This document shows, piece by piece, positions 1 to 64,000 of a stretch of 64,000 nucleotides of DNA. A program made the translations under genes and the position numbers. The notes beneath the pieces are model-generated. The model was not told where the DNA came from, made no database searches, and saw only the letters and a program-made list of their open reading frames with translations. Source of the DNA: Thermoproteota archaeon (GTDB lineage: Archaea > Thermoproteota > Thermoprotei > Gearchaeales > Gearchaeaceae); the NCBI GenBank assembly GCA_021324265.1, contig JAJPJK010000006.1:124001-188000 (forward strand). Reading direction: 5' to 3'. Positions within the stretch are counted from its first letter, which is position 1. Every line of letters begins with the position of its first letter.

Positions 1-389
1 TTTAATGCTACATAGGTCATTACGTCCATGGGATTTGAGACTACAATAATTATAGAATCTTTCGCATATCTTACGATCTCTTTAGTAACGTCGCGTACGA
101 TCGGTGCGTTAGTTTTCAAGAGATCCATCCTAGTCATGCCTGGTTTCCTTGCAACTCCAGCTGTAACAACCACAACAGAAGAGCCTTCAATATCTTTATA
201 ATCATTGGAACCCACTACGTATATGCTTTTACCTTTTTCTGATGCCATTTGATTAAGGTCCATAGCTTCACCCTGAGGCAGGTTTTGTATTATATCTACT
301 AGGACTATTTCGTTTGCTAACTCTCTGTTTATAATTTCAAATGCAGTAGTGCTTCCTAACCTGCCAGAACCAATTACGGATATTTTCAT
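1..389 (-). CDS. mdh: Malate dehydrogenase (LDH-like family), N-terminal part
   Basis: Only the first 129 codons lie in the window; the gene runs off the left edge. Translating the reverse strand from the ATG at 389 gives a Rossmann start with GSGRLG at residues 7-12 and an acidic residue (D32) at the end of beta-2, as in NAD-dependent enzymes. The active-site loop reads GVARKPGMTR, with Arg at the position where lactate dehydrogenases carry Gln, which favours malate over lactate. The enzyme would interconvert malate and oxaloacetate in the cytoplasm (TCA cycle). It is on the same strand as fixX, 30 bp downstream of it. It is absent from the ORF track because it has no stop in the window. The family call is firm; substrate preference is inferred from the Arg. 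Confidence 0.9.
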   Translation of the reverse strand, partial: MKISVIGSGRLGSTTAFEIINRELANEIVLVDIIQNLPQGEAMDLNQMASEKGKSIYVVGSNDYKDIEGSSVVVVTAGVARKPGMTRMDLLKTNAPIVRDVTKEIVRYAKDSIIIVVSNPMDVMTYVAL

Positions 390-419
390 CGATAAAGAAT
401 CTTTTCAGTATAGATAAGC

Positions 420-692
420 TTAACCGTATCTATATCCTATTCCTTTTCCCCATCGAGGATAGCTGAATTGGATGTTTGCATATGGGCATACTATTCTACA
501 TGAACCACATTCAACGCAATTGTCGTAGGATACGATCAATCTATCGTCTTCCCAATGATAGACCTCTGCTGGGCAAACTATTATACAAGGTTTGTTCTTG
601 CATTTCAAGCATTTCTGATTATCCAGAATCACAAGGTGTGACTTGTCATCCCTTTTATATCTAGCTAGGAATAGCTTAGCTTCTACTTTCAT
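420..692 (-). CDS. fixX: FixX-type ferredoxin partner of ETF-quinone oxidoreductase
   Basis: The 90-residue protein starts at the internal ATG at 692, not at 878 as in the track; the longer version would run far into fixC. It carries two cysteine sets, C28/C31/C36/C40 and C59/C62/C65/C69, each followed by Pro, a ferredoxin-like arrangement. Canonical FixX usually holds one intact cluster plus a remnant, so two clusters may be present here. It follows fixC by 56 bp and is the last gene of the etfAB-fixC-fixX unit. FixX corresponds to the C-terminal Fe-S domain of mitochondrial ETF-QO and should carry electrons from ETF towards the quinone together with FixC. Confidence 0.9.
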   Translation of the reverse strand: MKVEAKLFLARYKRDDKSHLVILDNQKCLKCKNKPCIIVCPAEVYHWEDDRLIVSYDNCVECGSCRIVCPYANIQFSYPRWGKGIGYRYG

Positions 693-748
693 GCTAGGTC
701 TTGTTTGCTGCTGTTGCACGTTAAAATAACGTTGATTCGAGTATTTAT

Positions 749-2038
749 TTATAAGAAGAGTGCTCTTGCTACTGCTAAAGAATCTCTTATCAACTGAGCA
801 ACATTCCTTCTGCTTAATATCGCTTTCCTCATTTCTTTCATCTTCAATTCTTTTGGTTTGCCATCTACAGTGTGCCAAATATACAGTAGATCGTTAAGTA
901 TTTCAGGATACTCTGTTAAGAGTGCCTTATTATTCCTCATCAAAGGAGGCACATTTCTGAATTTTCTAAGGTCTCTAAGAACAAAGCAATTCTTCAGTTT
1001 TTCTTCATAATTTCTTAGTGTTTTCATGCTGAAATCCCCTAGTTTATGGGCCTCAATAGCAGTTTCACCTGCATGGATCCCCGATTCTACAGCAAAGTTT
1101 GTTCCTTCCCATCCTACCACATTTACAAGCATTGCTGCATCACCTACGACCATGAAACCATTTGTGTATAACTTAGGAATTGAATAATAACCTCCTTCAG
1201 GTATCAAGTGAGCAGAATACTCCCTTAATGTGCCTTCCTTTATGTAAGGTGAGATTGAAGGATGTCTTTTGAATTCTTCTAATAATTCGTTCGGTCTTTT
1301 CCTATTTGCGGTAATATCACTTAGTAAGGCACCAACGCCAATTGAAAGTGTCTCTTTATTAGTGTACAAGAACCCCCCACCTGTCATACCTTTAACTGGG
1401 CCGCCGACAATGGTAACTGCAATACCTTCATCTTGGCCTAGTTTAAAAGTATCTTCAATTTTAACTCTGCCGACCTCAACAACTTCTTTGACTCCTAAGA
1501 CCATTTCATGAGGTTTCCATTCCTCATGTAGTCCTATTTGTTTAGCAAGAAGCGAATTTGCGCCATCTGCTGCAATTACAACGTTTCCATAAACCTCGCC
1601 TCTGTCTGTTTCGACTCCAATAACCTTATCTTCTTGAACTATTGGTTTCAATGCCTGTGTCCTGGTGACAACAATTGCTCCTGCTTCTTCTGCTTTCTTA
1701 GCGTACCATGGATCGAATTTTGCGCGCAACGCAGTATAGCCGCTTGGTGATTTGGATAATCTTTCATCTCTATACACTATCTTAATATGTCCTGTATCTG
1801 TGAGGATCCAATACTGGTATTCCACGACCTTTCTTTCTAGCGGTGCGATCTTTACGAAATCTGGGATTAGCCTTTCAAAAGCGTTTTTCCATATTACACC
1901 TCCAAACATGTTCTTTTCGCCTGGTATACCTCCTCGCTCTATTACTATTGTGTTGAGTTTAGCTCTAGCAGTTGTTATCGCAGCGGATATGCCCGCAGGT
2001 CCTGCGCCGACTACAATTACGTCAAATTTTTCAGGCAA
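749..2038 (-). CDS. fixC: Electron transfer flavoprotein-quinone oxidoreductase, FixC
   Basis: A 429-residue flavoprotein with the N-terminal dinucleotide-binding motif VGAGPAGISAA (residues 10-20). A second FAD motif, VVGDAAMLVNVVGWEGTNFA, lies near residue 300, followed by the helical C-terminus typical of FixC/ETF-QO. It accepts electrons from reduced ETF and passes them to the membrane quinone pool. The length matches stand-alone FixC, which lacks the ferredoxin domain supplied here by FixX. Its start overlaps the end of etfAB by 8 bp, so translation is probably coupled. ETF-type acyl-CoA or sarcosine-like dehydrogenation is the usual electron source; no acyl-CoA dehydrogenase lies in the window. 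Confidence 0.93.
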   Translation of the reverse strand: MPEKFDVIVVGAGPAGISAAITTARAKLNTIVIERGGIPGEKNMFGGVIWKNAFERLIPDFVKIAPLERKVVEYQYWILTDTGHIKIVYRDERLSKSPSGYTALRAKFDPWYAKKAEEAGAIVVTRTQALKPIVQEDKVIGVETDRGEVYGNVVIAADGANSLLAKQIGLHEEWKPHEMVLGVKEVVEVGRVKIEDTFKLGQDEGIAVTIVGGPVKGMTGGGFLYTNKETLSIGVGALLSDITANRKRPNELLEEFKRHPSISPYIKEGTLREYSAHLIPEGGYYSIPKLYTNGFMVVGDAAMLVNVVGWEGTNFAVESGIHAGETAIEAHKLGDFSMKTLRNYEEKLKNCFVLRDLRKFRNVPPLMRNNKALLTEYPEILNDLLYIWHTVDGKPKELKMKEMRKAILSRRNVAQLIRDSLAVARALFL

Positions 2039-3896
2039 TTTTGACCACCTTGCTCAGTTCCTCAGTCAAAAGAGGAACAATTTTAAAAAGATCACCTACT
2101 ATTCCAAAATCAGCGACATTGAATATCGGGGCTTCTGGATCTATGTTTATAGCCACTATTATATCAGAGTTCTGCATACCAACTACGTGTTGAATGGCTC
2201 CTGAAATACCTATCGCCATGTAAAGTCTTGGTCTTACTGTGAGTCCAGTTTGCCCAATTTGATGATCCTTAGATATCCAACCTGAATAAACCACAGCCCT
2301 CGTGGCCCCTATCTCGGCATTCAATACTTTTGCCAAGTTTTCAATGTAGGGTAAGTTTTTCGGTGATCCTAGACCTTTACCAAAACTCACTATTATGTTT
2401 GCTTCTTCCAATCTTAGCTTCTCCCTAGGTTTGAATTCCAAAAGTTCGGTATGGATTGACTTTTCATCTATCGTAATATCCTCTCTGATTATTTCAGCCT
2501 CAGCAACTGGTCTCCTTGGTGGAATTTTGAATACTTTAGGTCTTATTGTTGCCATTTGAGGTTTATGTCTAGGACATACTATGGTCGACATCTCATTTCC
2601 ACCGAAGTCAGGCCTTGTAGCTAGTAACTGACCATTGGAGGGATCGATGTCCATTTGTGTTACATCTGCTACTAGGCCCGTTGGTATGAGTGTTGCGACA
2701 TACCCAGCCCAATCTCTACCGTTCTGAGTGCCTGACATCAACAATATGTCCGGTTTGTATTTCAAACATAATTCTCTCAGAGCTATCGAATAAGGCTCAG
2801 TCCTATAATCTCTAAGTATTGGTTTGTCAACTACGTAAACTTTATCTGCTCCATAGCTCGCAGCCTCATCTGCAAGATGTGTTATATCGTGTCCTACAAC
2901 GACCGCTGCACACTTCACTCCTAAGAGTCTTGATAATCTCCTCGCTTCCCCAAGGAGCTCCCATGAAACAGGATCAGGCTTACCATATCTGTGTTCGACT
3001 ACACTCCATACTTCTCCAAAGCTTTTTGTCTTATCAAAAGCAAGAGGAAGAGGTTTAGCTTCTTCATATATTTCTGCTGTTTTTTCTCCAAACGCGTTTA
3101 ATTTCAATAGTTGATCGATTAGCCATTGTACTGCTTCTCTTTCTTTGCCCCTTCCATCAAATATTTGCCCCTTCTTTCTTGGGGGCGGAGGAAATACTCT
3201 CTTTATGAATGTAGGCGAACCTCTAAGGCCTATTTTATCATCTTCAAGCTGTAAATCGTTCTTTCCCCACTTAGTTATCTTCGCCCTATAGGCTCTTATT
3301 ATATCTTGGACAGTTGGAATTCTGGGCACGTTGGCTTCTTCAGTAATGCTTAGTGCAGCAGGCAAGGATGCTTTAACTCTTTCAGTTCCGTCATAAACCT
3401 TTCTTATAGCCACGATGTACCCTTTTTCCAAATTGATTTCTTCTATTCTTACTGTATAAGTTATTATCGGGATCCCGAATCTTGCAGCAACACCTGGTCC
3501 TACTTGACCGGTTTCGCCATCTATAGCTTGCCTTCCAAAAAATAAGAGTGTGAAGGGTCCATGAATTTCGCACATCCTCTTTATACCCATCCAAAGAGTG
3601 TAGGAAGTAGCTAAGGTATCTGAGCCTGCTAAAGCTCTATCCGAAATATGGTAGGCATGATCTACACCCATTGCAATCAACTCTCTAAGCGTGCTCTCTG
3701 CTTGAAGAGGGCCCATTGTGAGAGCTGTGACAACCCCTCCCAGTTTTTCTTTTACCTTAAGTGCCTCTTCAGTAGCATGTAGATCTGGCGGATTAGTTAC
3801 GGCCGGCACACCTTCTCTTATCAAGTTGTTGGTTTTAGGGTCAATTCTCATATCCGTTGAATCTGGGACTTGTTTTACGCAGACTATTATATGCAT
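2031..3896 (-). CDS. etfAB: Electron transfer flavoprotein, fused beta and alpha subunits
   Basis: I start this 621-residue protein at the ATG at 3896 (MHIIVCVKQVPDST), the standard ETF-beta opening; the 25 extra residues in the track do not look like protein of this family. Residues 1 to about 255 are ETF-beta, including the DGETGQVGPGVA nucleotide-binding stretch. About residues 310-621 are ETF-alpha, ending in the FAD domain with GWISKDHQIGQTG and ISGAIQHVVGMQNSD. Fused EtfBA proteins are known in several archaea. It heads the etfAB-fixC-fixX operon and should carry electrons from dehydrogenases to FixCX and the quinone. It is divergent from the membrane protein starting at 3973. Confidence 0.93.
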   Translation of the reverse strand: MHIIVCVKQVPDSTDMRIDPKTNNLIREGVPAVTNPPDLHATEEALKVKEKLGGVVTALTMGPLQAESTLRELIAMGVDHAYHISDRALAGSDTLATSYTLWMGIKRMCEIHGPFTLLFFGRQAIDGETGQVGPGVAARFGIPIITYTVRIEEINLEKGYIVAIRKVYDGTERVKASLPAALSITEEANVPRIPTVQDIIRAYRAKITKWGKNDLQLEDDKIGLRGSPTFIKRVFPPPPRKKGQIFDGRGKEREAVQWLIDQLLKLNAFGEKTAEIYEEAKPLPLAFDKTKSFGEVWSVVEHRYGKPDPVSWELLGEARRLSRLLGVKCAAVVVGHDITHLADEAASYGADKVYVVDKPILRDYRTEPYSIALRELCLKYKPDILLMSGTQNGRDWAGYVATLIPTGLVADVTQMDIDPSNGQLLATRPDFGGNEMSTIVCPRHKPQMATIRPKVFKIPPRRPVAEAEIIREDITIDEKSIHTELLEFKPREKLRLEEANIIVSFGKGLGSPKNLPYIENLAKVLNAEIGATRAVVYSGWISKDHQIGQTGLTVRPRLYMAIGISGAIQHVVGMQNSDIIVAINIDPEAPIFNVADFGIVGDLFKIVPLLTEELSKVVKIA

Positions 3897-3972
3897 ATCA
3901 TGAGTTATTAGATTAATTTCTTTAAAAGTATTGGCAAGGCTAAAAGTTATAAGCGCAGAATTTACCTTCATA
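3897..3972. promoter_or_regulatory. Divergent promoter region, etfAB and membrane protein
   Basis: This 76-bp AT-rich spacer separates two divergent starts. On the + strand AAAGTTATAAG sits about 25-30 nt before the ATG at 3973, as expected for a leaderless archaeal gene. On the - strand TTTAAAG lies about 30 nt before the etfAB ATG. The spacing supports both chosen starts. The TATA assignment is by eye. Confidence 0.45.
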
Positions 3973-5235
3973 ATGATGTTTGTAGGAAAGTCGCTTTTAC
4001 CCGAATATCTTCAAGATCAAGAATTTAAAGTATACATTCTTGTTCTCTTTAGCTCTCGTTTTTTAATCCCATTGCTTTTATTCCAGTTGCCTAACGTATA
4101 CACCGAATGGTTACATAATATCGCATTTCTCATGGATAGAAAAGGAGTAGACGCAATCTGGACTCCCTATCCGCTTCTAGTAAATTTTTTAATTTACTCT
4201 CTTTATGCTTTGACCTACAATGATTATGTCCTATTCTCTTTGGTATTCTTTCTTCTTAACGCATTGGCCGATACTATTAATGGGGTTATAATATGGAAAG
4301 TTTTAGAGAAGTCGAAATATTCTTATTCGCCCTACATGCGTTGGCTTTATGCTTATTCTCCTTTGCCAGTGATGTGGGTTTCAATGCAGATGGTATTTGA
4401 TCCCTATGTAGTTATGCTTTTGCTACTTTCCATTTACTTTATCAAGCTACGCAAATTAACATCATCAAGCTTTCTTGCAACTCTAGGCGCTTCCTTGAAG
4501 ATTTTTCCTATATTTGCAGTTATTTCTGCATTTTTTTCTTTTAAGTGGCATGAAAGAAGGTTGAAAAAATTTGTTATTTATTCTCTGATTTTTACAGCAT
4601 TCTTGAATTTCATGGTTGTAATTAATCCAACAATCTTTTTATCTCCATTTTATTGGCAGCTCAGTAGACCTGCATGGGGGTCGTTCTTTAGTCTTTTAAG
4701 CATATTGACAAATTATGACAATGCTATAAATGCGGGAGTCTTTAAGGATTTTGTTGCTAATTTAGTTAATTTCAACTTGATAGAATATGGAATTGTGGGC
4801 ATAACGCCTAATCCCACTATTTTGGGAACAAAAATCTCTCTAGACATTACGATCTTAAAGTTGTTTTCTCTCTCTTTTATGATTAGCTCTATCCTCATAT
4901 TCGGCTTTTTTGCTAAGAAGAAAAACTTAGGATTGGTAAATACTCTGTTGGGATTTTTATGTCTATTTTTCGTATTTTCTTTCGGTTTTTCTCCGCAATA
5001 TATTATGTATGTATTTGTGCTTCTTTTCTTGGTGTTAAGGCCTGAGAGGTTTATGACTACAATAATCGCTATTCAAAGTCTGGCCTTGCTAGAATATCCT
5101 TTTTCACTCATCTTTTTCTATTTGAATTTGCTGCCTATTCAGGGACTTTTGATCCTCTTCTATTCTGCGGTGCTGTTACGTGACTGTGTATTATTATATA
5201 TTCCTATAAGGCTTATACGAAATGGTGGCCTTTGA
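3973..5235 (+). CDS. Polytopic membrane protein, probable GT-C type glycosyltransferase
   Basis: A 420-residue protein with roughly ten hydrophobic segments. I chose the ATG at 3973 (MMFVGKSLLP) because a TATA-like box sits about 27 nt upstream; the track start at 3931 lies upstream of that box. An early extramembrane loop reads DRKGVDAIWTPYPLL, followed by more spans and a short charged C-terminus. This resembles the layout of polyprenol-dependent mannosyltransferases (DUF2029 or PIG-M-like families), where an acidic residue in the first loop is catalytic, but I cannot point to a diagnostic motif. Its end overlaps pyrF by 14 bp, so it may be co-transcribed with the pyrimidine genes without any functional link. 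Confidence 0.5.
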   Translation: MMFVGKSLLPEYLQDQEFKVYILVLFSSRFLIPLLLFQLPNVYTEWLHNIAFLMDRKGVDAIWTPYPLLVNFLIYSLYALTYNDYVLFSLVFFLLNALADTINGVIIWKVLEKSKYSYSPYMRWLYAYSPLPVMWVSMQMVFDPYVVMLLLLSIYFIKLRKLTSSSFLATLGASLKIFPIFAVISAFFSFKWHERRLKKFVIYSLIFTAFLNFMVVINPTIFLSPFYWQLSRPAWGSFFSLLSILTNYDNAINAGVFKDFVANLVNFNLIEYGIVGITPNPTILGTKISLDITILKLFSLSFMISSILIFGFFAKKKNLGLVNTLLGFLCLFFVFSFGFSPQYIMYVFVLLFLVLRPERFMTTIIAIQSLALLEYPFSLIFFYLNLLPIQGLLILFYSAVLLRDCVLLYIPIRLIRNGGL

Positions 5236-5905
5236 TAATTTTAAATCGAAATTGCAAAACCTAGCGGAACAAAAAAACAGCAAGATAATACTAGCAATAG
5301 ACGATCCTGATTTTAGCCCAGAGCTCATTTCAAAGTTTAAAAGCTATGTAGTGGGCTTAAAAATAGGAATCCTACCTATCATTTATTCATCAGATAATAT
5401 AGTAAACATCTGCAAACAGTACCTTAGCGATTATGTACTTATAGCGGACATGAAAATCGCTGACATTCCTTATATATCTCGCAGAATTGGAAGCAGAGTG
5501 AAAAGTATGGGTTTCGATGCTGTTATAGCGCACGCTTTCGTTGGTGCAGATGTGCTTAAGGAACTAAAGGAAGAAATCGATACAATTGGAGTGGTGTGTA
5601 TGACTAATGAAGGATCATTACTTTTAAATCAGAATTATAGAAGCCTTGTAGAGATATGCAATGAACTAGAGCTTGCAGGTCTTGTTGCCCCTGCTACTAA
5701 ACCTGAGATTCTTAGGGATGTTAGAAAGATGTCTAAGTTACCGATTTTTTCTCCTGGAATTGGAGCACAAGGTATGCCCTATGGCTCAGCTCTAAAAAAT
5801 GGTGCAGATTTCGAAATTATAGGTAGAGCTATACTTAAATCAAAGGATCCCCTATTAGAAGTGAAGAAAGCATTGGAGGTGATGAGAAATGGTAGATATA
5901 GCTAA
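5222..5905 (+). CDS. pyrF: Orotidine 5'-phosphate decarboxylase
   Basis: A 227-residue TIM-barrel protein that decarboxylates OMP to UMP, the last step of de novo UMP synthesis. The catalytic Asp-x-Lys-x-x-Asp signature is present as DMKIAD. The phosphate-binding strand-loop segments PGIGAQG and IIGRAIL lie near the C-terminus. It is the archaeal short type. It overlaps the upstream membrane protein by 14 bp and pyrE by 17 bp, so it is the first enzyme gene of a compact pyrF-pyrE-pyrB-pyrI-pyrC block. Confidence 0.95.
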   Translation: MVAFDNFKSKLQNLAEQKNSKIILAIDDPDFSPELISKFKSYVVGLKIGILPIIYSSDNIVNICKQYLSDYVLIADMKIADIPYISRRIGSRVKSMGFDAVIAHAFVGADVLKELKEEIDTIGVVCMTNEGSLLLNQNYRSLVEICNELELAGLVAPATKPEILRDVRKMSKLPIFSPGIGAQGMPYGSALKNGADFEIIGRAILKSKDPLLEVKKALEVMRNGRYS

Positions 5906-6407
5906 GCTAATCCTTGATTATGGTGCTGTGAAATTTGGCGATTTTACTCTTTCTTCCTCCAAGAAGAGTAACGTATATGTAGATATGCGAAGTCTTATTT
6001 CGATTCCGCATGCATATAAAGAGATCATAAAAGAAGCCATAAATGTTCTCCAAGGACTAAAATTCGATGCTATTGGGGGGATTCCAACAGGAGGATTGAT
6101 ATGGGCATCTTTCATTGCTTATGAATTAAACTATCCACTTTGTTATGTAAGGAAGGAGGAAAAAGGTCATGGGACTTCTAAGCTAATAGAAGGAAGTTTA
6201 CCTAAGGCATCTACAATTATATTGGTAGATGATGTTGCTACAACAGGTTCTAGCCTGTCTTATGCAGCAGAAAAACTTCGAGAACATGGCTACGTGGTCA
6301 ACGATGCGTTAGTTCTTGTCGACAGAGAAGAAGGAGCTAAAGACATGTTATTTGCTAAAGGTATTAAACTTCATTCTTTAGTTAAGCTAAAGGATCTTTT
6401 GGTTTGA
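5889..6407 (+). CDS. pyrE: Orotate phosphoribosyltransferase
   Basis: A 172-residue type I phosphoribosyltransferase that joins orotate and PRPP to form OMP. The PRPP-binding motif is IILVDDVATTGSS. The segment RKEEKGHGTSKLIEG matches the flexible catalytic loop carrying Lys and His. It overlaps pyrF, which catalyses the next step, by 17 bp. The two activities are fused as UMP synthase in eukaryotes but separate here. Confidence 0.95.
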   Translation: MVDIAKLILDYGAVKFGDFTLSSSKKSNVYVDMRSLISIPHAYKEIIKEAINVLQGLKFDAIGGIPTGGLIWASFIAYELNYPLCYVRKEEKGHGTSKLIEGSLPKASTIILVDDVATTGSSLSYAAEKLREHGYVVNDALVLVDREEGAKDMLFAKGIKLHSLVKLKDLLV

Positions 6408-6439
6408 ACTTTTTAAAGTTCGTATTATTTTATTCATAA

Positions 6440-7351
6440 ATGGCTTGGAAGAATCGAGATGTTGTATCCATAGATGATTTCTCTAAAGAAGATCTTGAAG
6501 CATTATTTAAGAAGACTGACGAATACGAGCATTCTTATCCTTCAGGCATATTGAAAGGGAAAATAATTGGAAATATTTTTCTTGAGTATAGCACTAGAAC
6601 ACGTGTAAGTTTTGAAGTAGCAGCAAAAAGATTGGGTGCTGAAGTAATAAATCTTGTTGCTGAATATTCTTCTATAAAGAAGGGGGAGAGCTTATATGAT
6701 ACCCTAAAAATGATGGATATTTATTCAGACCTTTTAGTGATAAGAAGTCCGATAGAAGGAACTGCTAGGTTTGCATCAGATGTGTGCAAGCATCCGGTAA
6801 TAAATGCAGGCGATGGTTACCTTAACCATCCTACACAAGCGATGATAGATCTTTATACGATAAGGAAACTGAAGGGTAGATTGGATGATTTGAGAATAGG
6901 CGTATGCGGGGATTTAAGATATGGTAGGGCTGCTGTTTCTTTTATGTTTGGGGTCGCAAAATATTCAAACAAAATTTATGCTATTTCTCCAGCTCAGCTT
7001 TCAATGAGAGAAGATGTTAAAAACAAGCTTACTGAGATTGGAGCTTACTTCGTAGAAACAAATAGTCTAGAGGAAGTTTTGCCTGAACTCGATGTCCTCT
7101 ATGTTACAAGGATACAAAAAGAAAGATTTCCAGATATAGCGGAGTATGAAAAAGTGAAAGGATCTTATAAGGTTGATTTGAAAACTTTGCAAAATTCAAA
7201 ACGCGATTTAATAGTAATGCATCCTTTACCTAGGGTAGATGAGCTGAGCTATGAGATCGATAATACACCTATGCAGGCATATTTTAAGCAAGCTGAGTTA
7301 GGAGTTTATATAAGAATGGCTCTATTGAGTTTAATCTTGGTAGGTGAGTAA
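6440..7351 (+). CDS. pyrB: Aspartate carbamoyltransferase, catalytic subunit
   Basis: A 303-residue carbamoyltransferase with the carbamoyl-phosphate loop STRTRVSF near residue 53 and HPLPRVDEL near residue 260, both diagnostic for PyrB. It condenses carbamoyl phosphate and aspartate. The length is typical. The 32 bp before it contain TTTTTAAAG about 25 nt upstream of the ATG, so an internal leaderless promoter is possible. It is followed directly by the regulatory subunit PyrI, implying a catalytic/regulatory holoenzyme of the E. coli kind. No carAB for carbamoyl phosphate lies in the window, though a carbamate kinase does (48312-49208). Confidence 0.95.
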   Translation: MAWKNRDVVSIDDFSKEDLEALFKKTDEYEHSYPSGILKGKIIGNIFLEYSTRTRVSFEVAAKRLGAEVINLVAEYSSIKKGESLYDTLKMMDIYSDLLVIRSPIEGTARFASDVCKHPVINAGDGYLNHPTQAMIDLYTIRKLKGRLDDLRIGVCGDLRYGRAAVSFMFGVAKYSNKIYAISPAQLSMREDVKNKLTEIGAYFVETNSLEEVLPELDVLYVTRIQKERFPDIAEYEKVKGSYKVDLKTLQNSKRDLIVMHPLPRVDELSYEIDNTPMQAYFKQAELGVYIRMALLSLILVGE

Positions 7352-7352
7352 C

Positions 7353-7832
7353 ATGGAAGAAGCCGAGATGAAAGTTGCTAAGATAAGAAATGGCACGGTG
7401 ATAGATCATATACCGAGCGGTAAAGCGCTCGTTGTATTGAGGCTATTAGGTCTTACTGGAAAGGTTGAAAATACTTTAACTATAGCTATGAACGTCAAGA
7501 GCAAAAAGCTTGGTATAAAGGATATTATTAAAGTTGAAAATTTAGAACTTGATCCATCGCTGCTTGGAAGTTTGGCACTTATAGCACCTATGGCTACCAT
7601 CAATGTTATAAGGGATTATAGAGTCTATGGGAAAAGTAAGGTTATACTTAAAGATTATGTTGAAGGGATTCTGAAATGCCCGAATCCTACATGCATTAGT
7701 AGACAACAAAATGAACCTATAGTATCAAAATTTAAAGTCATACAGAAGACTCCTCTAAAGCTTCAATGCACGTATTGCTATAGATACGTCAATGAGAACG
7801 AAGTTATAGAGCAACTTGTCGAAGGTAAATAA
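7353..7832 (+). CDS. pyrI: Aspartate carbamoyltransferase, regulatory subunit
   Basis: A 159-residue protein from the ATG at 7353, which follows the pyrB stop by one base; GGTGAG just upstream could act as a ribosome-binding site. The track start is the GTG at 7344. The N-terminal nucleotide-binding domain is followed by a zinc domain with CPNPTC and CTYC, the four zinc Cys of PyrI that contact PyrB. It would give allosteric control by nucleotides. It overlaps the proposed start of pyrC by 17 bp. Confidence 0.94.
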   Translation: MEEAEMKVAKIRNGTVIDHIPSGKALVVLRLLGLTGKVENTLTIAMNVKSKKLGIKDIIKVENLELDPSLLGSLALIAPMATINVIRDYRVYGKSKVILKDYVEGILKCPNPTCISRQQNEPIVSKFKVIQKTPLKLQCTYCYRYVNENEVIEQLVEGK

Positions 7833-9030
7833 CGAATTTCAGCTCATTGGAAGGGCTTTCATCGAAAATACGATTATCGATTGTTCTATTCTTATAGAAG
7901 GAGAAAAAATAAAGAAAGTTTCTAAACTCGAGCAAACCAATGTTAAGACAATTCGCTTCAGTGATCAATTTTTGATCATACCCTCAGCTATCGATCTTCA
8001 TGTTCATTTCAGAGATTGGGGCCAGTCCCATAAAGAAAATATCAAATCTGCATCTATGGCTGCTTTGGCAGGTGGCGTAACTACAGCACTGGATATGCCT
8101 AATACAATACCACCTATAAACAGCTTAGAATTAATTAAGAAACGTATCGAAGATTTTAAAAATAAATCATTAATTGATTATGGAATTCATTCAAAGCCTG
8201 TAAAGGTTGAGGAATTAAGAGAGGCAAGGAAATATATTTTCGGTTTCAAATTCTATGAAGAAGACCTTAGCATAATTCCTGAATATATTAGCAATGTGAA
8301 ACATGATAGATTGGTGTTTCATGCACAGTTTGGGCAGGATGAGCAAAGCGCAGTTAAGTTTGTGTTGGATCATACCTTTAATTGCGAAAATATTCGTTTT
8401 GCACACATTTCAAGGAAAGCATCATTGGATTTAATTAACAGCTCTAGGTTAGAAGGCAGGAAAATTTTTGTTGAGGCAACACCGCATCATGTATTTTTAT
8501 CGATGAAAGATCTTGAAAGGAAACCAACCGGTTATTCTACTGTGAGGCCCCCTTTAGCAGAAAGAGAGGACAATATAGCATTGATAGAAGCAATAAACAC
8601 AGGAAAAGTGGATTTCATTGCTACCGATCACGCACCTCATTCATTTGAAGAAAAACTCTCAGAGAATCCTCCTCCTGGATATCCCTCGCTAGAAATCTAT
8701 GTGTCGCTTTTTTTAACCTTTTCGAAAAGAGGGCTCTTCAACTTAGTTAAAGTAATGGAATGTCTTTGTTCGAATCCTGCAAGATATCTAGGTATAAGAA
8801 AAGGTGAGATAAGAGAAGACTATTATGCCGATTTAACTGTGGTTGATGTGCGTAGCTCTTATATAGTGGATTCCTCCAAATTCGTCAGTTTATCGAAATT
8901 CTCACCATTCGAAGGATGGGAACTTAGCTTCAAACCCGTTATGACCATATTGCGAGGAAATGTAATGTACTTAAATGGTGATTTTCAAGATAAGAATCAT
9001 AAACCAAAGCAGATAGCTGAGTTGGGATAA
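7816..9030 (+). CDS. pyrC: Dihydroorotase
   Basis: A 404-residue amidohydrolase. The metal-binding DLHVHFRDWG motif lies near residue 60, ATPHHVFLS near residue 218 and ATDHAPH near residue 272. It cyclises carbamoyl-aspartate to dihydroorotate. The usual HVHxRxPG is here HVHFRDWGQSHKEN, a modest deviation. The only start that keeps the N-terminal strand is the TTG at 7816, inside the end of pyrI, so translation is probably coupled to it. It is last in the pyr block; pyrD and carAB are not in the window. Confidence 0.92.
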   Translation: MSKVNNEFQLIGRAFIENTIIDCSILIEGEKIKKVSKLEQTNVKTIRFSDQFLIIPSAIDLHVHFRDWGQSHKENIKSASMAALAGGVTTALDMPNTIPPINSLELIKKRIEDFKNKSLIDYGIHSKPVKVEELREARKYIFGFKFYEEDLSIIPEYISNVKHDRLVFHAQFGQDEQSAVKFVLDHTFNCENIRFAHISRKASLDLINSSRLEGRKIFVEATPHHVFLSMKDLERKPTGYSTVRPPLAEREDNIALIEAINTGKVDFIATDHAPHSFEEKLSENPPPGYPSLEIYVSLFLTFSKRGLFNLVKVMECLCSNPARYLGIRKGEIREDYYADLTVVDVRSSYIVDSSKFVSLSKFSPFEGWELSFKPVMTILRGNVMYLNGDFQDKNHKPKQIAELG

Positions 9031-9063
9031 ATTTATATCTCAATTCTGTTCTAATTTAATCGC
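9031..9063 (+). promoter_or_regulatory. TATA-like element of the ABC exporter operon
   Basis: ATTTATATCTC directly follows the pyrC stop and lies about 27 nt before the GTG at 9064. This is the spacing expected for a leaderless archaeal transcript and supports the GTG as the start. Confidence 0.45.
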
Positions 9064-10023
9064 GTGGACGAAGTAGTAAGGACAATCGATCTAACGAGAC
9101 ATTTCGGTAAGATGGTTGCACTTGATAACGTCAATATAACGATACGCAGAAATGAGATATTTGGTTTGTTAGGTCCTAATGGTTCAGGTAAATCTACGCT
9201 CATAAAAATTCTCTCTACATTGCTTTTGCCTACTTCTGGCGATGCATACGTACTTGGTTACAATGTTAAGACAGATTACATGGAAATAAGGAAGCGAATA
9301 AATATTGTAGCAGGTGATGACAGGCCAGGATATGGAAGCATAAAAGTAAAAGAAAACTTATGGTTTTTCTCCCAGTTGTATGGATATGGAGTGAGAGAAG
9401 GATGGAAAGTTGTTAATTCTCTGATAGAAGAATTTGGGATGCAAGATTATGCTGATAGGAAGCTTAATCGTGTATCTTCTGGAATGTTCCAAAAGTACAA
9501 TTTTGTTCGAGGAATACTTAACAACCCTAAACTATTGTTTTTAGATGAACCGACGGTCGGACTGGATGTAGAGATCTCAAGAGAAATAAGAAATTACGTA
9601 AAATCTTGGATAAAGAGAGATCCGGAAAGGACTATCCTTCTTACTACTCATTATATGATAGAAGCGCAGGAATTATGTGATAGAGTTGCAATTATCTACA
9701 AAGGAAAAATCGTCAAAGTCGATACTGTAGAGAATTTACTAAAACTCGTTTCTGGCGAGCATATTTTTGAGATTAAGACCAACTTTATTTTAAACGATTG
9801 TTTGGAGGACATAAAGAAAATACAAGGAGTTAAGGGTTTGTATTCGGATAGTGATGTCAGTACGGGAATAGCTAAACTGAGGATCGTGATGGAAGAAGAG
9901 GGGCCTATAGCAGATATATTGAGTTTGTTAAAAGAAAGAAACATAAAGGTTCTTGCTTTGAGCAAAGAAGAGCCTAATCTCGAGGATGTTTTTCTATATT
10001 TGGTTGGTAGCAAGTTGAGATGA
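9064..10023 (+). CDS. ABC-2 type exporter, ATP-binding protein
   Basis: A 319-residue ATPase with Walker A GPNGSGKST near residue 38, a signature motif in the form VSSGMFQK, Walker B LLFLDEPTVGLD and the switch His in TTHYMIEA. The C-terminal ~90 residues resemble the accessory domain of drug or polysaccharide exporters of the DrrA/CcmA type. It starts with GTG at 9064 behind a TATA-like box. The two permease genes follow with 4-bp and 10-bp overlaps, forming a three-gene exporter with two distinct permeases. The substrate is unknown. Confidence 0.9.
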   Translation: MDEVVRTIDLTRHFGKMVALDNVNITIRRNEIFGLLGPNGSGKSTLIKILSTLLLPTSGDAYVLGYNVKTDYMEIRKRINIVAGDDRPGYGSIKVKENLWFFSQLYGYGVREGWKVVNSLIEEFGMQDYADRKLNRVSSGMFQKYNFVRGILNNPKLLFLDEPTVGLDVEISREIRNYVKSWIKRDPERTILLTTHYMIEAQELCDRVAIIYKGKIVKVDTVENLLKLVSGEHIFEIKTNFILNDCLEDIKKIQGVKGLYSDSDVSTGIAKLRIVMEEEGPIADILSLLKERNIKVLALSKEEPNLEDVFLYLVGSKLR

Positions 10024-10820
10024 TCAGAGAAATATTCAAGACTGCGTATGCAAGAGCGTATGTGAGAATAAAGGGCGTGAATAGTGATGTTACGCACTTT
10101 ATAATTGATATAGGTCTTCCTTTGATAGGTCTTTCAGCTATCTTGCTTGCATATAAATCTTTGAATGCGCCTTCACAATTTTTGGCTATTGCAGCTATAG
10201 GCGGTGCAATGATGGCCTTTTGGTACAATGTATTATGGGGCATGGCTTCTCAGTTCTACTGGGAAAGAGAAACAGGTAATCTGCCGCTTTACATATCTAG
10301 CGGCGCACCTATGCCGGGTGTTCTCTTAGGAATGGCACTTGGAGGCGCTGTCAACATGACAATACGAGCGGTAGGCGTCTTACTTGCAACTGTATATCTA
10401 TTCGGTATAAAATTATATACATCAGAAATTGTTCCTGCATTCTTCTTGTTTTTGCTCACATTATTCGCTCTTTATTCGTTAGGTATGATATTCGCCTCCT
10501 CATTCCTTAGATTTGGTAGATCTGTGAGCAAGATAAATGAACTTCTAGGCGAACCAATGCTTTTCTTTTCAGGGGTCTACTTCCCAGTAAAAGTCTTTCC
10601 GTTTGCTATACAACTAATAGTTTCTTTGATACCTCTAGCATTAGGAATTGAAGGAATGAGGGAGCTCATGGTGTTTGGTAATTCGCCTTTGCAAATACTT
10701 TGGATATATATAGTCCTTCTATTGCTAGGGATAGTTTTCTTTTACATAGCTACCAAGATGATTAAGTATATGGAAGAAAGAGGAAAGACTACAGGTACAT
10801 TGACTTTGAAATGGGAATAA
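10020..10820 (+). CDS. ABC-2 type exporter permease
   Basis: A 266-residue membrane protein with six predicted spans and the ABC-2 permease layout: a soluble N-terminus and a conserved region near FFSGVYFPVKVFP before the last spans. Its ATG overlaps the stop of the ATPase gene. It probably pairs with the next permease to form the channel. Confidence 0.82.
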   Translation: MIREIFKTAYARAYVRIKGVNSDVTHFIIDIGLPLIGLSAILLAYKSLNAPSQFLAIAAIGGAMMAFWYNVLWGMASQFYWERETGNLPLYISSGAPMPGVLLGMALGGAVNMTIRAVGVLLATVYLFGIKLYTSEIVPAFFLFLLTLFALYSLGMIFASSFLRFGRSVSKINELLGEPMLFFSGVYFPVKVFPFAIQLIVSLIPLALGIEGMRELMVFGNSPLQILWIYIVLLLLGIVFFYIATKMIKYMEERGKTTGTLTLKWE

Positions 10821-11632
10821 GAGATTCTCTTACAAAGTTAAGGGTACTTGTATGGTTATCCTATCAGATAGAAGCTAACTGGACAAGGTTACCTTCGTAT
10901 TTGGCATACATCAGCATAAGACCTACTTTTACTCTGTTACTAATGATCTTTATAGTCATAGCAGCGAGGCCTAATCCACAATATGGATTTTTCATCCTAG
11001 TTGGGCAAGCCTTCTATAATTTAGTTGGCAGCGGTGTCATGGGTGTTGCCTATACTCTGTGGGATGACCGTGAACATTATCGTTCATTGAAATATGTATA
11101 TTTGACACCTAATAGTCTAACTTTCTATCTAATAGGAAGAGGGCTGTATAAATTCATTGAAGGGCTATTACCTTTGAGCATAGCTTTTTTTGTTGGGGCT
11201 CTTTTGATCCATTACCCTATTTTCAGTCTAATGCCGAACTGGCCTATGCTTATTGCTAATTATTTTGTTGGTATGATTTGGATTATAGCATTTGGACTTT
11301 TGATAGCTTCTTTTTTAATATTTACTACTGATTATGGCTGGGCTGCTGTAGAATCCATTGTAAGCTCGCTATTGCTTTTCGGTAACGTGATATTTCCTAC
11401 GTATCTATTGCCTTATCCTCTCGATGCGATAGCTAATTTCTTGCCTATTAAATACTGGATGGATATTAACAGACAGGCATTACTAGGCATGAGTACCATG
11501 AATATGATGCCCAATTTTATTCCTTTGCTGGAGCTCAGTTTAATATATTTCGTTGTAGCCTTTTTCCTCTTTAAATACTGTGAGAGAGTTGCTAGAAGTA
11601 AAGGGCTAATCGATATAACTACAGCACATTAG
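10811..11632 (+). CDS. ABC-2 type exporter permease
   Basis: A 273-residue second permease with about six spans; the segment NVIFPTYLLPYPLDAI corresponds to the conserved ABC-2 region before the last spans. It overlaps the first permease by 10 bp. Its 3' end overlaps the convergent SIS gene by 4 bp. The two permeases look only distantly alike, suggesting a heterodimer. Confidence 0.8.
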   Translation: MGIRDSLTKLRVLVWLSYQIEANWTRLPSYLAYISIRPTFTLLLMIFIVIAARPNPQYGFFILVGQAFYNLVGSGVMGVAYTLWDDREHYRSLKYVYLTPNSLTFYLIGRGLYKFIEGLLPLSIAFFVGALLIHYPIFSLMPNWPMLIANYFVGMIWIIAFGLLIASFLIFTTDYGWAAVESIVSSLLLFGNVIFPTYLLPYPLDAIANFLPIKYWMDINRQALLGMSTMNMMPNFIPLLELSLIYFVVAFFLFKYCERVARSKGLIDITTAH

Positions 11633-12540
11633 TAAATCATTTCATCACTAATCTTGAGCATATCTGAAGTAGCAAAATGTACATCATATAAGGATAGTTT
11701 ATTTAAGGCAACAAAAGCTAAGATCTGTCCTGCAATTGCGCCGATTAAAAAGCCTTCAGGCAAATCATCTCCTAATTTTATATATCTGCAAAAAGCCACT
11801 TTCTCTTTTAATTTATCATAAATGGATTCGCATCTAGGATCTCTTTTGCCAAATACTATTACGCAATCTTCGTTTCTCACTCCAAATATATCCATATGTA
11901 AGAACTGTTCACATCGTTCTATCATGACTTTTGCTCCTATCATTTCCAGGATCTTTGCCTTCCAATAGATCGAAAGCGGAAAATAACCCGGAGAAGAGAT
12001 AAAGATGAAATCTTTGCCTCTGATATCCTTAAATTCATCAAAAAATTCTTCAATTATTTTTTCGGATATCTGTATTTTCACGTCAATTCCAAATAAAGAA
12101 TAAAGTGCCAGAAGTGTTTTTGTAAAGCTTATTGTACCAGGTAAGATGATTTTTTCTCGATAATCTATATTAACAACCATATCACAGAGTTGTGCAAGCC
12201 TACTTTGATCGTTTCCTGTTATTGCTATAGTTGTAACGCCCTCTTTTTTCGCTTTTTCTGCTAGCTTAATGTTTGCTATCGTTTTTCCTGAGACAGATAT
12301 TAAAGCTAAGAGTTTTTCTTTTCCCAGACCTTCATCTAGTAGCTCATAGGGGTCTCTGGCCTCAACTCTAACTAGCTGTTTTAGCATCAAAGCTGCAGCA
12401 TAAGAATCTCCACAACCTGTTAAGATTGTATTTTCTGGTTTCAAAAATTTCCAATATTTCGCTTTTAACGAGTTAAAAAATTCTGTTAACAATTTGGGCT
12501 GGTTTCTTATTTCCTGTAGAATGAGTTCTATTCTATTCAT
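11629..12540 (-). CDS. SIS-domain protein (phosphosugar-binding)
   Basis: A 303-residue protein with two sugar isomerase (SIS) halves. The first has LTGCGDSYAAALML near residue 42 and LISVSGKTIANIKLAEKAK near residue 77, the usual phosphate-binding loops. The second half, with FISSPGYFPLSIYWKAKILE, resembles the C-terminal isomerase part of GlmS and archaeal phosphoglucose/phosphomannose isomerases. It lacks a glutamine amidotransferase domain. It lies 12 bp downstream of ribK on the same strand, so the two are likely co-transcribed. The exact sugar phosphate is unknown. Confidence 0.75.
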   Translation of the reverse strand: MNRIELILQEIRNQPKLLTEFFNSLKAKYWKFLKPENTILTGCGDSYAAALMLKQLVRVEARDPYELLDEGLGKEKLLALISVSGKTIANIKLAEKAKKEGVTTIAITGNDQSRLAQLCDMVVNIDYREKIILPGTISFTKTLLALYSLFGIDVKIQISEKIIEEFFDEFKDIRGKDFIFISSPGYFPLSIYWKAKILEMIGAKVMIERCEQFLHMDIFGVRNEDCVIVFGKRDPRCESIYDKLKEKVAFCRYIKLGDDLPEGFLIGAIAGQILAFVALNKLSLYDVHFATSDMLKISDEMIY

Positions 12541-12552
12541 TTTAGGTGATTC

Positions 12553-13212
12553 CTATTTGAGCTCTATTAGCTCCAATTCGACTAAGTCACCATCCTTTAA
12601 GCCTAGCTCTTTCCTTAGATTATGGGGGCTAATTACTTCGATAACACCTTCATCATAATGTGTCCTCTCCAAAGTGATTATCGACCCACGAAGTTTACCA
12701 TTGATCTTTGCAGGGAAACATTTGACCCAACCATATGTTCTGTATTTAGTCTTAGTTCCTGGGATGAAAATATGAGGATATGTTTCAAGGATGTATCTCG
12801 ATTTTGGTTCAACAAGTCTAAGGTTTAGTGTACCAGGAAATGGCTTGAACCCTAATTTTTCCAAAAATTGTGTTTCATAATATTTTCGAGTTACATAATA
12901 ACCACCTTCTCCAATTCCTGTGAAAACGATACCTTTAACTATCATGCCCATTGCCTCCTCCAAGTTCTTTTTTAACAGTAGATATATACTTTCTATAAAT
13001 TTCCTTCCTTCCTGGGTCAATGAAATTATTTCGCCTCTCACTGTTATTTCTCTTCGTATAATTCCAGATTTTTCGAGTTGAATGAGTTTCCTTGAAGCGT
13101 TTTGCTGGCTCATCCCCAATTCTTTTGCAAGTTTGACCGTAGAGATTTTTAATGGGGTTTTTAGGACCCCAAGCTCAACTAGTTTAAATATTAAATCATA
13201 GTTTTCTCTCAT
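12553..13212 (-). CDS. ribK: CTP-dependent riboflavin kinase with N-terminal winged helix
   Basis: The protein has 219 residues from the ATG at 13212; the track adds a TTG just before. The first ~85 residues form a winged helix (KLAKELGMSQQNASRKLIQLEKSG). The rest is the archaeal CTP-dependent riboflavin kinase (DUF120) with GIGEGGYYVTRKYYE, FLEKLGFKPFPGTLNL and a C-terminal ELGLKDGDLVELE. It makes FMN from riboflavin using CTP. Fusion to a winged helix is known in archaea and suggests the protein may also be a flavin-responsive repressor (RbkR type). It is divergent from an ECF S-component 52 bp away. Confidence 0.93.
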   Translation of the reverse strand: MRENYDLIFKLVELGVLKTPLKISTVKLAKELGMSQQNASRKLIQLEKSGIIRREITVRGEIISLTQEGRKFIESIYLLLKKNLEEAMGMIVKGIVFTGIGEGGYYVTRKYYETQFLEKLGFKPFPGTLNLRLVEPKSRYILETYPHIFIPGTKTKYRTYGWVKCFPAKINGKLRGSIITLERTHYDEGVIEVISPHNLRKELGLKDGDLVELELIELK

Positions 13213-13264
13213 CAACCAAAAAATTGGTAGCTACATATTTATAGTTTAGTACTAAAATCTGGTT
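13213..13264. promoter_or_regulatory. Divergent promoter with single central TATA, ribK / S-component
   Basis: A 52-bp spacer between two ATG starts. One TATTTATA element (13236-13243) sits about 25 nt from the + start and 27 nt from the - start, so a single TBP site could serve both genes. An RbkR-like repressor encoded by ribK could act here; that is inference. Confidence 0.5.
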
Positions 13265-13909
13265 ATGCGAAGCTTGCAAATAGCCATCATTGCCGTATTC
13301 GCTGCGATTATTTACTTACTTTCGACAACAGTGTCCAATTATATCTCTTATCCTATATTACCATATCTTAAGTTCGATCCAGCAGAGATCGTCATTATTT
13401 TATCTTTATTTCTTTTCGGCCCTGCAATAGCAATTATCCTTTCAGTGCTTCATTTTATTCTCCTTCATTTTCCATCTACGCAGTATCCTATAATAGGCCC
13501 TGGCTTGAAATTGCTGGCCGAGCTTTCAACGGTTTTCGCTGCATATTTAGCTTTCTCCTTCTCTAAGAGTAGGGACATAAGAGTTAGGCTTGTTTATAGT
13601 CTTTTATTGGCTTTAGTATTCAGAAATTTAGTCATGACGCTTGCCAATTATGTTATTTTGATGACTTTGTTTTCTGGCGCAGTAGATTATTTTTACCAAG
13701 GAATAGCTACTATTACAGGGCTTAGCGCAACTAGTTTCACAGATAAACTTTTTCTGATTTTGGTTTTTACTGCAGTATACAATTCCATTCATGTCTTTAT
13801 ATCAATATTGCCTGCATTTGTAATTTCAATAGTTCCTTCAATGCCTCAAATCGTAGCCCCTATAAGCAAACATTGGTTATATTCTATGATGCAAAGAAAT
13901 GGTAAATGA
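13265..13909 (+). CDS. ECF transporter S-component, probable riboflavin importer
   Basis: A 214-residue protein with about six membrane spans. The stretch LKFDPAEIVIILSLFLFGP matches the short hydrophilic loop plus span common to ECF S-components such as RibU. It is divergent from riboflavin kinase with a shared 52-bp promoter, which points to riboflavin as cargo: import followed by phosphorylation. No ECF ATPase or T-subunit gene lies in the window, so it probably shares an energising module encoded elsewhere. Confidence 0.72.
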   Translation: MRSLQIAIIAVFAAIIYLLSTTVSNYISYPILPYLKFDPAEIVIILSLFLFGPAIAIILSVLHFILLHFPSTQYPIIGPGLKLLAELSTVFAAYLAFSFSKSRDIRVRLVYSLLLALVFRNLVMTLANYVILMTLFSGAVDYFYQGIATITGLSATSFTDKLFLILVFTAVYNSIHVFISILPAFVISIVPSMPQIVAPISKHWLYSMMQRNGK

Positions 13910-14213
13910 AATCAATAAAAAAGAGATTGTAGAAATGATTTTGAATGGTAAAACAGAAGAGGCTTTGCGTTTACTCTCAGAATATTATGGTATAGAATCT
14001 CCGAATCTCAAGGTAGGTCTACCCAGAGGTAAAAATTATGTGCTTGCATGTTATGTCCCTAAGAAGAATACTATTTATTTTAAAAAAGGAGAATACATGC
14101 GTAATCCTTTTATAGTCTTGCATGAATTCTATCATGCAATTAGATTTTCAATGGGTAAGCATAGAGGAAATGAGAAATTAGCTGATGAATTTGCTATAAA
14201 TTTTTTAAAATAA
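13899..14213 (+). CDS. Small HEXXH metallopeptidase-like protein
   Basis: A 104-residue protein whose start overlaps the S-component gene by 11 bp. It has a zinc-binding HEFYH motif (VLHEFYHAIRF) near residue 76 and a downstream EKLADEFAINF that could give the third ligand and a helix. This is the layout of gluzincin-like minimal peptidases such as the ImmA/IrrE or SprT groups. There is no signal peptide. The function is unknown; coupling to the S-component looks translational rather than obviously functional. Confidence 0.6.
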   Translation: MVNEINKKEIVEMILNGKTEEALRLLSEYYGIESPNLKVGLPRGKNYVLACYVPKKNTIYFKKGEYMRNPFIVLHEFYHAIRFSMGKHRGNEKLADEFAINFLK

Positions 14214-14222
14214 AAAAATTTG

Positions 14223-14633
14223 TTATGGATAGGCTACAGTAACTGTTAGTGTGGAATTCAGAGTACCATATATTAATATTTTTAGCGTGTAATTACCGTT
14301 TGTCAAGTTTACTGTCGTGCTATCTCCTATTGTTGGGTTAAATTTAAACCAAATAAATCCATCTCTTGGTTTTTCATGATTAATTAACAATATAACAATA
14401 CCTTTTACAGTTCCGCTCACGTTTGTTATTGTGAAAGACCAGCTACCTGCTGACATATTTAAAAATTCCTCTTTTTCAAAGGCAAATCTGTGTTTTGTGA
14501 TCGTTAAAGTGTATTGTTTGGTGCTTGTCTGTTGAGCTAGAGCTGTATTAAGGGCTGGAACGATTAATGCATATCCTGCAATTATTGCCACTGCCGCAAT
14601 TGCAGCTATTGCTACGAAGATTTTCTTGTTCAT
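14223..14633 (-). CDS. Secreted or membrane-anchored small beta-rich protein
   Basis: The protein has 136 residues from the ATG at 14633. An N-terminal hydrophobic segment (IFVAIAAIAAVAIIAGYALI) acts as signal or anchor. The rest is predicted beta-rich, with five N-glycosylation sequons (NMS, NVS, NLT, NYT, NST). The segment NLTNGNYTLKILIYG is typical of a beta-sandwich edge. I know no family for it. The 39016-39516 protein has the same plan. It is convergent with the metallopeptidase gene. Confidence 0.65.
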   Translation of the reverse strand: MNKKIFVAIAAIAAVAIIAGYALIVPALNTALAQQTSTKQYTLTITKHRFAFEKEEFLNMSAGSWSFTITNVSGTVKGIVILLINHEKPRDGFIWFKFNPTIGDSTTVNLTNGNYTLKILIYGTLNSTLTVTVAYP

Positions 14634-14678
14634 CAAGTTTTTGTCATCAATGTACTATAAAAAACAATAAGATTTGAC

Positions 14679-16001
14679 TTAATGTTCTAATGTTTTTAAC
14701 GTCCTTAGATACTCGCTCCCTTGCTTTGTCAGGCATCGGATGTTAACTTTCCTATTCTTCACAGTTTGTGGAATAGAAGTTATGAAATTCATTTCTTCGA
14801 GTTGCTTTAAATGCTCATAAAGCGTAGGGAGTCTAATTTCGATACCTTTTTCTCTTAGTTTTTTCCATAGCTCATATCCACTAAGGCTATTTGTGGATAG
14901 AACTTCTAGAATCATGCGTTTAGTGAAGCCAATTTCTTGCCCAATTTTTAGCTTCTTAAAACCTTTATTCTTAATTAAACTCACGCTTCCAATTTCTTTG
15001 AGTCCTGAACCAGTAAGTATTATAAGGATTTTTGAACCCTCCTTTATCTTCTTATTTGCGATAAGCTTTTTAATAACAGGTAACGATATCGATGTAATTG
15101 GTTCTACGAGTATCCCCTCCTTTTTTGCAAATTCGTCCATAGCCTTTACCATTTCTTCTTTTCCCGCGGTAGCTTCTAAAAGTAATCCACTTTTTCCGAT
15201 TTCTTCGATTAAACCTTTGCAATAAAGAAATGAAGGATCTAAGTCTGCAAACGCTCGCGATGCTTCTTCATCTGGCTTTGCTCCAATGAATTTAATATCT
15301 TTGTTTACTAAACCGATCTCCTTCAACTCCCTAAACGCCTTGTAATTAGAAAATATGTTTGAACCCGAACCCATAGGCAATGCGATGTAGTCAGGCAGAT
15401 CTCCTTCAAAGTAATCAAAAATTTCAAGAAATTGGGTTTTCAATCCTTCTAAAAACATGGGATCAGCTGGTGTAATGAAGTCCTTTGCTTTTAAAAGAAC
15501 TTCATCATATTTCATACTGATTCTAGAACCAAACCATATCATCTGCAAAAGCTTAAAATGATTCACTCTTTCATGTACATATATATTCGCTTCTATGTTT
15601 GCCTTTGAACAATATGCAGCTATCGAGCAACCGAAATTGCCTGTAGTGAAGCATTTAATCGCTTTTTTACCGCAATCTTTAAGGAATGAAATATAGACTG
15701 CAGATCCGCGATCCATAAAAGATCCCGTAGGATTAGTTCCTTCATTTTTAAAGTATAGATCGATACCTAATTCCTTACTAATTTGCGTTGCCTTGATTAT
15801 GGGTGTATTTCCTTCTCCTAGCGATATTTTATTCGTAAGTTTGGGTAGAACAGCGTTGTACTTCCAAATTCCAATCTCTTTAGGATCCCTTGTAAATTCT
15901 AAATTATCATACTTTAGGACTAGAAAGCCATTGCAATTAGGGCATTTTTTAATATCTAAGTCTGAAGTCTCAAATTTGCATTCCAGGCATTTTAGAAACA
16001 T
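14679..16001 (-). CDS. Threonine synthase-like protein with winged helix, lacking the PLP lysine
   Basis: The protein has 440 residues from the ATG at 16001. The N-terminus is a zinc ribbon (C5, C8, C20, C23) as in archaeal threonine synthases. The fold-type II PLP domain follows, with EGTNPTGSF, TTGNFG, PMGSGSN and LTGSGLKE. The Lys that normally follows GSF and forms the Schiff base is Met96 (codon 15714-15716). Residues from about 350 are a PadR-like winged helix (LSGYELWKKLREKG, PTLYEHLKQLEEM). Losing the lysine while keeping the fold and gaining a DNA-binding domain suggests a ligand-sensing regulator rather than an enzyme. It is divergent from mptD. A single-base sequencing error could also produce the Met. 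Confidence 0.8.
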   Translation of the reverse strand: MFLKCLECKFETSDLDIKKCPNCNGFLVLKYDNLEFTRDPKEIGIWKYNAVLPKLTNKISLGEGNTPIIKATQISKELGIDLYFKNEGTNPTGSFMDRGSAVYISFLKDCGKKAIKCFTTGNFGCSIAAYCSKANIEANIYVHERVNHFKLLQMIWFGSRISMKYDEVLLKAKDFITPADPMFLEGLKTQFLEIFDYFEGDLPDYIALPMGSGSNIFSNYKAFRELKEIGLVNKDIKFIGAKPDEEASRAFADLDPSFLYCKGLIEEIGKSGLLLEATAGKEEMVKAMDEFAKKEGILVEPITSISLPVIKKLIANKKIKEGSKILIILTGSGLKEIGSVSLIKNKGFKKLKIGQEIGFTKRMILEVLSTNSLSGYELWKKLREKGIEIRLPTLYEHLKQLEEMNFITSIPQTVKNRKVNIRCLTKQGSEYLRTLKTLEH

Positions 16002-16016
16002 CAAAATAAATTATGC

Positions 16017-16412
16017 ATGGATACTTTAAATATGGAAGATAGAGCCAATAAATATTTTGAAGGATCTTTAAGTGAAAGAGAAAGAGCGATTTTTGAGCTT
16101 GGGATAGCACTAGCTTTTGTTTATCATCAGTTTCTTGGAACTCCATTCAAAGCTAAGGATAAGGAGGCACTTGAAAAAGCTATAGAAGCCGCAATATTGT
16201 CTCAACCTTTTAGAGTGTTTGCAAAGGTTGAACTCAGCAGCGAAGCAAAAGAAGATAACCCTTATTCATATAATGAAATCACACCGAGGAATTTAAAGGT
16301 GGAAATAAAAGTTAAATACGGATCAAGCATTGTAACGGGTAGTTTAATGTGGGTAGAAGAGCTAAATTATCCTCTAATGCATGTGAAAAAAATTGAACGG
16401 GTTCAGGAATAA
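16017..16412 (+). CDS. mptD: Archaeal dihydroneopterin aldolase, MptD type
   Basis: The protein has 131 residues; an alternative ATG at 16032 (MEDRANKYFEG) would shorten it by five. It matches the archaea-specific MptD family (DUF372): ERAIFELGIALAFVYHQFLG, then KEALEKAIEAAI and a C-terminal NYPLMHVKKIE. MptD converts 7,8-dihydroneopterin to 6-hydroxymethyl-dihydropterin. It ends 10 bp inside the convergent mptE gene, whose product uses the aldolase product, so the two consecutive steps are adjacent. Confidence 0.88.
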   Translation: MDTLNMEDRANKYFEGSLSERERAIFELGIALAFVYHQFLGTPFKAKDKEALEKAIEAAILSQPFRVFAKVELSSEAKEDNPYSYNEITPRNLKVEIKVKYGSSIVTGSLMWVEELNYPLMHVKKIERVQE

Positions 16413-17185
16413 GCAAGCTTTACAAAGTCCTTTATATTTATTCGCTTAAATCCTTCAATCTCTACGCCACCATTTGTGAGATTGAATAACTCAATTTCCT
16501 TTCCCTTCTCTATGTTTTTCTTAGCGAAGTACTCAAGTAATTCTTTTGCTATCTTGAGTTTTTGTATTTTCTTTGTTCTATCGAAGATTATAGGCTTTGA
16601 ATACTTACCTACCTCTTCCTCTAAATTCATTCCGACCAAAGTAATGCTTTTGGGTTTGAAGTATCCTGCAATGTAAACAGCCCTATCACCATCGGTAAAG
16701 CCACCAAAGTTGTAAACTTTCTCCTTAGGTTTTACTTGTGTGGTTCCCATGATTTTTTCAAGTTTTGGTACATAAGTGGTGACTTCGATCTTATTGTCGC
16801 CATGTGCATGAACAATAGCTATGCTTCCATTTTTTGAACATAAGACTTGCTCTTTTGGGAAACCATCCAAATCAGTTACTATCAATTCAGGAGGTGCGTC
16901 AAAAACTTCTAAGAAAGCTTTTGTAGCTCCGTCACATGTAATGAATACTAGGTTTTTTCTGTTTACTCTTTTCAAGCTTTCAAGATCTTCAATCACAGAT
17001 GGACCAGCACCAACAACTACTGCATGTTTATTTTGTATTAATGGTTTGATATCGCTAGGCTCATATGCTCTATGCCTTATAAGTACGCTAAGAAGCTCTG
17101 CAGCTCTTTCATCCTCAATGGGAGATAATCTTAATCGTTTTGCGATGTCTTCGTACAGCTTGAACCATTCTTCTAGGGAAATCAT
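16403..17185 (-). CDS. mptE: 6-hydroxymethyl-7,8-dihydropterin pyrophosphokinase, MptE type
   Basis: The protein has 260 residues from the ATG at 17185. It belongs to the archaeal MptE family (DUF115), unrelated to bacterial FolK. Visible motifs are VVVGAGPSVIEDL, FITCDGATKAF, IVTDLDG and NFGGFTDGDRAV. It activates 6-hydroxymethyl-dihydropterin by diphosphorylation for coupling to the aryl amine. It lies 3' to the RFAP synthase gene on the same strand (42-bp gap) and overlaps mptD tail to tail. Confidence 0.9.
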   Translation of the reverse strand: MISLEEWFKLYEDIAKRLRLSPIEDERAAELLSVLIRHRAYEPSDIKPLIQNKHAVVVGAGPSVIEDLESLKRVNRKNLVFITCDGATKAFLEVFDAPPELIVTDLDGFPKEQVLCSKNGSIAIVHAHGDNKIEVTTYVPKLEKIMGTTQVKPKEKVYNFGGFTDGDRAVYIAGYFKPKSITLVGMNLEEEVGKYSKPIIFDRTKKIQKLKIAKELLEYFAKKNIEKGKEIELFNLTNGGVEIEGFKRINIKDFVKLAYS

Positions 17186-17227
17186 AACCAATTATTATAT
17201 TCTTCATTGAGTATTAATTTTTATCAT

Positions 17228-18139
17228 CTACGTCTTTATTCTATAACCATAATTATCTGCAAAAACCATTTTAATTTCAATATTATTGGATAACTTATCT
17301 TTCAAGTTCTCTATTTTTAAATCATCTTTGGAGAAAAGACCATATACTGTAGGTCCCCATGAACTCTGTCCTGCACCCTTAGCACCGTTCTTAAGCAGGA
17401 ATTCTATAAGTTTTTCTATCTTTTGGCTAGTGAAAATGCCTCCCTGTGTTTCCTTGAAGTTCAAACCCACTAGATATTGGAATTTAGTAAGCGAAGAGCC
17501 GAATTTTTCAATATCCTCTTCTTTGATGCTATCCTTCATACTGAATAAGAGAGAATACATCTCATCTATCCTCTCCTTCGGCGTAGGTTTTATTCTATTT
17601 ATCAATTTGTACTCAATATCTTCGGTTAAACCCTTAGTCATTTCTTGGTCGCGTGCTGTTACGAAAACCCATTCTTTTGGGAAATCATGTCTAAATTCTA
17701 TCTTTGGAACATCTTCAATTTTGCCAGAATCTATTATAAAACCACCACTTATGAACGCAGCGATGCCGATCCCGGATATTTTACCTATTCCTAGTTCTTT
17801 GGCTTCCTTGTAAGGGTCAAAGTACATATTGTTTATCTTATGGCATGCATAAGCAAAAGACAGACAAAGTTGAGTAGTAGAACCCAATCCTATGTGGCTG
17901 GGTATTTCTTCGATAATTCGAAATGAGATTTTCTTTTTAAATTTCTTGGCGTAGAGCTTCAGCCTTTCTTCTATTTCTTTTCTACTAAAATTAATTAGGT
18001 GTATCTCATCGTTTTCCTTAAATTCCGCTACTAATTTCTTTTCGCAGATTGCGCAGCCAGCACATTTATATAAAGGATACGTAGGGTTATTCAGATTGAC
18101 TATTCCGAAGTGCAATCTTGAAGGGGATTCAATGATCAC
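17228..18139 (-). CDS. Beta-ribofuranosylaminobenzene 5'-phosphate synthase
   Basis: A 303-residue protein starting with GTG at 18139. It has the GHMP-kinase fold with SPSRLHFGIVNL at the N-terminus, HIGLGSTTQLCLSFA near residue 90 and KGAGQSSWGPTVYG near residue 270, all typical of RFAP synthase. The enzyme joins PRPP and 4-hydroxybenzoate with loss of CO2, the committed step of methanopterin-type cofactor synthesis. It overlaps the DUF447 gene by 11 bp. A CAGCAIC cysteine pair near residue 28 stands out as a possible metal site. Confidence 0.88.
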   Translation of the reverse strand: MIIESPSRLHFGIVNLNNPTYPLYKCAGCAICEKKLVAEFKENDEIHLINFSRKEIEERLKLYAKKFKKKISFRIIEEIPSHIGLGSTTQLCLSFAYACHKINNMYFDPYKEAKELGIGKISGIGIAAFISGGFIIDSGKIEDVPKIEFRHDFPKEWVFVTARDQEMTKGLTEDIEYKLINRIKPTPKERIDEMYSLLFSMKDSIKEEDIEKFGSSLTKFQYLVGLNFKETQGGIFTSQKIEKLIEFLLKNGAKGAGQSSWGPTVYGLFSKDDLKIENLKDKLSNNIEIKMVFADNYGYRIKT

Positions 18140-18770
18140 TTTTGAATTTTAAGTTACTATCTACTATCTTATTAATCTCATCCATAATTCTTGTGTATTT
18201 GCTATTTGGAGCTATTCTTCTAATCAACTTATCATAGTGATCTATTAGCGAAACAAGTCTATCTACTTCTTCGTATAGCTTCATTTCCATGAAAACTTTT
18301 ATCCTTGTAGAATGAATCAATGCCTCTATTACAGCAAATTCTACTCGTGTAAATGGCCTTTCATATGTTTTCTTAGCATAAACATAGACAGGTTCTAATA
18401 TGAAACTTGCTCTTACTTCATTTTCATCAATCTTTTTTACTCTCCCTTCGATGTAGAAATTTGATTCCTTTAATCGAGGTATTTTTAATTTGTAAGAAGG
18501 GAAGAAATCGCTTTTTGAAGCGGTTCCATATGTTGCTTTAAAAAACAATTCGATATCATTAACTATATTGATTACTCCCATGCCTTTATTTTTCAAATAA
18601 TTGTAGCTGCGTGTATCTTTGAAAGGCCTCACAACAATATCGTACTCATCATTGAATGAAAAACCCATCGAAGCCATATGCGGATTTCCTTCATTGTTTT
18701 CTGTTGTTAATATACCTTCATAAATTATGTTAGGTTCAAAGATGAGCTTAAGCATTTTTTTCTTCGGCAT
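18129..18770 (-). CDS. DUF447 family flavin-binding-barrel protein
   Basis: A 213-residue protein of the archaeal DUF447 family, with a split-barrel FMN-binding-like first half (IIYEGILTTENNEGNPHMAS, then VVRPFKDTRSYNYL) and a helical C-terminus. It sits directly upstream of the RFAP synthase gene with an 11-bp overlap, on the same strand. The biochemical role is not settled. The gene order argues that it acts in pterin cofactor synthesis. Confidence 0.78.
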   Translation of the reverse strand: MPKKKMLKLIFEPNIIYEGILTTENNEGNPHMASMGFSFNDEYDIVVRPFKDTRSYNYLKNKGMGVINIVNDIELFFKATYGTASKSDFFPSYKLKIPRLKESNFYIEGRVKKIDENEVRASFILEPVYVYAKKTYERPFTRVEFAVIEALIHSTRIKVFMEMKLYEEVDRLVSLIDHYDKLIRRIAPNSKYTRIMDEINKIVDSNLKFKSDH

Positions 18771-18814
18771 AAGTATATTATTTACAAAGCTTATGATATT
18801 TTAAACAGCGTTAT

Positions 18815-20365
18815 ATGGTCATCCTGCTCGTAACTGGTCAACTTGCAAAGAAGATAGTTGAGGATCAAGCTAGGAAGTGCAAGAAAGAAGTTAAGGTTGT
18901 ATCCTTAAACTTTCCTGTAGCATCACTGATGAGACCTGCTTATATTTTAAGAGAGTTAAGACCATTCATCGATAAGGATATAGAATGTATAATGGTTCCA
19001 GGTCTTGTTCGAGGGGATCTAAGCATTATAGAGAAGGAACTTGGAGTAAAGGTTGTTAAAGGACCAAAGCATGCTTATGATATATCTTTCGTGATCAATA
19101 GCTTCGATGTAAAAGAGTTGTCAAAGGAAATACCTGCTGATGATTTGATTAAGGAAAAAATTAAGAGGCATGTCGAGACTGAGTTGATGAAATTCGAGGA
19201 AGATGACTCGATTTTGAAAAAGCAAGGTAATTATAGGATTAGAAATTTGAAATATGGAATAGATGCGCCAGTCAGAATAATTGCTGAAATCGTCGATGCA
19301 CCACTTCTTTCAAAGGACGAGCTAAAAAGGCAAATTGGATACTATGTTAGCTCTGGCGCTGATATTTTAGACTTAGGGATGGTAGCAAATGAGAACCATG
19401 CAGGAGAATTAAAAGACATGATAAATTTTGTATGGCATTTAACAAACATTCCATTAAGCATCGATTCAATGGAAGCGGATGAAATCAATGAAGCAATAAA
19501 AGCTGGCATAGACATGGTTATTAGCTTAGACAAATCGCTGTTGTATAAGGTAACACCTGAAGATAAAGTTCACTATGTAGTTGTACCTATAGATCTTTCA
19601 GCATCTTACTTTCCAAAGACTCACAGAGGAAGAGTGGAGTTTCTTGAAGAAATAATATCATTGGCGAAAAGTAAAGGTTTCAGAAATATTATTGCAGATG
19701 TAATCCTTGATCCTCCTTTTTCGAAGTCGTTATTGGATTCATTTGTAGCTTATAAGATGCTCAGAGAGAAAGATCCCTATCTACCCATTCTATTAGGAAC
19801 TGGAAATATTACCGAGCTTATAGATGCAGACACGCCCGGTATGAATGCGTTACTTACTATGATCGCATATGAGCTCAATGCTTCATTCATTCTCAGCACT
19901 GAAGTTAGTGACAAGTGCAGAGGCGTCATTAAAGAGTTGTCTATCGCATCTAAAATGGGCTTCATTTCCAGATTGAAAAATACTTATCCTAAAGGAGTTG
20001 GTTTCGATCTTCTAATATTGAGAGACAAAAAACTGAAAGATGAAACACCTGAAGAAGATATAGCTGAAATCATAAGAGTGGAAGATAATGAAAATTTCCA
20101 TGTTCAGGATCCAAAGGGCTGGTTTAAGATATACGTTGATAGGAATAATGATGAAATAATAGTGCATTATAAACCTTCTTATCGTGATACTAAGAGCGGT
20201 TTAATAATAAAAGGTAAGTCACCCTCTTCAATATATAGGAAGATCGCCGAGCTTGGTTTAATTTCAAGATTTGAGCATGCCGCCTATTTAGGTTCAGAAC
20301 TTCAAAAAGCATACATTGCACTTAAACTTGGCCGTAGCTACATTCAGGACTCCGATCTTTTCTAA
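18815..20365 (+). CDS. Dihydropteroate synthase-like protein of the methanopterin pathway
   Basis: A 516-residue protein in three parts. The N-terminal ~140 residues (LLVTGQLAKKIVEDQARK) form an archaea-specific domain. A pterin-binding TIM barrel spans about 145-390, with GADILDLGMVANE and LSIDSMEADE. The C-terminal DUF4346-like domain has DPKGWFKIYVDRNNDE and RFEHAAYLGSELQKAYIAL. It resembles the Methanocaldococcus MJ0107 family and may condense the activated pterin with beta-RFAP. It is divergent from DUF447 (44-bp gap) and completes a five-gene pterin cluster. Confidence 0.82.
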   Translation: MVILLVTGQLAKKIVEDQARKCKKEVKVVSLNFPVASLMRPAYILRELRPFIDKDIECIMVPGLVRGDLSIIEKELGVKVVKGPKHAYDISFVINSFDVKELSKEIPADDLIKEKIKRHVETELMKFEEDDSILKKQGNYRIRNLKYGIDAPVRIIAEIVDAPLLSKDELKRQIGYYVSSGADILDLGMVANENHAGELKDMINFVWHLTNIPLSIDSMEADEINEAIKAGIDMVISLDKSLLYKVTPEDKVHYVVVPIDLSASYFPKTHRGRVEFLEEIISLAKSKGFRNIIADVILDPPFSKSLLDSFVAYKMLREKDPYLPILLGTGNITELIDADTPGMNALLTMIAYELNASFILSTEVSDKCRGVIKELSIASKMGFISRLKNTYPKGVGFDLLILRDKKLKDETPEEDIAEIIRVEDNENFHVQDPKGWFKIYVDRNNDEIIVHYKPSYRDTKSGLIIKGKSPSSIYRKIAELGLISRFEHAAYLGSELQKAYIALKLGRSYIQDSDLF

Positions 20366-20424
20366 TTATACTGTTTAAACCTATTTAACAAAATAGATAA
20401 AATTAAAGTTCAATATTCATTGTC

Positions 20425-21198
20425 ATGCAAATGAATAGAGCTAGATTTGTAGCATATACAGCAATCTGCGCTGCATTATATGCTGTATCAATAGTGATAT
20501 TTGCCTTCATACCAACACCTTGGGGCGTTGGTCATTTTAGACCAACAGTCATAATACCCCAGTTTTTCGCTTTCCTTGGAGGTCCTTGGGTTGCAGCAAT
20601 AGGCGCTGCGATTGGTACTTTTCTAGGAGATGTATTTGGCTTATATCCTGCTGGTTTGAGCAACCCCCTTTTGTCTTTAATTGCAGGTGTTCCAGCAAAT
20701 TTCTTTGGTTTCTTATTATTTGGTTATTTAATTAAAAGATTCAATACATGGCAAGATTTTATATGGGTATCTTTGGTCTCCTTATTCATAGGGAATTTAA
20801 TAGCGGGAATGGCTGTCGCCTTCTCTTTAGGTATAGTATTCAATCCTTCAGTGGGTTATACTACAACATATAGGCTTTATACGGGAATGGGTCTAACTCT
20901 ATTTTGGCTTGTTACGATGCTACCATTCACATATGGAATAACGCCTTTGCTTGTACGCTATATATTTCCGGTTGCACCGTATGCTGTTGTTATGAAAGGA
21001 GGGTCATTTTCTGGTTCAAGGATAGCTGCAATTATTGTAGGTGTTTTGCTTCTCGCTGTAGCGTTTGCAGTAGTATTCCCATTCAGTACTATCTTCGATA
21101 ATAGCTTTCATAGTATCAATGTTAGTATTAGTGCGCTTGAATTTGGTATATTTGTGTTTATAGCTGGTCTGGTAGCGATTGTGATTGCATCGCTCTGA
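20425..21198 (+). CDS. ECF transporter S-component next to pantoate kinase
   Basis: A 257-residue membrane protein with six or more spans. The N-terminal half (HFRPTVIIPQFFAFLGGPW, then IGAAIGTFLGD) is the general ECF S-component pattern. The C-terminal ~70 residues add two hydrophobic segments. It ends 4 bp before the likely GTG of the pantoate kinase gene, so the two form one transcript. Adjacency suggests pantoate or a related CoA precursor as cargo; the pterin cluster on the other side makes a pterin or folate-like cargo an alternative. No ECF energising module is in the window. Confidence 0.68.
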   Translation: MQMNRARFVAYTAICAALYAVSIVIFAFIPTPWGVGHFRPTVIIPQFFAFLGGPWVAAIGAAIGTFLGDVFGLYPAGLSNPLLSLIAGVPANFFGFLLFGYLIKRFNTWQDFIWVSLVSLFIGNLIAGMAVAFSLGIVFNPSVGYTTTYRLYTGMGLTLFWLVTMLPFTYGITPLLVRYIFPVAPYAVVMKGGSFSGSRIAAIIVGVLLLAVAFAVVFPFSTIFDNSFHSINVSISALEFGIFVFIAGLVAIVIASL

Positions 21199-21202
21199 TC
21201 AA

Positions 21203-22105
21203 GTGTCGAAAAGAAAATCTAGAACTTTTTATGTCCCAGGCGGTTTATCGAGTATATTTGAGAATTGTTTCGAGGGGAAGAGATCTTTAGAGGAGGAGGG
21301 AGCAAGAGGTGGCGGGTTCAGATTAAGACTTGGCACATACACTTATGCGGAGTACAGCGATTCTGACTGCGTAATAATCAACGGCAATATTGAAAAAAAC
21401 GCAAAGACCACCTTGAAAGTAATAGAACTGTTCAGGCAGAGATATGATATCCAAGACCGCTTTAAGATCTATCATAAAATAGAACTTCCAATGGGATGTG
21501 GTTTCGGAACTAGCGGTTCAGGCGCTTTGGGTGCTGTATTTGCGCTCGCCGATCTTTGTGGTATTAATGACTCTTACTGTAACCTAACTAATATAGCTCA
21601 TGATGCTGAAATCCTTGCTCTAACTGGATTGGGAACCGTTTCAGGTCTTGGCTCATTTAGAGGAGCATGTGGGCTAATTATAGAGCCTGGCTCCCCGTGC
21701 AATTGTAAGATAAAGGAACTTGAAGTTGATGAAAATGATGTTCTTATTTCATTAGTTTTCTCACCTATAAACAAAGCAGAGATATTGATTTCAGGAAAAA
21801 AAAGAGCAGGAATGAATAGACTTGCCAGAGAACTAATGTCAAAGATTGAGGATGCATATTCCTTGCTAAAGTATTCAAGGATATTTGCTGAAAAAGCAGG
21901 GTTTGCTGATTATCATTTAAGGCAAATAATGAGGCATTTTCTAAGGTTAGGATTTAAAGAAGTAGCTCAGAACATGATAGGTAAGGCAGTACATGGTTTA
22001 ATAGCAAGAGAAAAGGCTGAAGAAATATCAGAACTTCTAAAAAAGGAGTTCAGCGCTCAAGTTGTAGTTTCTGAATTACAAGATAAAAATCCTCTATTAG
22101 AGTAG
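21203..22105 (+). CDS. Pantoate kinase
   Basis: The protein has 300 residues from the GTG at 21203 (MSKRKSRTFYVPGG); the track's TTG at 21185 lies inside the preceding gene. It is a GHMP-family kinase with YVPGGLSSIFE at the N-terminus, ARGGGFRLRLGTYT, and the ATP loop MGCGFGTSGSGALGAVFALA near residue 100. These match archaeal pantoate kinase, which makes 4-phosphopantoate in the archaeal CoA pathway. The phosphopantothenate synthetase gene is not in the window. Confidence 0.87.
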   Translation: MSKRKSRTFYVPGGLSSIFENCFEGKRSLEEEGARGGGFRLRLGTYTYAEYSDSDCVIINGNIEKNAKTTLKVIELFRQRYDIQDRFKIYHKIELPMGCGFGTSGSGALGAVFALADLCGINDSYCNLTNIAHDAEILALTGLGTVSGLGSFRGACGLIIEPGSPCNCKIKELEVDENDVLISLVFSPINKAEILISGKKRAGMNRLARELMSKIEDAYSLLKYSRIFAEKAGFADYHLRQIMRHFLRLGFKEVAQNMIGKAVHGLIAREKAEEISELLKKEFSAQVVVSELQDKNPLLE

Positions 22106-22426
22106 AATAACTACAGCGAGTGCCAAGAGAACGAAGATTATAGCCAAAGCTATCATCATGATTTCTATAATTCCTTCATGGCTAGGTGCTTGCTCTTGAA
22201 GTATGGCTTTGAATCTATAAAATCCATGATATATTACGGAGCCGATTACGATGAAAAATATCAGTTTGAAAAGTATATTGTTCGATAGCTCATTCAACAC
22301 ATTTTTGATATCTAAGCCTAATGCAGGAGCGATTTGGGAGTAAATTAGGAATGCTGGGAATAATAGTGCAGCAATTGTTGCAGTCCCGGCAAATAATAAC
22401 CAAGTTAAAGCATGTGATTTGTTCAT
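22097..22426 (-). CDS. frdD: Fumarate reductase-type membrane anchor, FrdD-like
   Basis: A 109-residue protein with three membrane spans. It has the FrdD pattern: a first span after a short charged N-terminus, then FIVIGSVIYHGFYRFKAIL resembling the HRMHH region of E. coli FrdD, and a last span at the C-terminus. It overlaps frdC by 4 bp and is the last gene of frdABCD. Its 3' end overlaps the convergent pantoate kinase gene by 9 bp. It should help anchor FrdAB and form the quinone site. Confidence 0.78.
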   Translation of the reverse strand: MNKSHALTWLLFAGTATIAALLFPAFLIYSQIAPALGLDIKNVLNELSNNILFKLIFFIVIGSVIYHGFYRFKAILQEQAPSHEGIIEIMMIALAIIFVLLALAVVILL

Positions 22427-22767
22427 ATCAGAATCACCAAAATTATCGTCGTAATTATCAAAAATATTAAAATAAGCAATCCAAATACTAGGTTTATGTT
22501 TAGTTCTTTCCCCCCAACTTTTACCTTAACTATTCTTGGCATAAGATAAAGCCAGCTGATTGAGTGAATCAATGCAAAAACAAGAGCAATAATCGCCAAT
22601 ACCATTTGAAGTGGTCCTGCTAAAATCGCATCTGATAAGGTCATGTGATAATAGTATAGTAATGTTAGGAGGTAGATTGAATAAAGTGCTATTATGAAGC
22701 TTGATAATTCCCTTATAAATTTGAAGGTATATCTAGCATTCCTGAAATAGCCTACTCTCGTCTTCAT
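22423..22767 (-). CDS. frdC: Fumarate reductase-type membrane anchor, FrdC-like
   Basis: The protein has 114 residues from the ATG at 22767, which shares an ATGA overlap with the frdB stop; the track start at 22875 lies within frdB. It has three spans with the FrdC order: YFRNARYTFKFIRELSS, then ALIHSISWLYLMPRIVKVKV, close in layout to E. coli FrdC around its quinone site. The pair of three-span anchors is the type D (heme-free) arrangement in characterised enzymes. Confidence 0.8.
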   Translation of the reverse strand: MKTRVGYFRNARYTFKFIRELSSFIIALYSIYLLTLLYYYHMTLSDAILAGPLQMVLAIIALVFALIHSISWLYLMPRIVKVKVGGKELNINLVFGLLILIFLIITTIILVILI

Positions 22768-23459
22768 TTCAATGAACTTAATCCCAACATTAACTTCATC
22801 CTCTGTATGTTGAATGCAGGATCTACGTTTTTTGGGCATGCATTTGAACATTCTCCCCAGAAGCTGCACTTCCAAACTGCATCCTTATCATTTGCAATTT
22901 TAAGCCTTTCCTCTCTTCCTTGGTCAATAGGATCCATTAAGTATCTATAAAGCAATGAAAGCGCTGCAGGACCTTTGAAAGTTTGATCATAACCAAATAC
23001 AGGGCATGCTGCATAGCATAGCATGCAATTTATACATGCACTTGGGTTGATTATTGGTTCTTGTTGTTCTGATTTCACTATGATCTCTTTCGGTTCTTCC
23101 TTCCTTATTATATATGGCTTCATCTCTTTGAGATAGTGCATAAAAACATCCATATCTACCACGAGATCCTTAATTACATCGAAATTATACAAAGGCTCAA
23201 CGACAATTGGGGTTCTTATTTCAGCTACTTTTGTTTGGCATGCCAGCATTGGCCGGCCGTTGATCACCATTCCGCAGCTTCCACATATTGCCATTCTGCA
23301 TGAATATCTAAATGTCAGTGTTCTATCGATCTTATTTTTAATGTATACCAATGCATCCAATACCATGGTATCCCCCTCTACAGGAACGTTGTACTCGCTA
23401 ATCCAACTCTTTTTTGTCTCTGGATCGTATCTTCTAACGAATATTTTTGCCTCGGTCAT
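22764..23459 (-). CDS. frdB: Succinate dehydrogenase/fumarate reductase iron-sulfur subunit
   Basis: A 231-residue protein. The N-terminal 2Fe-2S ferredoxin domain carries CRMAICGSCG and a later Cys in MLACQ. The C-terminal domain carries the 4Fe-4S set CINCMLCYAACP and the 3Fe-4S/4Fe-4S set CSFWGECSNACPKNVDP. It links the FrdA flavin to the membrane quinone site. Its ATG follows the frdA stop by one base, and it overlaps frdC. Confidence 0.93.
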   Translation of the reverse strand: MTEAKIFVRRYDPETKKSWISEYNVPVEGDTMVLDALVYIKNKIDRTLTFRYSCRMAICGSCGMVINGRPMLACQTKVAEIRTPIVVEPLYNFDVIKDLVVDMDVFMHYLKEMKPYIIRKEEPKEIIVKSEQQEPIINPSACINCMLCYAACPVFGYDQTFKGPAALSLLYRYLMDPIDQGREERLKIANDKDAVWKCSFWGECSNACPKNVDPAFNIQRMKLMLGLSSLK

Positions 23460-23460
23460 G

Positions 23461-25161
23461 TCAATATTTTCTTTCAGTTGGCTTCCATTTAGTTATTACG
23501 ACAGGCAAAAGTTCGATTCGTGGTTCGTATTCACTCTTATATACGAGCTGGTGGACCAAAAAATGTTCGTCATCTCTTTTTGGGAAGTCAACCCTATAAT
23601 GTGCACCTCTAGATTCTTTTCTTTTCAATGCAGCATATGTAATTGTTTCAGCCACATCGAGCATGAAATCAAGTTCTAAAATCTGGATGAAATCTGTATT
23701 ATAAGTTTTGCTTTTGTCTGTTACCGAGACCTGCTTAAATCTCTCTTTAAGCTTCATTATCGATGAAAGAGCCTCTTCGAGATCCTTTCCATTTCTAAGT
23801 ATTCCGACTTTCTCTTCCATGATATCCTTAAGTTCATAAAGTATATCTGAAGGAGGAATTCCGTTTTCCTTCTTTATCAAACCGTCAAATATTCTGTTTT
23901 CCTCTCTAGTAACTTCTTCCTTAGATACTTCAAGATAATCATGTTCTAGAGCGAATCTAGCTGCGTTGTATCCTGCTATTGAACCAAAAACTAAACATTC
24001 TGTTAGAGAATTTGAACCAAGCCTATTTGCACCGTTTATGCTAACACATGCAGCCTCGCCTGCTGCATAAAGACCTGCTATAGGAGTTTCAGCTTCCTTG
24101 TTGGTGTGCACTCCGCCCATCATATAGTGCATTGTTGGCCTTACAGGGATTAGCTCGTTATATGGATTTACTCCTGCATATTTTTCAGCCATCTCTTTTA
24201 CCGTGGGGAGTTTCTTGTCAATGACATCTTTCCCTAAGTGCCTTATATCTAAGCCTATGTAGTCGCCATATTTTCCTTTAAATCCTCTTCCTTCCTTTAT
24301 TTCATTGAATATTGCCCTAGATACGACATCCCTCGCTGCTAGTTCGAGCTTTTCAGGAGCGTACCGCTTCATGAATCTCTCATTCTGGTTATTTAATAGA
24401 TAGCCACCTTCTCCTCTTGCCGCTTCAGTTATTAGTAAGCCTTTTCCAGGAAGACCTGTAGGATGGAATTGTACGAATTCCATATCTTTTAATGGCGCTC
24501 CCACGCGATAAGCTAGCGCCATTCCGTCGCCTGTGTTTATTGCGCCGTTTGAAGTAGTTTTGTAAAGTTGGCCTATTCCACCTGTACAAATTATTGCAGC
24601 TTTTCCTTCAAAGTAATGAAAAGTACCATTTTTTATGTCGATAGCAGTGAGACCCTTGAATCTGTTGTTTTCGACTATAAGAGAAGTCACGAACCATTCA
24701 TCGAATCGCTCTATATTTTCGTAAAGGATTGACCTCTGGAATAAGGTATGAAGGATGTAAAAGCCAGTCTTGTCTGCTGCAAAAAAAGTCCTTTTCACAG
24801 ACATACCGCCAAATGCTCTTGCTGCCATTCTACCTTGCTCATCTCTAGCCCAAGGTAGACCCCATTTTTCTAGGTTTTTTAACTCCATGGGTGCCCTGGA
24901 TACGAAGGCTTCAACGGCATCTTGATCTGCCAAGAAATCACTGCCCTTTACAGTATCATAAGCATGGGATTCAAGATTGTCATATTCCTTAATTACGGCT
25001 GCGGCTCCTCCTTCCGCTGACACTGTATGACTTCTCATTGGATAAACCTTAGAAATGAGCGCTATCTTCAGTTTCTGATTCATACTTGCTGCTTCTATTG
25101 CTGCTCTTAGACCCGCTGCTCCTGCCCCAATTACTATTACGTCAGCACGTATTTTATCCAC
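23461..25161 (-). CDS. frdA: Succinate dehydrogenase/fumarate reductase flavoprotein subunit
   Basis: A 566-residue flavoprotein starting with GTG at 25161. The FAD motif GAGAAGLRAA is at residues 12-21. RSHTVSAEGG carries His45, the usual covalent FAD attachment site. FHPTGLPGKG and HYMMGGVHTN are substrate-site segments and NRLGSNSLTE is the C-terminal FAD contact. It oxidises succinate or reduces fumarate. Sequence alone does not decide the direction; neighbouring complex I and ETF genes fit either. It heads frdABCD and is divergent from nuoA across 54 bp. Confidence 0.93.
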   Translation of the reverse strand: MDKIRADVIVIGAGAAGLRAAIEAASMNQKLKIALISKVYPMRSHTVSAEGGAAAVIKEYDNLESHAYDTVKGSDFLADQDAVEAFVSRAPMELKNLEKWGLPWARDEQGRMAARAFGGMSVKRTFFAADKTGFYILHTLFQRSILYENIERFDEWFVTSLIVENNRFKGLTAIDIKNGTFHYFEGKAAIICTGGIGQLYKTTSNGAINTGDGMALAYRVGAPLKDMEFVQFHPTGLPGKGLLITEAARGEGGYLLNNQNERFMKRYAPEKLELAARDVVSRAIFNEIKEGRGFKGKYGDYIGLDIRHLGKDVIDKKLPTVKEMAEKYAGVNPYNELIPVRPTMHYMMGGVHTNKEAETPIAGLYAAGEAACVSINGANRLGSNSLTECLVFGSIAGYNAARFALEHDYLEVSKEEVTREENRIFDGLIKKENGIPPSDILYELKDIMEEKVGILRNGKDLEEALSSIMKLKERFKQVSVTDKSKTYNTDFIQILELDFMLDVAETITYAALKRKESRGAHYRVDFPKRDDEHFLVHQLVYKSEYEPRIELLPVVITKWKPTERKY

Positions 25162-25215
25162 ATTGATTAAAGTGCAATGATATTAAAGAATATTAGTAAG
25201 TTTCAAGGAGTAATC
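25162..25215. promoter_or_regulatory. Divergent promoter between frdABCD and nuo operon
   Basis: The 54-bp spacer holds TATTAAAGAATATTAG (25181-25196), usable as a TATA-like element in both directions. AAGGAG lies 5 nt before the nuoA ATG at 25216, one of the few clear Shine-Dalgarno sites at an operon start in this window. Two respiratory operons therefore share one control region. Confidence 0.5.
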
Positions 25216-25575
25216 ATGATGCTGGACTTCCTTGCCCTATCAATTGCATTGATAATCTCTCTAGCATTTGCGATGCTAGTAATATACTTAAACTACAGGT
25301 TAGCCCATAAGCCAAGCAAATCAGAGATAAAGCTATCAACATATGAATGTGGAGAGGAGATTATAGGCGAAGCCCAAGTAAGGATGAATGTTCAGTATTA
25401 TGTTTATGGTATCGCGTATTTAATTGCCGATATAATAGCAATACTCATACTACTATGGGCTGTTCAATCCATAGAGCTCAGTTTTGTTGGGTTTGTGGGG
25501 ATAATTCTCTTGTTAGCGATTACAGTCTTCAGTATAGGCTATACATTGAAGAAAAACATGTTGAAATGGGTCTAA
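25216..25575 (+). CDS. nuoA: Complex I subunit NuoA
   Basis: The protein has 119 residues from the ATG at 25216, chosen because an AAGGAG site precedes it; the track start at 25177 lies near the TATA-like region. It has three spans and the conserved loop segment STYECGEE near residue 45. It belongs to the membrane arm of complex I near the quinone site. It is the first gene of nuoABCDHI. Confidence 0.9.
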   Translation: MMLDFLALSIALIISLAFAMLVIYLNYRLAHKPSKSEIKLSTYECGEEIIGEAQVRMNVQYYVYGIAYLIADIIAILILLWAVQSIELSFVGFVGIILLLAITVFSIGYTLKKNMLKWV

Positions 25576-25612
25576 ATATAAATAACAGCATCCTCACTAA
25601 ACTATTGGGCTC

Positions 25613-26161
25613 ATGAGACTGCTAGACGTCCTTCAAGATTTCAAAGTCTGGATTGTAGACCCTAAAAAACTCTCTTTTGTAGATAGGCTGCTCATATGGG
25701 GTAGGCGGAACTCTCTTTGGCTTCTTGTTTTCGGAATAAAGTGCTGTACGATAGAGGGATTGATGGTCGCAGGTGCTTCGACTTACGACTTCGAAAGATT
25801 AGGCGTTTTGCCTAGAAATAGTCCAAGGCAGTGTGATTTAATGATAATCACAGGGCCAATTTCGCATCGTCTTGCGCCTGTCGTGAAAACACTTTATGAA
25901 CAAATGGCTGAACCTCGTTATGTGATCTCATATGGAGAATGTTCAATCTGCGGAGGTCCTTGGAAGGGCATGTATAGTATCGTTGATGGAGTTGATCAAG
26001 TTATACCAGTAGATGTATATGTCCCTGGCTGTCCTCCTAGACCTGAAGCACTAATTGAAGCCATAATTAAACTCGAAGAAAAAATAAAGAAAGGGGAGTT
26101 GCGAAGGAATTTCTTACCTAAGACAGGTTATCCTGAAGTAAAGGAGGACTGGCGCGTATGA
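25613..26161 (+). CDS. nuoB: Complex I subunit NuoB (N2 cluster)
   Basis: A 182-residue protein carrying the N2 4Fe-4S ligands: the double Cys in GIKCCTIE, Cys in SYGECSICGG and Cys in VPGCPPRP. N2 donates electrons to quinone. It overlaps nuoC by 4 bp and lies 37 bp after nuoA. Confidence 0.94.
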   Translation: MRLLDVLQDFKVWIVDPKKLSFVDRLLIWGRRNSLWLLVFGIKCCTIEGLMVAGASTYDFERLGVLPRNSPRQCDLMIITGPISHRLAPVVKTLYEQMAEPRYVISYGECSICGGPWKGMYSIVDGVDQVIPVDVYVPGCPPRPEALIEAIIKLEEKIKKGELRRNFLPKTGYPEVKEDWRV

Positions 26162-26580
26162 GTGAACAACTCAATAAGTTAAAAGAAATTCTACCTTATG
26201 CAGAAATCTATAAAATATACAAGAACAAATATTATGCTAAGATACCAAAGGATAAGTGGCATGATGCTGCAAGAAGGCTTAAGGAAGCCGGCTATGTGTT
26301 ACTTTCAGCAGTTACTGCAGTGGATAGGTTAAATTCAATGGAAGTCATGTTCATATGTAGACGTTTAGAAGCAAATGGATTAGTTATTGTCGGTACGCTA
26401 ATAGATAGGAATGATCCGAGAATACCTTCATTAGTTAGTGTTTGGGAAGGGGCTCATTTCCATGAGAGGGAGACGTTTGATCTTATGGGCGTATATTTCG
26501 AAGGAAATCCTGATTTGAGAAGGATACTTCTTCCTCCGCATTGGGTAGGCCATCCTTTAAGGAAGGATTATAAATGGTGA
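26158..26580 (+). CDS. nuoC: Complex I subunit NuoC
   Basis: A 140-residue 30-kDa-family subunit, shorter than bacterial NuoC. The C-terminal signature is clear: WEGAHFHERETFDLMGVYF followed by RRILLPPHW and HPLRKDY. It overlaps nuoD by 7 bp. It is separate from NuoD, unlike the fused form of some bacteria. Confidence 0.92.
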   Translation: MSEQLNKLKEILPYAEIYKIYKNKYYAKIPKDKWHDAARRLKEAGYVLLSAVTAVDRLNSMEVMFICRRLEANGLVIVGTLIDRNDPRIPSLVSVWEGAHFHERETFDLMGVYFEGNPDLRRILLPPHWVGHPLRKDYKW

Positions 26581-27689
26581 CAGAAGAAAAACAGGTAGGT
26601 AGAGAAGTAAGAAAGCTTGTGATAAACGTAGGTCCTCAGCATCCATCTACACACGGGCCCATGGATCTCATAGTGACTGTTGAAGGAGAAACTATTGTCG
26701 ATGTCGATGTCGTCCTTGGGTATATTCATAGAGGAATAGAAAAGCTTTGTGAATTAAGAAATTATTTTCAAATTCCAACATATCTAAATAGGTTATGCTA
26801 TGTTAGTGGTATGTTCTGGGAATACGGTTTTGTGAAAGCAGTAGAAGAAATCATGGATGCAAAGGTTCCTGAACGAGGTGAATGGTTAAGGGTGATAGCT
26901 TGTGAATTAACAAGGATAGCAAGTCATCTAATATGGTTTTCTGCTTTTACAGCGGATGTAGGGCTTATGACGCTTTTCCCATGGGGGCTGAGGGATAGAG
27001 ATAGGATAATAGATTTGTTGGAAATGATGAGTGGTCAAAGGATGACTTTCGGCTACTTTAGAGTAGGCGGTGTAAGATATGATTTGCCTACAAATTTCGA
27101 TGTGTATGCTGAAAAAGCGATTAATTATGTAGAAAAGCATCTTGAAGAGTATGAGAAAGTAATTTATAACAACCCGGTTTTCTTAGCTCGAACAGTAGAT
27201 ATCTGTCCTGTTCCTGCTTCTAAGGCAATAGATCTTGGATGGACCGGACCAATGTTGAGGGCCTCTGGTGTAAAGCGTGACCTGAGACGTGATGAACCAT
27301 ATGCAGCATACGAATTTTTAGATTTTGAAATACCCGTAGGAAAAAAAGGTGATACATATGATCGTGTCTATGTTAGGTTAGAGGAAATTAAGCAGAGCAT
27401 AAATATAGTAAGACAGGCATTGAAGCGAATTCCATCAGGACCGTATCAAACAAGATCGTTGCTATATCCTCCTCCAGGGATTGGCTATGGTTGGGTTGAG
27501 GATTCAAGAGGTGAATGTGGTTACATGGTCGTAAGTGATGGTACACCTAAACCCTATAGAGTTAAAATTAGAAGCCCCGCTTACATTCATGTCATGAGCA
27601 TCCCAAACGTGATTAAGGGCTCAAAGATTGCGGATTTATATGCCATACTGGGATCTTTTGATCCTTGCCTAGGAGAAATAGACAGGTGA
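26574..27689 (+). CDS. nuoD: Complex I subunit NuoD
   Basis: A 371-residue 49-kDa subunit related to hydrogenase large subunits. It shows VGPQHPSTHGPM near residue 19, LGYIHRGIEKL near residue 47 and the conserved end DLYAILGSFDPCLGEIDR. The hydrogenase nickel-ligand Cys pairs are absent, as expected for a quinone-reducing enzyme. It forms the quinone cavity with NuoB. Confidence 0.94.
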   Translation: MVTEEKQVGREVRKLVINVGPQHPSTHGPMDLIVTVEGETIVDVDVVLGYIHRGIEKLCELRNYFQIPTYLNRLCYVSGMFWEYGFVKAVEEIMDAKVPERGEWLRVIACELTRIASHLIWFSAFTADVGLMTLFPWGLRDRDRIIDLLEMMSGQRMTFGYFRVGGVRYDLPTNFDVYAEKAINYVEKHLEEYEKVIYNNPVFLARTVDICPVPASKAIDLGWTGPMLRASGVKRDLRRDEPYAAYEFLDFEIPVGKKGDTYDRVYVRLEEIKQSINIVRQALKRIPSGPYQTRSLLYPPPGIGYGWVEDSRGECGYMVVSDGTPKPYRVKIRSPAYIHVMSIPNVIKGSKIADLYAILGSFDPCLGEIDR

Positions 27690-27693
27690 AAAT

Positions 27694-28791
27694 ATGATCG
27701 ACAGCATAATTACTTACCTAAAATCCAATCCTCTTCTTGCCGATTCCTTGAGAGTTGTGGTAGCGATGGTATTTGCGCTAATATTCATGTTACTCAATGC
27801 CCTAATTTTCATTTATGTCGAGAGAAAGGTATGGGCTAGGACCATGCAACGTATGGGTCCAACTTATGTAGGAAAGTGGGGAATATTACAGCTTATAGCT
27901 GATTTCGTTAAAGTGCTCAATAAGGAAATAATCATTCCTGCGAAAGCGAATAGATTTGCGTTCTTAGCTATGCCTGTGTTCATTACAGCTGTTTCGCTTT
28001 TATTGATAATCGTAATGCCTTACGATTACGTCGTAGCTTATACTTTGCTTATCTTTCAACCCATATTTCCAGCGATAAGTATATTGAAATATGCTGTTGT
28101 TTCAAGTTACTTCCAGTATGGGGTTCTTTTAATATTCGTTATTCTTAGCTTCAATCCAATTTTTATTTTACTTACAGGCTGGATAAGCAATAATAAGTAT
28201 AGTATAGTGGGAGGATTCAGGGCTGCAGCACAGCTATTAAGTTTTGAAGTACCCTTTTTGCTTTCTGTCGCTGCTGTTGTGGTACTTACTGGTTCGTTGA
28301 ATCTTTATGAGATTGTTGAGAAACAAAAGAGCATGTGGCTCATATTCTTAGCTCCTTTAACTTTTATCCTCTTTTTGATAACAGCTATTGCCGAAGCCGA
28401 AAGAACGCCATTTGACATACCTGATGCTGAATCTGAGATAATTGCAGGCTGGAATACTGAATATAGCGCATCTCCGTTTCTTTTGCTAATAATGGGCATG
28501 TATGTCAGGGCTTTCGTAAGTGCAACTCTATTAGCTATTTTCTTCTTCGGAGGATGGCTAGGTCCAACGCTTCCTGGATTCCTAGCACCTATGAGCGGGC
28601 CTCTGTGGCTTATGATTAAAACATACTTCTTCATGTTTCTCTACATTTTGATAAGAGCAGCATTTCCTAGATATAGAATAGATCAGCTTTTAAGTTTAAG
28701 CTGGACAAAATTGCTTCCACTTTCAGTTGCCAATTTACTCATTGTAATAGCAGTAAAGTATTATTTGATGAGTATGGGGCTTATGAGCTAA
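27694..28791 (+). CDS. nuoH: Complex I subunit NuoH
   Basis: A 365-residue membrane subunit with about eight spans. The first loop has ERKVWARTMQRMGPTYVG, and the acidic loop AEAERTPFDIPDAESEI contacts the quinone channel. It links the peripheral and membrane arms. It sits 4 bp after nuoD. Confidence 0.94.
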   Translation: MIDSIITYLKSNPLLADSLRVVVAMVFALIFMLLNALIFIYVERKVWARTMQRMGPTYVGKWGILQLIADFVKVLNKEIIIPAKANRFAFLAMPVFITAVSLLLIIVMPYDYVVAYTLLIFQPIFPAISILKYAVVSSYFQYGVLLIFVILSFNPIFILLTGWISNNKYSIVGGFRAAAQLLSFEVPFLLSVAAVVVLTGSLNLYEIVEKQKSMWLIFLAPLTFILFLITAIAEAERTPFDIPDAESEIIAGWNTEYSASPFLLLIMGMYVRAFVSATLLAIFFFGGWLGPTLPGFLAPMSGPLWLMIKTYFFMFLYILIRAAFPRYRIDQLLSLSWTKLLPLSVANLLIVIAVKYYLMSMGLMS

Positions 28792-28823
28792 TAAGCTTAT
28801 ATGAAGGGTAACTCTAAGTAGCT

Positions 28824-29261
28824 ATGTCCGTGAGCTCCAAGGAAGGTTTGCTTCATAGGCTTAAAAGAATTATAATAGGGCCATTGATCTCTTTCTTCAC
28901 CGTAACTAAATATGTCTTCGTCAAAAGACCAACCATAGAATATCCAACTAAAACAATCATATTCCCTGACCGATTTAGAGGTGTTCTTGAAGTAGATGAC
29001 GAACTTTGCATAGGTTGTGGAATATGTGCAAAGGTTTGCCCTAATACATGCATTTTCATGGTTCCTTACGAAAAAGGTAAGCCTGCAATGATTCCTGAAA
29101 TAGATCTGCAGCACTGCATGTTTTGTGGTCTATGTGTAGATTATTGTCCGCCACAAGCTATCTATCACACCCATGTTGTAAGCATTATTGGGTTTAAGAG
29201 AGAAGATCTTTACCTAGATCAAAAGAAGGTTACTAGGGTCCAAGAGCTGGAATACAAGTAA
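28824..29261 (+). CDS. nuoI: Complex I subunit NuoI (two 4Fe-4S)
   Basis: A 145-residue protein with two 4Fe-4S motifs, CIGCGICAKVCP and CMFCGLCVDYCP, carrying clusters N6a and N6b. NuoE, NuoF and NuoG are absent from the cluster, so NuoI is the likely electron entry point, perhaps from ferredoxin or an F420H2-linked module. Its last base is shared with the start of the next gene (29261), so that gene is translationally coupled. Confidence 0.94.
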   Translation: MSVSSKEGLLHRLKRIIIGPLISFFTVTKYVFVKRPTIEYPTKTIIFPDRFRGVLEVDDELCIGCGICAKVCPNTCIFMVPYEKGKPAMIPEIDLQHCMFCGLCVDYCPPQAIYHTHVVSIIGFKREDLYLDQKKVTRVQELEYK

Positions 29262-29917
29262 TGATTGTAGAAAGTTGTAATTTTCCTGAAGATGTACTCT
29301 ATGATATCGAAAGCAATACTTGGTTGAAAAAATATGATGAATTTTATAGGCTGGGAATAAACTCCTTTCTCGCTTGGCTTTCGGGGAAATTTATGGGCAT
29401 AAGGTTTCATGCGAAGGATATTGTGGAAAAAGGGCAAATTATATGTTCAATGGATGCTGTAAGGAGATTTGATGTTATAAGATCTCCTTTCAAAGCTAAA
29501 ATAAAAGCGTTAAATGAAGATCTGTTAAGACGCCCAATACTACTCAATAAGGATCCATACGGATCAGGCTGGATAGCTGATTTGGAACCTCTTCAAGAAG
29601 TTTTAAGCTTTAACTATAAGAGTATAGAGGAAATTAAGGAAGCGATAGCAAATCAAATTAAAATGTATAAAGTTAGATGTTTTTCTGAATACCCAGATTA
29701 TGAATTTTTTGAGGTTGGCGTTGAATGCTCTACGGTTCTAGCCAAGATAAATGAACTTTTCGCCAATTCTGAGATTGGTACAGTTGTTCATATAGTATCA
29801 GATGATCCAACTGCTCCGATAGAGATGATACGGTGGGAAGAGCAAACAGGACAGAAATTTGTAGAGTATAAAAAAGAAGGAAACTTATTCCATTTATTCG
29901 CCAAAAAAATTAGATAA
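29261..29917 (+). CDS. GcvH-like / TusA-like fusion protein in the complex I operon
   Basis: A 218-residue protein starting on the last base of nuoI. Residues ~25-110 align with the glycine cleavage H protein: LGINSFLAW, then IRSPFKAKI, ALNEDL and LLNKDPYGSGWIADLEP. The lipoyl-lysine site (ESVK in H proteins) reads DAVR, so the acceptor is Arg68 and lipoylation is not possible there. Residues ~145-218 resemble TusA: EVGVECSTVL keeps the active Cys (C156) but not the CPxP prolines, and DDPTAPIEMIRWEEQTG is the usual second half. It may be a sulfur-carrying or structural accessory to complex I. I know of no described protein with this exact build. Confidence 0.72.
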   Translation: MIVESCNFPEDVLYDIESNTWLKKYDEFYRLGINSFLAWLSGKFMGIRFHAKDIVEKGQIICSMDAVRRFDVIRSPFKAKIKALNEDLLRRPILLNKDPYGSGWIADLEPLQEVLSFNYKSIEEIKEAIANQIKMYKVRCFSEYPDYEFFEVGVECSTVLAKINELFANSEIGTVVHIVSDDPTAPIEMIRWEEQTGQKFVEYKKEGNLFHLFAKKIR

Positions 29918-29920
29918 CTA

Positions 29921-30784
29921 TTATTTTTCTATAGGGTTCCTTATAACGCTACCCCACTCACTCCATGAACCATCATAGTTTTTGACATTCTGATAACCTA
30001 AAAGATACTTTAACACGAACCATGTAATTGAAGATCTCTCTCCTATTCTGCAATATGTAATTATCTCTTTATCTGGTGTTACACCTCTGCTTTTATATAG
30101 TTCCTCCAGTTCTTTTCTTGTTTTGAATGTCCCATCTTCTTCTCTTACTGCTAAGGACCAAGGAATGTTTATGGCGCCTGGGATGTGGCCACCTCTTTGA
30201 GCTTTCTCATCAGGATATTCAGGAGGAGCTAGAATCTCTCCTGTGTATTCTTTGGGGCTTCTTACATCTACTAAGACATGGTCTTTCATTTTTAATACCT
30301 GTCTTACATAATCCATGTATGCTCTTAATGTATCGTCTGGGTCCTTTGCCTTAAAAGTTGCTCTTGGGAATGAGGGTATTTCTTTGGTTAGCGGTCTATT
30401 TTCCAAAATCCATTTCTTTCTCCCTCCATCCATCAACTTAACTTTTTCTACGCCATAATACTTCAGAATCCAAAAAGAAAACGCAGCAAACCAGTTATTG
30501 TAGTCTCCGTAAAGAATTATCGTTGTATCGTTTGATATCCCGTTCCTAGAAAGCAATTCTTCAAGTTGCTCTTTTGTAAGTATATCTCTGACAACAGGGT
30601 GATTCATGTCCTTTTTCCAATCAAATAAAACGGCGTTTGGAATATGACCAACGAAATAGTTCGAAACCGGATCGTAATCAACTTCTACAATCCTTATGCT
30701 GCTATCGTTTAAATGGTTTGCAACCCAGTCAGTGCTTACCAATACATCTGGATATGCATATTCACGGAATTTCGCCTCTGACAT
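29921..30784 (-). CDS. Two-domain rhodanese, thiosulfate/mercaptopyruvate sulfurtransferase
   Basis: A 287-residue tandem rhodanese. The first domain (VSTDWVANHLND, FDWKKDMNHP) is the inactive kind. The second has DVRSPKEYTGE and the active loop TYCRIGERSS with the catalytic Cys. CRIGER-type loops are found in thiosulfate sulfurtransferases. It lies on the opposite strand inside the nuo gene block, convergent with the GcvH-TusA fusion (3-bp gap) and divergent from nuoJ. A sulfur relay with the TusA-like domain is an attractive inference. Confidence 0.88.
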   Translation of the reverse strand: MSEAKFREYAYPDVLVSTDWVANHLNDSSIRIVEVDYDPVSNYFVGHIPNAVLFDWKKDMNHPVVRDILTKEQLEELLSRNGISNDTTIILYGDYNNWFAAFSFWILKYYGVEKVKLMDGGRKKWILENRPLTKEIPSFPRATFKAKDPDDTLRAYMDYVRQVLKMKDHVLVDVRSPKEYTGEILAPPEYPDEKAQRGGHIPGAINIPWSLAVREEDGTFKTRKELEELYKSRGVTPDKEIITYCRIGERSSITWFVLKYLLGYQNVKNYDGSWSEWGSVIRNPIEK

Positions 30785-30867
30785 AGTATAACACTGTTAT
30801 AGAGAAGATATAAGTCTTTCGATTATCGGGTAAAAAAATATAAATCAGCGACCGTGTTATAGCCACA
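30785..30867. promoter_or_regulatory. Divergent rhodanese / nuoJ control region with repeated TGTTATAG
   Basis: The spacer has two TATA-like boxes. ACTTATATC on the - strand serves the rhodanese; AAATATAAAT lies about 26 nt before the nuoJ ATG. TATAACA-C-TGTTATA is a perfect inverted repeat with a one-base centre at 30787-30801, covering the likely rhodanese transcription start. TGTTATAG recurs at 30855-30862, just before nuoJ. A shared regulator binding both starts is plausible. Confidence 0.5.
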
Positions 30868-31362
30868 ATGGATTTAGCGGTAGATACAAATACTATCATT
30901 TATATTTTGGCAATCGCATGGGCAACTATCTTCTCATTTTTAGCTATTAAGACTAAAGACGTCCTTTATTCAGCTGTTTTTTTGGTTGGAATGTATGTTT
31001 CGGCTGCTTGGGCACTTATTCAGATCGATGCTTGGTTTCTCGCTTTAATATATCTCTTTGTCAATGCTGGAGGCGTATTGGTATTGATAATATTTGCTGC
31101 AATGTTGACAAGGCCAACAATAGATATACCTCCTACTAGAAGAATTTCTTTAGCAGCACTCATTAATTCCTCACTTGTGGTTTTGCTTATTGCTATATTG
31201 CTGCTGATTTCGAGAGCTCAACTAACGACCTCATTTACTTCGAATTTCTCAGCTATAATCCAATTCTTATTTAGCAATTATGGTATATCCTTACTCATAC
31301 TCTCTGTTGCTGTTCTTTCTATTTATTTAGGAGCGATTTATGTAGCTAGCGAGGAAAAATGA
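30868..31362 (+). CDS. nuoJ: Complex I subunit NuoJ
   Basis: A 164-residue protein with five spans. The conserved third span carries LALIYLFVNAGGVLVLIIFAA, matching the pi-bulge helix region of NuoJ. It restarts the nuo genes after the rhodanese and probably has its own promoter. It overlaps nuoK by 4 bp. Confidence 0.88.
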   Translation: MDLAVDTNTIIYILAIAWATIFSFLAIKTKDVLYSAVFLVGMYVSAAWALIQIDAWFLALIYLFVNAGGVLVLIIFAAMLTRPTIDIPPTRRISLAALINSSLVVLLIAILLLISRAQLTTSFTSNFSAIIQFLFSNYGISLLILSVAVLSIYLGAIYVASEEK

Positions 31363-31664
31363 ATGCTCTTATTGCTCTCATTGCGGTCCTTCCTCTTTTC
31401 TTGATAGGCGTATACGGCATTTTAGCAAGAAGGCATTTTATAAGAATTATAATTTCAGTTGAAATAGCTATGAGCGCAGTAATTTTAACCATCGGTACTT
31501 TCGCTACCGTCACCAGCTCCTTTGGCGAGGTGTTGGGCGTTTTGGTAATCATCATAATAGCACTTGAGGCAGCACTAGGTCTTGCAATAGCAATAGAGAT
31601 GGATAGAACTTACAAAAGTGTTGACATACTAGAGATAAGGAAGTTAAAAGAGGAGACACAATGA
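31359..31664 (+). CDS. nuoK: Complex I subunit NuoK
   Basis: A 101-residue protein with three spans, the standard NuoK size. The second span carries a membrane Glu in SVEIAMSAVIL, and the third carries ALEAALGLAIAI with a second Glu; both are part of the proton path. It overlaps nuoJ and nuoN by 4 bp each. Confidence 0.92.
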   Translation: MNALIALIAVLPLFLIGVYGILARRHFIRIIISVEIAMSAVILTIGTFATVTSSFGEVLGVLVIIIIALEAALGLAIAIEMDRTYKSVDILEIRKLKEETQ

Positions 31665-33097
31665 TAGAGAACTACCAAGACTTTCAAAACTTTATGTATT
31701 ATTTCTCACCCTTCTTTTTATTGTTAGTAGGATCGTTAGTAGTGTCTGTTGTCTCTTTATTTAAAAGATTTTTAGCTGCAAAGATTCTCTCATATATATT
31801 TTTGCTATTTTCATTATCTATTACTATTTATTTTATGTATGTAAATGTTAACCTCCTATTCTTCGGTAATTTAGTGGCTGTTGATAATTTCTCTCTAATA
31901 TCATGGATTGCCCTTATTTTAGGTGCAATATTTTCATTCGCTTCCATGGGAGATGACTTAATTCAAAAAGAGACTCAACCACTTTTGCTACTTTCTCTCG
32001 CTGCATCCTTGTTTGTGGTTTCTGTAAGAGATCTCCTTCTTTTATTTTTGGCTATAGAAACTAGCGTATTTCCAGCATATGTTCTTGTTGCACAGTTCAA
32101 GAGAGACTACTTTTCCTTAGAGGCTACCGTGAAGTTCTTTGTTTTCGGCGTACTAGCTACCTTACTCTTCGCATATGGTTTAGCTGTAATATATGGCGCT
32201 GTGGGCGCTACTTCTTTTAGCTCAATAAATTCTTTCATCTCTAGTTCAAGTGTGAATAACTATGTGAATTTTATTATTCTCGGGCTTATCCTATTACTCG
32301 CTTCTTTGGCGATCAAATCTACGTTGGTTCCACTACATGTTTGGGCGATAGATACTTATCAAGGTTCACCTACAAGCATATCGGTTTTCTTATCCACAAC
32401 TTCTAAGCTAACAGGTTTATTCTCAGTAGCCTTGATATTAGTTACAGCTTTCAGGAATTTATTTGATATAGAGCCTTTTATAAGGTATCTCCTTGCGATA
32501 CTTGCGTTAGTAACAATGATATTGCCTAATGTTGCGGCCCTAGTTCAAAAGAATATCAAGAGATTATTGGCTTACTCTTCAGTTGCTCATGCAGGTTACA
32601 TGTCTTTGGTTTTCGTCTTTCCACTGGAAACATTTCCTATTCTAGGTTTTTATGCAGTGACTTATAGCATTGCAAAATCAGTAAGCTTCCTAGTAACAAA
32701 ACGAATATCTGGAGAAGGGAGTGATAGTCCCTACAACAACCTTATGTCACTTTTCAAACTGGATCCATTGGCTGCTACAACGTTCACAGTAGCCTTGCTT
32801 TCTCTTGCTGGCATTCCTCCTTTTGCAGGCTTTATGGCTAAATTTTTATTATTTTTAAATACTGCATTTACCGGTAATCTTGGACTAGCTCTCGCGTTAG
32901 TTGCTCTTATAATGAGCGGCATTTCCGTTTACTATTATGCATATCTAATAAGGTTGGAAGTCATAGAAAGTAACAATGAGAACATATCAATATTCAAAAA
33001 CTCTGAAATGGATGCCTTTATGATCATATCTATAATTGCTTTAGTAATATTAACATTCTTTCCGTCATATTTATATTATCAATTCCCAATTTTTTAA
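31661..33097 (+). CDS. nuoN: Complex I antiporter-like subunit NuoN
   Basis: A 478-residue protein with about 14 spans. FLAIETSVFPAYVLVAQF, FSLEATVKFFVFG, then IKSTLVPLHVWAIDTYQGSP and LLAYSSVAHAGYMS identify NuoN rather than NuoL or NuoM. It carries a Glu in span 5 and Lys in the central spans for proton transfer. It is the only antiporter-like subunit here: nuoL and nuoM are absent between nuoK and nuoN and elsewhere in the window. Its end overlaps the convergent PhoU-like gene by 4 bp. Confidence 0.9.
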   Translation: MIENYQDFQNFMYYFSPFFLLLVGSLVVSVVSLFKRFLAAKILSYIFLLFSLSITIYFMYVNVNLLFFGNLVAVDNFSLISWIALILGAIFSFASMGDDLIQKETQPLLLLSLAASLFVVSVRDLLLLFLAIETSVFPAYVLVAQFKRDYFSLEATVKFFVFGVLATLLFAYGLAVIYGAVGATSFSSINSFISSSSVNNYVNFIILGLILLLASLAIKSTLVPLHVWAIDTYQGSPTSISVFLSTTSKLTGLFSVALILVTAFRNLFDIEPFIRYLLAILALVTMILPNVAALVQKNIKRLLAYSSVAHAGYMSLVFVFPLETFPILGFYAVTYSIAKSVSFLVTKRISGEGSDSPYNNLMSLFKLDPLAATTFTVALLSLAGIPPFAGFMAKFLLFLNTAFTGNLGLALALVALIMSGISVYYYAYLIRLEVIESNNENISIFKNSEMDAFMIISIIALVILTFFPSYLYYQFPIF

Positions 33098-34035
33098 TAC
33101 GAAGTTATTAGATCATAAATATCTATATTGAAATTTATAATCTCTTTTATTGCATTTATTATTGAAACTTCTTCTAAAGATATATTTTGGCTCATATTAT
33201 CTAATTTTCTTAGTTCGGAAAGGAGTTCTTGTTTTAAATCTTCAAAGTTTCCCTTTTTCCTTGCAAAGGAAATCAATATTTTCTCCTGTAAGTTTTGTAG
33301 TTTGAAAGTAACTTCTTGAACGTTCTTAAGAAATTCAGGGTTTAGTTTAGTCCCTCGAACTGCAAATATTTTTGCCAGTCTAGCTGCTTCATCTCCTATT
33401 TTCTCTATGAAATGGGCTGCTATTCTTAAGTCCAAACAATCCAATAAAGTAAGTTCTAATTTATTTAATAGTGCAGGCCTTAATATCAGGCTTCTTAGCT
33501 GCCTCACCATTAAAAAATATAGTCTATCAACCTCCTCATCCCTTTCAAAGATTGTATTTAATATCTTTTCTCCTTCCAGAGAGCTTCTTACGGCATCGAC
33601 GTACATTGTAGATGTTATTGCATTCATTCTAAATAGTAACTTGAAAGGATGTATTGAAGTTTCATCGATCAGATTTTGAAGAGTGATTAGATCCATCCTT
33701 TCGTCCACGATTTCAAGCCCGCTTAGTTTTCTAACGATTCTTATTATTTCTTCTCTTTCTTCGTGGCTGAAACCTTTCTCCTTTATAATCTTTATTATGT
33801 TATATCCAAACAAATAATAACCCAGTATTCTCTTTTCTATTGAACTTTTTTCATACTCTAATATTACCTCCTTATCTTCTCTCTTATCCTCAGTCATAGG
33901 CAAGATTGTGAGTTCCCCGCTTTCTCTTACTTCCAGTCTAACTTCTGATCCTTTCTTAAGGTTGTATTCTTGGATCCAATTTATAGGTAATGCTATGTAA
34001 AATGAGTTTCCAATTTTCTGTATTTTTCTCAGCAT
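33094..34035 (-). CDS. AbrB-domain / PhoU-domain regulator
   Basis: A 313-residue protein. Residues 1-48 form a SpoVT/AbrB swapped-hairpin DNA-binding domain (RKIQKIGNSFYIALPINWIQ). The rest is helical with two PhoU-like repeats (AAHFIEKIGDEAARLAKIFA near residue 210). AbrB-PhoU fusions are common in archaea and are taken as phosphate-linked transcription regulators. No phosphate transporter lies next to it. It is divergent from the recombinase gene. Confidence 0.82.
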   Translation of the reverse strand: MLRKIQKIGNSFYIALPINWIQEYNLKKGSEVRLEVRESGELTILPMTEDKREDKEVILEYEKSSIEKRILGYYLFGYNIIKIIKEKGFSHEEREEIIRIVRKLSGLEIVDERMDLITLQNLIDETSIHPFKLLFRMNAITSTMYVDAVRSSLEGEKILNTIFERDEEVDRLYFLMVRQLRSLILRPALLNKLELTLLDCLDLRIAAHFIEKIGDEAARLAKIFAVRGTKLNPEFLKNVQEVTFKLQNLQEKILISFARKKGNFEDLKQELLSELRKLDNMSQNISLEEVSIINAIKEIINFNIDIYDLITSY

Positions 34036-34051
34036 AATATATTAATTAATG

Positions 34052-34068
34052 ATTTTTCGTTGAAAAAT
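34052..34068. repeat. 17-nt hairpin-like inverted repeat between the AbrB-PhoU and recombinase genes
   Basis: ATTTTTC-GTT-GAAAAAT is a perfect 7-bp stem with a 3-nt loop in the 70-bp divergent spacer. It lies 17 nt from the - start and upstream of CTTTTAAGG, the TATA-like box of the recombinase. It could be an operator for the AbrB-type protein. AT-rich sequence makes chance occurrence likely. Confidence 0.3.
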
Positions 34069-34105
34069 ATGAGAAAAGGCTTTTAAGGAAATTTCAACTC
34101 TAATT

Positions 34106-34924
34106 GTGGATCTACCTGAAAGTGCGCTAGAATTCCTTGCTAGCCTGATAGGAAAAAGCAAAAACACTAAAAAAACTTATGTTACAATTATCAAGAAATT
34201 TCATGAGAGGATAAAAAAGGAAAGCTTCGGTGAGAAAGATATATTGAAGTATCTAACAGAGCTTGAGCTTAAAGGAGCTAAGCAGTCAACACTGCGATTA
34301 AGTGCGATTGTGCTAAAAAAATATGCGAAATACATGAATCTCGACGCCTCTAAGATTCCAATACCGAGCTACAAAAATGAGCCAAAACAAATTTACATAA
34401 GAGAAGAGGATCTAACTAGATTCTTGAATTCCTTCGATAATCTCAGGGATAAGTTAATAGTGAGACTCTTACTTTTTACAGGTTGCAGAGTTGGTGAAAT
34501 TGCTAACATGCATGTTGAAGATATAGATTTTGCCAGACGCGTGATAAAAATAATTGACCATGGTCACTACGAAATTAAGAAGCAAAGATTAGTGCCAGTT
34601 GATGAGTACACCTTAGACCTTCTTAGAAGTTATATTAAGGGCAAGAGTCATGGTAGAATATTTGAGCTAAGCGTTAGAGCGATTCAAAAGATGATAAAGA
34701 GAAAAGCTATAAAAGCAGGTCTACCTTATGCTAACCAGCTGACACCTCACAAGCTAAGGCATACCATGGCCATATATTGGATAACCAAAGGAGGCGATTT
34801 AAGAACACTGCAAAGAATACTTGGTCATAGCAGCATAAGAACCACTGAAATATATCTAGATTATGATTTTCAAGATATGATGCGGGTATATGATAGAGTA
34901 ACTAGAAATTTTGTGAATTCATAA
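34106..34924 (+). CDS. Tyrosine recombinase, XerA-like
   Basis: A 272-residue integrase-family protein with a GTG start at 34106 and a TATA-like CTTTTAAGG about 24 nt upstream. An N-terminal SAM-like core-binding domain (~1-90) precedes the catalytic domain. Active residues are visible: Arg in TGCRVGEIANMH, HKLRH, GHSSIRTTEIY with His and the nucleophilic Tyr (IYLDY). Its size fits archaeal XerA, which resolves chromosome dimers at dif. No att sites, tRNA or phage genes flank it, favouring a housekeeping XerA over a mobile integrase. Confidence 0.85.
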   Translation: MDLPESALEFLASLIGKSKNTKKTYVTIIKKFHERIKKESFGEKDILKYLTELELKGAKQSTLRLSAIVLKKYAKYMNLDASKIPIPSYKNEPKQIYIREEDLTRFLNSFDNLRDKLIVRLLLFTGCRVGEIANMHVEDIDFARRVIKIIDHGHYEIKKQRLVPVDEYTLDLLRSYIKGKSHGRIFELSVRAIQKMIKRKAIKAGLPYANQLTPHKLRHTMAIYWITKGGDLRTLQRILGHSSIRTTEIYLDYDFQDMMRVYDRVTRNFVNS

Positions 34925-34963
34925 AACAGAAAGCCTTTTAAATGAAATTTTAGAGAATTAACG

Positions 34964-35998
34964 ATGAATAATTGGCGTTTCATGAATGAAATAGGTGATG
35001 TAGCATATAATTTGGCTGTAAGTGAAGTTCTTCTCAGGAGCGTTGGAAGTGAGAGGGCAAATAATACGCTTAGAATATCATTCTGCAACCCCAGTGCTGT
35101 AGTACTAGCAATTCAACACATTCCGCACAAGGTTCTGAATGTACAAGAGTTGCGTGCTCTTAAATTTAATATTGGTAGAAGGCCTACTAGTGGACCAATT
35201 TTATTTTTCACTGATAAACAGGTTGCTGTGCAGCTATTCATGAAAGATAATAGACCAACTTCGGATTCACTGAAGAACAAGGCCATAGAAACGCTTCTTA
35301 CGGCACTAAAGGAACTTGGTATAAATGCATATTTCGAGGAGCCCTATGGCATATTCGTCAACAAAAGGATGCTTGCATATGTGGATACCTTTAGAATAAA
35401 TCACGCATTAGGCTTAACTTTCTATTTCAACGTAGAAAATGATGAGGAATATAGGAAACGAATCCTTCTGGATAATACTATAGCTTATGCAAAAAGCCCC
35501 GCACTATACACGAATTTGAAATACGAATTGGGGAATCAATATTCCCATACTACTTTTACAGAAACGATAAAATCTGCTTTTAAGCGAGAGTTTTCAGCTG
35601 GTTTCATAAATCAAAGGCTTACTGATTACGAGATTATGCTCTTACGCTCACATATTGAAAAGCATACAATGAGTGAATGGATTTACGAGTATAGAAACAA
35701 GAATATAGCCATATCTCCCGATGTTAAATCAGTTACTGTAGACACAAGAGGCGGTTTCGTCACTGTTATTGCTTCAACAAATCGTGGCCTTATAACAAAT
35801 ATTCATATATCCGGAGATTTCTACATATATCCTCCTGAAGCATTAGAAGCCTTAGAGGCTGGGCTTAAATTTGCACCTGCAGATGAGAGTTACATTGAAG
35901 ATTACGTAAAGCGTTACATTAAAGTTGGAAAGGTGGAGCTATATGGTATAGATGAAGAAGAGATCGTTGAAGCTATAAGGAGAGCAACAATTCCTTAA
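34964..35998 (+). CDS. Divergent lipoate-protein ligase A-like protein
   Basis: A 344-residue protein with the LplA/BirA-type catalytic domain (~1-250) plus a C-terminal accessory domain (ITNIHISGDFYIYPPEALEA). The usual RRxSGGGAVxH motif is altered to GRRPTSGPILFFTDKQ. The region of the catalytic Lys (GxKxxGxA) reads NKRMLAY, with Lys134 offset by one from the expected position and Arg in its place. It may be a working but divergent ligase, or may have changed role. Compare the non-lipoylatable GcvH-like domain at 29261-29917. Confidence 0.6.
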   Translation: MNNWRFMNEIGDVAYNLAVSEVLLRSVGSERANNTLRISFCNPSAVVLAIQHIPHKVLNVQELRALKFNIGRRPTSGPILFFTDKQVAVQLFMKDNRPTSDSLKNKAIETLLTALKELGINAYFEEPYGIFVNKRMLAYVDTFRINHALGLTFYFNVENDEEYRKRILLDNTIAYAKSPALYTNLKYELGNQYSHTTFTETIKSAFKREFSAGFINQRLTDYEIMLLRSHIEKHTMSEWIYEYRNKNIAISPDVKSVTVDTRGGFVTVIASTNRGLITNIHISGDFYIYPPEALEALEAGLKFAPADESYIEDYVKRYIKVGKVELYGIDEEEIVEAIRRATIP

Positions 35999-36020
35999 AT
36001 AAGATAGTCAATAAAATTTA

Positions 36021-36713
36021 GTGGAACATTTAAGCAATGAATTACTCCAGAAACTTTACAGCGGTAAGATTAAATATAAAGAGGCAAGAGAGATTCAGAA
36101 ATTCATATCTAAAAACCTAATCAAAGTTGATCCTCGTAGCTATAAAATCGTAGCTGGTTTGGATTCTGCATATTTTAAGAAAAAAATGATAACTGCGATT
36201 TCTTTTTATGATATAGAAGAAAAAAAGGTATTACACGAGGAATACATTATCGAGGAGGTGAACTATCCTTACATTCCCACGTTATTATTTTTAAGGGAAG
36301 GCCCTAATATGGTAAAACTTGCAAAAAGTGCAAAATTACAGGCCGATGTATATCTTATCGACGGCCATGGCGAAGCTCATCCTTATAGAGCGGGTCTTGC
36401 ATGCTTTGTTGGTTATATGCTCGATAAGCCAACTATAGGTGTTGCTAAAAGCAGGCTATTCGGGAAAGTTGAGTGGTTTAATGGTGAAGGCGTTCTTAAG
36501 GATGGTGAAGAAGTAATAGCTTTGTTAATACGATTGTGCAACAAAGAATTCTACATAAGCGTTGGTCAAAGGGTAACTCTGCAGGGGGCTTTACAGATAT
36601 TCAAAAAGACAATCGAAGGTTGCATATCTGTACCACTTGAAAGAGCTCATATACTTGCTAATACAATTAAGGCACAGTATGAAAGTAGTAAGATTAGTAG
36701 CTCCTCCGCTTGA
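36021..36713 (+). CDS. nfi: Endonuclease V
   Basis: A 230-residue protein with a GTG start. Endonuclease V hallmarks are ordered along it: AGLDSAYF (catalytic Asp), YPYIPTLLFLREGP, LIDGHGEAHPYRAGLA and PTIGVAKSRLFG. It cleaves DNA (or RNA) one base 3' of deaminated purines such as inosine. It heads a run of four + strand genes and overlaps the next one by 35 bp. Confidence 0.92.
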   Translation: MEHLSNELLQKLYSGKIKYKEAREIQKFISKNLIKVDPRSYKIVAGLDSAYFKKKMITAISFYDIEEKKVLHEEYIIEEVNYPYIPTLLFLREGPNMVKLAKSAKLQADVYLIDGHGEAHPYRAGLACFVGYMLDKPTIGVAKSRLFGKVEWFNGEGVLKDGEEVIALLIRLCNKEFYISVGQRVTLQGALQIFKKTIEGCISVPLERAHILANTIKAQYESSKISSSSA

Positions 36714-37299
36714 AAATAATGTCTATATAGTTTATGATGAAGAAAGCAAAGAAGGATGTGTAATAGATGTTGCACAGGCTTCAGATGAGGTCTTTAGCTT
36801 CATTAGAAATAAGGATTTGAAGATCAAATTCATCGTTTCTACCCATGCACACGCTGATCATACTGCTCATAATAAAAAAATTAAAGCTATGCTCAACAAT
36901 TCAATTCTTGTTATGCATGAAAAGGACGCAATATTAATGAAGGCATTGTTCGATTTGAAATATCCTTATATCCATGAACCACTCGAATATCAAGAACCTG
37001 GTAGGTATTTGAATGAAGGAGATGCGCTGAATTTTGGTAAGTATGAATTAAAGGTTATACATACACCCGGTCATACACCAGGCTCAATATGTTTGTATGA
37101 GGAAAAGGAGAAAGTTTTGTTTTCAGGCGATACGCTTTTTCAAGGCACATATGGGCGTGTGGATTTTCCTTATAGCAGTGAGGAGGAGATTATTAAAAGT
37201 CTAAAGAAACTTTCAAAACTTCCAAGAGAGACTTTAGTATATCCTGGCCACGGCCCTGAGACGAGGATCGGTCTCGAATATTGGCTTTTTAGTCTGTAG
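36679..37299 (+). CDS. Metallo-beta-lactamase fold hydrolase, glyoxalase II-like
   Basis: The protein has 206 residues from the ATG at 36679 (MKVVRLVAPPLENNVYIVYD); the track start lies deep in nfi. Metal ligands are clear: THAHADHTAH, HTPGHTPGS, SGDTLFQGTYGRVD and YPGHGPETRIG. This is the short glyoxalase II-like subgroup, which acts on thioesters such as hydroxyacyl-glutathione or -bacillithiol analogues. The archaeal thiol partner is unknown. Confidence 0.85.
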   Translation: MKVVRLVAPPLENNVYIVYDEESKEGCVIDVAQASDEVFSFIRNKDLKIKFIVSTHAHADHTAHNKKIKAMLNNSILVMHEKDAILMKALFDLKYPYIHEPLEYQEPGRYLNEGDALNFGKYELKVIHTPGHTPGSICLYEEKEKVLFSGDTLFQGTYGRVDFPYSSEEEIIKSLKKLSKLPRETLVYPGHGPETRIGLEYWLFSL

Positions 37300-37301
37300 A
37301 A

Positions 37302-38378
37302 ATGACCATAAAATTTGATTCACTTCAAGATTTCTTAAGAGCTGTTTTCGGCGAAAAAACAAGGCTTATTTCCATTGAAGGTATAGATGTTGAAAAAGGT
37401 TCTTTAAAAGGTTATGGCTATGGGCGACCTTTGATCATCAACTTTGAAATTAATGGAGAATCAAGAAAGGGCGTGATTGAAACCATGAAGGAAGATATAT
37501 TCGGCCATGAGTACAGGGCAGATAGATTCCAGTCCTTGATTTGGGCATATGAAGCATACAATTCACTTCCTAAGCATGCAAGAGCTTTAGCAGTAGGGTA
37601 TTTTGATAAAAAAGGCAATCTTGTACCAATGAAAGACTTTGATGAACCTTTCATCTTTGTAGAATTTGTAAAAGGGAATCTCTATTATCTGGACTTAGAA
37701 AGGATTCGAGACGAAGATAAACTTAGCGAATTAGATATTAAGCGGTGTTCAGCATTGGCTGGCTATCTTGCTGACATACATTCCAGAAAGGCCGATAACA
37801 AGAGAATTTATATTCCTAGAATAAGGGAGCTTTTAGGTCATGGTGAATGCATAATGGGGCTGATAGATAGCTATCCTGATAAAAGCGATTTCTATGATCA
37901 AAACTTCTTCCCAGCGCTAGAAAAAAAGTTAGTAGATTGGCGTTGGAAGTTAAAGAATTTCTCTCATAGAGCAAGTCAAATTCATGGAGATTTTCATCCT
38001 TGGAATATCTTCTTTGAAAAGGATACAGATTTCACTGTTAATGATAGGAGCAGGGGGGAATTCGGTGAGCCTGCTGATGATTTAACAGCTTTGACAATAA
38101 ATTATCTTTTCTTTTCTCTACAAGTTAAGAATAAGCTTGATGGTCCGTTCGAATTCCTTTTTAAAAAGTTCTTCAAGGATTATATTGAGAAGACAAACGA
38201 TGAAGAAATTCTAAGAGTTTTGCAACCTTTCTATGTTTGGCGCTCTCTTGTCATCGCAAGTCCTATTTGGTATCCTAATCTTCGATATGAAACAAGGCTT
38301 GCCTTATTCAAATTCATGAAGAATATTTTGGACACTGAAATTTTTGACTATAATAATGTCAACTCACTTCTTTCCTGA
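37302..38378 (+). CDS. Aminoglycoside phosphotransferase-family kinase
   Basis: A 358-residue protein with the APH/ChoK kinase fold. The catalytic loop is IHGDFHPWNIFF near residue 227 and a metal-binding Asp lies in NDRSRGEFGEPADDL. The N-terminal lobe is less conserved. Such kinases in archaea more likely act on small metabolites or sugars than on antibiotics. Its stop overlaps the start of the APS-kinase-like gene by one base, so the two products probably work together. Confidence 0.72.
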   Translation: MTIKFDSLQDFLRAVFGEKTRLISIEGIDVEKGSLKGYGYGRPLIINFEINGESRKGVIETMKEDIFGHEYRADRFQSLIWAYEAYNSLPKHARALAVGYFDKKGNLVPMKDFDEPFIFVEFVKGNLYYLDLERIRDEDKLSELDIKRCSALAGYLADIHSRKADNKRIYIPRIRELLGHGECIMGLIDSYPDKSDFYDQNFFPALEKKLVDWRWKLKNFSHRASQIHGDFHPWNIFFEKDTDFTVNDRSRGEFGEPADDLTALTINYLFFSLQVKNKLDGPFEFLFKKFFKDYIEKTNDEEILRVLQPFYVWRSLVIASPIWYPNLRYETRLALFKFMKNILDTEIFDYNNVNSLLS

Positions 38379-38908
38379 TGCCATTTTGTGTTTGGTTGAC
38401 TGGTCTTCCTGCGAGCGGTAAATCTACTATAGCGGAACATCTGAGGAAATTGCTAAATGAAAGGGGAATAAAGGTCCAAATATTAGATTCAGATGAATTG
38501 AGGAAGGTCTTAACGCCCAAGCCAACATATTCGTTAGAGGAAAGAGACTGGTTTTATGATGTGCTTGTTTACATTGCTAAAATTCTTTATGAAAATGGAG
38601 TTAATGTCATAATAGCAGCAACGGGTAACAAGAGAGCATACAGAGATAAGGCAAGAAATGTGATTCAGAATTTTTTAGAAGTATATGTAAAATGTGATCT
38701 GGAAACTTGTATGAAAAGAGATAAAAAAGGAATATATGAACTTGCTAAAATGGGCCTTGCTTCCACAGTTCCTGGGATTCAAGATCCATATGAAGAGCCT
38801 TTAAATCCTGAGCTTGTGCTCGATACTACAAGTCTTGAGCCTAAGCAATGTGCTTCTCTCATATTGGGTTATTTGGAAAAGAATTCTTTATTAACTTCTA
38901 AAAAATAA
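38378..38908 (+). CDS. Adenylylsulfate kinase-like P-loop kinase
   Basis: A 176-residue P-loop protein with Walker A GLPASGKST at the N-terminus, then ILDSDELRKVL near residue 40 and the D/N-rich GIYELAKMG region typical of CysC. It would phosphorylate APS to PAPS. No ATP sulfurylase, sulfotransferase or sulfate reductase gene is in the window, and its partner is a kinase of the APH family. A related small-molecule kinase role is therefore possible. Confidence 0.75.
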   Translation: MPFCVWLTGLPASGKSTIAEHLRKLLNERGIKVQILDSDELRKVLTPKPTYSLEERDWFYDVLVYIAKILYENGVNVIIAATGNKRAYRDKARNVIQNFLEVYVKCDLETCMKRDKKGIYELAKMGLASTVPGIQDPYEEPLNPELVLDTTSLEPKQCASLILGYLEKNSLLTSKK

Positions 38909-38951
38909 AAAGAGCTCTAGTTTGTAGCTATCAATAAAAAGTTTTGAACAT

Positions 38952-38985
38952 TTCGAAAGTTTACCTCGCCAAGTTGTTCGAAAGT
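38952..38985 (+). repeat. Direct repeat TTCGAAAGT upstream of secreted protein gene
   Basis: TTCGAAAGT occurs at 38952-38960 and 38977-38985, 25 bp apart, just upstream of a TATA-like TATTATAAAC. The start at 39016 follows about 25 nt after the box. The pair could be an activator or repressor site. No other copy was noticed. Confidence 0.3.
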
Positions 38986-39015
38986 ATCTTATTATAAACT
39001 GATTTAGAGTAATAA

Positions 39016-39516
39016 ATGATAATGCTGTCCATACTAGGGAACAAGGTAGTAGTCATAGCGATTTCACTAATAGCGTTGGTAGGAGCTTCAGTTGGAGCTT
39101 TAGCATCGATGGGTTATGGGCCATTTGCTTACATTAGCTATAGCGTATCTGGACAACAAGGAACTGAAATAATTCCTGTGCATTTTGATTTAGGAAACTT
39201 GACCGCAGGTCAGCAAGGCAATGTGACTGGGAATGCAACTATTACAATTATGCAAACGGGAAACTATACTATAAAATTGCTTCATGTTGAAAAGCTTGAA
39301 AAAGTGTTCAGTTATTTTAACGTTACTTTGAAAATTAATAATAACACCTATCTCGTGAATCTTGAAAAATCTTCGACAAACTTAACTTTAAATAACGGAA
39401 CCTACCAAGTCGAAATAACTATATTCTACAAAGTCAGCTTAAATCCAAAGGCAGAAGATATCAAAAATGAACCATTACTTGTAATACATCCTTCTGACGA
39501 AGAAGGAGAAGATTAA
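39016..39516 (+). CDS. Secreted or membrane-anchored beta-rich glycoprotein
   Basis: A 166-residue protein; an alternative ATG lies two codons in. A signal or anchor segment (VVVIAISLIALVGASVGALA) is followed by a predicted beta-rich domain with about eight N-glycosylation sequons, including NLT, NVT, NAT, NYT and NGT. Motifs GNYTIKLLHVEKL and LNNGTYQVEITIFYK recall beta-sandwich edges. The C-terminus is acidic (DEEGED). The layout matches the 14223-14633 protein. Position beside copper genes could hint at metal handling, but no metal-binding motif is visible. Confidence 0.65.
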   Translation: MIMLSILGNKVVVIAISLIALVGASVGALASMGYGPFAYISYSVSGQQGTEIIPVHFDLGNLTAGQQGNVTGNATITIMQTGNYTIKLLHVEKLEKVFSYFNVTLKINNNTYLVNLEKSSTNLTLNNGTYQVEITIFYKVSLNPKAEDIKNEPLLVIHPSDEEGED

Positions 39517-39529
39517 AAAATTTATTTTT

Positions 39530-39679
39530 TTATTTCACATAGGCTGAGGGTGAGCTATCGAATTTTTTCTTGCAGTTTTCGCTACAGAAATAATAAGTCT
39601 TACCCTTATAATCGCTTTTAAACTTGGCCTTGGTTGTATCGACTTCCATTTTACATACTGGGTCTATTGCCTTAGCCAT
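39530..39679 (-). CDS. 49-residue YHS/TRASH-domain protein (not in ORF track)
   Basis: Reverse-strand translation from the ATG at 39679 gives 49 residues consisting of a single YHS (TRASH-like) metal-binding domain: DPVCKMEVDTTKAKF, then GKTYYFCSENCKKKF. The Cys in PVCKM and the pair in FCSENC are the expected ligands. It is divergent from the copper ATPase gene, which begins with the same domain. It could be a soluble copper carrier or sensor for that pump. It fell below the size cut of the ORF track. Confidence 0.82.
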   Translation of the reverse strand: MAKAIDPVCKMEVDTTKAKFKSDYKGKTYYFCSENCKKKFDSSPSAYVK

Positions 39680-39730
39680 GGAAAAGATTTCTGCCCATTA
39701 TTTATAAATCTTCTACACTAGTAAAGTATT
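39680..39730. promoter_or_regulatory. Divergent promoter with palindromic TATA, YHS protein / copper ATPase
   Basis: A perfect palindrome ATTTATAAAT (39700-39709) lies almost exactly midway, about 26 nt from each start. It is framed by an inverted repeat AAGATTT (39684-39690) / AAATCTT (39706-39712). One TBP site could drive both genes, and the flanking repeat could bind a copper regulator. Confidence 0.5.
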
Positions 39731-41803
39731 GTGGCAAAAGACATTATATGCGGGATGTATGTTGATGAAACTAAAACCCCTTTTAAATGCACTAGAAAGG
39801 GTGTTACCTATTATTTCTGTAGCTCTTCTTGTTTAGATTCTTTTTTAGCACCGATGAAAGAACTAAGGAGACTAAAAATCCTTACAGCTATCGGCATTGG
39901 TTCTGGCTTGTTGATTGCAATCTTGGAATTTTATTCAGTATCGCCTTTATTTTTACTCTTAATCGCTAGCATTGTTCAATTCTATCCAGGTCTCGAGTTC
40001 TATAAAGGAATGATCGATGCGATAAAAGCAAAACAGGCAAATATGGACGTGTTGATCGCACTTGGAACTTCTGCTGCTTGGGTTTATAGCTTGATTTATG
40101 TTCTTCAAAGCATGTCTATAATACCTGAAATATTAAAGGCTTCGGGTGGCTATTTCATGGAATCAACGCTTATAATAGGCGCAATCCTTTTGGGAAGAAC
40201 TTTGGAAAGGATGATGAAACATAAAGCCTCAGAGGCATTGGAATCGCTTTTGGAGCTTCAACCTTCAAAAGCAAGAGTTCTTAGAAATGATCAAGAATTG
40301 GATGTGAGCTTGGATGAGTTAGAGATAGGTGATATTGTCTTGGTGAAACCCGGCGAGAAAATTCCATGTGATGGAGAAGTAATTGAAGGTTATTCTTTTG
40401 TAGATCAGTCAGCGATCACTGGTGAGAGTATACCTGTTGAAAAAAAGAAGGGTGATGAAGTATTAGGAGGTACGATCAACAAAACTGGGGTACTCAAGAT
40501 AAAAGTTACAAAGGTAGGAGATGATACTCTAATGTCTCAAATCATTAAATCCGTTGAGGAAGCTATACTTTCTAGGACGCCTATCCAAAGACTTGCTGAT
40601 AAAATTGCCTCAGTATTTGTGCCGGTCACGATCTCGATTGCTATTCTTTCTTTTATATTTTGGGCTTTTACTTGGAATTTGCCTTTTAACTTAGCACTAA
40701 CAGTCTTGATTTCTGTATTGATAATAGCTTGCCCTTGTGCACTGGGTATTGCAACGCCTGCTGCATTGCTAATTGCTACAACAAAAGGCGCTAAACAAGG
40801 TATATTAATAAAAAGCGGAGAATATCTTGAAAGAATTCATAAAGCTAATGTCATAGTGCTGGATAAGACTGGAACTATAACTCAAGGAAAGCCTGTACTT
40901 GAAGATATCGTAAATTTCTCTAATTATCCTAGAGAACAAATCTTAAAACTAGCTGCTTCCTTAGAAAGGTTTTCAAGTCATCCTCTAGCGCAGCAAGTAG
41001 TTGAGGAAGCTAGTAGAGCGAAGCTTAGTTTATTAGAAGTGGAGAAATTTGAAGAAATTGCAGGCGAAGGAATTCTGGGGACTATTGAAGGTTCAACGTA
41101 TTATATTGGCAATGAGCGCATGTTAGAGAAACACAGAGTTAAACTTAATGAAGCACAAAAAAAGATCATAACAGAATTAGAGAATAAAGGCAAAACAATA
41201 TCCTACTTTTTAAATGATAGTAATTTGATCGCAATATTCGTTTTCTCCGATAATCTAAGAGAGGATTCCAAACAGGCTATTGCAGAACTCAAAAAAATGA
41301 ATATTGATTTAGTAATGCTTACGGGTGATAATGAAAGAGTTGCAAGCGCTATTGCTAAGGAAGTAGGAATAGAAAAATTCTATGCAAATGTTTTGCCTAT
41401 ACAGAAAGCTGAAATTGTAAAGAAATTGAAGGAAGAAGGCAACGTCGTTGTAATGGTCGGTGATGGAATCAACGATGCTCCGGCTCTTGCAAATGCAGAT
41501 GTAGGCATCGCGATAGGTAGTGGAACAGATATAGCAAAAGAGACTGGAGGGATAATCTTATTGAAAAACTCGCTTCTTGACGTGGTAAAGGCAATTAAGC
41601 TTAGCAGAAAAGCATATAGTAAAATTAAGCAAAACTTGTTCTGGGCTTTCTTTTATAATACTGCACTCATTCCTGTGGCCGCAGGCATTTTATATCCTTT
41701 TGCCGGTATAATATTGAATCCTATATTAGCCGCAATAGCAATGGCCTTTAGCTCTATAAGCGTAGTAACCAACTCAAGCTTATTGATCCGATATAATCCT
41801 TAA
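39731..41803 (+). CDS. Copper-type P1B-ATPase with N-terminal YHS domain
   Basis: A 690-residue pump with a GTG start. Residues 1-45 are a YHS domain (IICGMYVDET, YYFCSSSC) in place of the usual HMA domain. Eight spans follow, with the CPC metal site in IACPCALGIATP, TGES, phosphorylation site LDKTGTI, SHPLAQQVVEEA and GDGINDAPALANADVG. The last two spans hold YN and AMAFSSISVV, the pattern of P1B-1 Cu(I) exporters. It should expel copper to resist toxicity. Confidence 0.92.
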   Translation: MAKDIICGMYVDETKTPFKCTRKGVTYYFCSSSCLDSFLAPMKELRRLKILTAIGIGSGLLIAILEFYSVSPLFLLLIASIVQFYPGLEFYKGMIDAIKAKQANMDVLIALGTSAAWVYSLIYVLQSMSIIPEILKASGGYFMESTLIIGAILLGRTLERMMKHKASEALESLLELQPSKARVLRNDQELDVSLDELEIGDIVLVKPGEKIPCDGEVIEGYSFVDQSAITGESIPVEKKKGDEVLGGTINKTGVLKIKVTKVGDDTLMSQIIKSVEEAILSRTPIQRLADKIASVFVPVTISIAILSFIFWAFTWNLPFNLALTVLISVLIIACPCALGIATPAALLIATTKGAKQGILIKSGEYLERIHKANVIVLDKTGTITQGKPVLEDIVNFSNYPREQILKLAASLERFSSHPLAQQVVEEASRAKLSLLEVEKFEEIAGEGILGTIEGSTYYIGNERMLEKHRVKLNEAQKKIITELENKGKTISYFLNDSNLIAIFVFSDNLREDSKQAIAELKKMNIDLVMLTGDNERVASAIAKEVGIEKFYANVLPIQKAEIVKKLKEEGNVVVMVGDGINDAPALANADVGIAIGSGTDIAKETGGIILLKNSLLDVVKAIKLSRKAYSKIKQNLFWAFFYNTALIPVAAGILYPFAGIILNPILAAIAMAFSSISVVTNSSLLIRYNP

Positions 41804-42171
41804 ACTTCCTCTACAATCAATTTCGTGCCATAGAGCTCTGTAACCTTTACCTTTTTTCCTTTTTCTATTTTACCCCTTTTCGATATTGCAGTCCAAATCT
41901 CGTTTTCTAAATAAACTAACCCTTCTGGTTCAAGATCTGTCATTGTTTCTCCTATTTTTCCTATTATTACTTCCTTACCAACTGCAATAGGTCTTTTCAT
42001 TGAGCTCAGGGCTCTGTATACAAAAAGGCTAATGATTAACAAAATTGCAATAATCGTAGCAATGAACCAAATAGGTAAATAGATGCCTAATAAGGGGAGT
42101 ATTGCCAAGATAACAATGATAATTAAGAAATCATCAGCGAGGCTTGCAAGCAAGGCTGCTATTTTATTCAC
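41800..42171 (-). CDS. NfeD-like membrane protein with OB-fold tail
   Basis: A 123-residue protein with a GTG start. Two membrane spans (residues ~15-55) are followed by a C-terminal OB-type domain with IGKIGETMTDLEPEGLVYLE and GKKVKVTELYGTKLIVE, the NfeD signature. NfeD proteins work with stomatin-type membrane proteins or a ClpP-class protease; neither lies here. It is convergent with the ATPase gene (4-bp overlap). Confidence 0.8.
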   Translation of the reverse strand: MNKIAALLASLADDFLIIIVILAILPLLGIYLPIWFIATIIAILLIISLFVYRALSSMKRPIAVGKEVIIGKIGETMTDLEPEGLVYLENEIWTAISKRGKIEKGKKVKVTELYGTKLIVEEV

Positions 42172-42243
42172 ATACTACTATAGATGAACTCAATTATAGC
42201 TGTACATATAAAAGCTAATTTACTAAGACCACTTTTAAGATTT

Positions 42244-43263
42244 ATGAAAGCCGCAGTTCTTTACAAACCGGCTAAGATGGAGGAAAATCCTTTGAAGATT
42301 GAACAGTTAGAGATTCCAAAGATAGAAGATGATGAGGTTTTAATCAGGATAAAAGCATGTGGTGTTTGTAGATCGAATCTGCATATGATAGAAGGTGATT
42401 GGTTAGATTTAGGCGTACCAGCTAAACTTCCCATCATCCCAGGGCATGAAATAGTCGGTATTGTTGAAAAAGTAGGCAAAGAAGTGCGGAATGTTAAAGT
42501 AGGAGACAGAGTTGGAGTTCAACCGCTTTATTCTACGTGTGGGGCATGTGAATATTGCATTAGCGGAAGAGAAAATCTATGCAATATGGCAGAAATAACA
42601 GGAGAAACTGTTGATGGAGGATATGCAGAATACATGAAAGCAAAGGCTGCGCATGTATATGAAGTGCCCAGCAATTTGAAGGACGAAGAAGCAGCTCCTC
42701 TATTTTGTCCAGGTGTAACTGCTTATAGAGCAGTTATGCTCAGCGAAATATCGCCAGCTAAGTCTGTAGCTATCTTCGGTATTGGGGGTGTTGGCCACTT
42801 AGCCATACAGTTTGCTAAGCTATATGGTGCTAAGGTAATAGCTGTCTCTGCTGACGAACAAAAGCTAAGGATTGCTAAAGAATTAGGTGCAGATTTGACT
42901 ATATCATCAAAAAGTGATGTGGTAAACCAAATCATATCCTTGGGGTATGTAGATTCTTCAATCGTTTTCGCACCAAGCGATGAAGCCGTATTTCAAGCAA
43001 CTCAAGTTACGAAAAAGGGAGGTATTATTGTTATTGGTGTAAGGGCCAACTTGAATGATTTCAGATTCGCCAACGAACAAATCATCAAGGGTAGCGTAAT
43101 TGGTACGAGGGTTGATATGATGAATGTGCTTAAAATTGCTAGCCAAGGCAAATTAAAGGTATACTATGAAGTTTATCAACTTGAGGAAATTAATAGTGTA
43201 CTTAAGAAATTGAAAAGAAGAGAAATTAGAGAAAGAGCTGTATTGAAGTTTTCAGCTGAATAA
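42244..43263 (+). CDS. Zinc-dependent alcohol dehydrogenase (MDR family)
   Basis: The protein has 339 residues from the ATG at 42244 (MKAAVLYKPAKM), with CTTTTAAG about 12 nt before; the track start at 42184 is unlikely. Catalytic zinc ligands lie in CGVCRSNLHMIEG and PGHEIVGIVEKVG; the structural zinc site is CGACEYCISGRENLC. The Rossmann motif is GIGGVGHLAIQFAK. It oxidises alcohols or reduces aldehydes with NAD(P). The substrate is unknown. Confidence 0.88.
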   Translation: MKAAVLYKPAKMEENPLKIEQLEIPKIEDDEVLIRIKACGVCRSNLHMIEGDWLDLGVPAKLPIIPGHEIVGIVEKVGKEVRNVKVGDRVGVQPLYSTCGACEYCISGRENLCNMAEITGETVDGGYAEYMKAKAAHVYEVPSNLKDEEAAPLFCPGVTAYRAVMLSEISPAKSVAIFGIGGVGHLAIQFAKLYGAKVIAVSADEQKLRIAKELGADLTISSKSDVVNQIISLGYVDSSIVFAPSDEAVFQATQVTKKGGIIVIGVRANLNDFRFANEQIIKGSVIGTRVDMMNVLKIASQGKLKVYYEVYQLEEINSVLKKLKRREIRERAVLKFSAE

Positions 43264-44667
43264 TTCTTTTTCAAAACTCTTATTTTTGAAGATTGTACAA
43301 TTCATAGCTCTTTCTGGCAATTCTGGGCACTTTCTTAACTTGAAACAATTTGCGTGGAGTATGTAGGTTAATTCTTTATATCCTTTTTTCTCGAAAACCT
43401 CCTTGATTTTATTGTTTATCAAACTCGCTATTAACTGCGTTTCAGCTTGTGCAAGTTCACAACATCTATTACCCAAGAAGCCTCTAAAATTGAATATGTT
43501 ATAACCATCAAGCCTTAGTTTGGAAATTGTTGCCAAGTTCGATGGTAAAACTAATATCGCATCATCTTCTGATTCTTCTTTAAGTTCTTCATATAAAGCA
43601 ATCGAATCCTCTAAGTAACTGAGATATTCATCGTAATGTTTGCTTTGTCTTATAGAATTAGGTATTAACATTTCCATCCTATCGGCAGCATCATATATAC
43701 TAATGCTTTGTTGAGGTATTGTTCTATGCCTTATTATTTGATGCCTTGCAACGAGGCTCTCTTTTACGGCGAATTCGAAGATAATATCGGAAAATTCATT
43801 GAATTCCCCTTCCTTAATACCTCTTCTTATAATATCTTTAATTTCTTCTTTATTCAGAATATTTAAAATATCGAGATTGTAATCGAGCAATCTAACATCA
43901 TTTTTGCCATTTTTTTCTATACTTTCGGCTATCTTCGACATGAGTTTGTTGGATATCAGAGGATAAGGATTAGGGTAATACTTGCCCAATCTGATTTGCG
44001 AAGCTATATCAAGTAGAAATTCCTTATAGGATACCATTTCGATTAAATCGTTAACGAATGCGCTCCATGAATTAGGTACAGGAAGGTTTTCTTCTTTATG
44101 TTTTCTAAGAAAGGCAAGCATGTGAACTAAATGGCTCATATTGATTCCTGCAGAAATGAAAGTTCCTATGCAAAGCGGAAGATGGTATCGCGCATCTTCT
44201 TCAGGTTTCCTTGTTTCTAGAACGTTTACGTCGTTAATGAGTTCAGAATACAAGTCAATACCTTTTTCCACATGCTTCAATATTTTCTGCTCTTTATGCG
44301 CTAGGCTATCAGGGATTAAGGAGTATGTTGCCTTCTCTCCTTCTTCTTTTATGAGTGGGACTGTATATCTAAGGGATTGTTGCAAAAAATTCGCTCCTGT
44401 TGAAAAGGAGACCAAGATCAAAGTGTTGATCCTTGGCATTATTGCTTGAACATGGAGATTGGGCATTTCTAAAATTGAAGAATAACCATCTCTTACTGCT
44501 TCTTTGATTATTTGCAGCTTTTGAACGAACTCTTTTTCATCCAATTCTTGCTCAATTTCTTTAGGTAGCTTCTTACTCCATGTTGAGATAGCTTCTGCAA
44601 GTAGTGTCTTAAGAGTAATGTTTTCCTTTAAATCAATAATCTTTGGTTTCCTGATGACCTTGATCAT
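43252..44667 (-). CDS. Tandem ThyX-type protein (flavin-dependent thymidylate synthase)
   Basis: The protein has 471 residues from the ATG at 44667, about twice the length of a normal ThyX. The C-terminal half holds the ThyX signature RHR-x7-S (RHRTIPQQSIS, ~313), the substrate segment LPSNLATISKLRLDGYNIF and RCCELAQAE. The N-terminal half appears to be a second copy: LQQSLRYT, then YHLPLCIGTFISAGINMS aligns with the LP...N part, but its RHR is gone. One chain therefore seems to carry an active and a degenerate unit. It would make dTMP from dUMP with a folate or methanopterin-type C1 donor and FAD. Confidence 0.82.
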   Translation of the reverse strand: MIKVIRKPKIIDLKENITLKTLLAEAISTWSKKLPKEIEQELDEKEFVQKLQIIKEAVRDGYSSILEMPNLHVQAIMPRINTLILVSFSTGANFLQQSLRYTVPLIKEEGEKATYSLIPDSLAHKEQKILKHVEKGIDLYSELINDVNVLETRKPEEDARYHLPLCIGTFISAGINMSHLVHMLAFLRKHKEENLPVPNSWSAFVNDLIEMVSYKEFLLDIASQIRLGKYYPNPYPLISNKLMSKIAESIEKNGKNDVRLLDYNLDILNILNKEEIKDIIRRGIKEGEFNEFSDIIFEFAVKESLVARHQIIRHRTIPQQSISIYDAADRMEMLIPNSIRQSKHYDEYLSYLEDSIALYEELKEESEDDAILVLPSNLATISKLRLDGYNIFNFRGFLGNRCCELAQAETQLIASLINNKIKEVFEKKGYKELTYILHANCFKLRKCPELPERAMNCTIFKNKSFEKELFS

Positions 44668-44716
44668 TGATAAACTAACTATCAAAGAATATAAAAGGGC
44701 ATGTTGATAATGCCTT
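44668..44716. promoter_or_regulatory. Divergent promoter, thyX-like / MBL hydrolase
   Basis: In this 49-bp spacer TATAAAA (44690-44696) lies about 24 nt from the + GTG and 26 nt from the - ATG. It supports both starts and could serve both directions. Confidence 0.42.
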
Positions 44717-45616
44717 GTGAACATTGAGAAGATAAACGATAATGTTTTCATCATCGATACGCTGGCTTACGGAGAACCTAAAACCGTGGCAAGCTATTTA
44801 GTTAAATCGGATGACAAGTTTGCGCTCATAGACGTAGGTTATGCATATACCCATATGAACATAATAAATGCGCTGCAGAGTATAAACCTTGACCCAAAAG
44901 AAATTACTTATATAATACCTACCCATGTTCATCTAGATCATTCAGGGGCAACAGGTCATATTGCTAGAATAGCCACTAAGGCCAAAATAGTTGCGCATGA
45001 AAGGGCTAAGAAGCATTTGATTGACCCTACTAAGCTCATTCTAAGTGCTAAAGAAATTTTTGGAGAGGAAAAAATGCGCGTTTTTGGTACTCCATTGCCT
45101 GTAGAGGAAGAAAGGATCATATCCTTTAAAGAAGAACTAGAACTTAAATTGGGAAATCTTACGCTGAGATGTATTTATGCGCCAGGTCATGCGCCGCATC
45201 AAATGGCAATACTGTTAGTTGAAAAGAACTTGCTTTTTACTGCTGATACGGTAGGAATAATGCAACCCAATTTGGGAATAATGATACCTACTACTCCTCC
45301 GCCAAGCTTTGATTTTGTTCAAGCTACAAAAACACTTGATAACTTAAAAAAGTATGATCCTGCACACCTAACAATGCCTCATTATGGTTATAGAGGTGAT
45401 CCTGAACATGTATTTGATCTCACAAAAACTAAGATGGAAGAGTGGATAAATGCTGTAAAGGCCTTCGTTAAAGAAGGGCTTACTAAGGATGAAATAATAA
45501 AAATAATGCAAGAAAGGATAAAGAAGGAAGCAAATATTTCGGACTTACCAGCATCTGCAAAGCAATCGATTTTAATTTCTGTAAGTGGGATCCTTAACTA
45601 TATTTCCAATATTTGA
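44717..45616 (+). CDS. Metallo-beta-lactamase fold hydrolase
   Basis: A 299-residue protein with a GTG start. Metal ligands: THVHLDHSGATG near residue 73, APGHAPHQMAIL, FTADTVG and a terminal His in MPHYGYRG. A helical C-terminal extension (~80 residues) resembles that of SoxH/YflN-type MBL proteins of archaea and bacteria. The substrate is unknown. Confidence 0.8.
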   Translation: MNIEKINDNVFIIDTLAYGEPKTVASYLVKSDDKFALIDVGYAYTHMNIINALQSINLDPKEITYIIPTHVHLDHSGATGHIARIATKAKIVAHERAKKHLIDPTKLILSAKEIFGEEKMRVFGTPLPVEEERIISFKEELELKLGNLTLRCIYAPGHAPHQMAILLVEKNLLFTADTVGIMQPNLGIMIPTTPPPSFDFVQATKTLDNLKKYDPAHLTMPHYGYRGDPEHVFDLTKTKMEEWINAVKAFVKEGLTKDEIIKIMQERIKKEANISDLPASAKQSILISVSGILNYISNI

Positions 45617-45649
45617 GATTGATTTATCAAAATATCTATATGATAATTT

Positions 45650-47116
45650 TTAACTGTATTTTTCTAAACTATTTATTATTTCTTCATATATGTAGCTAGA
45701 ATTTATCTCCTTATATCCAATTTCTCTTGCAAGCTCTGTTGGTAGAAATCGAGTGCCCTCACTCCATATCTTTTTAAGGAAGTTGCCGGCCTCTTCTTTT
45801 CTGAACCAGTCTTCACCATATTTTTCTCTTAGGAAATTTTTTAGTTGAACTTCAAAAAACCAGGCTTCTAAATATTCAGCTGTGTACATTCCAGGATCTA
45901 TATCGCTTAGATATAATGCCCGTTCATGTTTAGTAACCATGTTATTTTCCATTATTCTTTTGTATTCAAAGGAGGAATGCCTATCTGGTTTCCTAGAGTT
46001 TAGCCTTATTTCGTATAGTAGTTTGGAGCAGTATCTTCTTAAGAAATATAATTTATAAAGATATTGGAATCTCAAATATCTCTTATCATATTTGAGATAA
46101 TGTTTGATAAAGGCCTCATCTAGCAAAAGATATTCGAACAAAAATGCGAATGTCTCAGTGAATGATGAAGGTCCCAAATATTTAAACTCCATAGGTGTTT
46201 CTTTGTTTACGTTTGCGAAATGGAATGCGTGCCCAGATTCATGGAAGAGCGATAAATAATCGTCCTGTCCTCCTTTAGGCGTTATGACTAGATATATTTT
46301 CTCAGGTATTTTTATGGGCGAAACAAATGCTCTAGTAGTTTTATTTTCTCTTATTACATCATCTATTATAATATTTGGATATTTCTTTAAGGATAGGCCA
46401 AAGTTATTTGTAAATGATTCAAAAACTTGAATCATCTTTTCCTTAGGAAATATCCAATCGAATTCCTTAGCTCTGAAGTAGAAGGCCAAGTCGTGCCTTT
46501 CGCTTTGATGAAAATCAAGACTCATCTTCTTGAATTCCTCTTCCATGATGTCAATGTAGATGCTTTTAGTTTTTGAAAGGAAGTTTAATGCTTGTGATTC
46601 AAGTTGATCGTAATCCTTAAAATTTATAGAAGAACAATATTCAAGATAATTCTTGTAGCCAAGTTCTTTAGATATTTCATGAAATTTCAACCACTGCTTA
46701 TACAGAAATTTATTTATTCTGTAAGATGCCTTTATTCTGGCCATATATAGAGCCCTTCTTTTCTCTCTATCATGTTCGTTTGCTATTATTGCTGGTGCGA
46801 TTCTGTAACTGATAGTATTCTCTCCGTATCTTATGTAGGTATTACTTTCTATCGTAGAAACCTTATCTCTTATTTTGCTCGTGTTGAGATGCATGTACAT
46901 TTCCTCAAGAAATGCTGCAAGGTATCTTATCCTCTTATCCTTTTGATCTCTTAATTTTAAAATTAAATCTTTATTCGCAAGGTGCATGTATTTCGAGTAG
47001 ATTTGTGAGGTGTTCATTTCGCTTTTCTGTCCTGAATAGTTTAGATATATTTCTTGGTTTACTTCTTCGAATAACTTGGGCAGTAAAAGTCTAATTTTCT
47101 CAATTTCCTGCTGCAT
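45650..47116 (-). CDS. M3-family oligoendopeptidase (PepF-like)
   Basis: The protein has 488 residues from the ATG at 47116. It is largely helical and carries the zinc motif LFHESGHAFHF near residue 285 with the downstream Glu (SSFTETFAFLFEY), as in M3 peptidases. It degrades cytoplasmic oligopeptides. There is no signal peptide, and the size is somewhat smaller than bacterial PepF (~600). It fits a peptide-using life style. Confidence 0.87.
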   Translation of the reverse strand: MQQEIEKIRLLLPKLFEEVNQEIYLNYSGQKSEMNTSQIYSKYMHLANKDLILKLRDQKDKRIRYLAAFLEEMYMHLNTSKIRDKVSTIESNTYIRYGENTISYRIAPAIIANEHDREKRRALYMARIKASYRINKFLYKQWLKFHEISKELGYKNYLEYCSSINFKDYDQLESQALNFLSKTKSIYIDIMEEEFKKMSLDFHQSERHDLAFYFRAKEFDWIFPKEKMIQVFESFTNNFGLSLKKYPNIIIDDVIRENKTTRAFVSPIKIPEKIYLVITPKGGQDDYLSLFHESGHAFHFANVNKETPMEFKYLGPSSFTETFAFLFEYLLLDEAFIKHYLKYDKRYLRFQYLYKLYFLRRYCSKLLYEIRLNSRKPDRHSSFEYKRIMENNMVTKHERALYLSDIDPGMYTAEYLEAWFFEVQLKNFLREKYGEDWFRKEEAGNFLKKIWSEGTRFLPTELAREIGYKEINSSYIYEEIINSLEKYS

Positions 47117-47203
47117 TGTCAAGAAACAATTCTATGGGTTAAAAATTTGTGCCATCAGAGATCCTTTGCTTATAATTAAATTAAGAAATTCCTGGTCAGG
47201 TTT

Positions 47204-48337
47204 TCATTTCTTCAACTTAATTGTTTGTAATGAAAATATGGGTAAAATTGTACTAATTAATGCCGATATTATAATGAAAGTATATGGATCGAGAAGATAG
47301 TATAGTGAACCTCCCGCTACTCCTCCAAGTGCTCGGAATACATCTATTGAAAAGTTCATACTTGAGACTTTTCTGGCTCTTTCCTCGTTGGTACTGTATA
47401 AAGCCGGCAGTGTAAAAAGTGGTATCCAAACAAAAAGCCAGAAGGGGAGTGCATATATTATTGCAAAGAATATTGTATTAGGGTATAAAATAATCGATAA
47501 ATAGTAAATTGGATAGTAAGCTGCACCAATGGCTAAGGTCATCCTTATGCCTATTGAATCGATTAGCTTCCCAACATATGGTGAGACAAATATCCCTATT
47601 AAGGTAGCAAATGCGTTAACGACCCCCCAATCAAGTACTCCTCCTCTAAGAAGATTTGTATAGTAAATCGGTATAATTGAATAGACCAATGCAGGCCCAA
47701 ACGCCAAAATAGATGAAAATACGATAACTTTATCCATGCTTTTCAAGGTATCCCATATCTTTAAGTGTTTTGATCCATCGCTATGGATTCTATTTTCCTT
47801 CATAGGTAAGAAGAGGGTTGAAATAACTACACCTATAAGACTTGTGGATATAGAAGTGACTTTAAAGGATAGTATTTCTATGAAATATCCGTATACAACG
47901 CTTCCTATAAAGTATCCTAGATTGATGAAAAGGTAAACATCTCCAACTGATCGGCCTACTTTCTCTCTTCTTTCTGTCTCAAAAGCTATGAATAGAGGTT
48001 GACCAATTTGCAATATTGCAGAACCAATTATCATAAGAACTATTACCAATGATACCTGCTCTACAAGTGTCGATGCCAATAAGAATATTGAGCCTACCAA
48101 AATTGCCAAGATAGCATATCTCAGCCTATATCCCGTTCTATCTGATAAGGGCGCAACTAAAAGCGGTGCAATACCCATAGCCAATGAAGAAATAGAATAT
48201 ATCATAACGGCTGCGATTATACCGCTAAGCTGATATGCATATATTTCTAAGAATATCAAAGGATAGGTTATAAGAATACCATAAAGGGTGTAGAGAGTTG
48301 AAGTAAATATCTTATTTTCTAATCTTAGTTCCTGCAT
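47204..48337 (-). CDS. MFS transporter
   Basis: A 377-residue protein with about twelve spans. The loop between spans 2 and 3 has APLSDRTGYRLRY, the MFS G-x-x-x-D-R-x-G-R motif. Its ATG overlaps the end of the carbamate kinase gene by 26 bp, so the two are co-transcribed. That suggests exchange of a carbamoyl-related compound such as citrulline, ornithine or allantoin products, but this is inference. Confidence 0.78.
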   Translation of the reverse strand: MQELRLENKIFTSTLYTLYGILITYPLIFLEIYAYQLSGIIAAVMIYSISSLAMGIAPLLVAPLSDRTGYRLRYAILAILVGSIFLLASTLVEQVSLVIVLMIIGSAILQIGQPLFIAFETERREKVGRSVGDVYLFINLGYFIGSVVYGYFIEILSFKVTSISTSLIGVVISTLFLPMKENRIHSDGSKHLKIWDTLKSMDKVIVFSSILAFGPALVYSIIPIYYTNLLRGGVLDWGVVNAFATLIGIFVSPYVGKLIDSIGIRMTLAIGAAYYPIYYLSIILYPNTIFFAIIYALPFWLFVWIPLFTLPALYSTNEERARKVSSMNFSIDVFRALGGVAGGSLYYLLDPYTFIIISALISTILPIFSLQTIKLKK

Positions 48338-49208
48338 CTCCGAATATAGCGTCGATAATTTTCGAAGTCGAGGTTATTATAGCTTCTTTACCTCCACTTT
48401 CTAGAAAATTTATGCATGCAATAATCTTTGGCTTCATGCTACCCTCTTGGAAATGTCCTTCCTTTAAATATTTTTTCGCTTCATCAACGCTCATTTCATC
48501 GATATCTCTTTCATTCTCCTTCATGAAGTTGAGCTTAACTTTCTCGATATTCGTTGCTATGACGAGTTTATCGAATTTTAAAGCACTTGCGAGAAGTGCA
48601 CTAGCTAAATCTTTATCTATAACTGCCTCAACACCTTTCAGCTTACCTTCTTCATATACAACAGGTATGCCTCCTCCTCCACAAGATATCACAATGCCTT
48701 CTTTTAGAAGCCTTCTTATCATTTCGAGCTCTAAGATTTCTATAGGTTGAGGAGAGGGGACTACGCGTCTGTAGCCCACTTTGTTTTCCATCGTAACTCT
48801 CTTCATGATATAACCTTTTTCTTCCATCAGCCTTTTCGCTTCTTCTTCAGCATATAATGGGCCGATTGGCTTGGTTGGATTTAAGAATGCTTCTTCTCTT
48901 CTATCTACCAAAACTCTAGTTGGGATCACAAAAATTTTCCTATCTTTCCCCAAAAAGTTTTGAAGTAATGTTTGAATCTCGTAGCCGATTTGAGCTTGTG
49001 TCATAGCAACAACGACATCAAGCGTGATTTTTTGATTAGCTTTTTCAAAACTTAATAATAGTTCCCCAACCTGTGGGCCATTTCCATGAGTTAAGGCGAT
49101 CTTCGAATCTTTTTCGATGAGTAATGCTATTTGCTTACAGACATTTTCTAGCTCCTTATTTGCTTTTGATATCGCATTTCCTCCTATTGCAACTACTATT
49201 TTTTCCAT
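48312..49208 (-). CDS. arcC: Carbamate kinase
   Basis: The protein has 298 residues from the ATG at 49208 (MEKIVVAIGGNAIS); the 41 extra residues in the track are spacer. It has the amino acid kinase fold with GGNAISKANKELENV, LTHGNGPQVGELL, VSCGGGGIPV and EAVIDKDLASALLA. It makes ATP from carbamoyl phosphate or the reverse. No ornithine carbamoyltransferase or arginine deiminase lies nearby. It is divergent from the acyl-CoA synthetase. Confidence 0.9.
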   Translation of the reverse strand: MEKIVVAIGGNAISKANKELENVCKQIALLIEKDSKIALTHGNGPQVGELLLSFEKANQKITLDVVVAMTQAQIGYEIQTLLQNFLGKDRKIFVIPTRVLVDRREEAFLNPTKPIGPLYAEEEAKRLMEEKGYIMKRVTMENKVGYRRVVPSPQPIEILELEMIRRLLKEGIVISCGGGGIPVVYEEGKLKGVEAVIDKDLASALLASALKFDKLVIATNIEKVKLNFMKENERDIDEMSVDEAKKYLKEGHFQEGSMKPKIIACINFLESGGKEAIITSTSKIIDAIFGDAGTKIRK

Positions 49209-49273
49209 TGGATAGCATGAATAATTGTTAAATTCAGATAAATGTTGATGTGTCAATATTTTTTTGCTAGTTA

Positions 49274-49285
49274 GTCTAATTAGAC
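49274..49285. promoter_or_regulatory. 12-bp palindrome before the acyl-CoA synthetase start
   Basis: GTCTAATTAGAC is a perfect palindrome ending 2 nt before the ATG at 49288, around the expected transcription start of a leaderless gene. It could be an operator. No second copy was noticed. Confidence 0.35.
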
Positions 49286-49287
49286 CA

Positions 49288-50691
49288 ATGAGCCAAATTT
49301 CGCTTTTAAAGAGCTTAAATGCTGCATTCAATCCTAGAACTGTCGCAGTTATAGGTGCATCAGGTACGCCTGGGAAAATAGGCTATACGATTTTCAATAA
49401 TTTAATTAAAGGGAACTTCAAAGGTAGAGTTTATCCCGTAAATCCAAATACTAAAAAAATTCTGGGCAAAATCACATATCCAACCGTCTCTGAGATTCCT
49501 GAAGAGGTGGATTTGGCTATCATCGTTGTTAAGGCAGAACTCGTAGAGGAAGTTATGAAGGATTGTATAAATTCCGGAGTCAAAGTTGCAGTTATAATTA
49601 GTGCGAATTTCAAAGAAATAGGTGGCGAGGGGCAAAAAAGAGAAGAAAGGCTGAAAGAAATCATTAACAATTCAAAAATTAGAGTTCTAGGGCCTAATTG
49701 CATGGGCATTTTTGATAGTCATAGTGGTCTTGATATGCTCTTCTTGCCGGAAACTAGGATGGAAAAGCCAAAGCCTGGCAATATATCGATTATATCTCAA
49801 AGTGGTGCAGTATTAGCCATTTTTTTGGACTGGATGGCTAAAGAGAACATAGGTGTAGCAAAAGGAGTTAGCTATGGAAATAGGATAGACATTGATGAAG
49901 GTGATTTGCTCTACTATTTAGCTTATGATGAGGATACAAAGGTAATTCTTTCTTATATTGAGGGGCTTGATGAAAATAAAGGCCAGAAATTTATTCAAGC
50001 AGCGCGCTTTGCTTCATATCAAAAACCAATCATCGCAGTAAAAGGTGGTAAGACGGAGGTCTCTAGAAAAGCTGTTGCATCACATACAGGAGCCATGGCT
50101 GGTTCATATGAGATATATAAAGCAGCTTTTAAACAAGCAGGAATAATAGAAGCAGAAAACATTCAAGAAATGTTCGATATGGCCAAAGCTTTGGTTATGC
50201 AGCCGTTGCCTCAAGGTGAGAATGTAGCTGTAATAACTAATACTGGAGGTATAGGAATAATGGCTGTCGATGCACTTGAGGAACGTGGTTTAAAAGTGCC
50301 GGAGTTAGATGATGAAACCAAGAAATATTTAAGCGAAAATCTAGCTGCAGGTGCTGCGGTTAATAATCCAGTGGACTTGACGGGTAATTCAACAGCGGAA
50401 CATTATAGGATAGCAATAAATAAGGTTGCAAGCTTAGATTACATTCACTCGTTGGTTATATGTTTGGAATTTCAAGTACCTCAATTGGACTTCAATGTAT
50501 TGGACTATATATATTATTCCAAAGAGCTTGGGAAACCAATAGTAACAATTACTGTAGGCGGTGGTTTAACTGAAAGGATATCAAGAATAATAGAAAATAA
50601 TGGAATCCCCTCATATACCACTCCCGAAAGAGCTGCTACTGCAATTTACGCTCTTTATAGATATTCTCAGATAAAATATTCAATCGAATGA
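49288..50691 (+). CDS. ADP-forming acyl-CoA synthetase, alpha subunit
   Basis: The protein has 467 residues from the ATG at 49288. An N-terminal CoA-binding domain (VAVIGASGTPGKIG) is followed by succinyl-CoA ligase-like domains with SQSGAVLAIFLDW and the phosphohistidine loop ASHTGAMAGSYEIY. It works with the next gene to make ATP from acetyl- or other acyl-CoA, a typical archaeal energy step after amino acid or sugar breakdown. It overlaps the beta gene by 4 bp. Confidence 0.9.
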   Translation: MSQISLLKSLNAAFNPRTVAVIGASGTPGKIGYTIFNNLIKGNFKGRVYPVNPNTKKILGKITYPTVSEIPEEVDLAIIVVKAELVEEVMKDCINSGVKVAVIISANFKEIGGEGQKREERLKEIINNSKIRVLGPNCMGIFDSHSGLDMLFLPETRMEKPKPGNISIISQSGAVLAIFLDWMAKENIGVAKGVSYGNRIDIDEGDLLYYLAYDEDTKVILSYIEGLDENKGQKFIQAARFASYQKPIIAVKGGKTEVSRKAVASHTGAMAGSYEIYKAAFKQAGIIEAENIQEMFDMAKALVMQPLPQGENVAVITNTGGIGIMAVDALEERGLKVPELDDETKKYLSENLAAGAAVNNPVDLTGNSTAEHYRIAINKVASLDYIHSLVICLEFQVPQLDFNVLDYIYYSKELGKPIVTITVGGGLTERISRIIENNGIPSYTTPERAATAIYALYRYSQIKYSIE

Positions 50692-51383
50692 AGAGGGATT
50701 TTTTCCTTGAGCTTATAAAGAAGGCTAATCAAGAAGGCAGAGAGTTTCTCTTTGAATATGAATCTAAGGCTCTGCTCAAAGCATATGAAATCCCTACTAC
50801 GAACTTTTTCTTCATAAAAAACGAATCCGAACTTGGGGCTGTCATAAAAGAAATAAGATATCCTTGTGTGGCGAAGATCGTATCAAGACAAGCTATCCAT
50901 AAAAGCGATATAGGAGGGGTGATACTTGGAATAAGAAACGAAAATGAGCTTATAAGCAGTCTTGAGAAAATCTCTAAGATTGCAGAATCTAAAGCTATAA
51001 AATTAGAAGGATACTTGATAGAAGAGCAAGCTAAGCAAGGTATCGAGATTATAGTCGGTATGATAAAAGATCGTGTTTTTGGCAATGTCTTGATGTTCGG
51101 TCTTGGAGGAATTTATACTGAAGCCTTTAAAGATGTCAATTTTTTGATCTTACCGGCATCAAAAAAGGATTACATGAACTTAATTATGAACACAAAGATA
51201 GGTAAAATTATTTCGAATTCTAGAGGTAAAACTATAGCTGTTGATGCTATTCTTCAAATATTGACAAAAGTATCTGAATTAATCGAAGAGAACCCTGAAG
51301 TAATAGAAATGGATCTGAATCCTATAGTTGTGAATGAGGATTCTGCAAAAGTACTTGATGCAAGGATCAGATTTCGAACGTAG
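50688..51383 (+). CDS. ADP-forming acyl-CoA synthetase, beta subunit
   Basis: A 231-residue ATP-grasp protein: AKIVSRQAIHKSDIGGVILG, EEQAKQGIEIIVGMI, GLGGIYTEAFKD and EMDLNPIVVN. The length matches stand-alone beta subunits of two-subunit enzymes. It follows alpha with a 4-bp overlap. Its end overlaps the convergent rhomboid gene by 17 bp. Confidence 0.9.
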   Translation: MKRDFFLELIKKANQEGREFLFEYESKALLKAYEIPTTNFFFIKNESELGAVIKEIRYPCVAKIVSRQAIHKSDIGGVILGIRNENELISSLEKISKIAESKAIKLEGYLIEEQAKQGIEIIVGMIKDRVFGNVLMFGLGGIYTEAFKDVNFLILPASKKDYMNLIMNTKIGKIISNSRGKTIAVDAILQILTKVSELIEENPEVIEMDLNPIVVNEDSAKVLDARIRFRT

Positions 51384-52095
51384 CCTGTTCGTATCTTTTT
51401 CTCATTGCATGTTTTACAAATATATATCCAACAAGTAAACCTCCTATTAGACCGAATAAGTGTGCGAAAATGTTTACGCCTGGTATAAAGGAATTTATCA
51501 GGAATATAACTATAACGTAGAGAATTGCAGAAGCAAGTCTGCCACTTAATCTTCCTACGATAGCGAATGCCCCTAGTAAACCAAAGATCGCACCTGAAGC
51601 ACCTGCAGATGGTATTATATCGCTGGCACCACCTCCGCTAAAGGGTAAATACTGTAGAAGGAATAAAGATGCTACATTGCCTAACAATCCAGATAATAGA
51701 TAGATGACTAGAAACCTTTTTCTACCATAGCTGTATTCGACAGCGCTTCCGAAAAAATAAAGAGCCAGCATATTAAAAGTAAGGTGAAGGATGCCGAAGT
51801 GCACGAACATTGATGTGAATAACTGCCAATAAAAGTAGTGATTAATCACGAAGTAATTTTCTTGGCTCAAATAGAATTGAAGACCTGAAATGGGTATTAC
51901 ATACGTATTTAGCCCAGCTCGATATATTGTGCCTGAACCTAAGAGCACATCTACGCTGCTTGCTTTATATTCTATTGTTGCATCCTCAAATTCTACTGTC
52001 ACGTAGAAAAAGTTGGCTGTTATGACTGTTAGCAAAAAAACAACGACATTAATTATTATAATAATATTCGTCAGCGAAGCTTTTGTAAAGGACAC
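51367..52095 (-). CDS. Rhomboid-family intramembrane serine protease
   Basis: A 242-residue protein with a GTG start and about seven spans. The catalytic Ser lies in SAGASGAIFGLLG and the His in FAHLFGLIGGLLVG; HFGILHLTFNMLALYFFG is the conserved H-x-x-x-N region. A loop of ~70 residues follows the first span. It should cleave membrane proteins within the bilayer. The target is unknown. Confidence 0.88.
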   Translation of the reverse strand: MSFTKASLTNIIIIINVVVFLLTVITANFFYVTVEFEDATIEYKASSVDVLLGSGTIYRAGLNTYVIPISGLQFYLSQENYFVINHYFYWQLFTSMFVHFGILHLTFNMLALYFFGSAVEYSYGRKRFLVIYLLSGLLGNVASLFLLQYLPFSGGGASDIIPSAGASGAIFGLLGAFAIVGRLSGRLASAILYVIVIFLINSFIPGVNIFAHLFGLIGGLLVGYIFVKHAMRKRYEQATFEI

Positions 52096-52168
52096 ATGCT
52101 AAATCCTATCTAATAGAATATATGATTTTCGATAATGCCTTAAATAATATGTTTCAAAATTTACATAG

Positions 52169-53095
52169 ATGATCACGATACTCTCTGGAGGTACCGGAGG
52201 CAGAAGATTATTTGAAGGCTTTCTCAGCGTTCACTCTCCTAAGGAAATTAACGTGATTGCTAATACAGCAGACGACATTGAAATTTACGGATTACATATA
52301 AGCCCGGACTTAGATTCGCTTTTGTACGCTGCAGCTGGGATAATTGATGATGAAAGAGGATGGGGTATAAAGGGCGATACTTTTAATTTCCATTCTATGA
52401 TTACTAAAATTGTACCGACATATAGTTGGTTCAATATAGGCGATAAGGATCTCGCAATTCATATAATAAGAACAAATCTTCTCAGAAGCGGAATGACACT
52501 TAGCCAAGTTACTGCTTTCTTAACCAATAAATTCAATCTGGATTGTAGCATCGTTCCTATGAGCGATGATAGGGTCACTACATATATATTCGATGGGGTT
52601 GTGAAAAGACATTTTCAGGAATTTTGGGTTTTGTATCGAGCAGAAATGCCAATAAAAGCTGTTATTTTCGATAATATTGAACATGCCAAGCCAAATGAGA
52701 AAGCGCTGGATCTCATCATAAGTTCAAAACTTATCATTATAGGTCCGAGCAACCCGATAACAAGTATAAATCCTATTTTAAGTCTTAAAGGTTTCAGAAA
52801 TCTTCTCGTAGATAGTGAGGGAATAAAGGTCGCGGTTAGCCCCATAATTGGGAATGCACCATTCAGCGGCCCAGCAGGAAAATTGATGCAAAGTCTAGGG
52901 TTAGAGGTTAGTAGCTTCGGTGTGGCTCAGATTTACAAAGACATAATAAATTACATAATCGTTGACGAGAATGATCCGAACGTTGATAGAATAAAGGAGC
53001 TTGGCATCGAGGTAATTAGGACAAATATATACCTAAAAACTTTGGAGGATAGGCAAAGGCTAGCTCGATTTATATTAGAAAAACTCTATCATTAA
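52169..53095 (+). CDS. cofD: 2-phospho-L-lactate transferase, F420 synthesis
   Basis: A 308-residue protein with the CofD start ILSGGTGGRRLFEGF and NTADDIEIYGLHISPDLDS, and GPSNPITSINPILSLKG later. It moves the lactyl phosphate (or equivalent) onto Fo to form F420-0. The TATA-like TAAATAATAT lies ~25 nt before the ATG. It is first of cofD-cofC-cofE. Confidence 0.93.
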   Translation: MITILSGGTGGRRLFEGFLSVHSPKEINVIANTADDIEIYGLHISPDLDSLLYAAAGIIDDERGWGIKGDTFNFHSMITKIVPTYSWFNIGDKDLAIHIIRTNLLRSGMTLSQVTAFLTNKFNLDCSIVPMSDDRVTTYIFDGVVKRHFQEFWVLYRAEMPIKAVIFDNIEHAKPNEKALDLIISSKLIIIGPSNPITSINPILSLKGFRNLLVDSEGIKVAVSPIIGNAPFSGPAGKLMQSLGLEVSSFGVAQIYKDIINYIIVDENDPNVDRIKELGIEVIRTNIYLKTLEDRQRLARFILEKLYH

Positions 53096-53749
53096 GTGGA
53101 AGGATGTGTATTAATACCTCTGAAGAGATTGGAAGCATCGAAGAGTAGGTTATCAAAATATCTTAGCGTAGAAGAAAGGGTTGAATTAACGAAATGTATG
53201 CTCAGAGATGTTCTCAATGTTTGCCTAGATTCTGGATTCTCTAGGGTATTACTCATCACTCAAGGAGAAATAGATTTTATTTATGATAACAAAATTGAGG
53301 TAATAAACAATGATAAAGAGCTTAACGTGGCATTACTCGAAGCGATTTCTTCAATCAAGGGAAGATTCAATTCCTATTTAATACTTCCCGCAGACATACC
53401 ACTCATCGAAAAAAGTGATCTAGAACAAATGAAAAAGCTTATGGAAAGCTTCGATATATTAATTTCTCCTTCTTTCGATTCTGGTACTAATGCGTTGTTC
53501 ATGAAACGAGGAAAAGAAATTGAATTGGAATATGGAGAGGGGAAGAAAAGTTTTTTGTTACACTTGGAAAACGCGCTCAATAAAGGTTTGAATGTTGTTG
53601 TGTTTTCAAACGAGAGAATTGGTATGGATATAGATGATTTAGCACGGCTCCGCTATCTTGCACATCTTAATATTAATAAAGAAAGTGTTTTATACGTTAA
53701 GAGGCTCTATGAGAAAAATAGAAATATATGGCTTGGAAGGAATACCTGA
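53096..53749 (+). CDS. cofC: 2-phospho-L-lactate guanylyltransferase, F420 synthesis
   Basis: A 217-residue nucleotidyltransferase with a GTG start directly at the cofD stop. It shows IPLKRLEASKSRLSKYLS, LILPADIPLIEKSDLEQM and SPSFDSGTNALFM, the CofC pattern. It makes the GDP-activated lactate used by CofD. It overlaps cofE by 41 bp. Confidence 0.92.
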   Translation: MEGCVLIPLKRLEASKSRLSKYLSVEERVELTKCMLRDVLNVCLDSGFSRVLLITQGEIDFIYDNKIEVINNDKELNVALLEAISSIKGRFNSYLILPADIPLIEKSDLEQMKKLMESFDILISPSFDSGTNALFMKRGKEIELEYGEGKKSFLLHLENALNKGLNVVVFSNERIGMDIDDLARLRYLAHLNINKESVLYVKRLYEKNRNIWLGRNT

Positions 53750-54473
53750 AATAAAGCCAGGCGATGATCTATCAGAGATCATAATCGAGGCCGTGGAAAA
53801 GAACGGCCTAACTATTAAAGATGACGATATCTTCGTGATTGCCCAAAAGATAGTTTCCAAAAGCGAGAATCGGATTGTAGATCTTAATGATGTTATACCA
53901 AGTGAAGAATCGATCAAAATAGCTAAGATTACAGATAAGGATCCTAGGCTTGTAGAGCTTATCCTTAGAGAATCTAAGCGCATCGTGAAACTTTCAAAAG
54001 GGCACATAATCGTTGAAACTAAGCATGGGCTAGTATGTGCAAATGCAGGAATAGACAAATCTAATGTTGGCAATGTAGAGGAAATCGATAAGGTGTTACT
54101 ACTTCCTGATGACCCGGATATCTCGGCAAAAAGAATAAAGGAAGCGATTGAAAAGAAAACAGGTGCAAGAATAGGCGTGATTATCTCCGACACATATGGT
54201 CGAATGCTTAGAGAAGGTCAGATCAACTATGCGATAGGTGCAAGTGGGGTTAGGATTTTTAGGGATTATAGAAACAAAAAAGATAGATACGGCTATGTCC
54301 TTCAGGTAAAGAATATAGCTGAAGCTGAAGAAGTCGCATGCGCTGCTGAACTAGTAATTGGACAAGCCGATGAAAGTATTCCTGTAGCACTTGTACGCGG
54401 CTTAAAGTGCGAAGAAACAACCCTGAATGCGAAAGCATTGAACATGCCTGAAGAGAAATGGTTGTTTAAGTGA
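53709..54473 (+). CDS. cofE: F420-0:gamma-glutamyl ligase
   Basis: The protein has 254 residues from the ATG at 53709 (MRKIEIYGLEGIPEI), inside the 3' end of cofC. The CofE pattern is clear: GDDLSEIIIEAVEKNGL, IFVIAQKIVSKSENRIV, CANAGIDKSNV and VIISDTYGRMLREGQINYAIG. It adds glutamates to F420-0. With cofD and cofC it covers the later F420 steps; Fo synthase is not in the window. Confidence 0.92.
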   Translation: MRKIEIYGLEGIPEIKPGDDLSEIIIEAVEKNGLTIKDDDIFVIAQKIVSKSENRIVDLNDVIPSEESIKIAKITDKDPRLVELILRESKRIVKLSKGHIIVETKHGLVCANAGIDKSNVGNVEEIDKVLLLPDDPDISAKRIKEAIEKKTGARIGVIISDTYGRMLREGQINYAIGASGVRIFRDYRNKKDRYGYVLQVKNIAEAEEVACAAELVIGQADESIPVALVRGLKCEETTLNAKALNMPEEKWLFK

Positions 54474-55008
54474 TTTTGAAAATTTCAATCTGTCCTTTTT
54501 CTATCATTTCAGCCATTTTTTTCTTGATCAGCGATATATCGAAACCGTTGTAGTTCAAGCTATAGTTCTTCAATTCTTCATAAGATCTTTTGAGAATTGA
54601 AAGCGCAACCTCGTTTCTGTTTTTTTGATGGTGCACGAAAGCAGCTGCAAGGAGTATCAATCCATGCAAAATTTTCTTTTCATCGCCTTTTTTGTTACGC
54701 CAAATATTCTCGAGCATTTCATGAACTTCCCAGAATCTTTCTTCATTAAAAAACTTCTTTGAAGTTTCAAAAATATTCTCAAATGTTTGTCCAGTTAAAA
54801 TCCTTAATTCGTTTATTTTAAAGTATTTCGAAAGCTCAATTTTAGTTAAATCAGGATCTTCGCTAAACATATCAATCTCTACATGTTTAGTAGCGATCCT
54901 AATATCATTTAATTTAGCACTTTTAACATTAGCCTTGATAATGCTCGCAAGTTCCTTTCTTTCTGCTTTATTATTTTTTTCTGCAATTACTATAATCCTT
55001 TTATTCAT
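54466..55008 (-). CDS. DUF309-containing protein
   Basis: The protein has 180 residues from the ATG at 55008. The N-terminal ~80 residues form a small alpha/beta part (RIIVIAEKNNKAERKELASI). The C-terminal part is the DUF309 helical domain with FNEERFWEVHEMLENIWR and ILLAAAFVHHQKN. DUF309 has no firm function. It starts 3 nt inside the end of the ureohydrolase gene, so the two are co-transcribed; it is convergent with cofE. Confidence 0.75.
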   Translation of the reverse strand: MNKRIIVIAEKNNKAERKELASIIKANVKSAKLNDIRIATKHVEIDMFSEDPDLTKIELSKYFKINELRILTGQTFENIFETSKKFFNEERFWEVHEMLENIWRNKKGDEKKILHGLILLAAAFVHHQKNRNEVALSILKRSYEELKNYSLNYNGFDISLIKKKMAEMIEKGQIEIFKIT

Positions 55009-55931
55009 AAAGAGAAATGTGAGGAAACTGCAGAGAGGATGAGATATGCTCCAAGATGGCATGATATTTTGTCATTCTCATATAAAGGCGCAATTTCAAC
55101 GACATCTATTCCCTTCATATTCTTTATGCGCCCAAGCTTTCTCGTTAAGCTTATTATTTCTTTCGGTTCCATTCCATTTACACATAAACTATTTACGCCT
55201 TTGCTATAACAAGCATCTAAAACATCCATATCTAAGCTCATGTATGTAAAGTCTGTCTGTGAAGCCGAGTTAATTATTTCTTCGCAAACTTTCTCGATGG
55301 ATCTGTTCCTGATTTCTTCGATTGTATAATACTTTACATTTGAATGTTCTACATATTCGACATAACTTGTTGAATTGTAGAAATCCCTTATGCCTAACTG
55401 AAAAACATTCTTGATGTTCTTTTTTTCCTCGATAAGTGTTCTTAGATATGTTCCGCTAGAGCTGAAATTTTTCTTAAGTCTTCTAACATCATGGTGTGCA
55501 TCCATTACAATCAGCGATACGCTTCCTAACTCTGCAAGAGCAGAAGCCGTGGCATAAGTAATGCTATGGTCTCCACCCAAAAAAGCAACCATTTTTGCCT
55601 TTTTGTAGGCTTCAATTGCAGCTTCACGGATCTTGCTATAAGAGAAATTTAGGTCCGAGTTAGAAATTAATAGGTCTCCGTAGTCATTTATGACTAGATC
55701 TTTGAGATCTATTCTGAAAGTATATGAATAGGTATTGAAATTATATAATGCCTCTCTCAGGAACTTGGGGCCGTATTTTGCTCCTTGTCTTCCGAAAGTC
55801 GCGCCATCAAAGGGCAATCCTATTATAGCTAAATCACATTCTGCTACGCCCTTTTTAATTACATTTCTCAATTTTAGCTCGTTTTCATCAACATTCGATA
55901 TTTCTAGAGCTGAATCTACGAAAGTGTCCAT
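55005..55931 (-). CDS. Ureohydrolase (agmatinase/arginase family)
   Basis: A 308-residue protein with the binuclear Mn site: GGDHSITYA, VMDAHHDVR and SLDMDVLDACYSKG. The last motif lacks the usual Pro after the third Asp. It would hydrolyse agmatine, arginine, guanidinobutyrate or formiminoglutamate; sequence alone does not decide. Agmatinase for polyamines is the common archaeal role. Confidence 0.82.
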   Translation of the reverse strand: MDTFVDSALEISNVDENELKLRNVIKKGVAECDLAIIGLPFDGATFGRQGAKYGPKFLREALYNFNTYSYTFRIDLKDLVINDYGDLLISNSDLNFSYSKIREAAIEAYKKAKMVAFLGGDHSITYATASALAELGSVSLIVMDAHHDVRRLKKNFSSSGTYLRTLIEEKKNIKNVFQLGIRDFYNSTSYVEYVEHSNVKYYTIEEIRNRSIEKVCEEIINSASQTDFTYMSLDMDVLDACYSKGVNSLCVNGMEPKEIISLTRKLGRIKNMKGIDVVEIAPLYENDKISCHLGAYLILSAVSSHFSL

Positions 55932-56057
55932 AGCTTAAAAGTTCTTTTTTAGGATAAATTCGTATTCTGCAATGAAAGAACTGTGGATTGTAAGAAGAAA
56001 ACTTCCTTGCCTTAAATATGCGAATATTAGGTACTTTTTCCAACATAATGATATCGA

Positions 56058-57485
56058 ATGAGTAAGGTCTTCCTGATTAGATTGAGCGGCGATGTAACTT
56101 ATAGGAGAGCTAGTTCTAGATTTTATTTTGAAAAATTGGTTTATAATAACATAAAGGTTGCACTCGCTAAACAGCACATTGATGCTGAAATAATACAAGA
56201 GCCTGCAAGGATTTTCATTCGCTCAGAACAATTAAATTCTTCATTGCTCAGTCATATTTTCGGCGTAAGCAGTTTTTCTGAATGCGAGGAGTTCGAGTTT
56301 CAGGATCTTCATGACCTTTCATCCAAAATAGAAGAAGTTTATAAAGAAAAGGTTAAAGCAAAAAAGTTTGCCGTGAAATGCAGGAGAAGTGGAAAACATG
56401 ATTTTACGTCAATGGATGCAGCAAGAATTATAGGTGCTAAACTAAGGCCATATGCGTTAAAGGTTGATCTCGAAAACCCTGAAGTAATTATAAACGTCGA
56501 GATAAGAGACAATAAAGCATATGTATTTGAGAATTCAATCCCAGGACCAGGTGGTCTTCCCATAGGCGCAGGTGATAAGATCTTAAGTCTATTCTCTGGA
56601 GGTTTTGATTCTCCTGTTGCTTCATGGTATGTAGCTAAACGTGGTTCGAAGATCGATTTCTTGCACTTTGCTTTTGGAGGAATGAGCGAAGTTTATCCAG
56701 TTTTCATGGTAGCCAAGTATCTCTATAATAATTGGTTCTATGGATACAAACCAAAATTTCAAGTGTTACGCTTCTCTCCTGTAATAAAAGAGATTTTGTC
56801 AAAATTACCTAGCATTGTTTGGCAAGTGGCCTTAAGGAGGATGATGTATTTAGCGGCAGAGAAAATTGCGAATGAGAACAAAGATGAAGCCTTAGTTACA
56901 GGTGAATCCCTCTCACAGGCTACTAGCCAAACATTAAGAAATCTCCGCGTTGCAGAATACAACGTTTCATTGCCTATTCTTAGACCTTTGATAGGGTTCG
57001 ATAAAAGTGAGATCATCGGGCTGGCTAAGAAAATAGGGACTTATGAATTATCTCTTGGTGTAGAAGAACTATGCGGCATCGCCATAGGTCCGCTAACAGC
57101 TAAAGCGGATATCAAAAAATTCTTCGAAGACATGCAAAAACTCGATCCAAAAGTTATCGATAATGTAATCGATACACTTCAGGTTTTCGATCTAGATGAA
57201 GATTCTGATAAAGTTAAGGAAATGATGAAAGATGAAGAGTTTGTTCTTGATTACATCCCAACTGATGCAGTGATTGTCAACTTGATGCCAGATAAATTCA
57301 AGATTGATAGAGCAATAAGCTTTGCAGAATTTGATGAAGATAAGTATAGAAATTCTCTGATCATTTTTGTTTGTGAGAAAGGGTTAACAAGTAAAGGGTT
57401 AGCTAAGCATTATAGGGATGCAGGTTTTAAAGCCTATAGTTTGGAAGGAGGATTTGAAAGCTATAAAAAGATACAAAAAATCTAG
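56058..57485 (+). CDS. thiI: ThiI-type tRNA 4-thiouridine / thiazole sulfurtransferase
   Basis: A 475-residue protein with an N-terminal NFLD/THUMP region (~1-165), a PP-loop ATPase domain with LFSGGFDSPVASWYV and a C-terminal rhodanese domain with IFVCEKGLTSKGLAKHY. The internal Cys in VEELCGIAIGP and the rhodanese Cys correspond to the two redox Cys of E. coli ThiI. It thiolates U8 of tRNA and may supply sulfur for thiamine. Many archaeal ThiI lack the rhodanese domain, so its presence is notable. Confidence 0.9.
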   Translation: MSKVFLIRLSGDVTYRRASSRFYFEKLVYNNIKVALAKQHIDAEIIQEPARIFIRSEQLNSSLLSHIFGVSSFSECEEFEFQDLHDLSSKIEEVYKEKVKAKKFAVKCRRSGKHDFTSMDAARIIGAKLRPYALKVDLENPEVIINVEIRDNKAYVFENSIPGPGGLPIGAGDKILSLFSGGFDSPVASWYVAKRGSKIDFLHFAFGGMSEVYPVFMVAKYLYNNWFYGYKPKFQVLRFSPVIKEILSKLPSIVWQVALRRMMYLAAEKIANENKDEALVTGESLSQATSQTLRNLRVAEYNVSLPILRPLIGFDKSEIIGLAKKIGTYELSLGVEELCGIAIGPLTAKADIKKFFEDMQKLDPKVIDNVIDTLQVFDLDEDSDKVKEMMKDEEFVLDYIPTDAVIVNLMPDKFKIDRAISFAEFDEDKYRNSLIIFVCEKGLTSKGLAKHYRDAGFKAYSLEGGFESYKKIQKI

Positions 57486-58279
57486 ATGACTTTGTATTTC
57501 AATTCATCATTTTCTATCCATGCTTGAACAAACTTTCCGTCTCCCAAATCTATCCAGTTTTCGTCATCAATTGGTTCAGATGATATTACGATCTTGTCAT
57601 CATCTGCCTTGAAGCACATCATATAGTATTCTCTTTCCTTATCCTTTACCGAGACTTTATACTTTGAATTATACCGATTGTAAGCGTATAGCTTGTCACC
57701 TACGCTTATGATTACATTCATAGATGAAAACGGATATTGCTTTCCTGAATTGGATTCTTTGAAAGTTGAAATGATTAAATCTTCAGTTTTCTTCAACGCA
57801 GAGTAAACATCATATTCCTCCTCCAAATACTTGAGGAAAGCTAGGAAGTAGACTTCACTATCATTTAGACTTCTTGGTGTTAAAGAGAAGTTTGAGATCT
57901 TTTTGTACACTGCGTCAGGAATAAAAATTGTACCGTTATGTGCAAAGGCTATATCATTGTAATAGAAAGGTTGTGTCGCTTCAGCTTTTATAATAAGACC
58001 TTTATCTAGATTTCTAGGATTGCTTGCAAGCCTTATGAAGAACATAAAGTGTTTAGTGCTTATTGATTTTATCAAATTAGAGGCGATCTCTTTCGAGCTC
58101 GTTAATGGTTTGATTGATTTTGCAACCAATGTAATTTTTCCATTTTCTATATTGCACAAACCCCAACCATCTTCATGTTTCTCAACCTCAGCCTGTTTCA
58201 AAATGCAATATTTTGCGTCGAAAATATACGGATAAGGGTTTAACTCCTTTCTTGAAAGTATAGCTAGCAATCTGCACAT
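57482..58279 (-). CDS. Class II glutamine amidotransferase-like protein
   Basis: A 265-residue Ntn-hydrolase domain starting MCRLLAIL, so Cys2 is the nucleophile after Met removal. HEDGWGLCNI, FIRLASNPRNLDKG and IAFAHNGTIF match the YafJ/EgtC type of stand-alone class II amidotransferases. No synthase domain is fused. The reaction is unknown; it may hydrolyse a gamma-glutamyl amide. Confidence 0.82.
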   Translation of the reverse strand: MCRLLAILSRKELNPYPYIFDAKYCILKQAEVEKHEDGWGLCNIENGKITLVAKSIKPLTSSKEIASNLIKSISTKHFMFFIRLASNPRNLDKGLIIKAEATQPFYYNDIAFAHNGTIFIPDAVYKKISNFSLTPRSLNDSEVYFLAFLKYLEEEYDVYSALKKTEDLIISTFKESNSGKQYPFSSMNVIISVGDKLYAYNRYNSKYKVSVKDKEREYYMMCFKADDDKIVISSEPIDDENWIDLGDGKFVQAWIENDELKYKVI

Positions 58280-58281
58280 AG

Positions 58282-59109
58282 CTATAACTCCTCGTAATAC
58301 TTTTTAAGCATAAGAGTATCTTCTTCAAGATTTGGTGATTCGCAGATCAAAACACCTAGAGTTCTGTATTCTTTGAGCACTTCTAAAACCTCTCTCCACT
58401 TCATGTCAGATTCCTCCAAGTTTAAATGTGTGCCAGCTTTGTCCATTTTTATACCGGAGATGTGAATATGCATATTTCTTAATGCCTCCTTACCTAAGCT
58501 ATCTTCGACCCTATTAAGTATTTCTTTGAAACTTTCGCTATCATTCCATCCATTCCTGAATCTAAGATGTGCAAAGTCTATGCAGGGTAAAATGTAATCC
58601 AACCCCTCGCATACTGCTAATACTTCATCTAAATCCCCGAATTTCGCTTTTCCTTCCATTGTTTCTGGTCTTACCCATACCTCATAACCCTCTTCCTTAA
58701 TCATTCGGCTTATGGTTTTGAATGCATTTTTGACTCTCTCAAAAGCTTCTTCTTTCGATGATTTCTGATACCATCCTGGATGGACGCACACTGAATAGCC
58801 TCCTGATAGATAAAGCGCTTTTGCGCTCTCCATAACCATCCTTATGCTATTTTTAAATTTTGATTCTTCATTTGAATTCAAATTTACATAATAAGGTGCA
58901 TGTGCTGTAAGAATTATTTTATATTGATTTGCTAAGTCTTTGGCCTTCGAGGCTACCTCTTCATTTAGTTTTACTCCATAAACAAATTCTAGCTCCATTG
59001 CGTTAAGCCCCAATTCCTTGATCGTTTCTATACCCGTCAGTGTATCCTTTTTCTTCGCTTTATGGGGCACCCCTGCTGGGCCGAAATACAACTTATCCGG
59101 TTTAATCAT
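58282..59109 (-). CDS. Endonuclease IV-like TIM-barrel protein
   Basis: The protein has 275 residues from the ATG at 59109 (MIKPDKLYFGPAG); starts a few codons upstream are possible. Metal ligands of the endonuclease IV fold are visible: LTAHAPYYVN, CVHPGW, CIDFAHLRF, MHIHISG and LICESP. It would cut DNA at abasic sites, as in archaeal Nfo homologues. It lies 2 bp from the amidotransferase gene on the same strand. Confidence 0.82.
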   Translation of the reverse strand: MIKPDKLYFGPAGVPHKAKKKDTLTGIETIKELGLNAMELEFVYGVKLNEEVASKAKDLANQYKIILTAHAPYYVNLNSNEESKFKNSIRMVMESAKALYLSGGYSVCVHPGWYQKSSKEEAFERVKNAFKTISRMIKEEGYEVWVRPETMEGKAKFGDLDEVLAVCEGLDYILPCIDFAHLRFRNGWNDSESFKEILNRVEDSLGKEALRNMHIHISGIKMDKAGTHLNLEESDMKWREVLEVLKEYRTLGVLICESPNLEEDTLMLKKYYEEL

Positions 59110-59159
59110 ATGCATAAATGATTTTATCAATTTAGAACTTAACGCTACCGTGTATGATT

Positions 59160-60331
59160 CTAAGAAGTCCTTTCTATATTAGAAATTAGTCTCTTTTCAT
59201 CCAATTCGCTCTTAAATCTGAAAAACATAAATGATGTCGAGCCTCTGCCTATTGTAGCTATTAAGTAACCTATTCCTAATGCTGCGTTTAAAGGCATGAA
59301 GGCAGAAATGTAGTCCACTAATGAAGTGCTTGAGAGTGAACCTATCATTGCAGCCGTATTGTTGACTAGATTGAATTCTGCTGAGAATCTACCTCTGTAG
59401 CCTTCAGGTGCTAAATCATATAATATGCTGTGTATGCTACATTTACGAGTGCAGAGATCAGACCTGTTAATGCATTGATCAAATAGATATGTATTGGAGA
59501 GGTAGAAAAATAGAAACCGATTGGAAATACGATAAGGCCAAATTTCCCTAAGAACATGCTCATTCTTCTATCCTTATCTACCATCTTTCCAGCGAGCGGT
59601 TGAAAAGCGAGAATAGATATCGCACCTATAACTTGAGCTATAACGTATTCGTACGGCTTCATATTAAGAATTTTAACTTGGGTTATAGTGAAAAGAGGCC
59701 ATGCAAAGCCCCAAAATATGCCATATGTGAAGTTCACAAAATAAAAATCCCTTAGACTTTTGAGCGAAGTAGGCTTAAGAACTTCCCTTTTTACTTTAAT
59801 TTCAGGAGTTCCCAGTAATACTAAGGAAGAGGCTATAAACAATATACCGCCTATTATGAATGCTATCCTAAAAGAGTTTGTGACATAAGTAAGTGGTATG
59901 GTAGCCAGCATAGCAACGATAGCTCCTATTTCACTGATAACCACAAAGTTGGAAAGAAATCTCCCCCTATTGTTCTTTTGAGAAATTTCTCCCAGCAGCG
60001 CGTTATATGCACCTCCGTATATTCCCTGAAGTGCGATAATAGCAGTGAATATTAAGGCTAGAATTATAGGATCAAAGATGTAGTATAGCGCTATACATGA
60101 AATTGCGATCAGCAGGCTGGATATGAGGATGAGATTGATTCTGTTATTCTTTCTATCGACTAGATTACCTGTTAAAAGCTGAAGCATTGAGTTGAATAGC
60201 CCTAGGCCTTGAACATATCCAACCACGATGTAGGAATTGCTGAGCCTTGCAGTGACATAGCTGAAGTAGGGTGTGATGAAGTTATTTGCAGCTGAATTTA
60301 TGAGCGTATGTGTTTTTATCTTCTTTAGCAT
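59160..60331 (-). pseudogene. MFS transporter gene with a frameshift
   Basis: The 306-residue ORF (start 60331) stops early at 59411, just after span ~10 (VNVAYTAYYMI). In the next frame the protein continues as YDLAPEGYRGRFSAEF and two more spans to 59160, giving ~390 residues, a normal MFS length. The break falls between about 59418 and 59428 in an AT-rich run. The first part has the MFS loop GNLVDRKNNRIN. A single missing base, by mutation or sequencing error, explains it. The substrate is unknown. Confidence 0.8.
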
Positions 60332-60389
60332 TTAGTAAAAAACACTATCCAGCAGCTTTAAATACTTTTAAGAATAAAAAAATCAAAAT
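60332..60389. promoter_or_regulatory. Divergent promoter with central TATA, MFS gene / SSB
   Basis: TTTAAATA (60357-60364) lies about 29 nt from both the - ATG at 60331 and the + ATG at 60390. It could serve both leaderless genes. Confidence 0.45.
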
Positions 60390-60695
60390 ATGGCTATGTA
60401 TAAAGTGAAGGAAATAGGCAGAGGGATGAACAACATTACTATAGTTCTCAAGATAGTCTCAAAGGGTAAGGAAAGAGTTGTGATGACAAAATTTGGAGAG
60501 AGTAGAGTCGCAACAGCAGTAGGAGAAGATGACACTGGGAGAATAAATTTGACTTTGTGGAGGGATCAGATCGATATGATAAACGAGGGAGATGTTGTTA
60601 AGCTTGTAGGTGCATTTGTAACTGAATTTAGAGGACAGTTAAGTTTGAATATCGGAAAGGGAGGTAAAATAGAAGTAATTTCAAGCTCTAGTTAA
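60390..60695 (+). CDS. Single-stranded DNA-binding protein, OB fold
   Basis: A 101-residue protein consisting of one OB fold: KVKEIGRGMNNITIVLKI, AVGEDDTGRINLTLW, then INEGDVVKLVGAFVTEF and LSLNIGKGGKIE. It closely follows the Sulfolobus-type SSB, with only a short Ser-rich end in place of the acidic tail. It protects ssDNA in replication and repair. It is convergent with the XPD helicase (8-bp overlap). Confidence 0.88.
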   Translation: MAMYKVKEIGRGMNNITIVLKIVSKGKERVVMTKFGESRVATAVGEDDTGRINLTLWRDQIDMINEGDVVKLVGAFVTEFRGQLSLNIGKGGKIEVISSSS

Positions 60696-62562
60696 AATCG
60701 AACTTTTGAACTAGTTGATAAAGCTCTTCCTTGCTATTAATAGTTTTAACGTTAATCCTAACAAACTTCGGAAGGTATTTTAAAATTTTCCTATATCTTC
60801 TATCACCTAGTACTAGAACAGCTTTATCATCGGGGGATCTCGTAGCTCTACCTAAAACATGTGATGCTCTCCTAATAGCAGGTAAAACATAAGAATAAAA
60901 TATGCCTTTCCTTTTGCCGTATTTTTTTACATAATAATTCATCAATAGTTTTGTTTTGGCCGTTAGCCTATCAAAGGGTATGCCAACCAAAAAGATCGCC
61001 TCAAGTTCTTTTCCAGGAAAGTCGGCTCCTTCAGCAAATCTTCCTGTGCTACTGGCTATTAGAACTCCCTTCGTTCCTGCTGAACTTATCTTGAATTCCT
61101 CCATCATTCTTCTTGCTTCATCGCCTTGCATATCTTGTCTTTCGATGAAAATCTTTCTTCCTAAAGGATTTAGCTTGTTCAATAAACCCAGATTTATGAG
61201 CGTATCTTGGATTCTATAACTCGCAGAAAAGATTGCGCAATTTTCATTTACAGATCTTACGAATGCTTCAATGTATTCAATGTATTTCTTAGCCTCTTCT
61301 TCCCCTAGGTATTCTCCGCGCGTGGAAAGATCGTTCGTAATGATGGATAAGAAGTTTTCTTTTTTATAGTTATACTCAACTCTTCTAGATTCATAGGTAT
61401 TAAGTCCAATTATCTCCGCGAAGGACTTAATGGAACCTATGGTACCAGAGCACAAAATCACTCTATAAAATCTATTCCAAATATTCGAGTAGATTTCCTT
61501 TGCACGCATATCAAAGATTTCTAATGTAATTTTGTGTTCTTCGTCGATCTTTGCTACTAATCTAACACCTTCCTCATTGATCGTTTCCAATGCAGATGCT
61601 AAGAATTGACCAAGCCTAAACAGACTTGACCTAGGCGCTTTATTTTCTTTGAGTTTTCTTAGTCTTATTTTTCTCCCAAGTTCAATTAACCTTTGCTCGA
61701 TTCCATAGTATTTTTCGTAATCGCATCCTTCAAGCAATTGCTGTAAACTTATAGCTACGTCTTCTTTACCGTTTTCTCTCAAAAATTTCATGATCCTTTG
61801 AAGCAGCGCTTCAAATTTTTGGAGAAATTCACATACTTTAATCTCCGCCCCAAACTCTTGGGCTTCTCTTATAGCATTTCTAACGGTGCCTATTGTTATT
61901 TCTTTCATGTTTAGGCTACTGAGTAAAAATTGAAGATTATGCGCTTCGTCGACAACCAAAATTGAGTCATTAAAATTTATTTTATTCCTTAGAACCCAGC
62001 TTACATTCTCATTAAAAATGTAATTATAATTTACAGCTATAATATGTGAGTCGAATATTTGAGATAATTGATAGTAGTATGGACAAATCTTATTATCCTC
62101 AGAAAATTTGAGTATTTCGGTGAACAATAAAGGGCTATCTTGATAAGGGATTTTTGCCTCATTCAGCCTTTTATAATAGAGGCATTCATTATTCTTGATC
62201 TTTATCTTGCAGAATAAAGAGACTTCTTCGTAATCTACATCTTCCTTTAGTTCTCTTTTTAGAAGACACATATCTTTTTTTCCTCTTATCGAAATCCCCA
62301 TTACATCATTTCCTTTTTCGTGAATTTTCTTCAACTCCTCTATTGGTCGATCAGTTTCGGTACCTGTCCTAACAGCCCAAATTATCTTTTTGTCCTTCTT
62401 GATTGAAAAAGGAAGAAGTGCAGATAGTACAACAGCAGTTTTTCCAAATCCAGTCGGTGCCTCAATAATAATGTCCTTCTCTTCAATGTTTCTCTGTATG
62501 AAATCGATGAGCTCAAGTTGCTTATCTCTTGGTTTATATGGGAAATATGAAATATCGACCAC
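60688..62562 (-). CDS. XPD/Rad3-family Fe-S DNA helicase
   Basis: A 624-residue superfamily 2 helicase with a GTG start. Walker A is EAPTGFGKTAVV near residue 38, DEAH box VVDEAHNLQF, and motif VI is RASHVLGRATRSPDD. Between motifs Ia and II four Cys (CLLKRE, FCKIKI, ECLYYKR, KICPYYY) form the 4Fe-4S site of XPD. It unwinds DNA 5' to 3'. It should act in repair; the SSB next to it fits. Confidence 0.9.
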   Translation of the reverse strand: MVDISYFPYKPRDKQLELIDFIQRNIEEKDIIIEAPTGFGKTAVVLSALLPFSIKKDKKIIWAVRTGTETDRPIEELKKIHEKGNDVMGISIRGKKDMCLLKRELKEDVDYEEVSLFCKIKIKNNECLYYKRLNEAKIPYQDSPLLFTEILKFSEDNKICPYYYQLSQIFDSHIIAVNYNYIFNENVSWVLRNKINFNDSILVVDEAHNLQFLLSSLNMKEITIGTVRNAIREAQEFGAEIKVCEFLQKFEALLQRIMKFLRENGKEDVAISLQQLLEGCDYEKYYGIEQRLIELGRKIRLRKLKENKAPRSSLFRLGQFLASALETINEEGVRLVAKIDEEHKITLEIFDMRAKEIYSNIWNRFYRVILCSGTIGSIKSFAEIIGLNTYESRRVEYNYKKENFLSIITNDLSTRGEYLGEEEAKKYIEYIEAFVRSVNENCAIFSASYRIQDTLINLGLLNKLNPLGRKIFIERQDMQGDEARRMMEEFKISSAGTKGVLIASSTGRFAEGADFPGKELEAIFLVGIPFDRLTAKTKLLMNYYVKKYGKRKGIFYSYVLPAIRRASHVLGRATRSPDDKAVLVLGDRRYRKILKYLPKFVRINVKTINSKEELYQLVQKFDFN

Positions 62563-62582
62563 TATTTTAAGATATAAAACTA

Positions 62583-63170
62583 TTACAATTTTAGCCTATC
62601 CAATTCGTAGTTAAGAATAGTTATACAATGCGATGCAAGATATTCAATTCTTCCCAATGATATTTTTTCTGCCCCTATTCTTTCAAGAAATTTTGTTACT
62701 TTGAGAGGCAGCCCTTTTTTATCGCCTATAATAAACATCTCATTGCCAGTAAATCTATAGTTCTTGATGTCTATACCCTCCTTATCTAGATAAATTAGCT
62801 TCTTGCCCTCATTTGTTTTCTCTTTGATCAATACTTCAAAGGGTTTTTTTGAAACGTATATGCCCTCTGAAACATTGATTTCTCCTTGTTTTTGCACCTT
62901 TTTTAGGGCTTCATTTATTCTTATCCCAACGCTTTTCTCATCTATAAACATTCCTTTCAATTCGTCACCTTTAAAGGTTATAAGCACAGGAGGCTGTGGA
63001 GGACCATTAAGGGAGACATAGAAAGTAACGTTTTTCCTTATTCCAAAAGATATGAACAAAGCATTCGAAACGCTTCTAGCTACGATGTCCATTCTATTAG
63101 CTTTTACTAGATCGTTTACGAAGAAAGGCCTCGTCAATCCTGTTCTGCTGAATAATACAAATTCTCTCAC
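62583..63170 (-). CDS. trmY: tRNA pseudouridine-54 N1-methyltransferase, TrmY
   Basis: A 195-residue SPOUT-family protein with a GTG start (MREFVLFSRTGLTRPFF). It shows MDIVARSVSNALFISFGIR, FYVSLNGPPQPP and the knot with FIIGDKKGLP and ISLGRIEYLASHCI. TrmY makes m1-pseudouridine at tRNA position 54 in archaea. It lies 20 bp from the XPD start on the same strand. Confidence 0.9.
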   Translation of the reverse strand: MREFVLFSRTGLTRPFFVNDLVKANRMDIVARSVSNALFISFGIRKNVTFYVSLNGPPQPPVLITFKGDELKGMFIDEKSVGIRINEALKKVQKQGEINVSEGIYVSKKPFEVLIKEKTNEGKKLIYLDKEGIDIKNYRFTGNEMFIIGDKKGLPLKVTKFLERIGAEKISLGRIEYLASHCITILNYELDRLKL

Positions 63171-63200
63171 AGATTCTAGATCCTTAGAGTAAATAAAAAT

Positions 63201-63809
63201 TCAGAAGCCAAGATTCTCCTTGACAAGTATGACCTTTATCCTACCTTTTTGGGCTTCCTTCTTTATTATGAGTATTTTATTTACTTCTGAAGGTACACCT
63301 GTAGCTTTAAGTGCTCTTTCATTTTCTCTGGGGAAAGCGCATTTATAAATTCTCTCGATTCCTTCTTCTATGTTTTTAACGATCTTTTTCGTACTTATAA
63401 CCAAAATTACATTGTTTGCAGTATATGCATAAGGTGCAAGCTGACTTCCTGTTCTTGAAGCAACGAGGAATTCTCCATCCATTGTAAGAGCATGAACACT
63501 ACCTATAACATAGTTGCAGTAAGAATTTTTTCTTCTAGCCTTAGTTCTCTCAACAGGATCTTCTATAGAAATAAACCTCTTTTTAACTGCTTGATAATAA
63601 TCTCCCTTTTCAATTAATTCGGTGATCCCTATTTGATCCAATGTTACTGAGCTCGCGTTTAAAATTTCTTCTCCTTTCGGAATTAGCTTGATTATAAGTT
63701 CTTTGGCCTCTTGTTTATTGTTAACTACATATACCTCGCATCCCTTATTGATAAGAGATTCACGAGTTTTTTCTATCTCTTCTTCACTAGCCAGTCTATC
63801 GCATTCCAT
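63201..63809 (-). CDS. LUD-domain protein (LutC/YkgG-like)
   Basis: A 202-residue LUD-domain (DUF162) protein: GEEILNASSVTLDQIGITELI, FLVASRTGSQLAPYAYTANNVI and CAFPRENERAL. Related proteins take part in lactate oxidation with LutA and LutB, which are not in the window. A stand-alone role is unknown. Its ATG at 63809 is 52 bp from a divergent start. Confidence 0.82.
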   Translation of the reverse strand: MECDRLASEEEIEKTRESLINKGCEVYVVNNKQEAKELIIKLIPKGEEILNASSVTLDQIGITELIEKGDYYQAVKKRFISIEDPVERTKARRKNSYCNYVIGSVHALTMDGEFLVASRTGSQLAPYAYTANNVILVISTKKIVKNIEEGIERIYKCAFPRENERALKATGVPSEVNKILIIKKEAQKGRIKVILVKENLGF

Positions 63810-63861
63810 AAAAATGGTAATTAGGTATAATCAATTTAAATTCTCAGTCTTTATACTAATC
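63810..63861. promoter_or_regulatory. Divergent promoter with palindromic TATA, LUD gene / next gene
   Basis: AATTTAAATT (63833-63842) is a perfect palindrome near the middle of the 52-bp spacer, about 24 nt from the + GTG and 28 nt from the - ATG. It fits the shared-TATA pattern seen elsewhere in the window. Confidence 0.42.
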
Positions 63862-64000
63862 GTGGTTTTGCTTAAGGAAATAGTCGATTCATACATGTCA
63901 AAGGTATATTCTATTCGGGAATTTACTGATAGATGCCTTAGAACAGAGCGCTGGAATGGAAATGTGGTTCTAATGGTTATGGATGCTGCGTTTACTTCAA
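63862..64000 (+). CDS. Unknown protein, N-terminal part
   Basis: An open frame from the GTG at 63862 runs off the right edge (46 codons). It reads VLLKEIVDSYMSKVYSIREF, then a segment ending VLMVMDAAFT. I do not recognise it. The start fits the TATA-like palindrome 24 nt upstream. It may be missing from the track because it has no stop in the window. Confidence 0.5.
   Translation, partial: MVLLKEIVDSYMSKVYSIREFTDRCLRTERWNGNVVLMVMDAAFTS

Follow-up and report, generated by a model that had tools for sequence, protein, structure and literature searches.

What does a threonine synthase do once it has lost its Schiff-base lysine and gained a winged helix? The question is raised by one gene in a 64,000-nucleotide stretch (the window) of a contig from a Thermoproteota archaeon. 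A first-pass annotation, made from the letters alone, took its product for a transcription regulator, a catalytically dead fold-type II domain followed by a winged helix, analogous to bacterial MocR/PdxR. Comparative genomics supports that core proposal. On the evidence of sequence we consider it likely that the fusion is a vitamin B6 regulator, in which a dead threonine synthase senses pyridoxal phosphate (PLP) and the winged helix binds a palindrome and controls a B6-supply regulon. Our best reading is that it is the archaeal counterpart of bacterial PdxR/MocR, with an independent origin from a fold-type II enzyme. With somewhat less assurance, we take it to be the first PLP-sensing transcription regulator in archaea and the first derived from a fold-type II PLP enzyme, with a reversible PLP signal, a regulon convergent on that of PdxR and a palindromic operator of its own. 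We know of no account of how archaea regulate vitamin B6, and our search of the open-licence literature for the fusion or for an archaeal B6 regulator found neither described. MocR factors have been reported as absent from archaea (PMC5320631), and in most prokaryotes the transporters for B6 are still listed as a gap (PMC9997740).

The frame of the gene (Table 1) contains no internal stop. The protein matches the PALP family with 152 bits (residues 59 to 331) and PadR (PF03551) with 33.6 bits against a cutoff of 27 (residues 364 to 433), both in Pfam, and zinc-ribbon cysteines C5, C8, C20, and C23 are invariant in a 32-row alignment. An AlphaFold2 model built with 32 related fusions had a mean pLDDT of 89.4, with disorder only in the linker (residues 333 to 355), and its nearest solved folds in a Foldseek search of the PDB were threonine synthases (E of about 1e-25; TM score by target, 0.79). 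The features first read from the letters were thus all recovered: the motif GSFMDRG with an ATG codon exactly at the place given, the zinc ribbon and the TTGNFG and LTGSGLK segments (the four cysteines, Asn122, and Thr330 are present), and a winged helix after the enzyme fold.

Table 1. Features of the fusion gene, its protein, and the predicted operator and target (window positions unless a contig is given)
Feature	Position	Strand	Remarks	Basis
Fusion gene: zinc ribbon, Lys-less threonine-synthase fold, PadR-type winged helix	14679-16001	-	440 aa	
Possible alternative start, TTG, one codon upstream of fusion gene	16002-16004	-		
Zinc ribbon, N-terminal	15912-16001	-	residues 1-30	alignment
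Fold-type II (threonine-synthase-like) domain	14991-15872	-	residues 44-337	Pfam, AlphaFold2, Foldseek
Met96, at Schiff-base lysine position	15714-15716	-	Lys61 of T. thermophilus ThrC	alignment, translation
Asn122, PLP O3' contact	15636-15638	-	Asn87 of T. thermophilus ThrC	alignment
Phe183, at substrate-phosphate Arg position	15453-15455	-	Arg160 of T. thermophilus ThrC	alignment
GSGSN, PLP phosphate-binding loop	15357-15371	-	residues 211-215; ThrC, GNAGN	alignment
Thr330, PLP N1 contact	15012-15014	-	Thr317 of T. thermophilus ThrC	alignment
Flexible linker	14931-14990	-	residues 338-357	AlphaFold2, pLDDT <50 at residues 333-355
PadR-type winged helix, C-terminal	14682-14930	-	residues 358-440	Pfam, AlphaFold2
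Candidate operator CCTATATATAGG	G000:C20:89467-89478		upstream of S-component gene	
Predicted target, PF07155 S-component gene	G000:C20:89515-90174		same long type, 88 bits; outside window, 49 kb from fusion	

Among 398 Thermoproteota genomes, a profile search detected the fusion at full or nearly full length in at least about 100, spanning about 37 families (n = 101); a search of GTDB contigs with the window protein as sole query gave three distant bacterial enzymes and nothing else. Residues were counted in 101 fusion sequences, the window's included, and compared with 27 ThrC sequences and 6 other unfused relatives; the numbering of Thermus thermophilus ThrC was taken from the alignment. 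The Schiff-base lysine is lost in 99 of the 101 fusions (Arg in 50, Leu in 28, Thr in 9, Met in 5, Ile in 4, and Val, Phe, and Ala in 1 each) and kept in all 27 ThrC and all 6 other relatives. The equivalent of Arg160, the arginine that binds the substrate phosphate in ThrC structures, is gone from all 101 and present in 27/27 ThrC, and those of Thr85, Thr88, and Asn188, which contact the substrate in ThrC, are replaced in nearly all or most fusions. The contacts to PLP, in ThrC an asparagine to O3', a glycine loop to the phosphate, and a threonine to N1, are retained: the equivalent of Asn122 in 100, that of Thr330 in 96, and the loop glycines in 99 to 101 of the 101 sequences. This indicates that the catalytic part of the site is gone and the PLP-holding part preserved.

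Since 99 of the 101 fusions, taken from about 100 genomes each sequenced separately, lack the lysine and 33/33 unfused homologues have it, Met96 is no sequencing slip, and the misread codon named earlier as a refuting possibility can be set aside. The expectation that every fusion would lack the lysine held with two exceptions (L122 and L131), which are related Arg-type fusions that have regained it and still lack the substrate arginine. As these two are nested within a Lys-less clade and are also without that arginine, they do not refute the loss. In a maximum-likelihood tree computed without the lysine column, a branch (SH-aLRT, 78) separated the fusions from a ThrC group (99), and the cheapest history of the lysine comprised two changes, one loss and one regain in the L122/L131 pair inside the Arg-type clade. 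The fusions divided into an Arg-type clade of 54 rows (support, 99) and a mixed Leu/Thr/Met/Ile clade of 47 rows (support, 96). The window protein falls in the mixed clade, its exact placement being unsure because of its long branch. A separate, true threonine synthase, for which the first-pass annotation had advised looking, is encoded in the window genome (G000), where an intact ThrC with GSFKDRGMT lies on contig C12.

The genes beside the fusion are mainly those of B6 supply. An ECF transporter S component lies within 1.5 kb of the fusion in 62/101 loci from 19 families, following the fusion on its strand in 41 and divergent from it in 20, and in several genomes of family f15 the operon order is fusion, S component, ECF ATPase-like gene, and a membrane protein at the place of the T component. 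All seven fusion-adjacent S components tested matched PF07155 with 57 to 121 bits (cutoff, 26.7). Their nearest solved structure is that of HmpT (4hzu chain S), of whose ligand residues Glu41 is conserved as E or D, while His84 is replaced by Lys and Gln87 by Glu; sequence by itself does not fix the substrate. Of the three characterized B6 transporters, PdxU and PdxU2/HmpT belong to PF07155 (PMC9997740), and pyridoxamine was extracted from and bound by HmpT (PMC4860826). In three loci (G088 and G122 of family f19 and G197 of f49) pdxS-pdxT is divergent from the fusion, which is the arrangement described for bacterial PdxR (PMC5320631).

PdxS itself is depleted where the fusion occurs. It was present in 11/101 fusion genomes versus 176/297 others (absent from 90/101 versus 121/297), with a Fisher p value of 1.6e-18 that is uncorrected for kinship and overstates independence, since PdxS absence is phylogenetically clustered. 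The direction was the same within families (f15, p = 0.054; f22, p = 0.017). The fusion thus goes mainly with B6 import. Searches of the window genome for PdxS and PdxT found neither, and its family neighbor G001 has PdxS and no fusion among the matches listed.

The regions upstream of mixed-clade fusions have a common palindrome, CCTATATATAGG or CCTACATATAGG, about six bases past the TATA box and adjoining the start codon. Exact matches to the 12-bp pattern CCTAYATRTAGG were therefore sought in whole genomes. The 46 fusion genomes contained 39 sites, of which 22, in 21 genomes, are at the fusion gene, 5 are upstream of S-component genes (G000, G102, G115, G175, and G216), and 1 is 50 bp upstream of pdxS (G102); the remaining 11 are nearly all within coding sequence. 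The reversed pattern gave 21 sites, and 46 genomes without a detected fusion had 6 sites, none of them near their pdxS. In G102, the most informative case, the fusion is on another contig and the only two exact sites precede pdxS and an S component, which links the transporter with B6 even if its sequence family is left aside. The palindrome abuts the TATA/BRE from upstream at pdxS and at most promoters of unlinked S components. The S-component site of G102 is downstream of the TATA box, which favors repression there. Within the fusion tree the operator was seen in the non-Arg half alone; upstream of Arg-type fusions no common palindrome rose above shuffles.

The 1.45 Mb of the window genome hold a single exact CCTAYATRTAGG site, which precedes a PF07155 gene by 49 bp and, by some 26 bases, a TATA box placed as for a leaderless transcript. 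The spacer at 16002 to 16016, proposed earlier as a place for DNA-binding tests, has no operator: no site with up to two mismatches was found at the start of the window fusion, and near-sites at 20228 and 20863, with two mismatches each, are no better than background. The predicted target is instead the distant S-component gene of Table 1.

We propose that a threonine synthase was duplicated in early Thermoproteota and that the duplicate lost its Schiff-base lysine and substrate-phosphate arginine, retained the PLP cradle, and acquired a C-terminal PadR-type winged helix. The dead enzyme domain most likely holds PLP, or a PLP-amino acid adduct, noncovalently as a measure of B6 status, and its binding would be reversible because the lysine is gone. 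Ligand binding would then alter how the winged-helix dimer binds the palindrome. Where this lies between the TATA box and the start codon of the fusion's own gene, binding should repress that gene. Sites before the TATA/BRE, as at pdxS and most unlinked S components, would allow either activation at low PLP or repression at high PLP; in bacteria, apo-PdxR activates when PLP is low. The regulon would be B6 supply, comprising the PF07155 ECF transporter and, where present, pdxST. In the window organism, which is without pdxST, the S-component gene is the predicted sole direct target.

The proposed analogy with MocR/PdxR gains from the clade-wide loss of lysine, the retained PLP-holding residues, the separate ThrC, the linkage to PF07155 S components and pdxST, and the common operator. 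Like PdxR, MocR, and GabR, the fusion would join an enzyme-derived PLP sensor to a winged helix. The genes concerned, pdxST and a PF07155-type transporter, also recall bacterial PdxR, whose regulons hold pdxST, pdxK, and pdxU and which is often divergent from pdxST (PMC5320631). In contrast to MocR proteins, which have a fold-type I aminotransferase domain and an N-terminal GntR winged helix, the archaeal fusion has a fold-type II PALP domain, a C-terminal PadR winged helix, and no Schiff-base lysine. Standalone PadR regulators have the winged helix in common with it (PF03551) but no PLP-enzyme sensor. RbkR, a bifunctional archaeal protein (PMC8305020), is likewise a vitamin regulator made of a vitamin-related enzyme domain and a helix-turn-helix; it differs in folds and vitamin and retains its enzyme activity, which the fusion should not. 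If our reading is right, bacteria and archaea would each have made a PLP sensor from a PLP enzyme of unrelated fold, a clean case of convergent evolution, and at least about one in four of the 398 sampled Thermoproteota genomes would gain a named regulator, with an operator and a candidate transporter.

It is conceivable, if unlikely, that the fusion regulates B6 genes by sensing an amino acid or phospho-compound (e.g., threonine or O-phosphohomoserine) that stands in for demand, and not PLP. The fold is descended from threonine synthase, the arginine at the lysine position of the Arg-type clade could hold a phosphate, and in family f23 a true thrC is divergent from the fusion in seven loci (L109, L112, L063, L102, L094, L095, and L108), which could hint at threonine; against this, it is the substrate contacts (Arg160, Thr85, Thr88, and Asn188) that were replaced in nearly all fusions and the PLP contacts that were retained, and the linked genes in most lineages are B6 genes. 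A threonine/serine regulon was considered and rejected, the neighbors of the window gene being pterin and flavin genes and the thrC linkage being confined to f23. The threonine and serine genes suggested earlier as targets showed no operator.

We regard it as quite improbable that another vitamin carried by PF07155 proteins is the one controlled, such as riboflavin, which the title of the family (riboflavin transporter S component) names, or the thiamine precursor hydroxymethylpyrimidine, for which HmpT was first predicted. The operator 50 bp before pdxS in G102 is the same one, two families show a divergent arrangement of pdxST and the fusion, fusions occur where PdxS is missing, and the window already has an RbkR-like gene for riboflavin control.

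Even less probable is that the protein is still catalytic, as a divergent threonine synthase or some other PLP enzyme to which a DNA-binding domain was added. Two fusions do carry the lysine, but both are nested in the Arg-type clade, the substrate arginine is missing throughout, and the residues that replace the lysine are chemically unlike each other. The fusion is homologous to ThrC (EC 4.2.3.1) and shares its fold over the zinc ribbon and PLP domain, including the PLP-holding residues; it differs in lacking the lysine and arginine and in its winged helix, and true ThrC accompanies it both in the window genome and in those of family f23. The enzyme reading has the name of NCBIfam PRK05638 (NF004170, "threonine synthase," 442 aa) on its side. 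This model describes the fusion itself: the 12 genomes above its cutoff all carry Arg-type fusions, so its best members belong to a family whose sequences cannot support the activity implied. To judge by those sequences, the name is apparently wrong, and unless it is changed annotators would count a second threonine synthase in fusion genomes. The window protein scores far under the cutoffs of both PRK05638 (234.3 bits versus 421) and TIGR00260 (112.1 versus 167.1).

That the window gene is a decaying pseudogene, as its very long branch (1.64), the absence of about 20 residues found in relatives, and an operator not beside the gene might suggest, is hardly credible given the intact 440-aa frame, the conserved PLP-holding residues, zinc cysteines, and winged helix, the confident model, and the single intact operator upstream of the predicted target.

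Several other genes were noted near the fusions. The thrC-fusion pair of f23 is perhaps a relic of tandem duplication, or thrC may be a regulated PLP enzyme. In about 23 loci (e.g., L143:4214-5224(-) and L204:343-1377(-)) the S component is followed by a gene of the AIR-synthase family (HypE/ThiL-like), whose product is possibly a B6 salvage enzyme. A deoxyhypusine-synthase-like gene (L211:3743-4756 and L157:4898-6001) lies behind the predicted target of the window genome and, in family f19, beside the fusion.

Within the window, another PF07155 S component, with a weaker match of 36 bits, lies at 20425-21198(+) beside a GHMP kinase gene and is without a B6 operator; a candidate operator there was rejected, the two-mismatch sites being at background level. 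An RbkR-like helix-turn-helix with a CTP-dependent riboflavin kinase, at 12553-13215(-), is divergent from an ECF S component (PF12822) at 13265-13909(+), and the pair is another case of a vitamin regulator derived from an enzyme next to a presumed transporter. A pterin-type cluster at 16017-20365, with an archaeal dihydroneopterin aldolase (PF04038), a GHMP kinase, DUF447, and neighbors, begins 15 bases from the start codon of the fusion.
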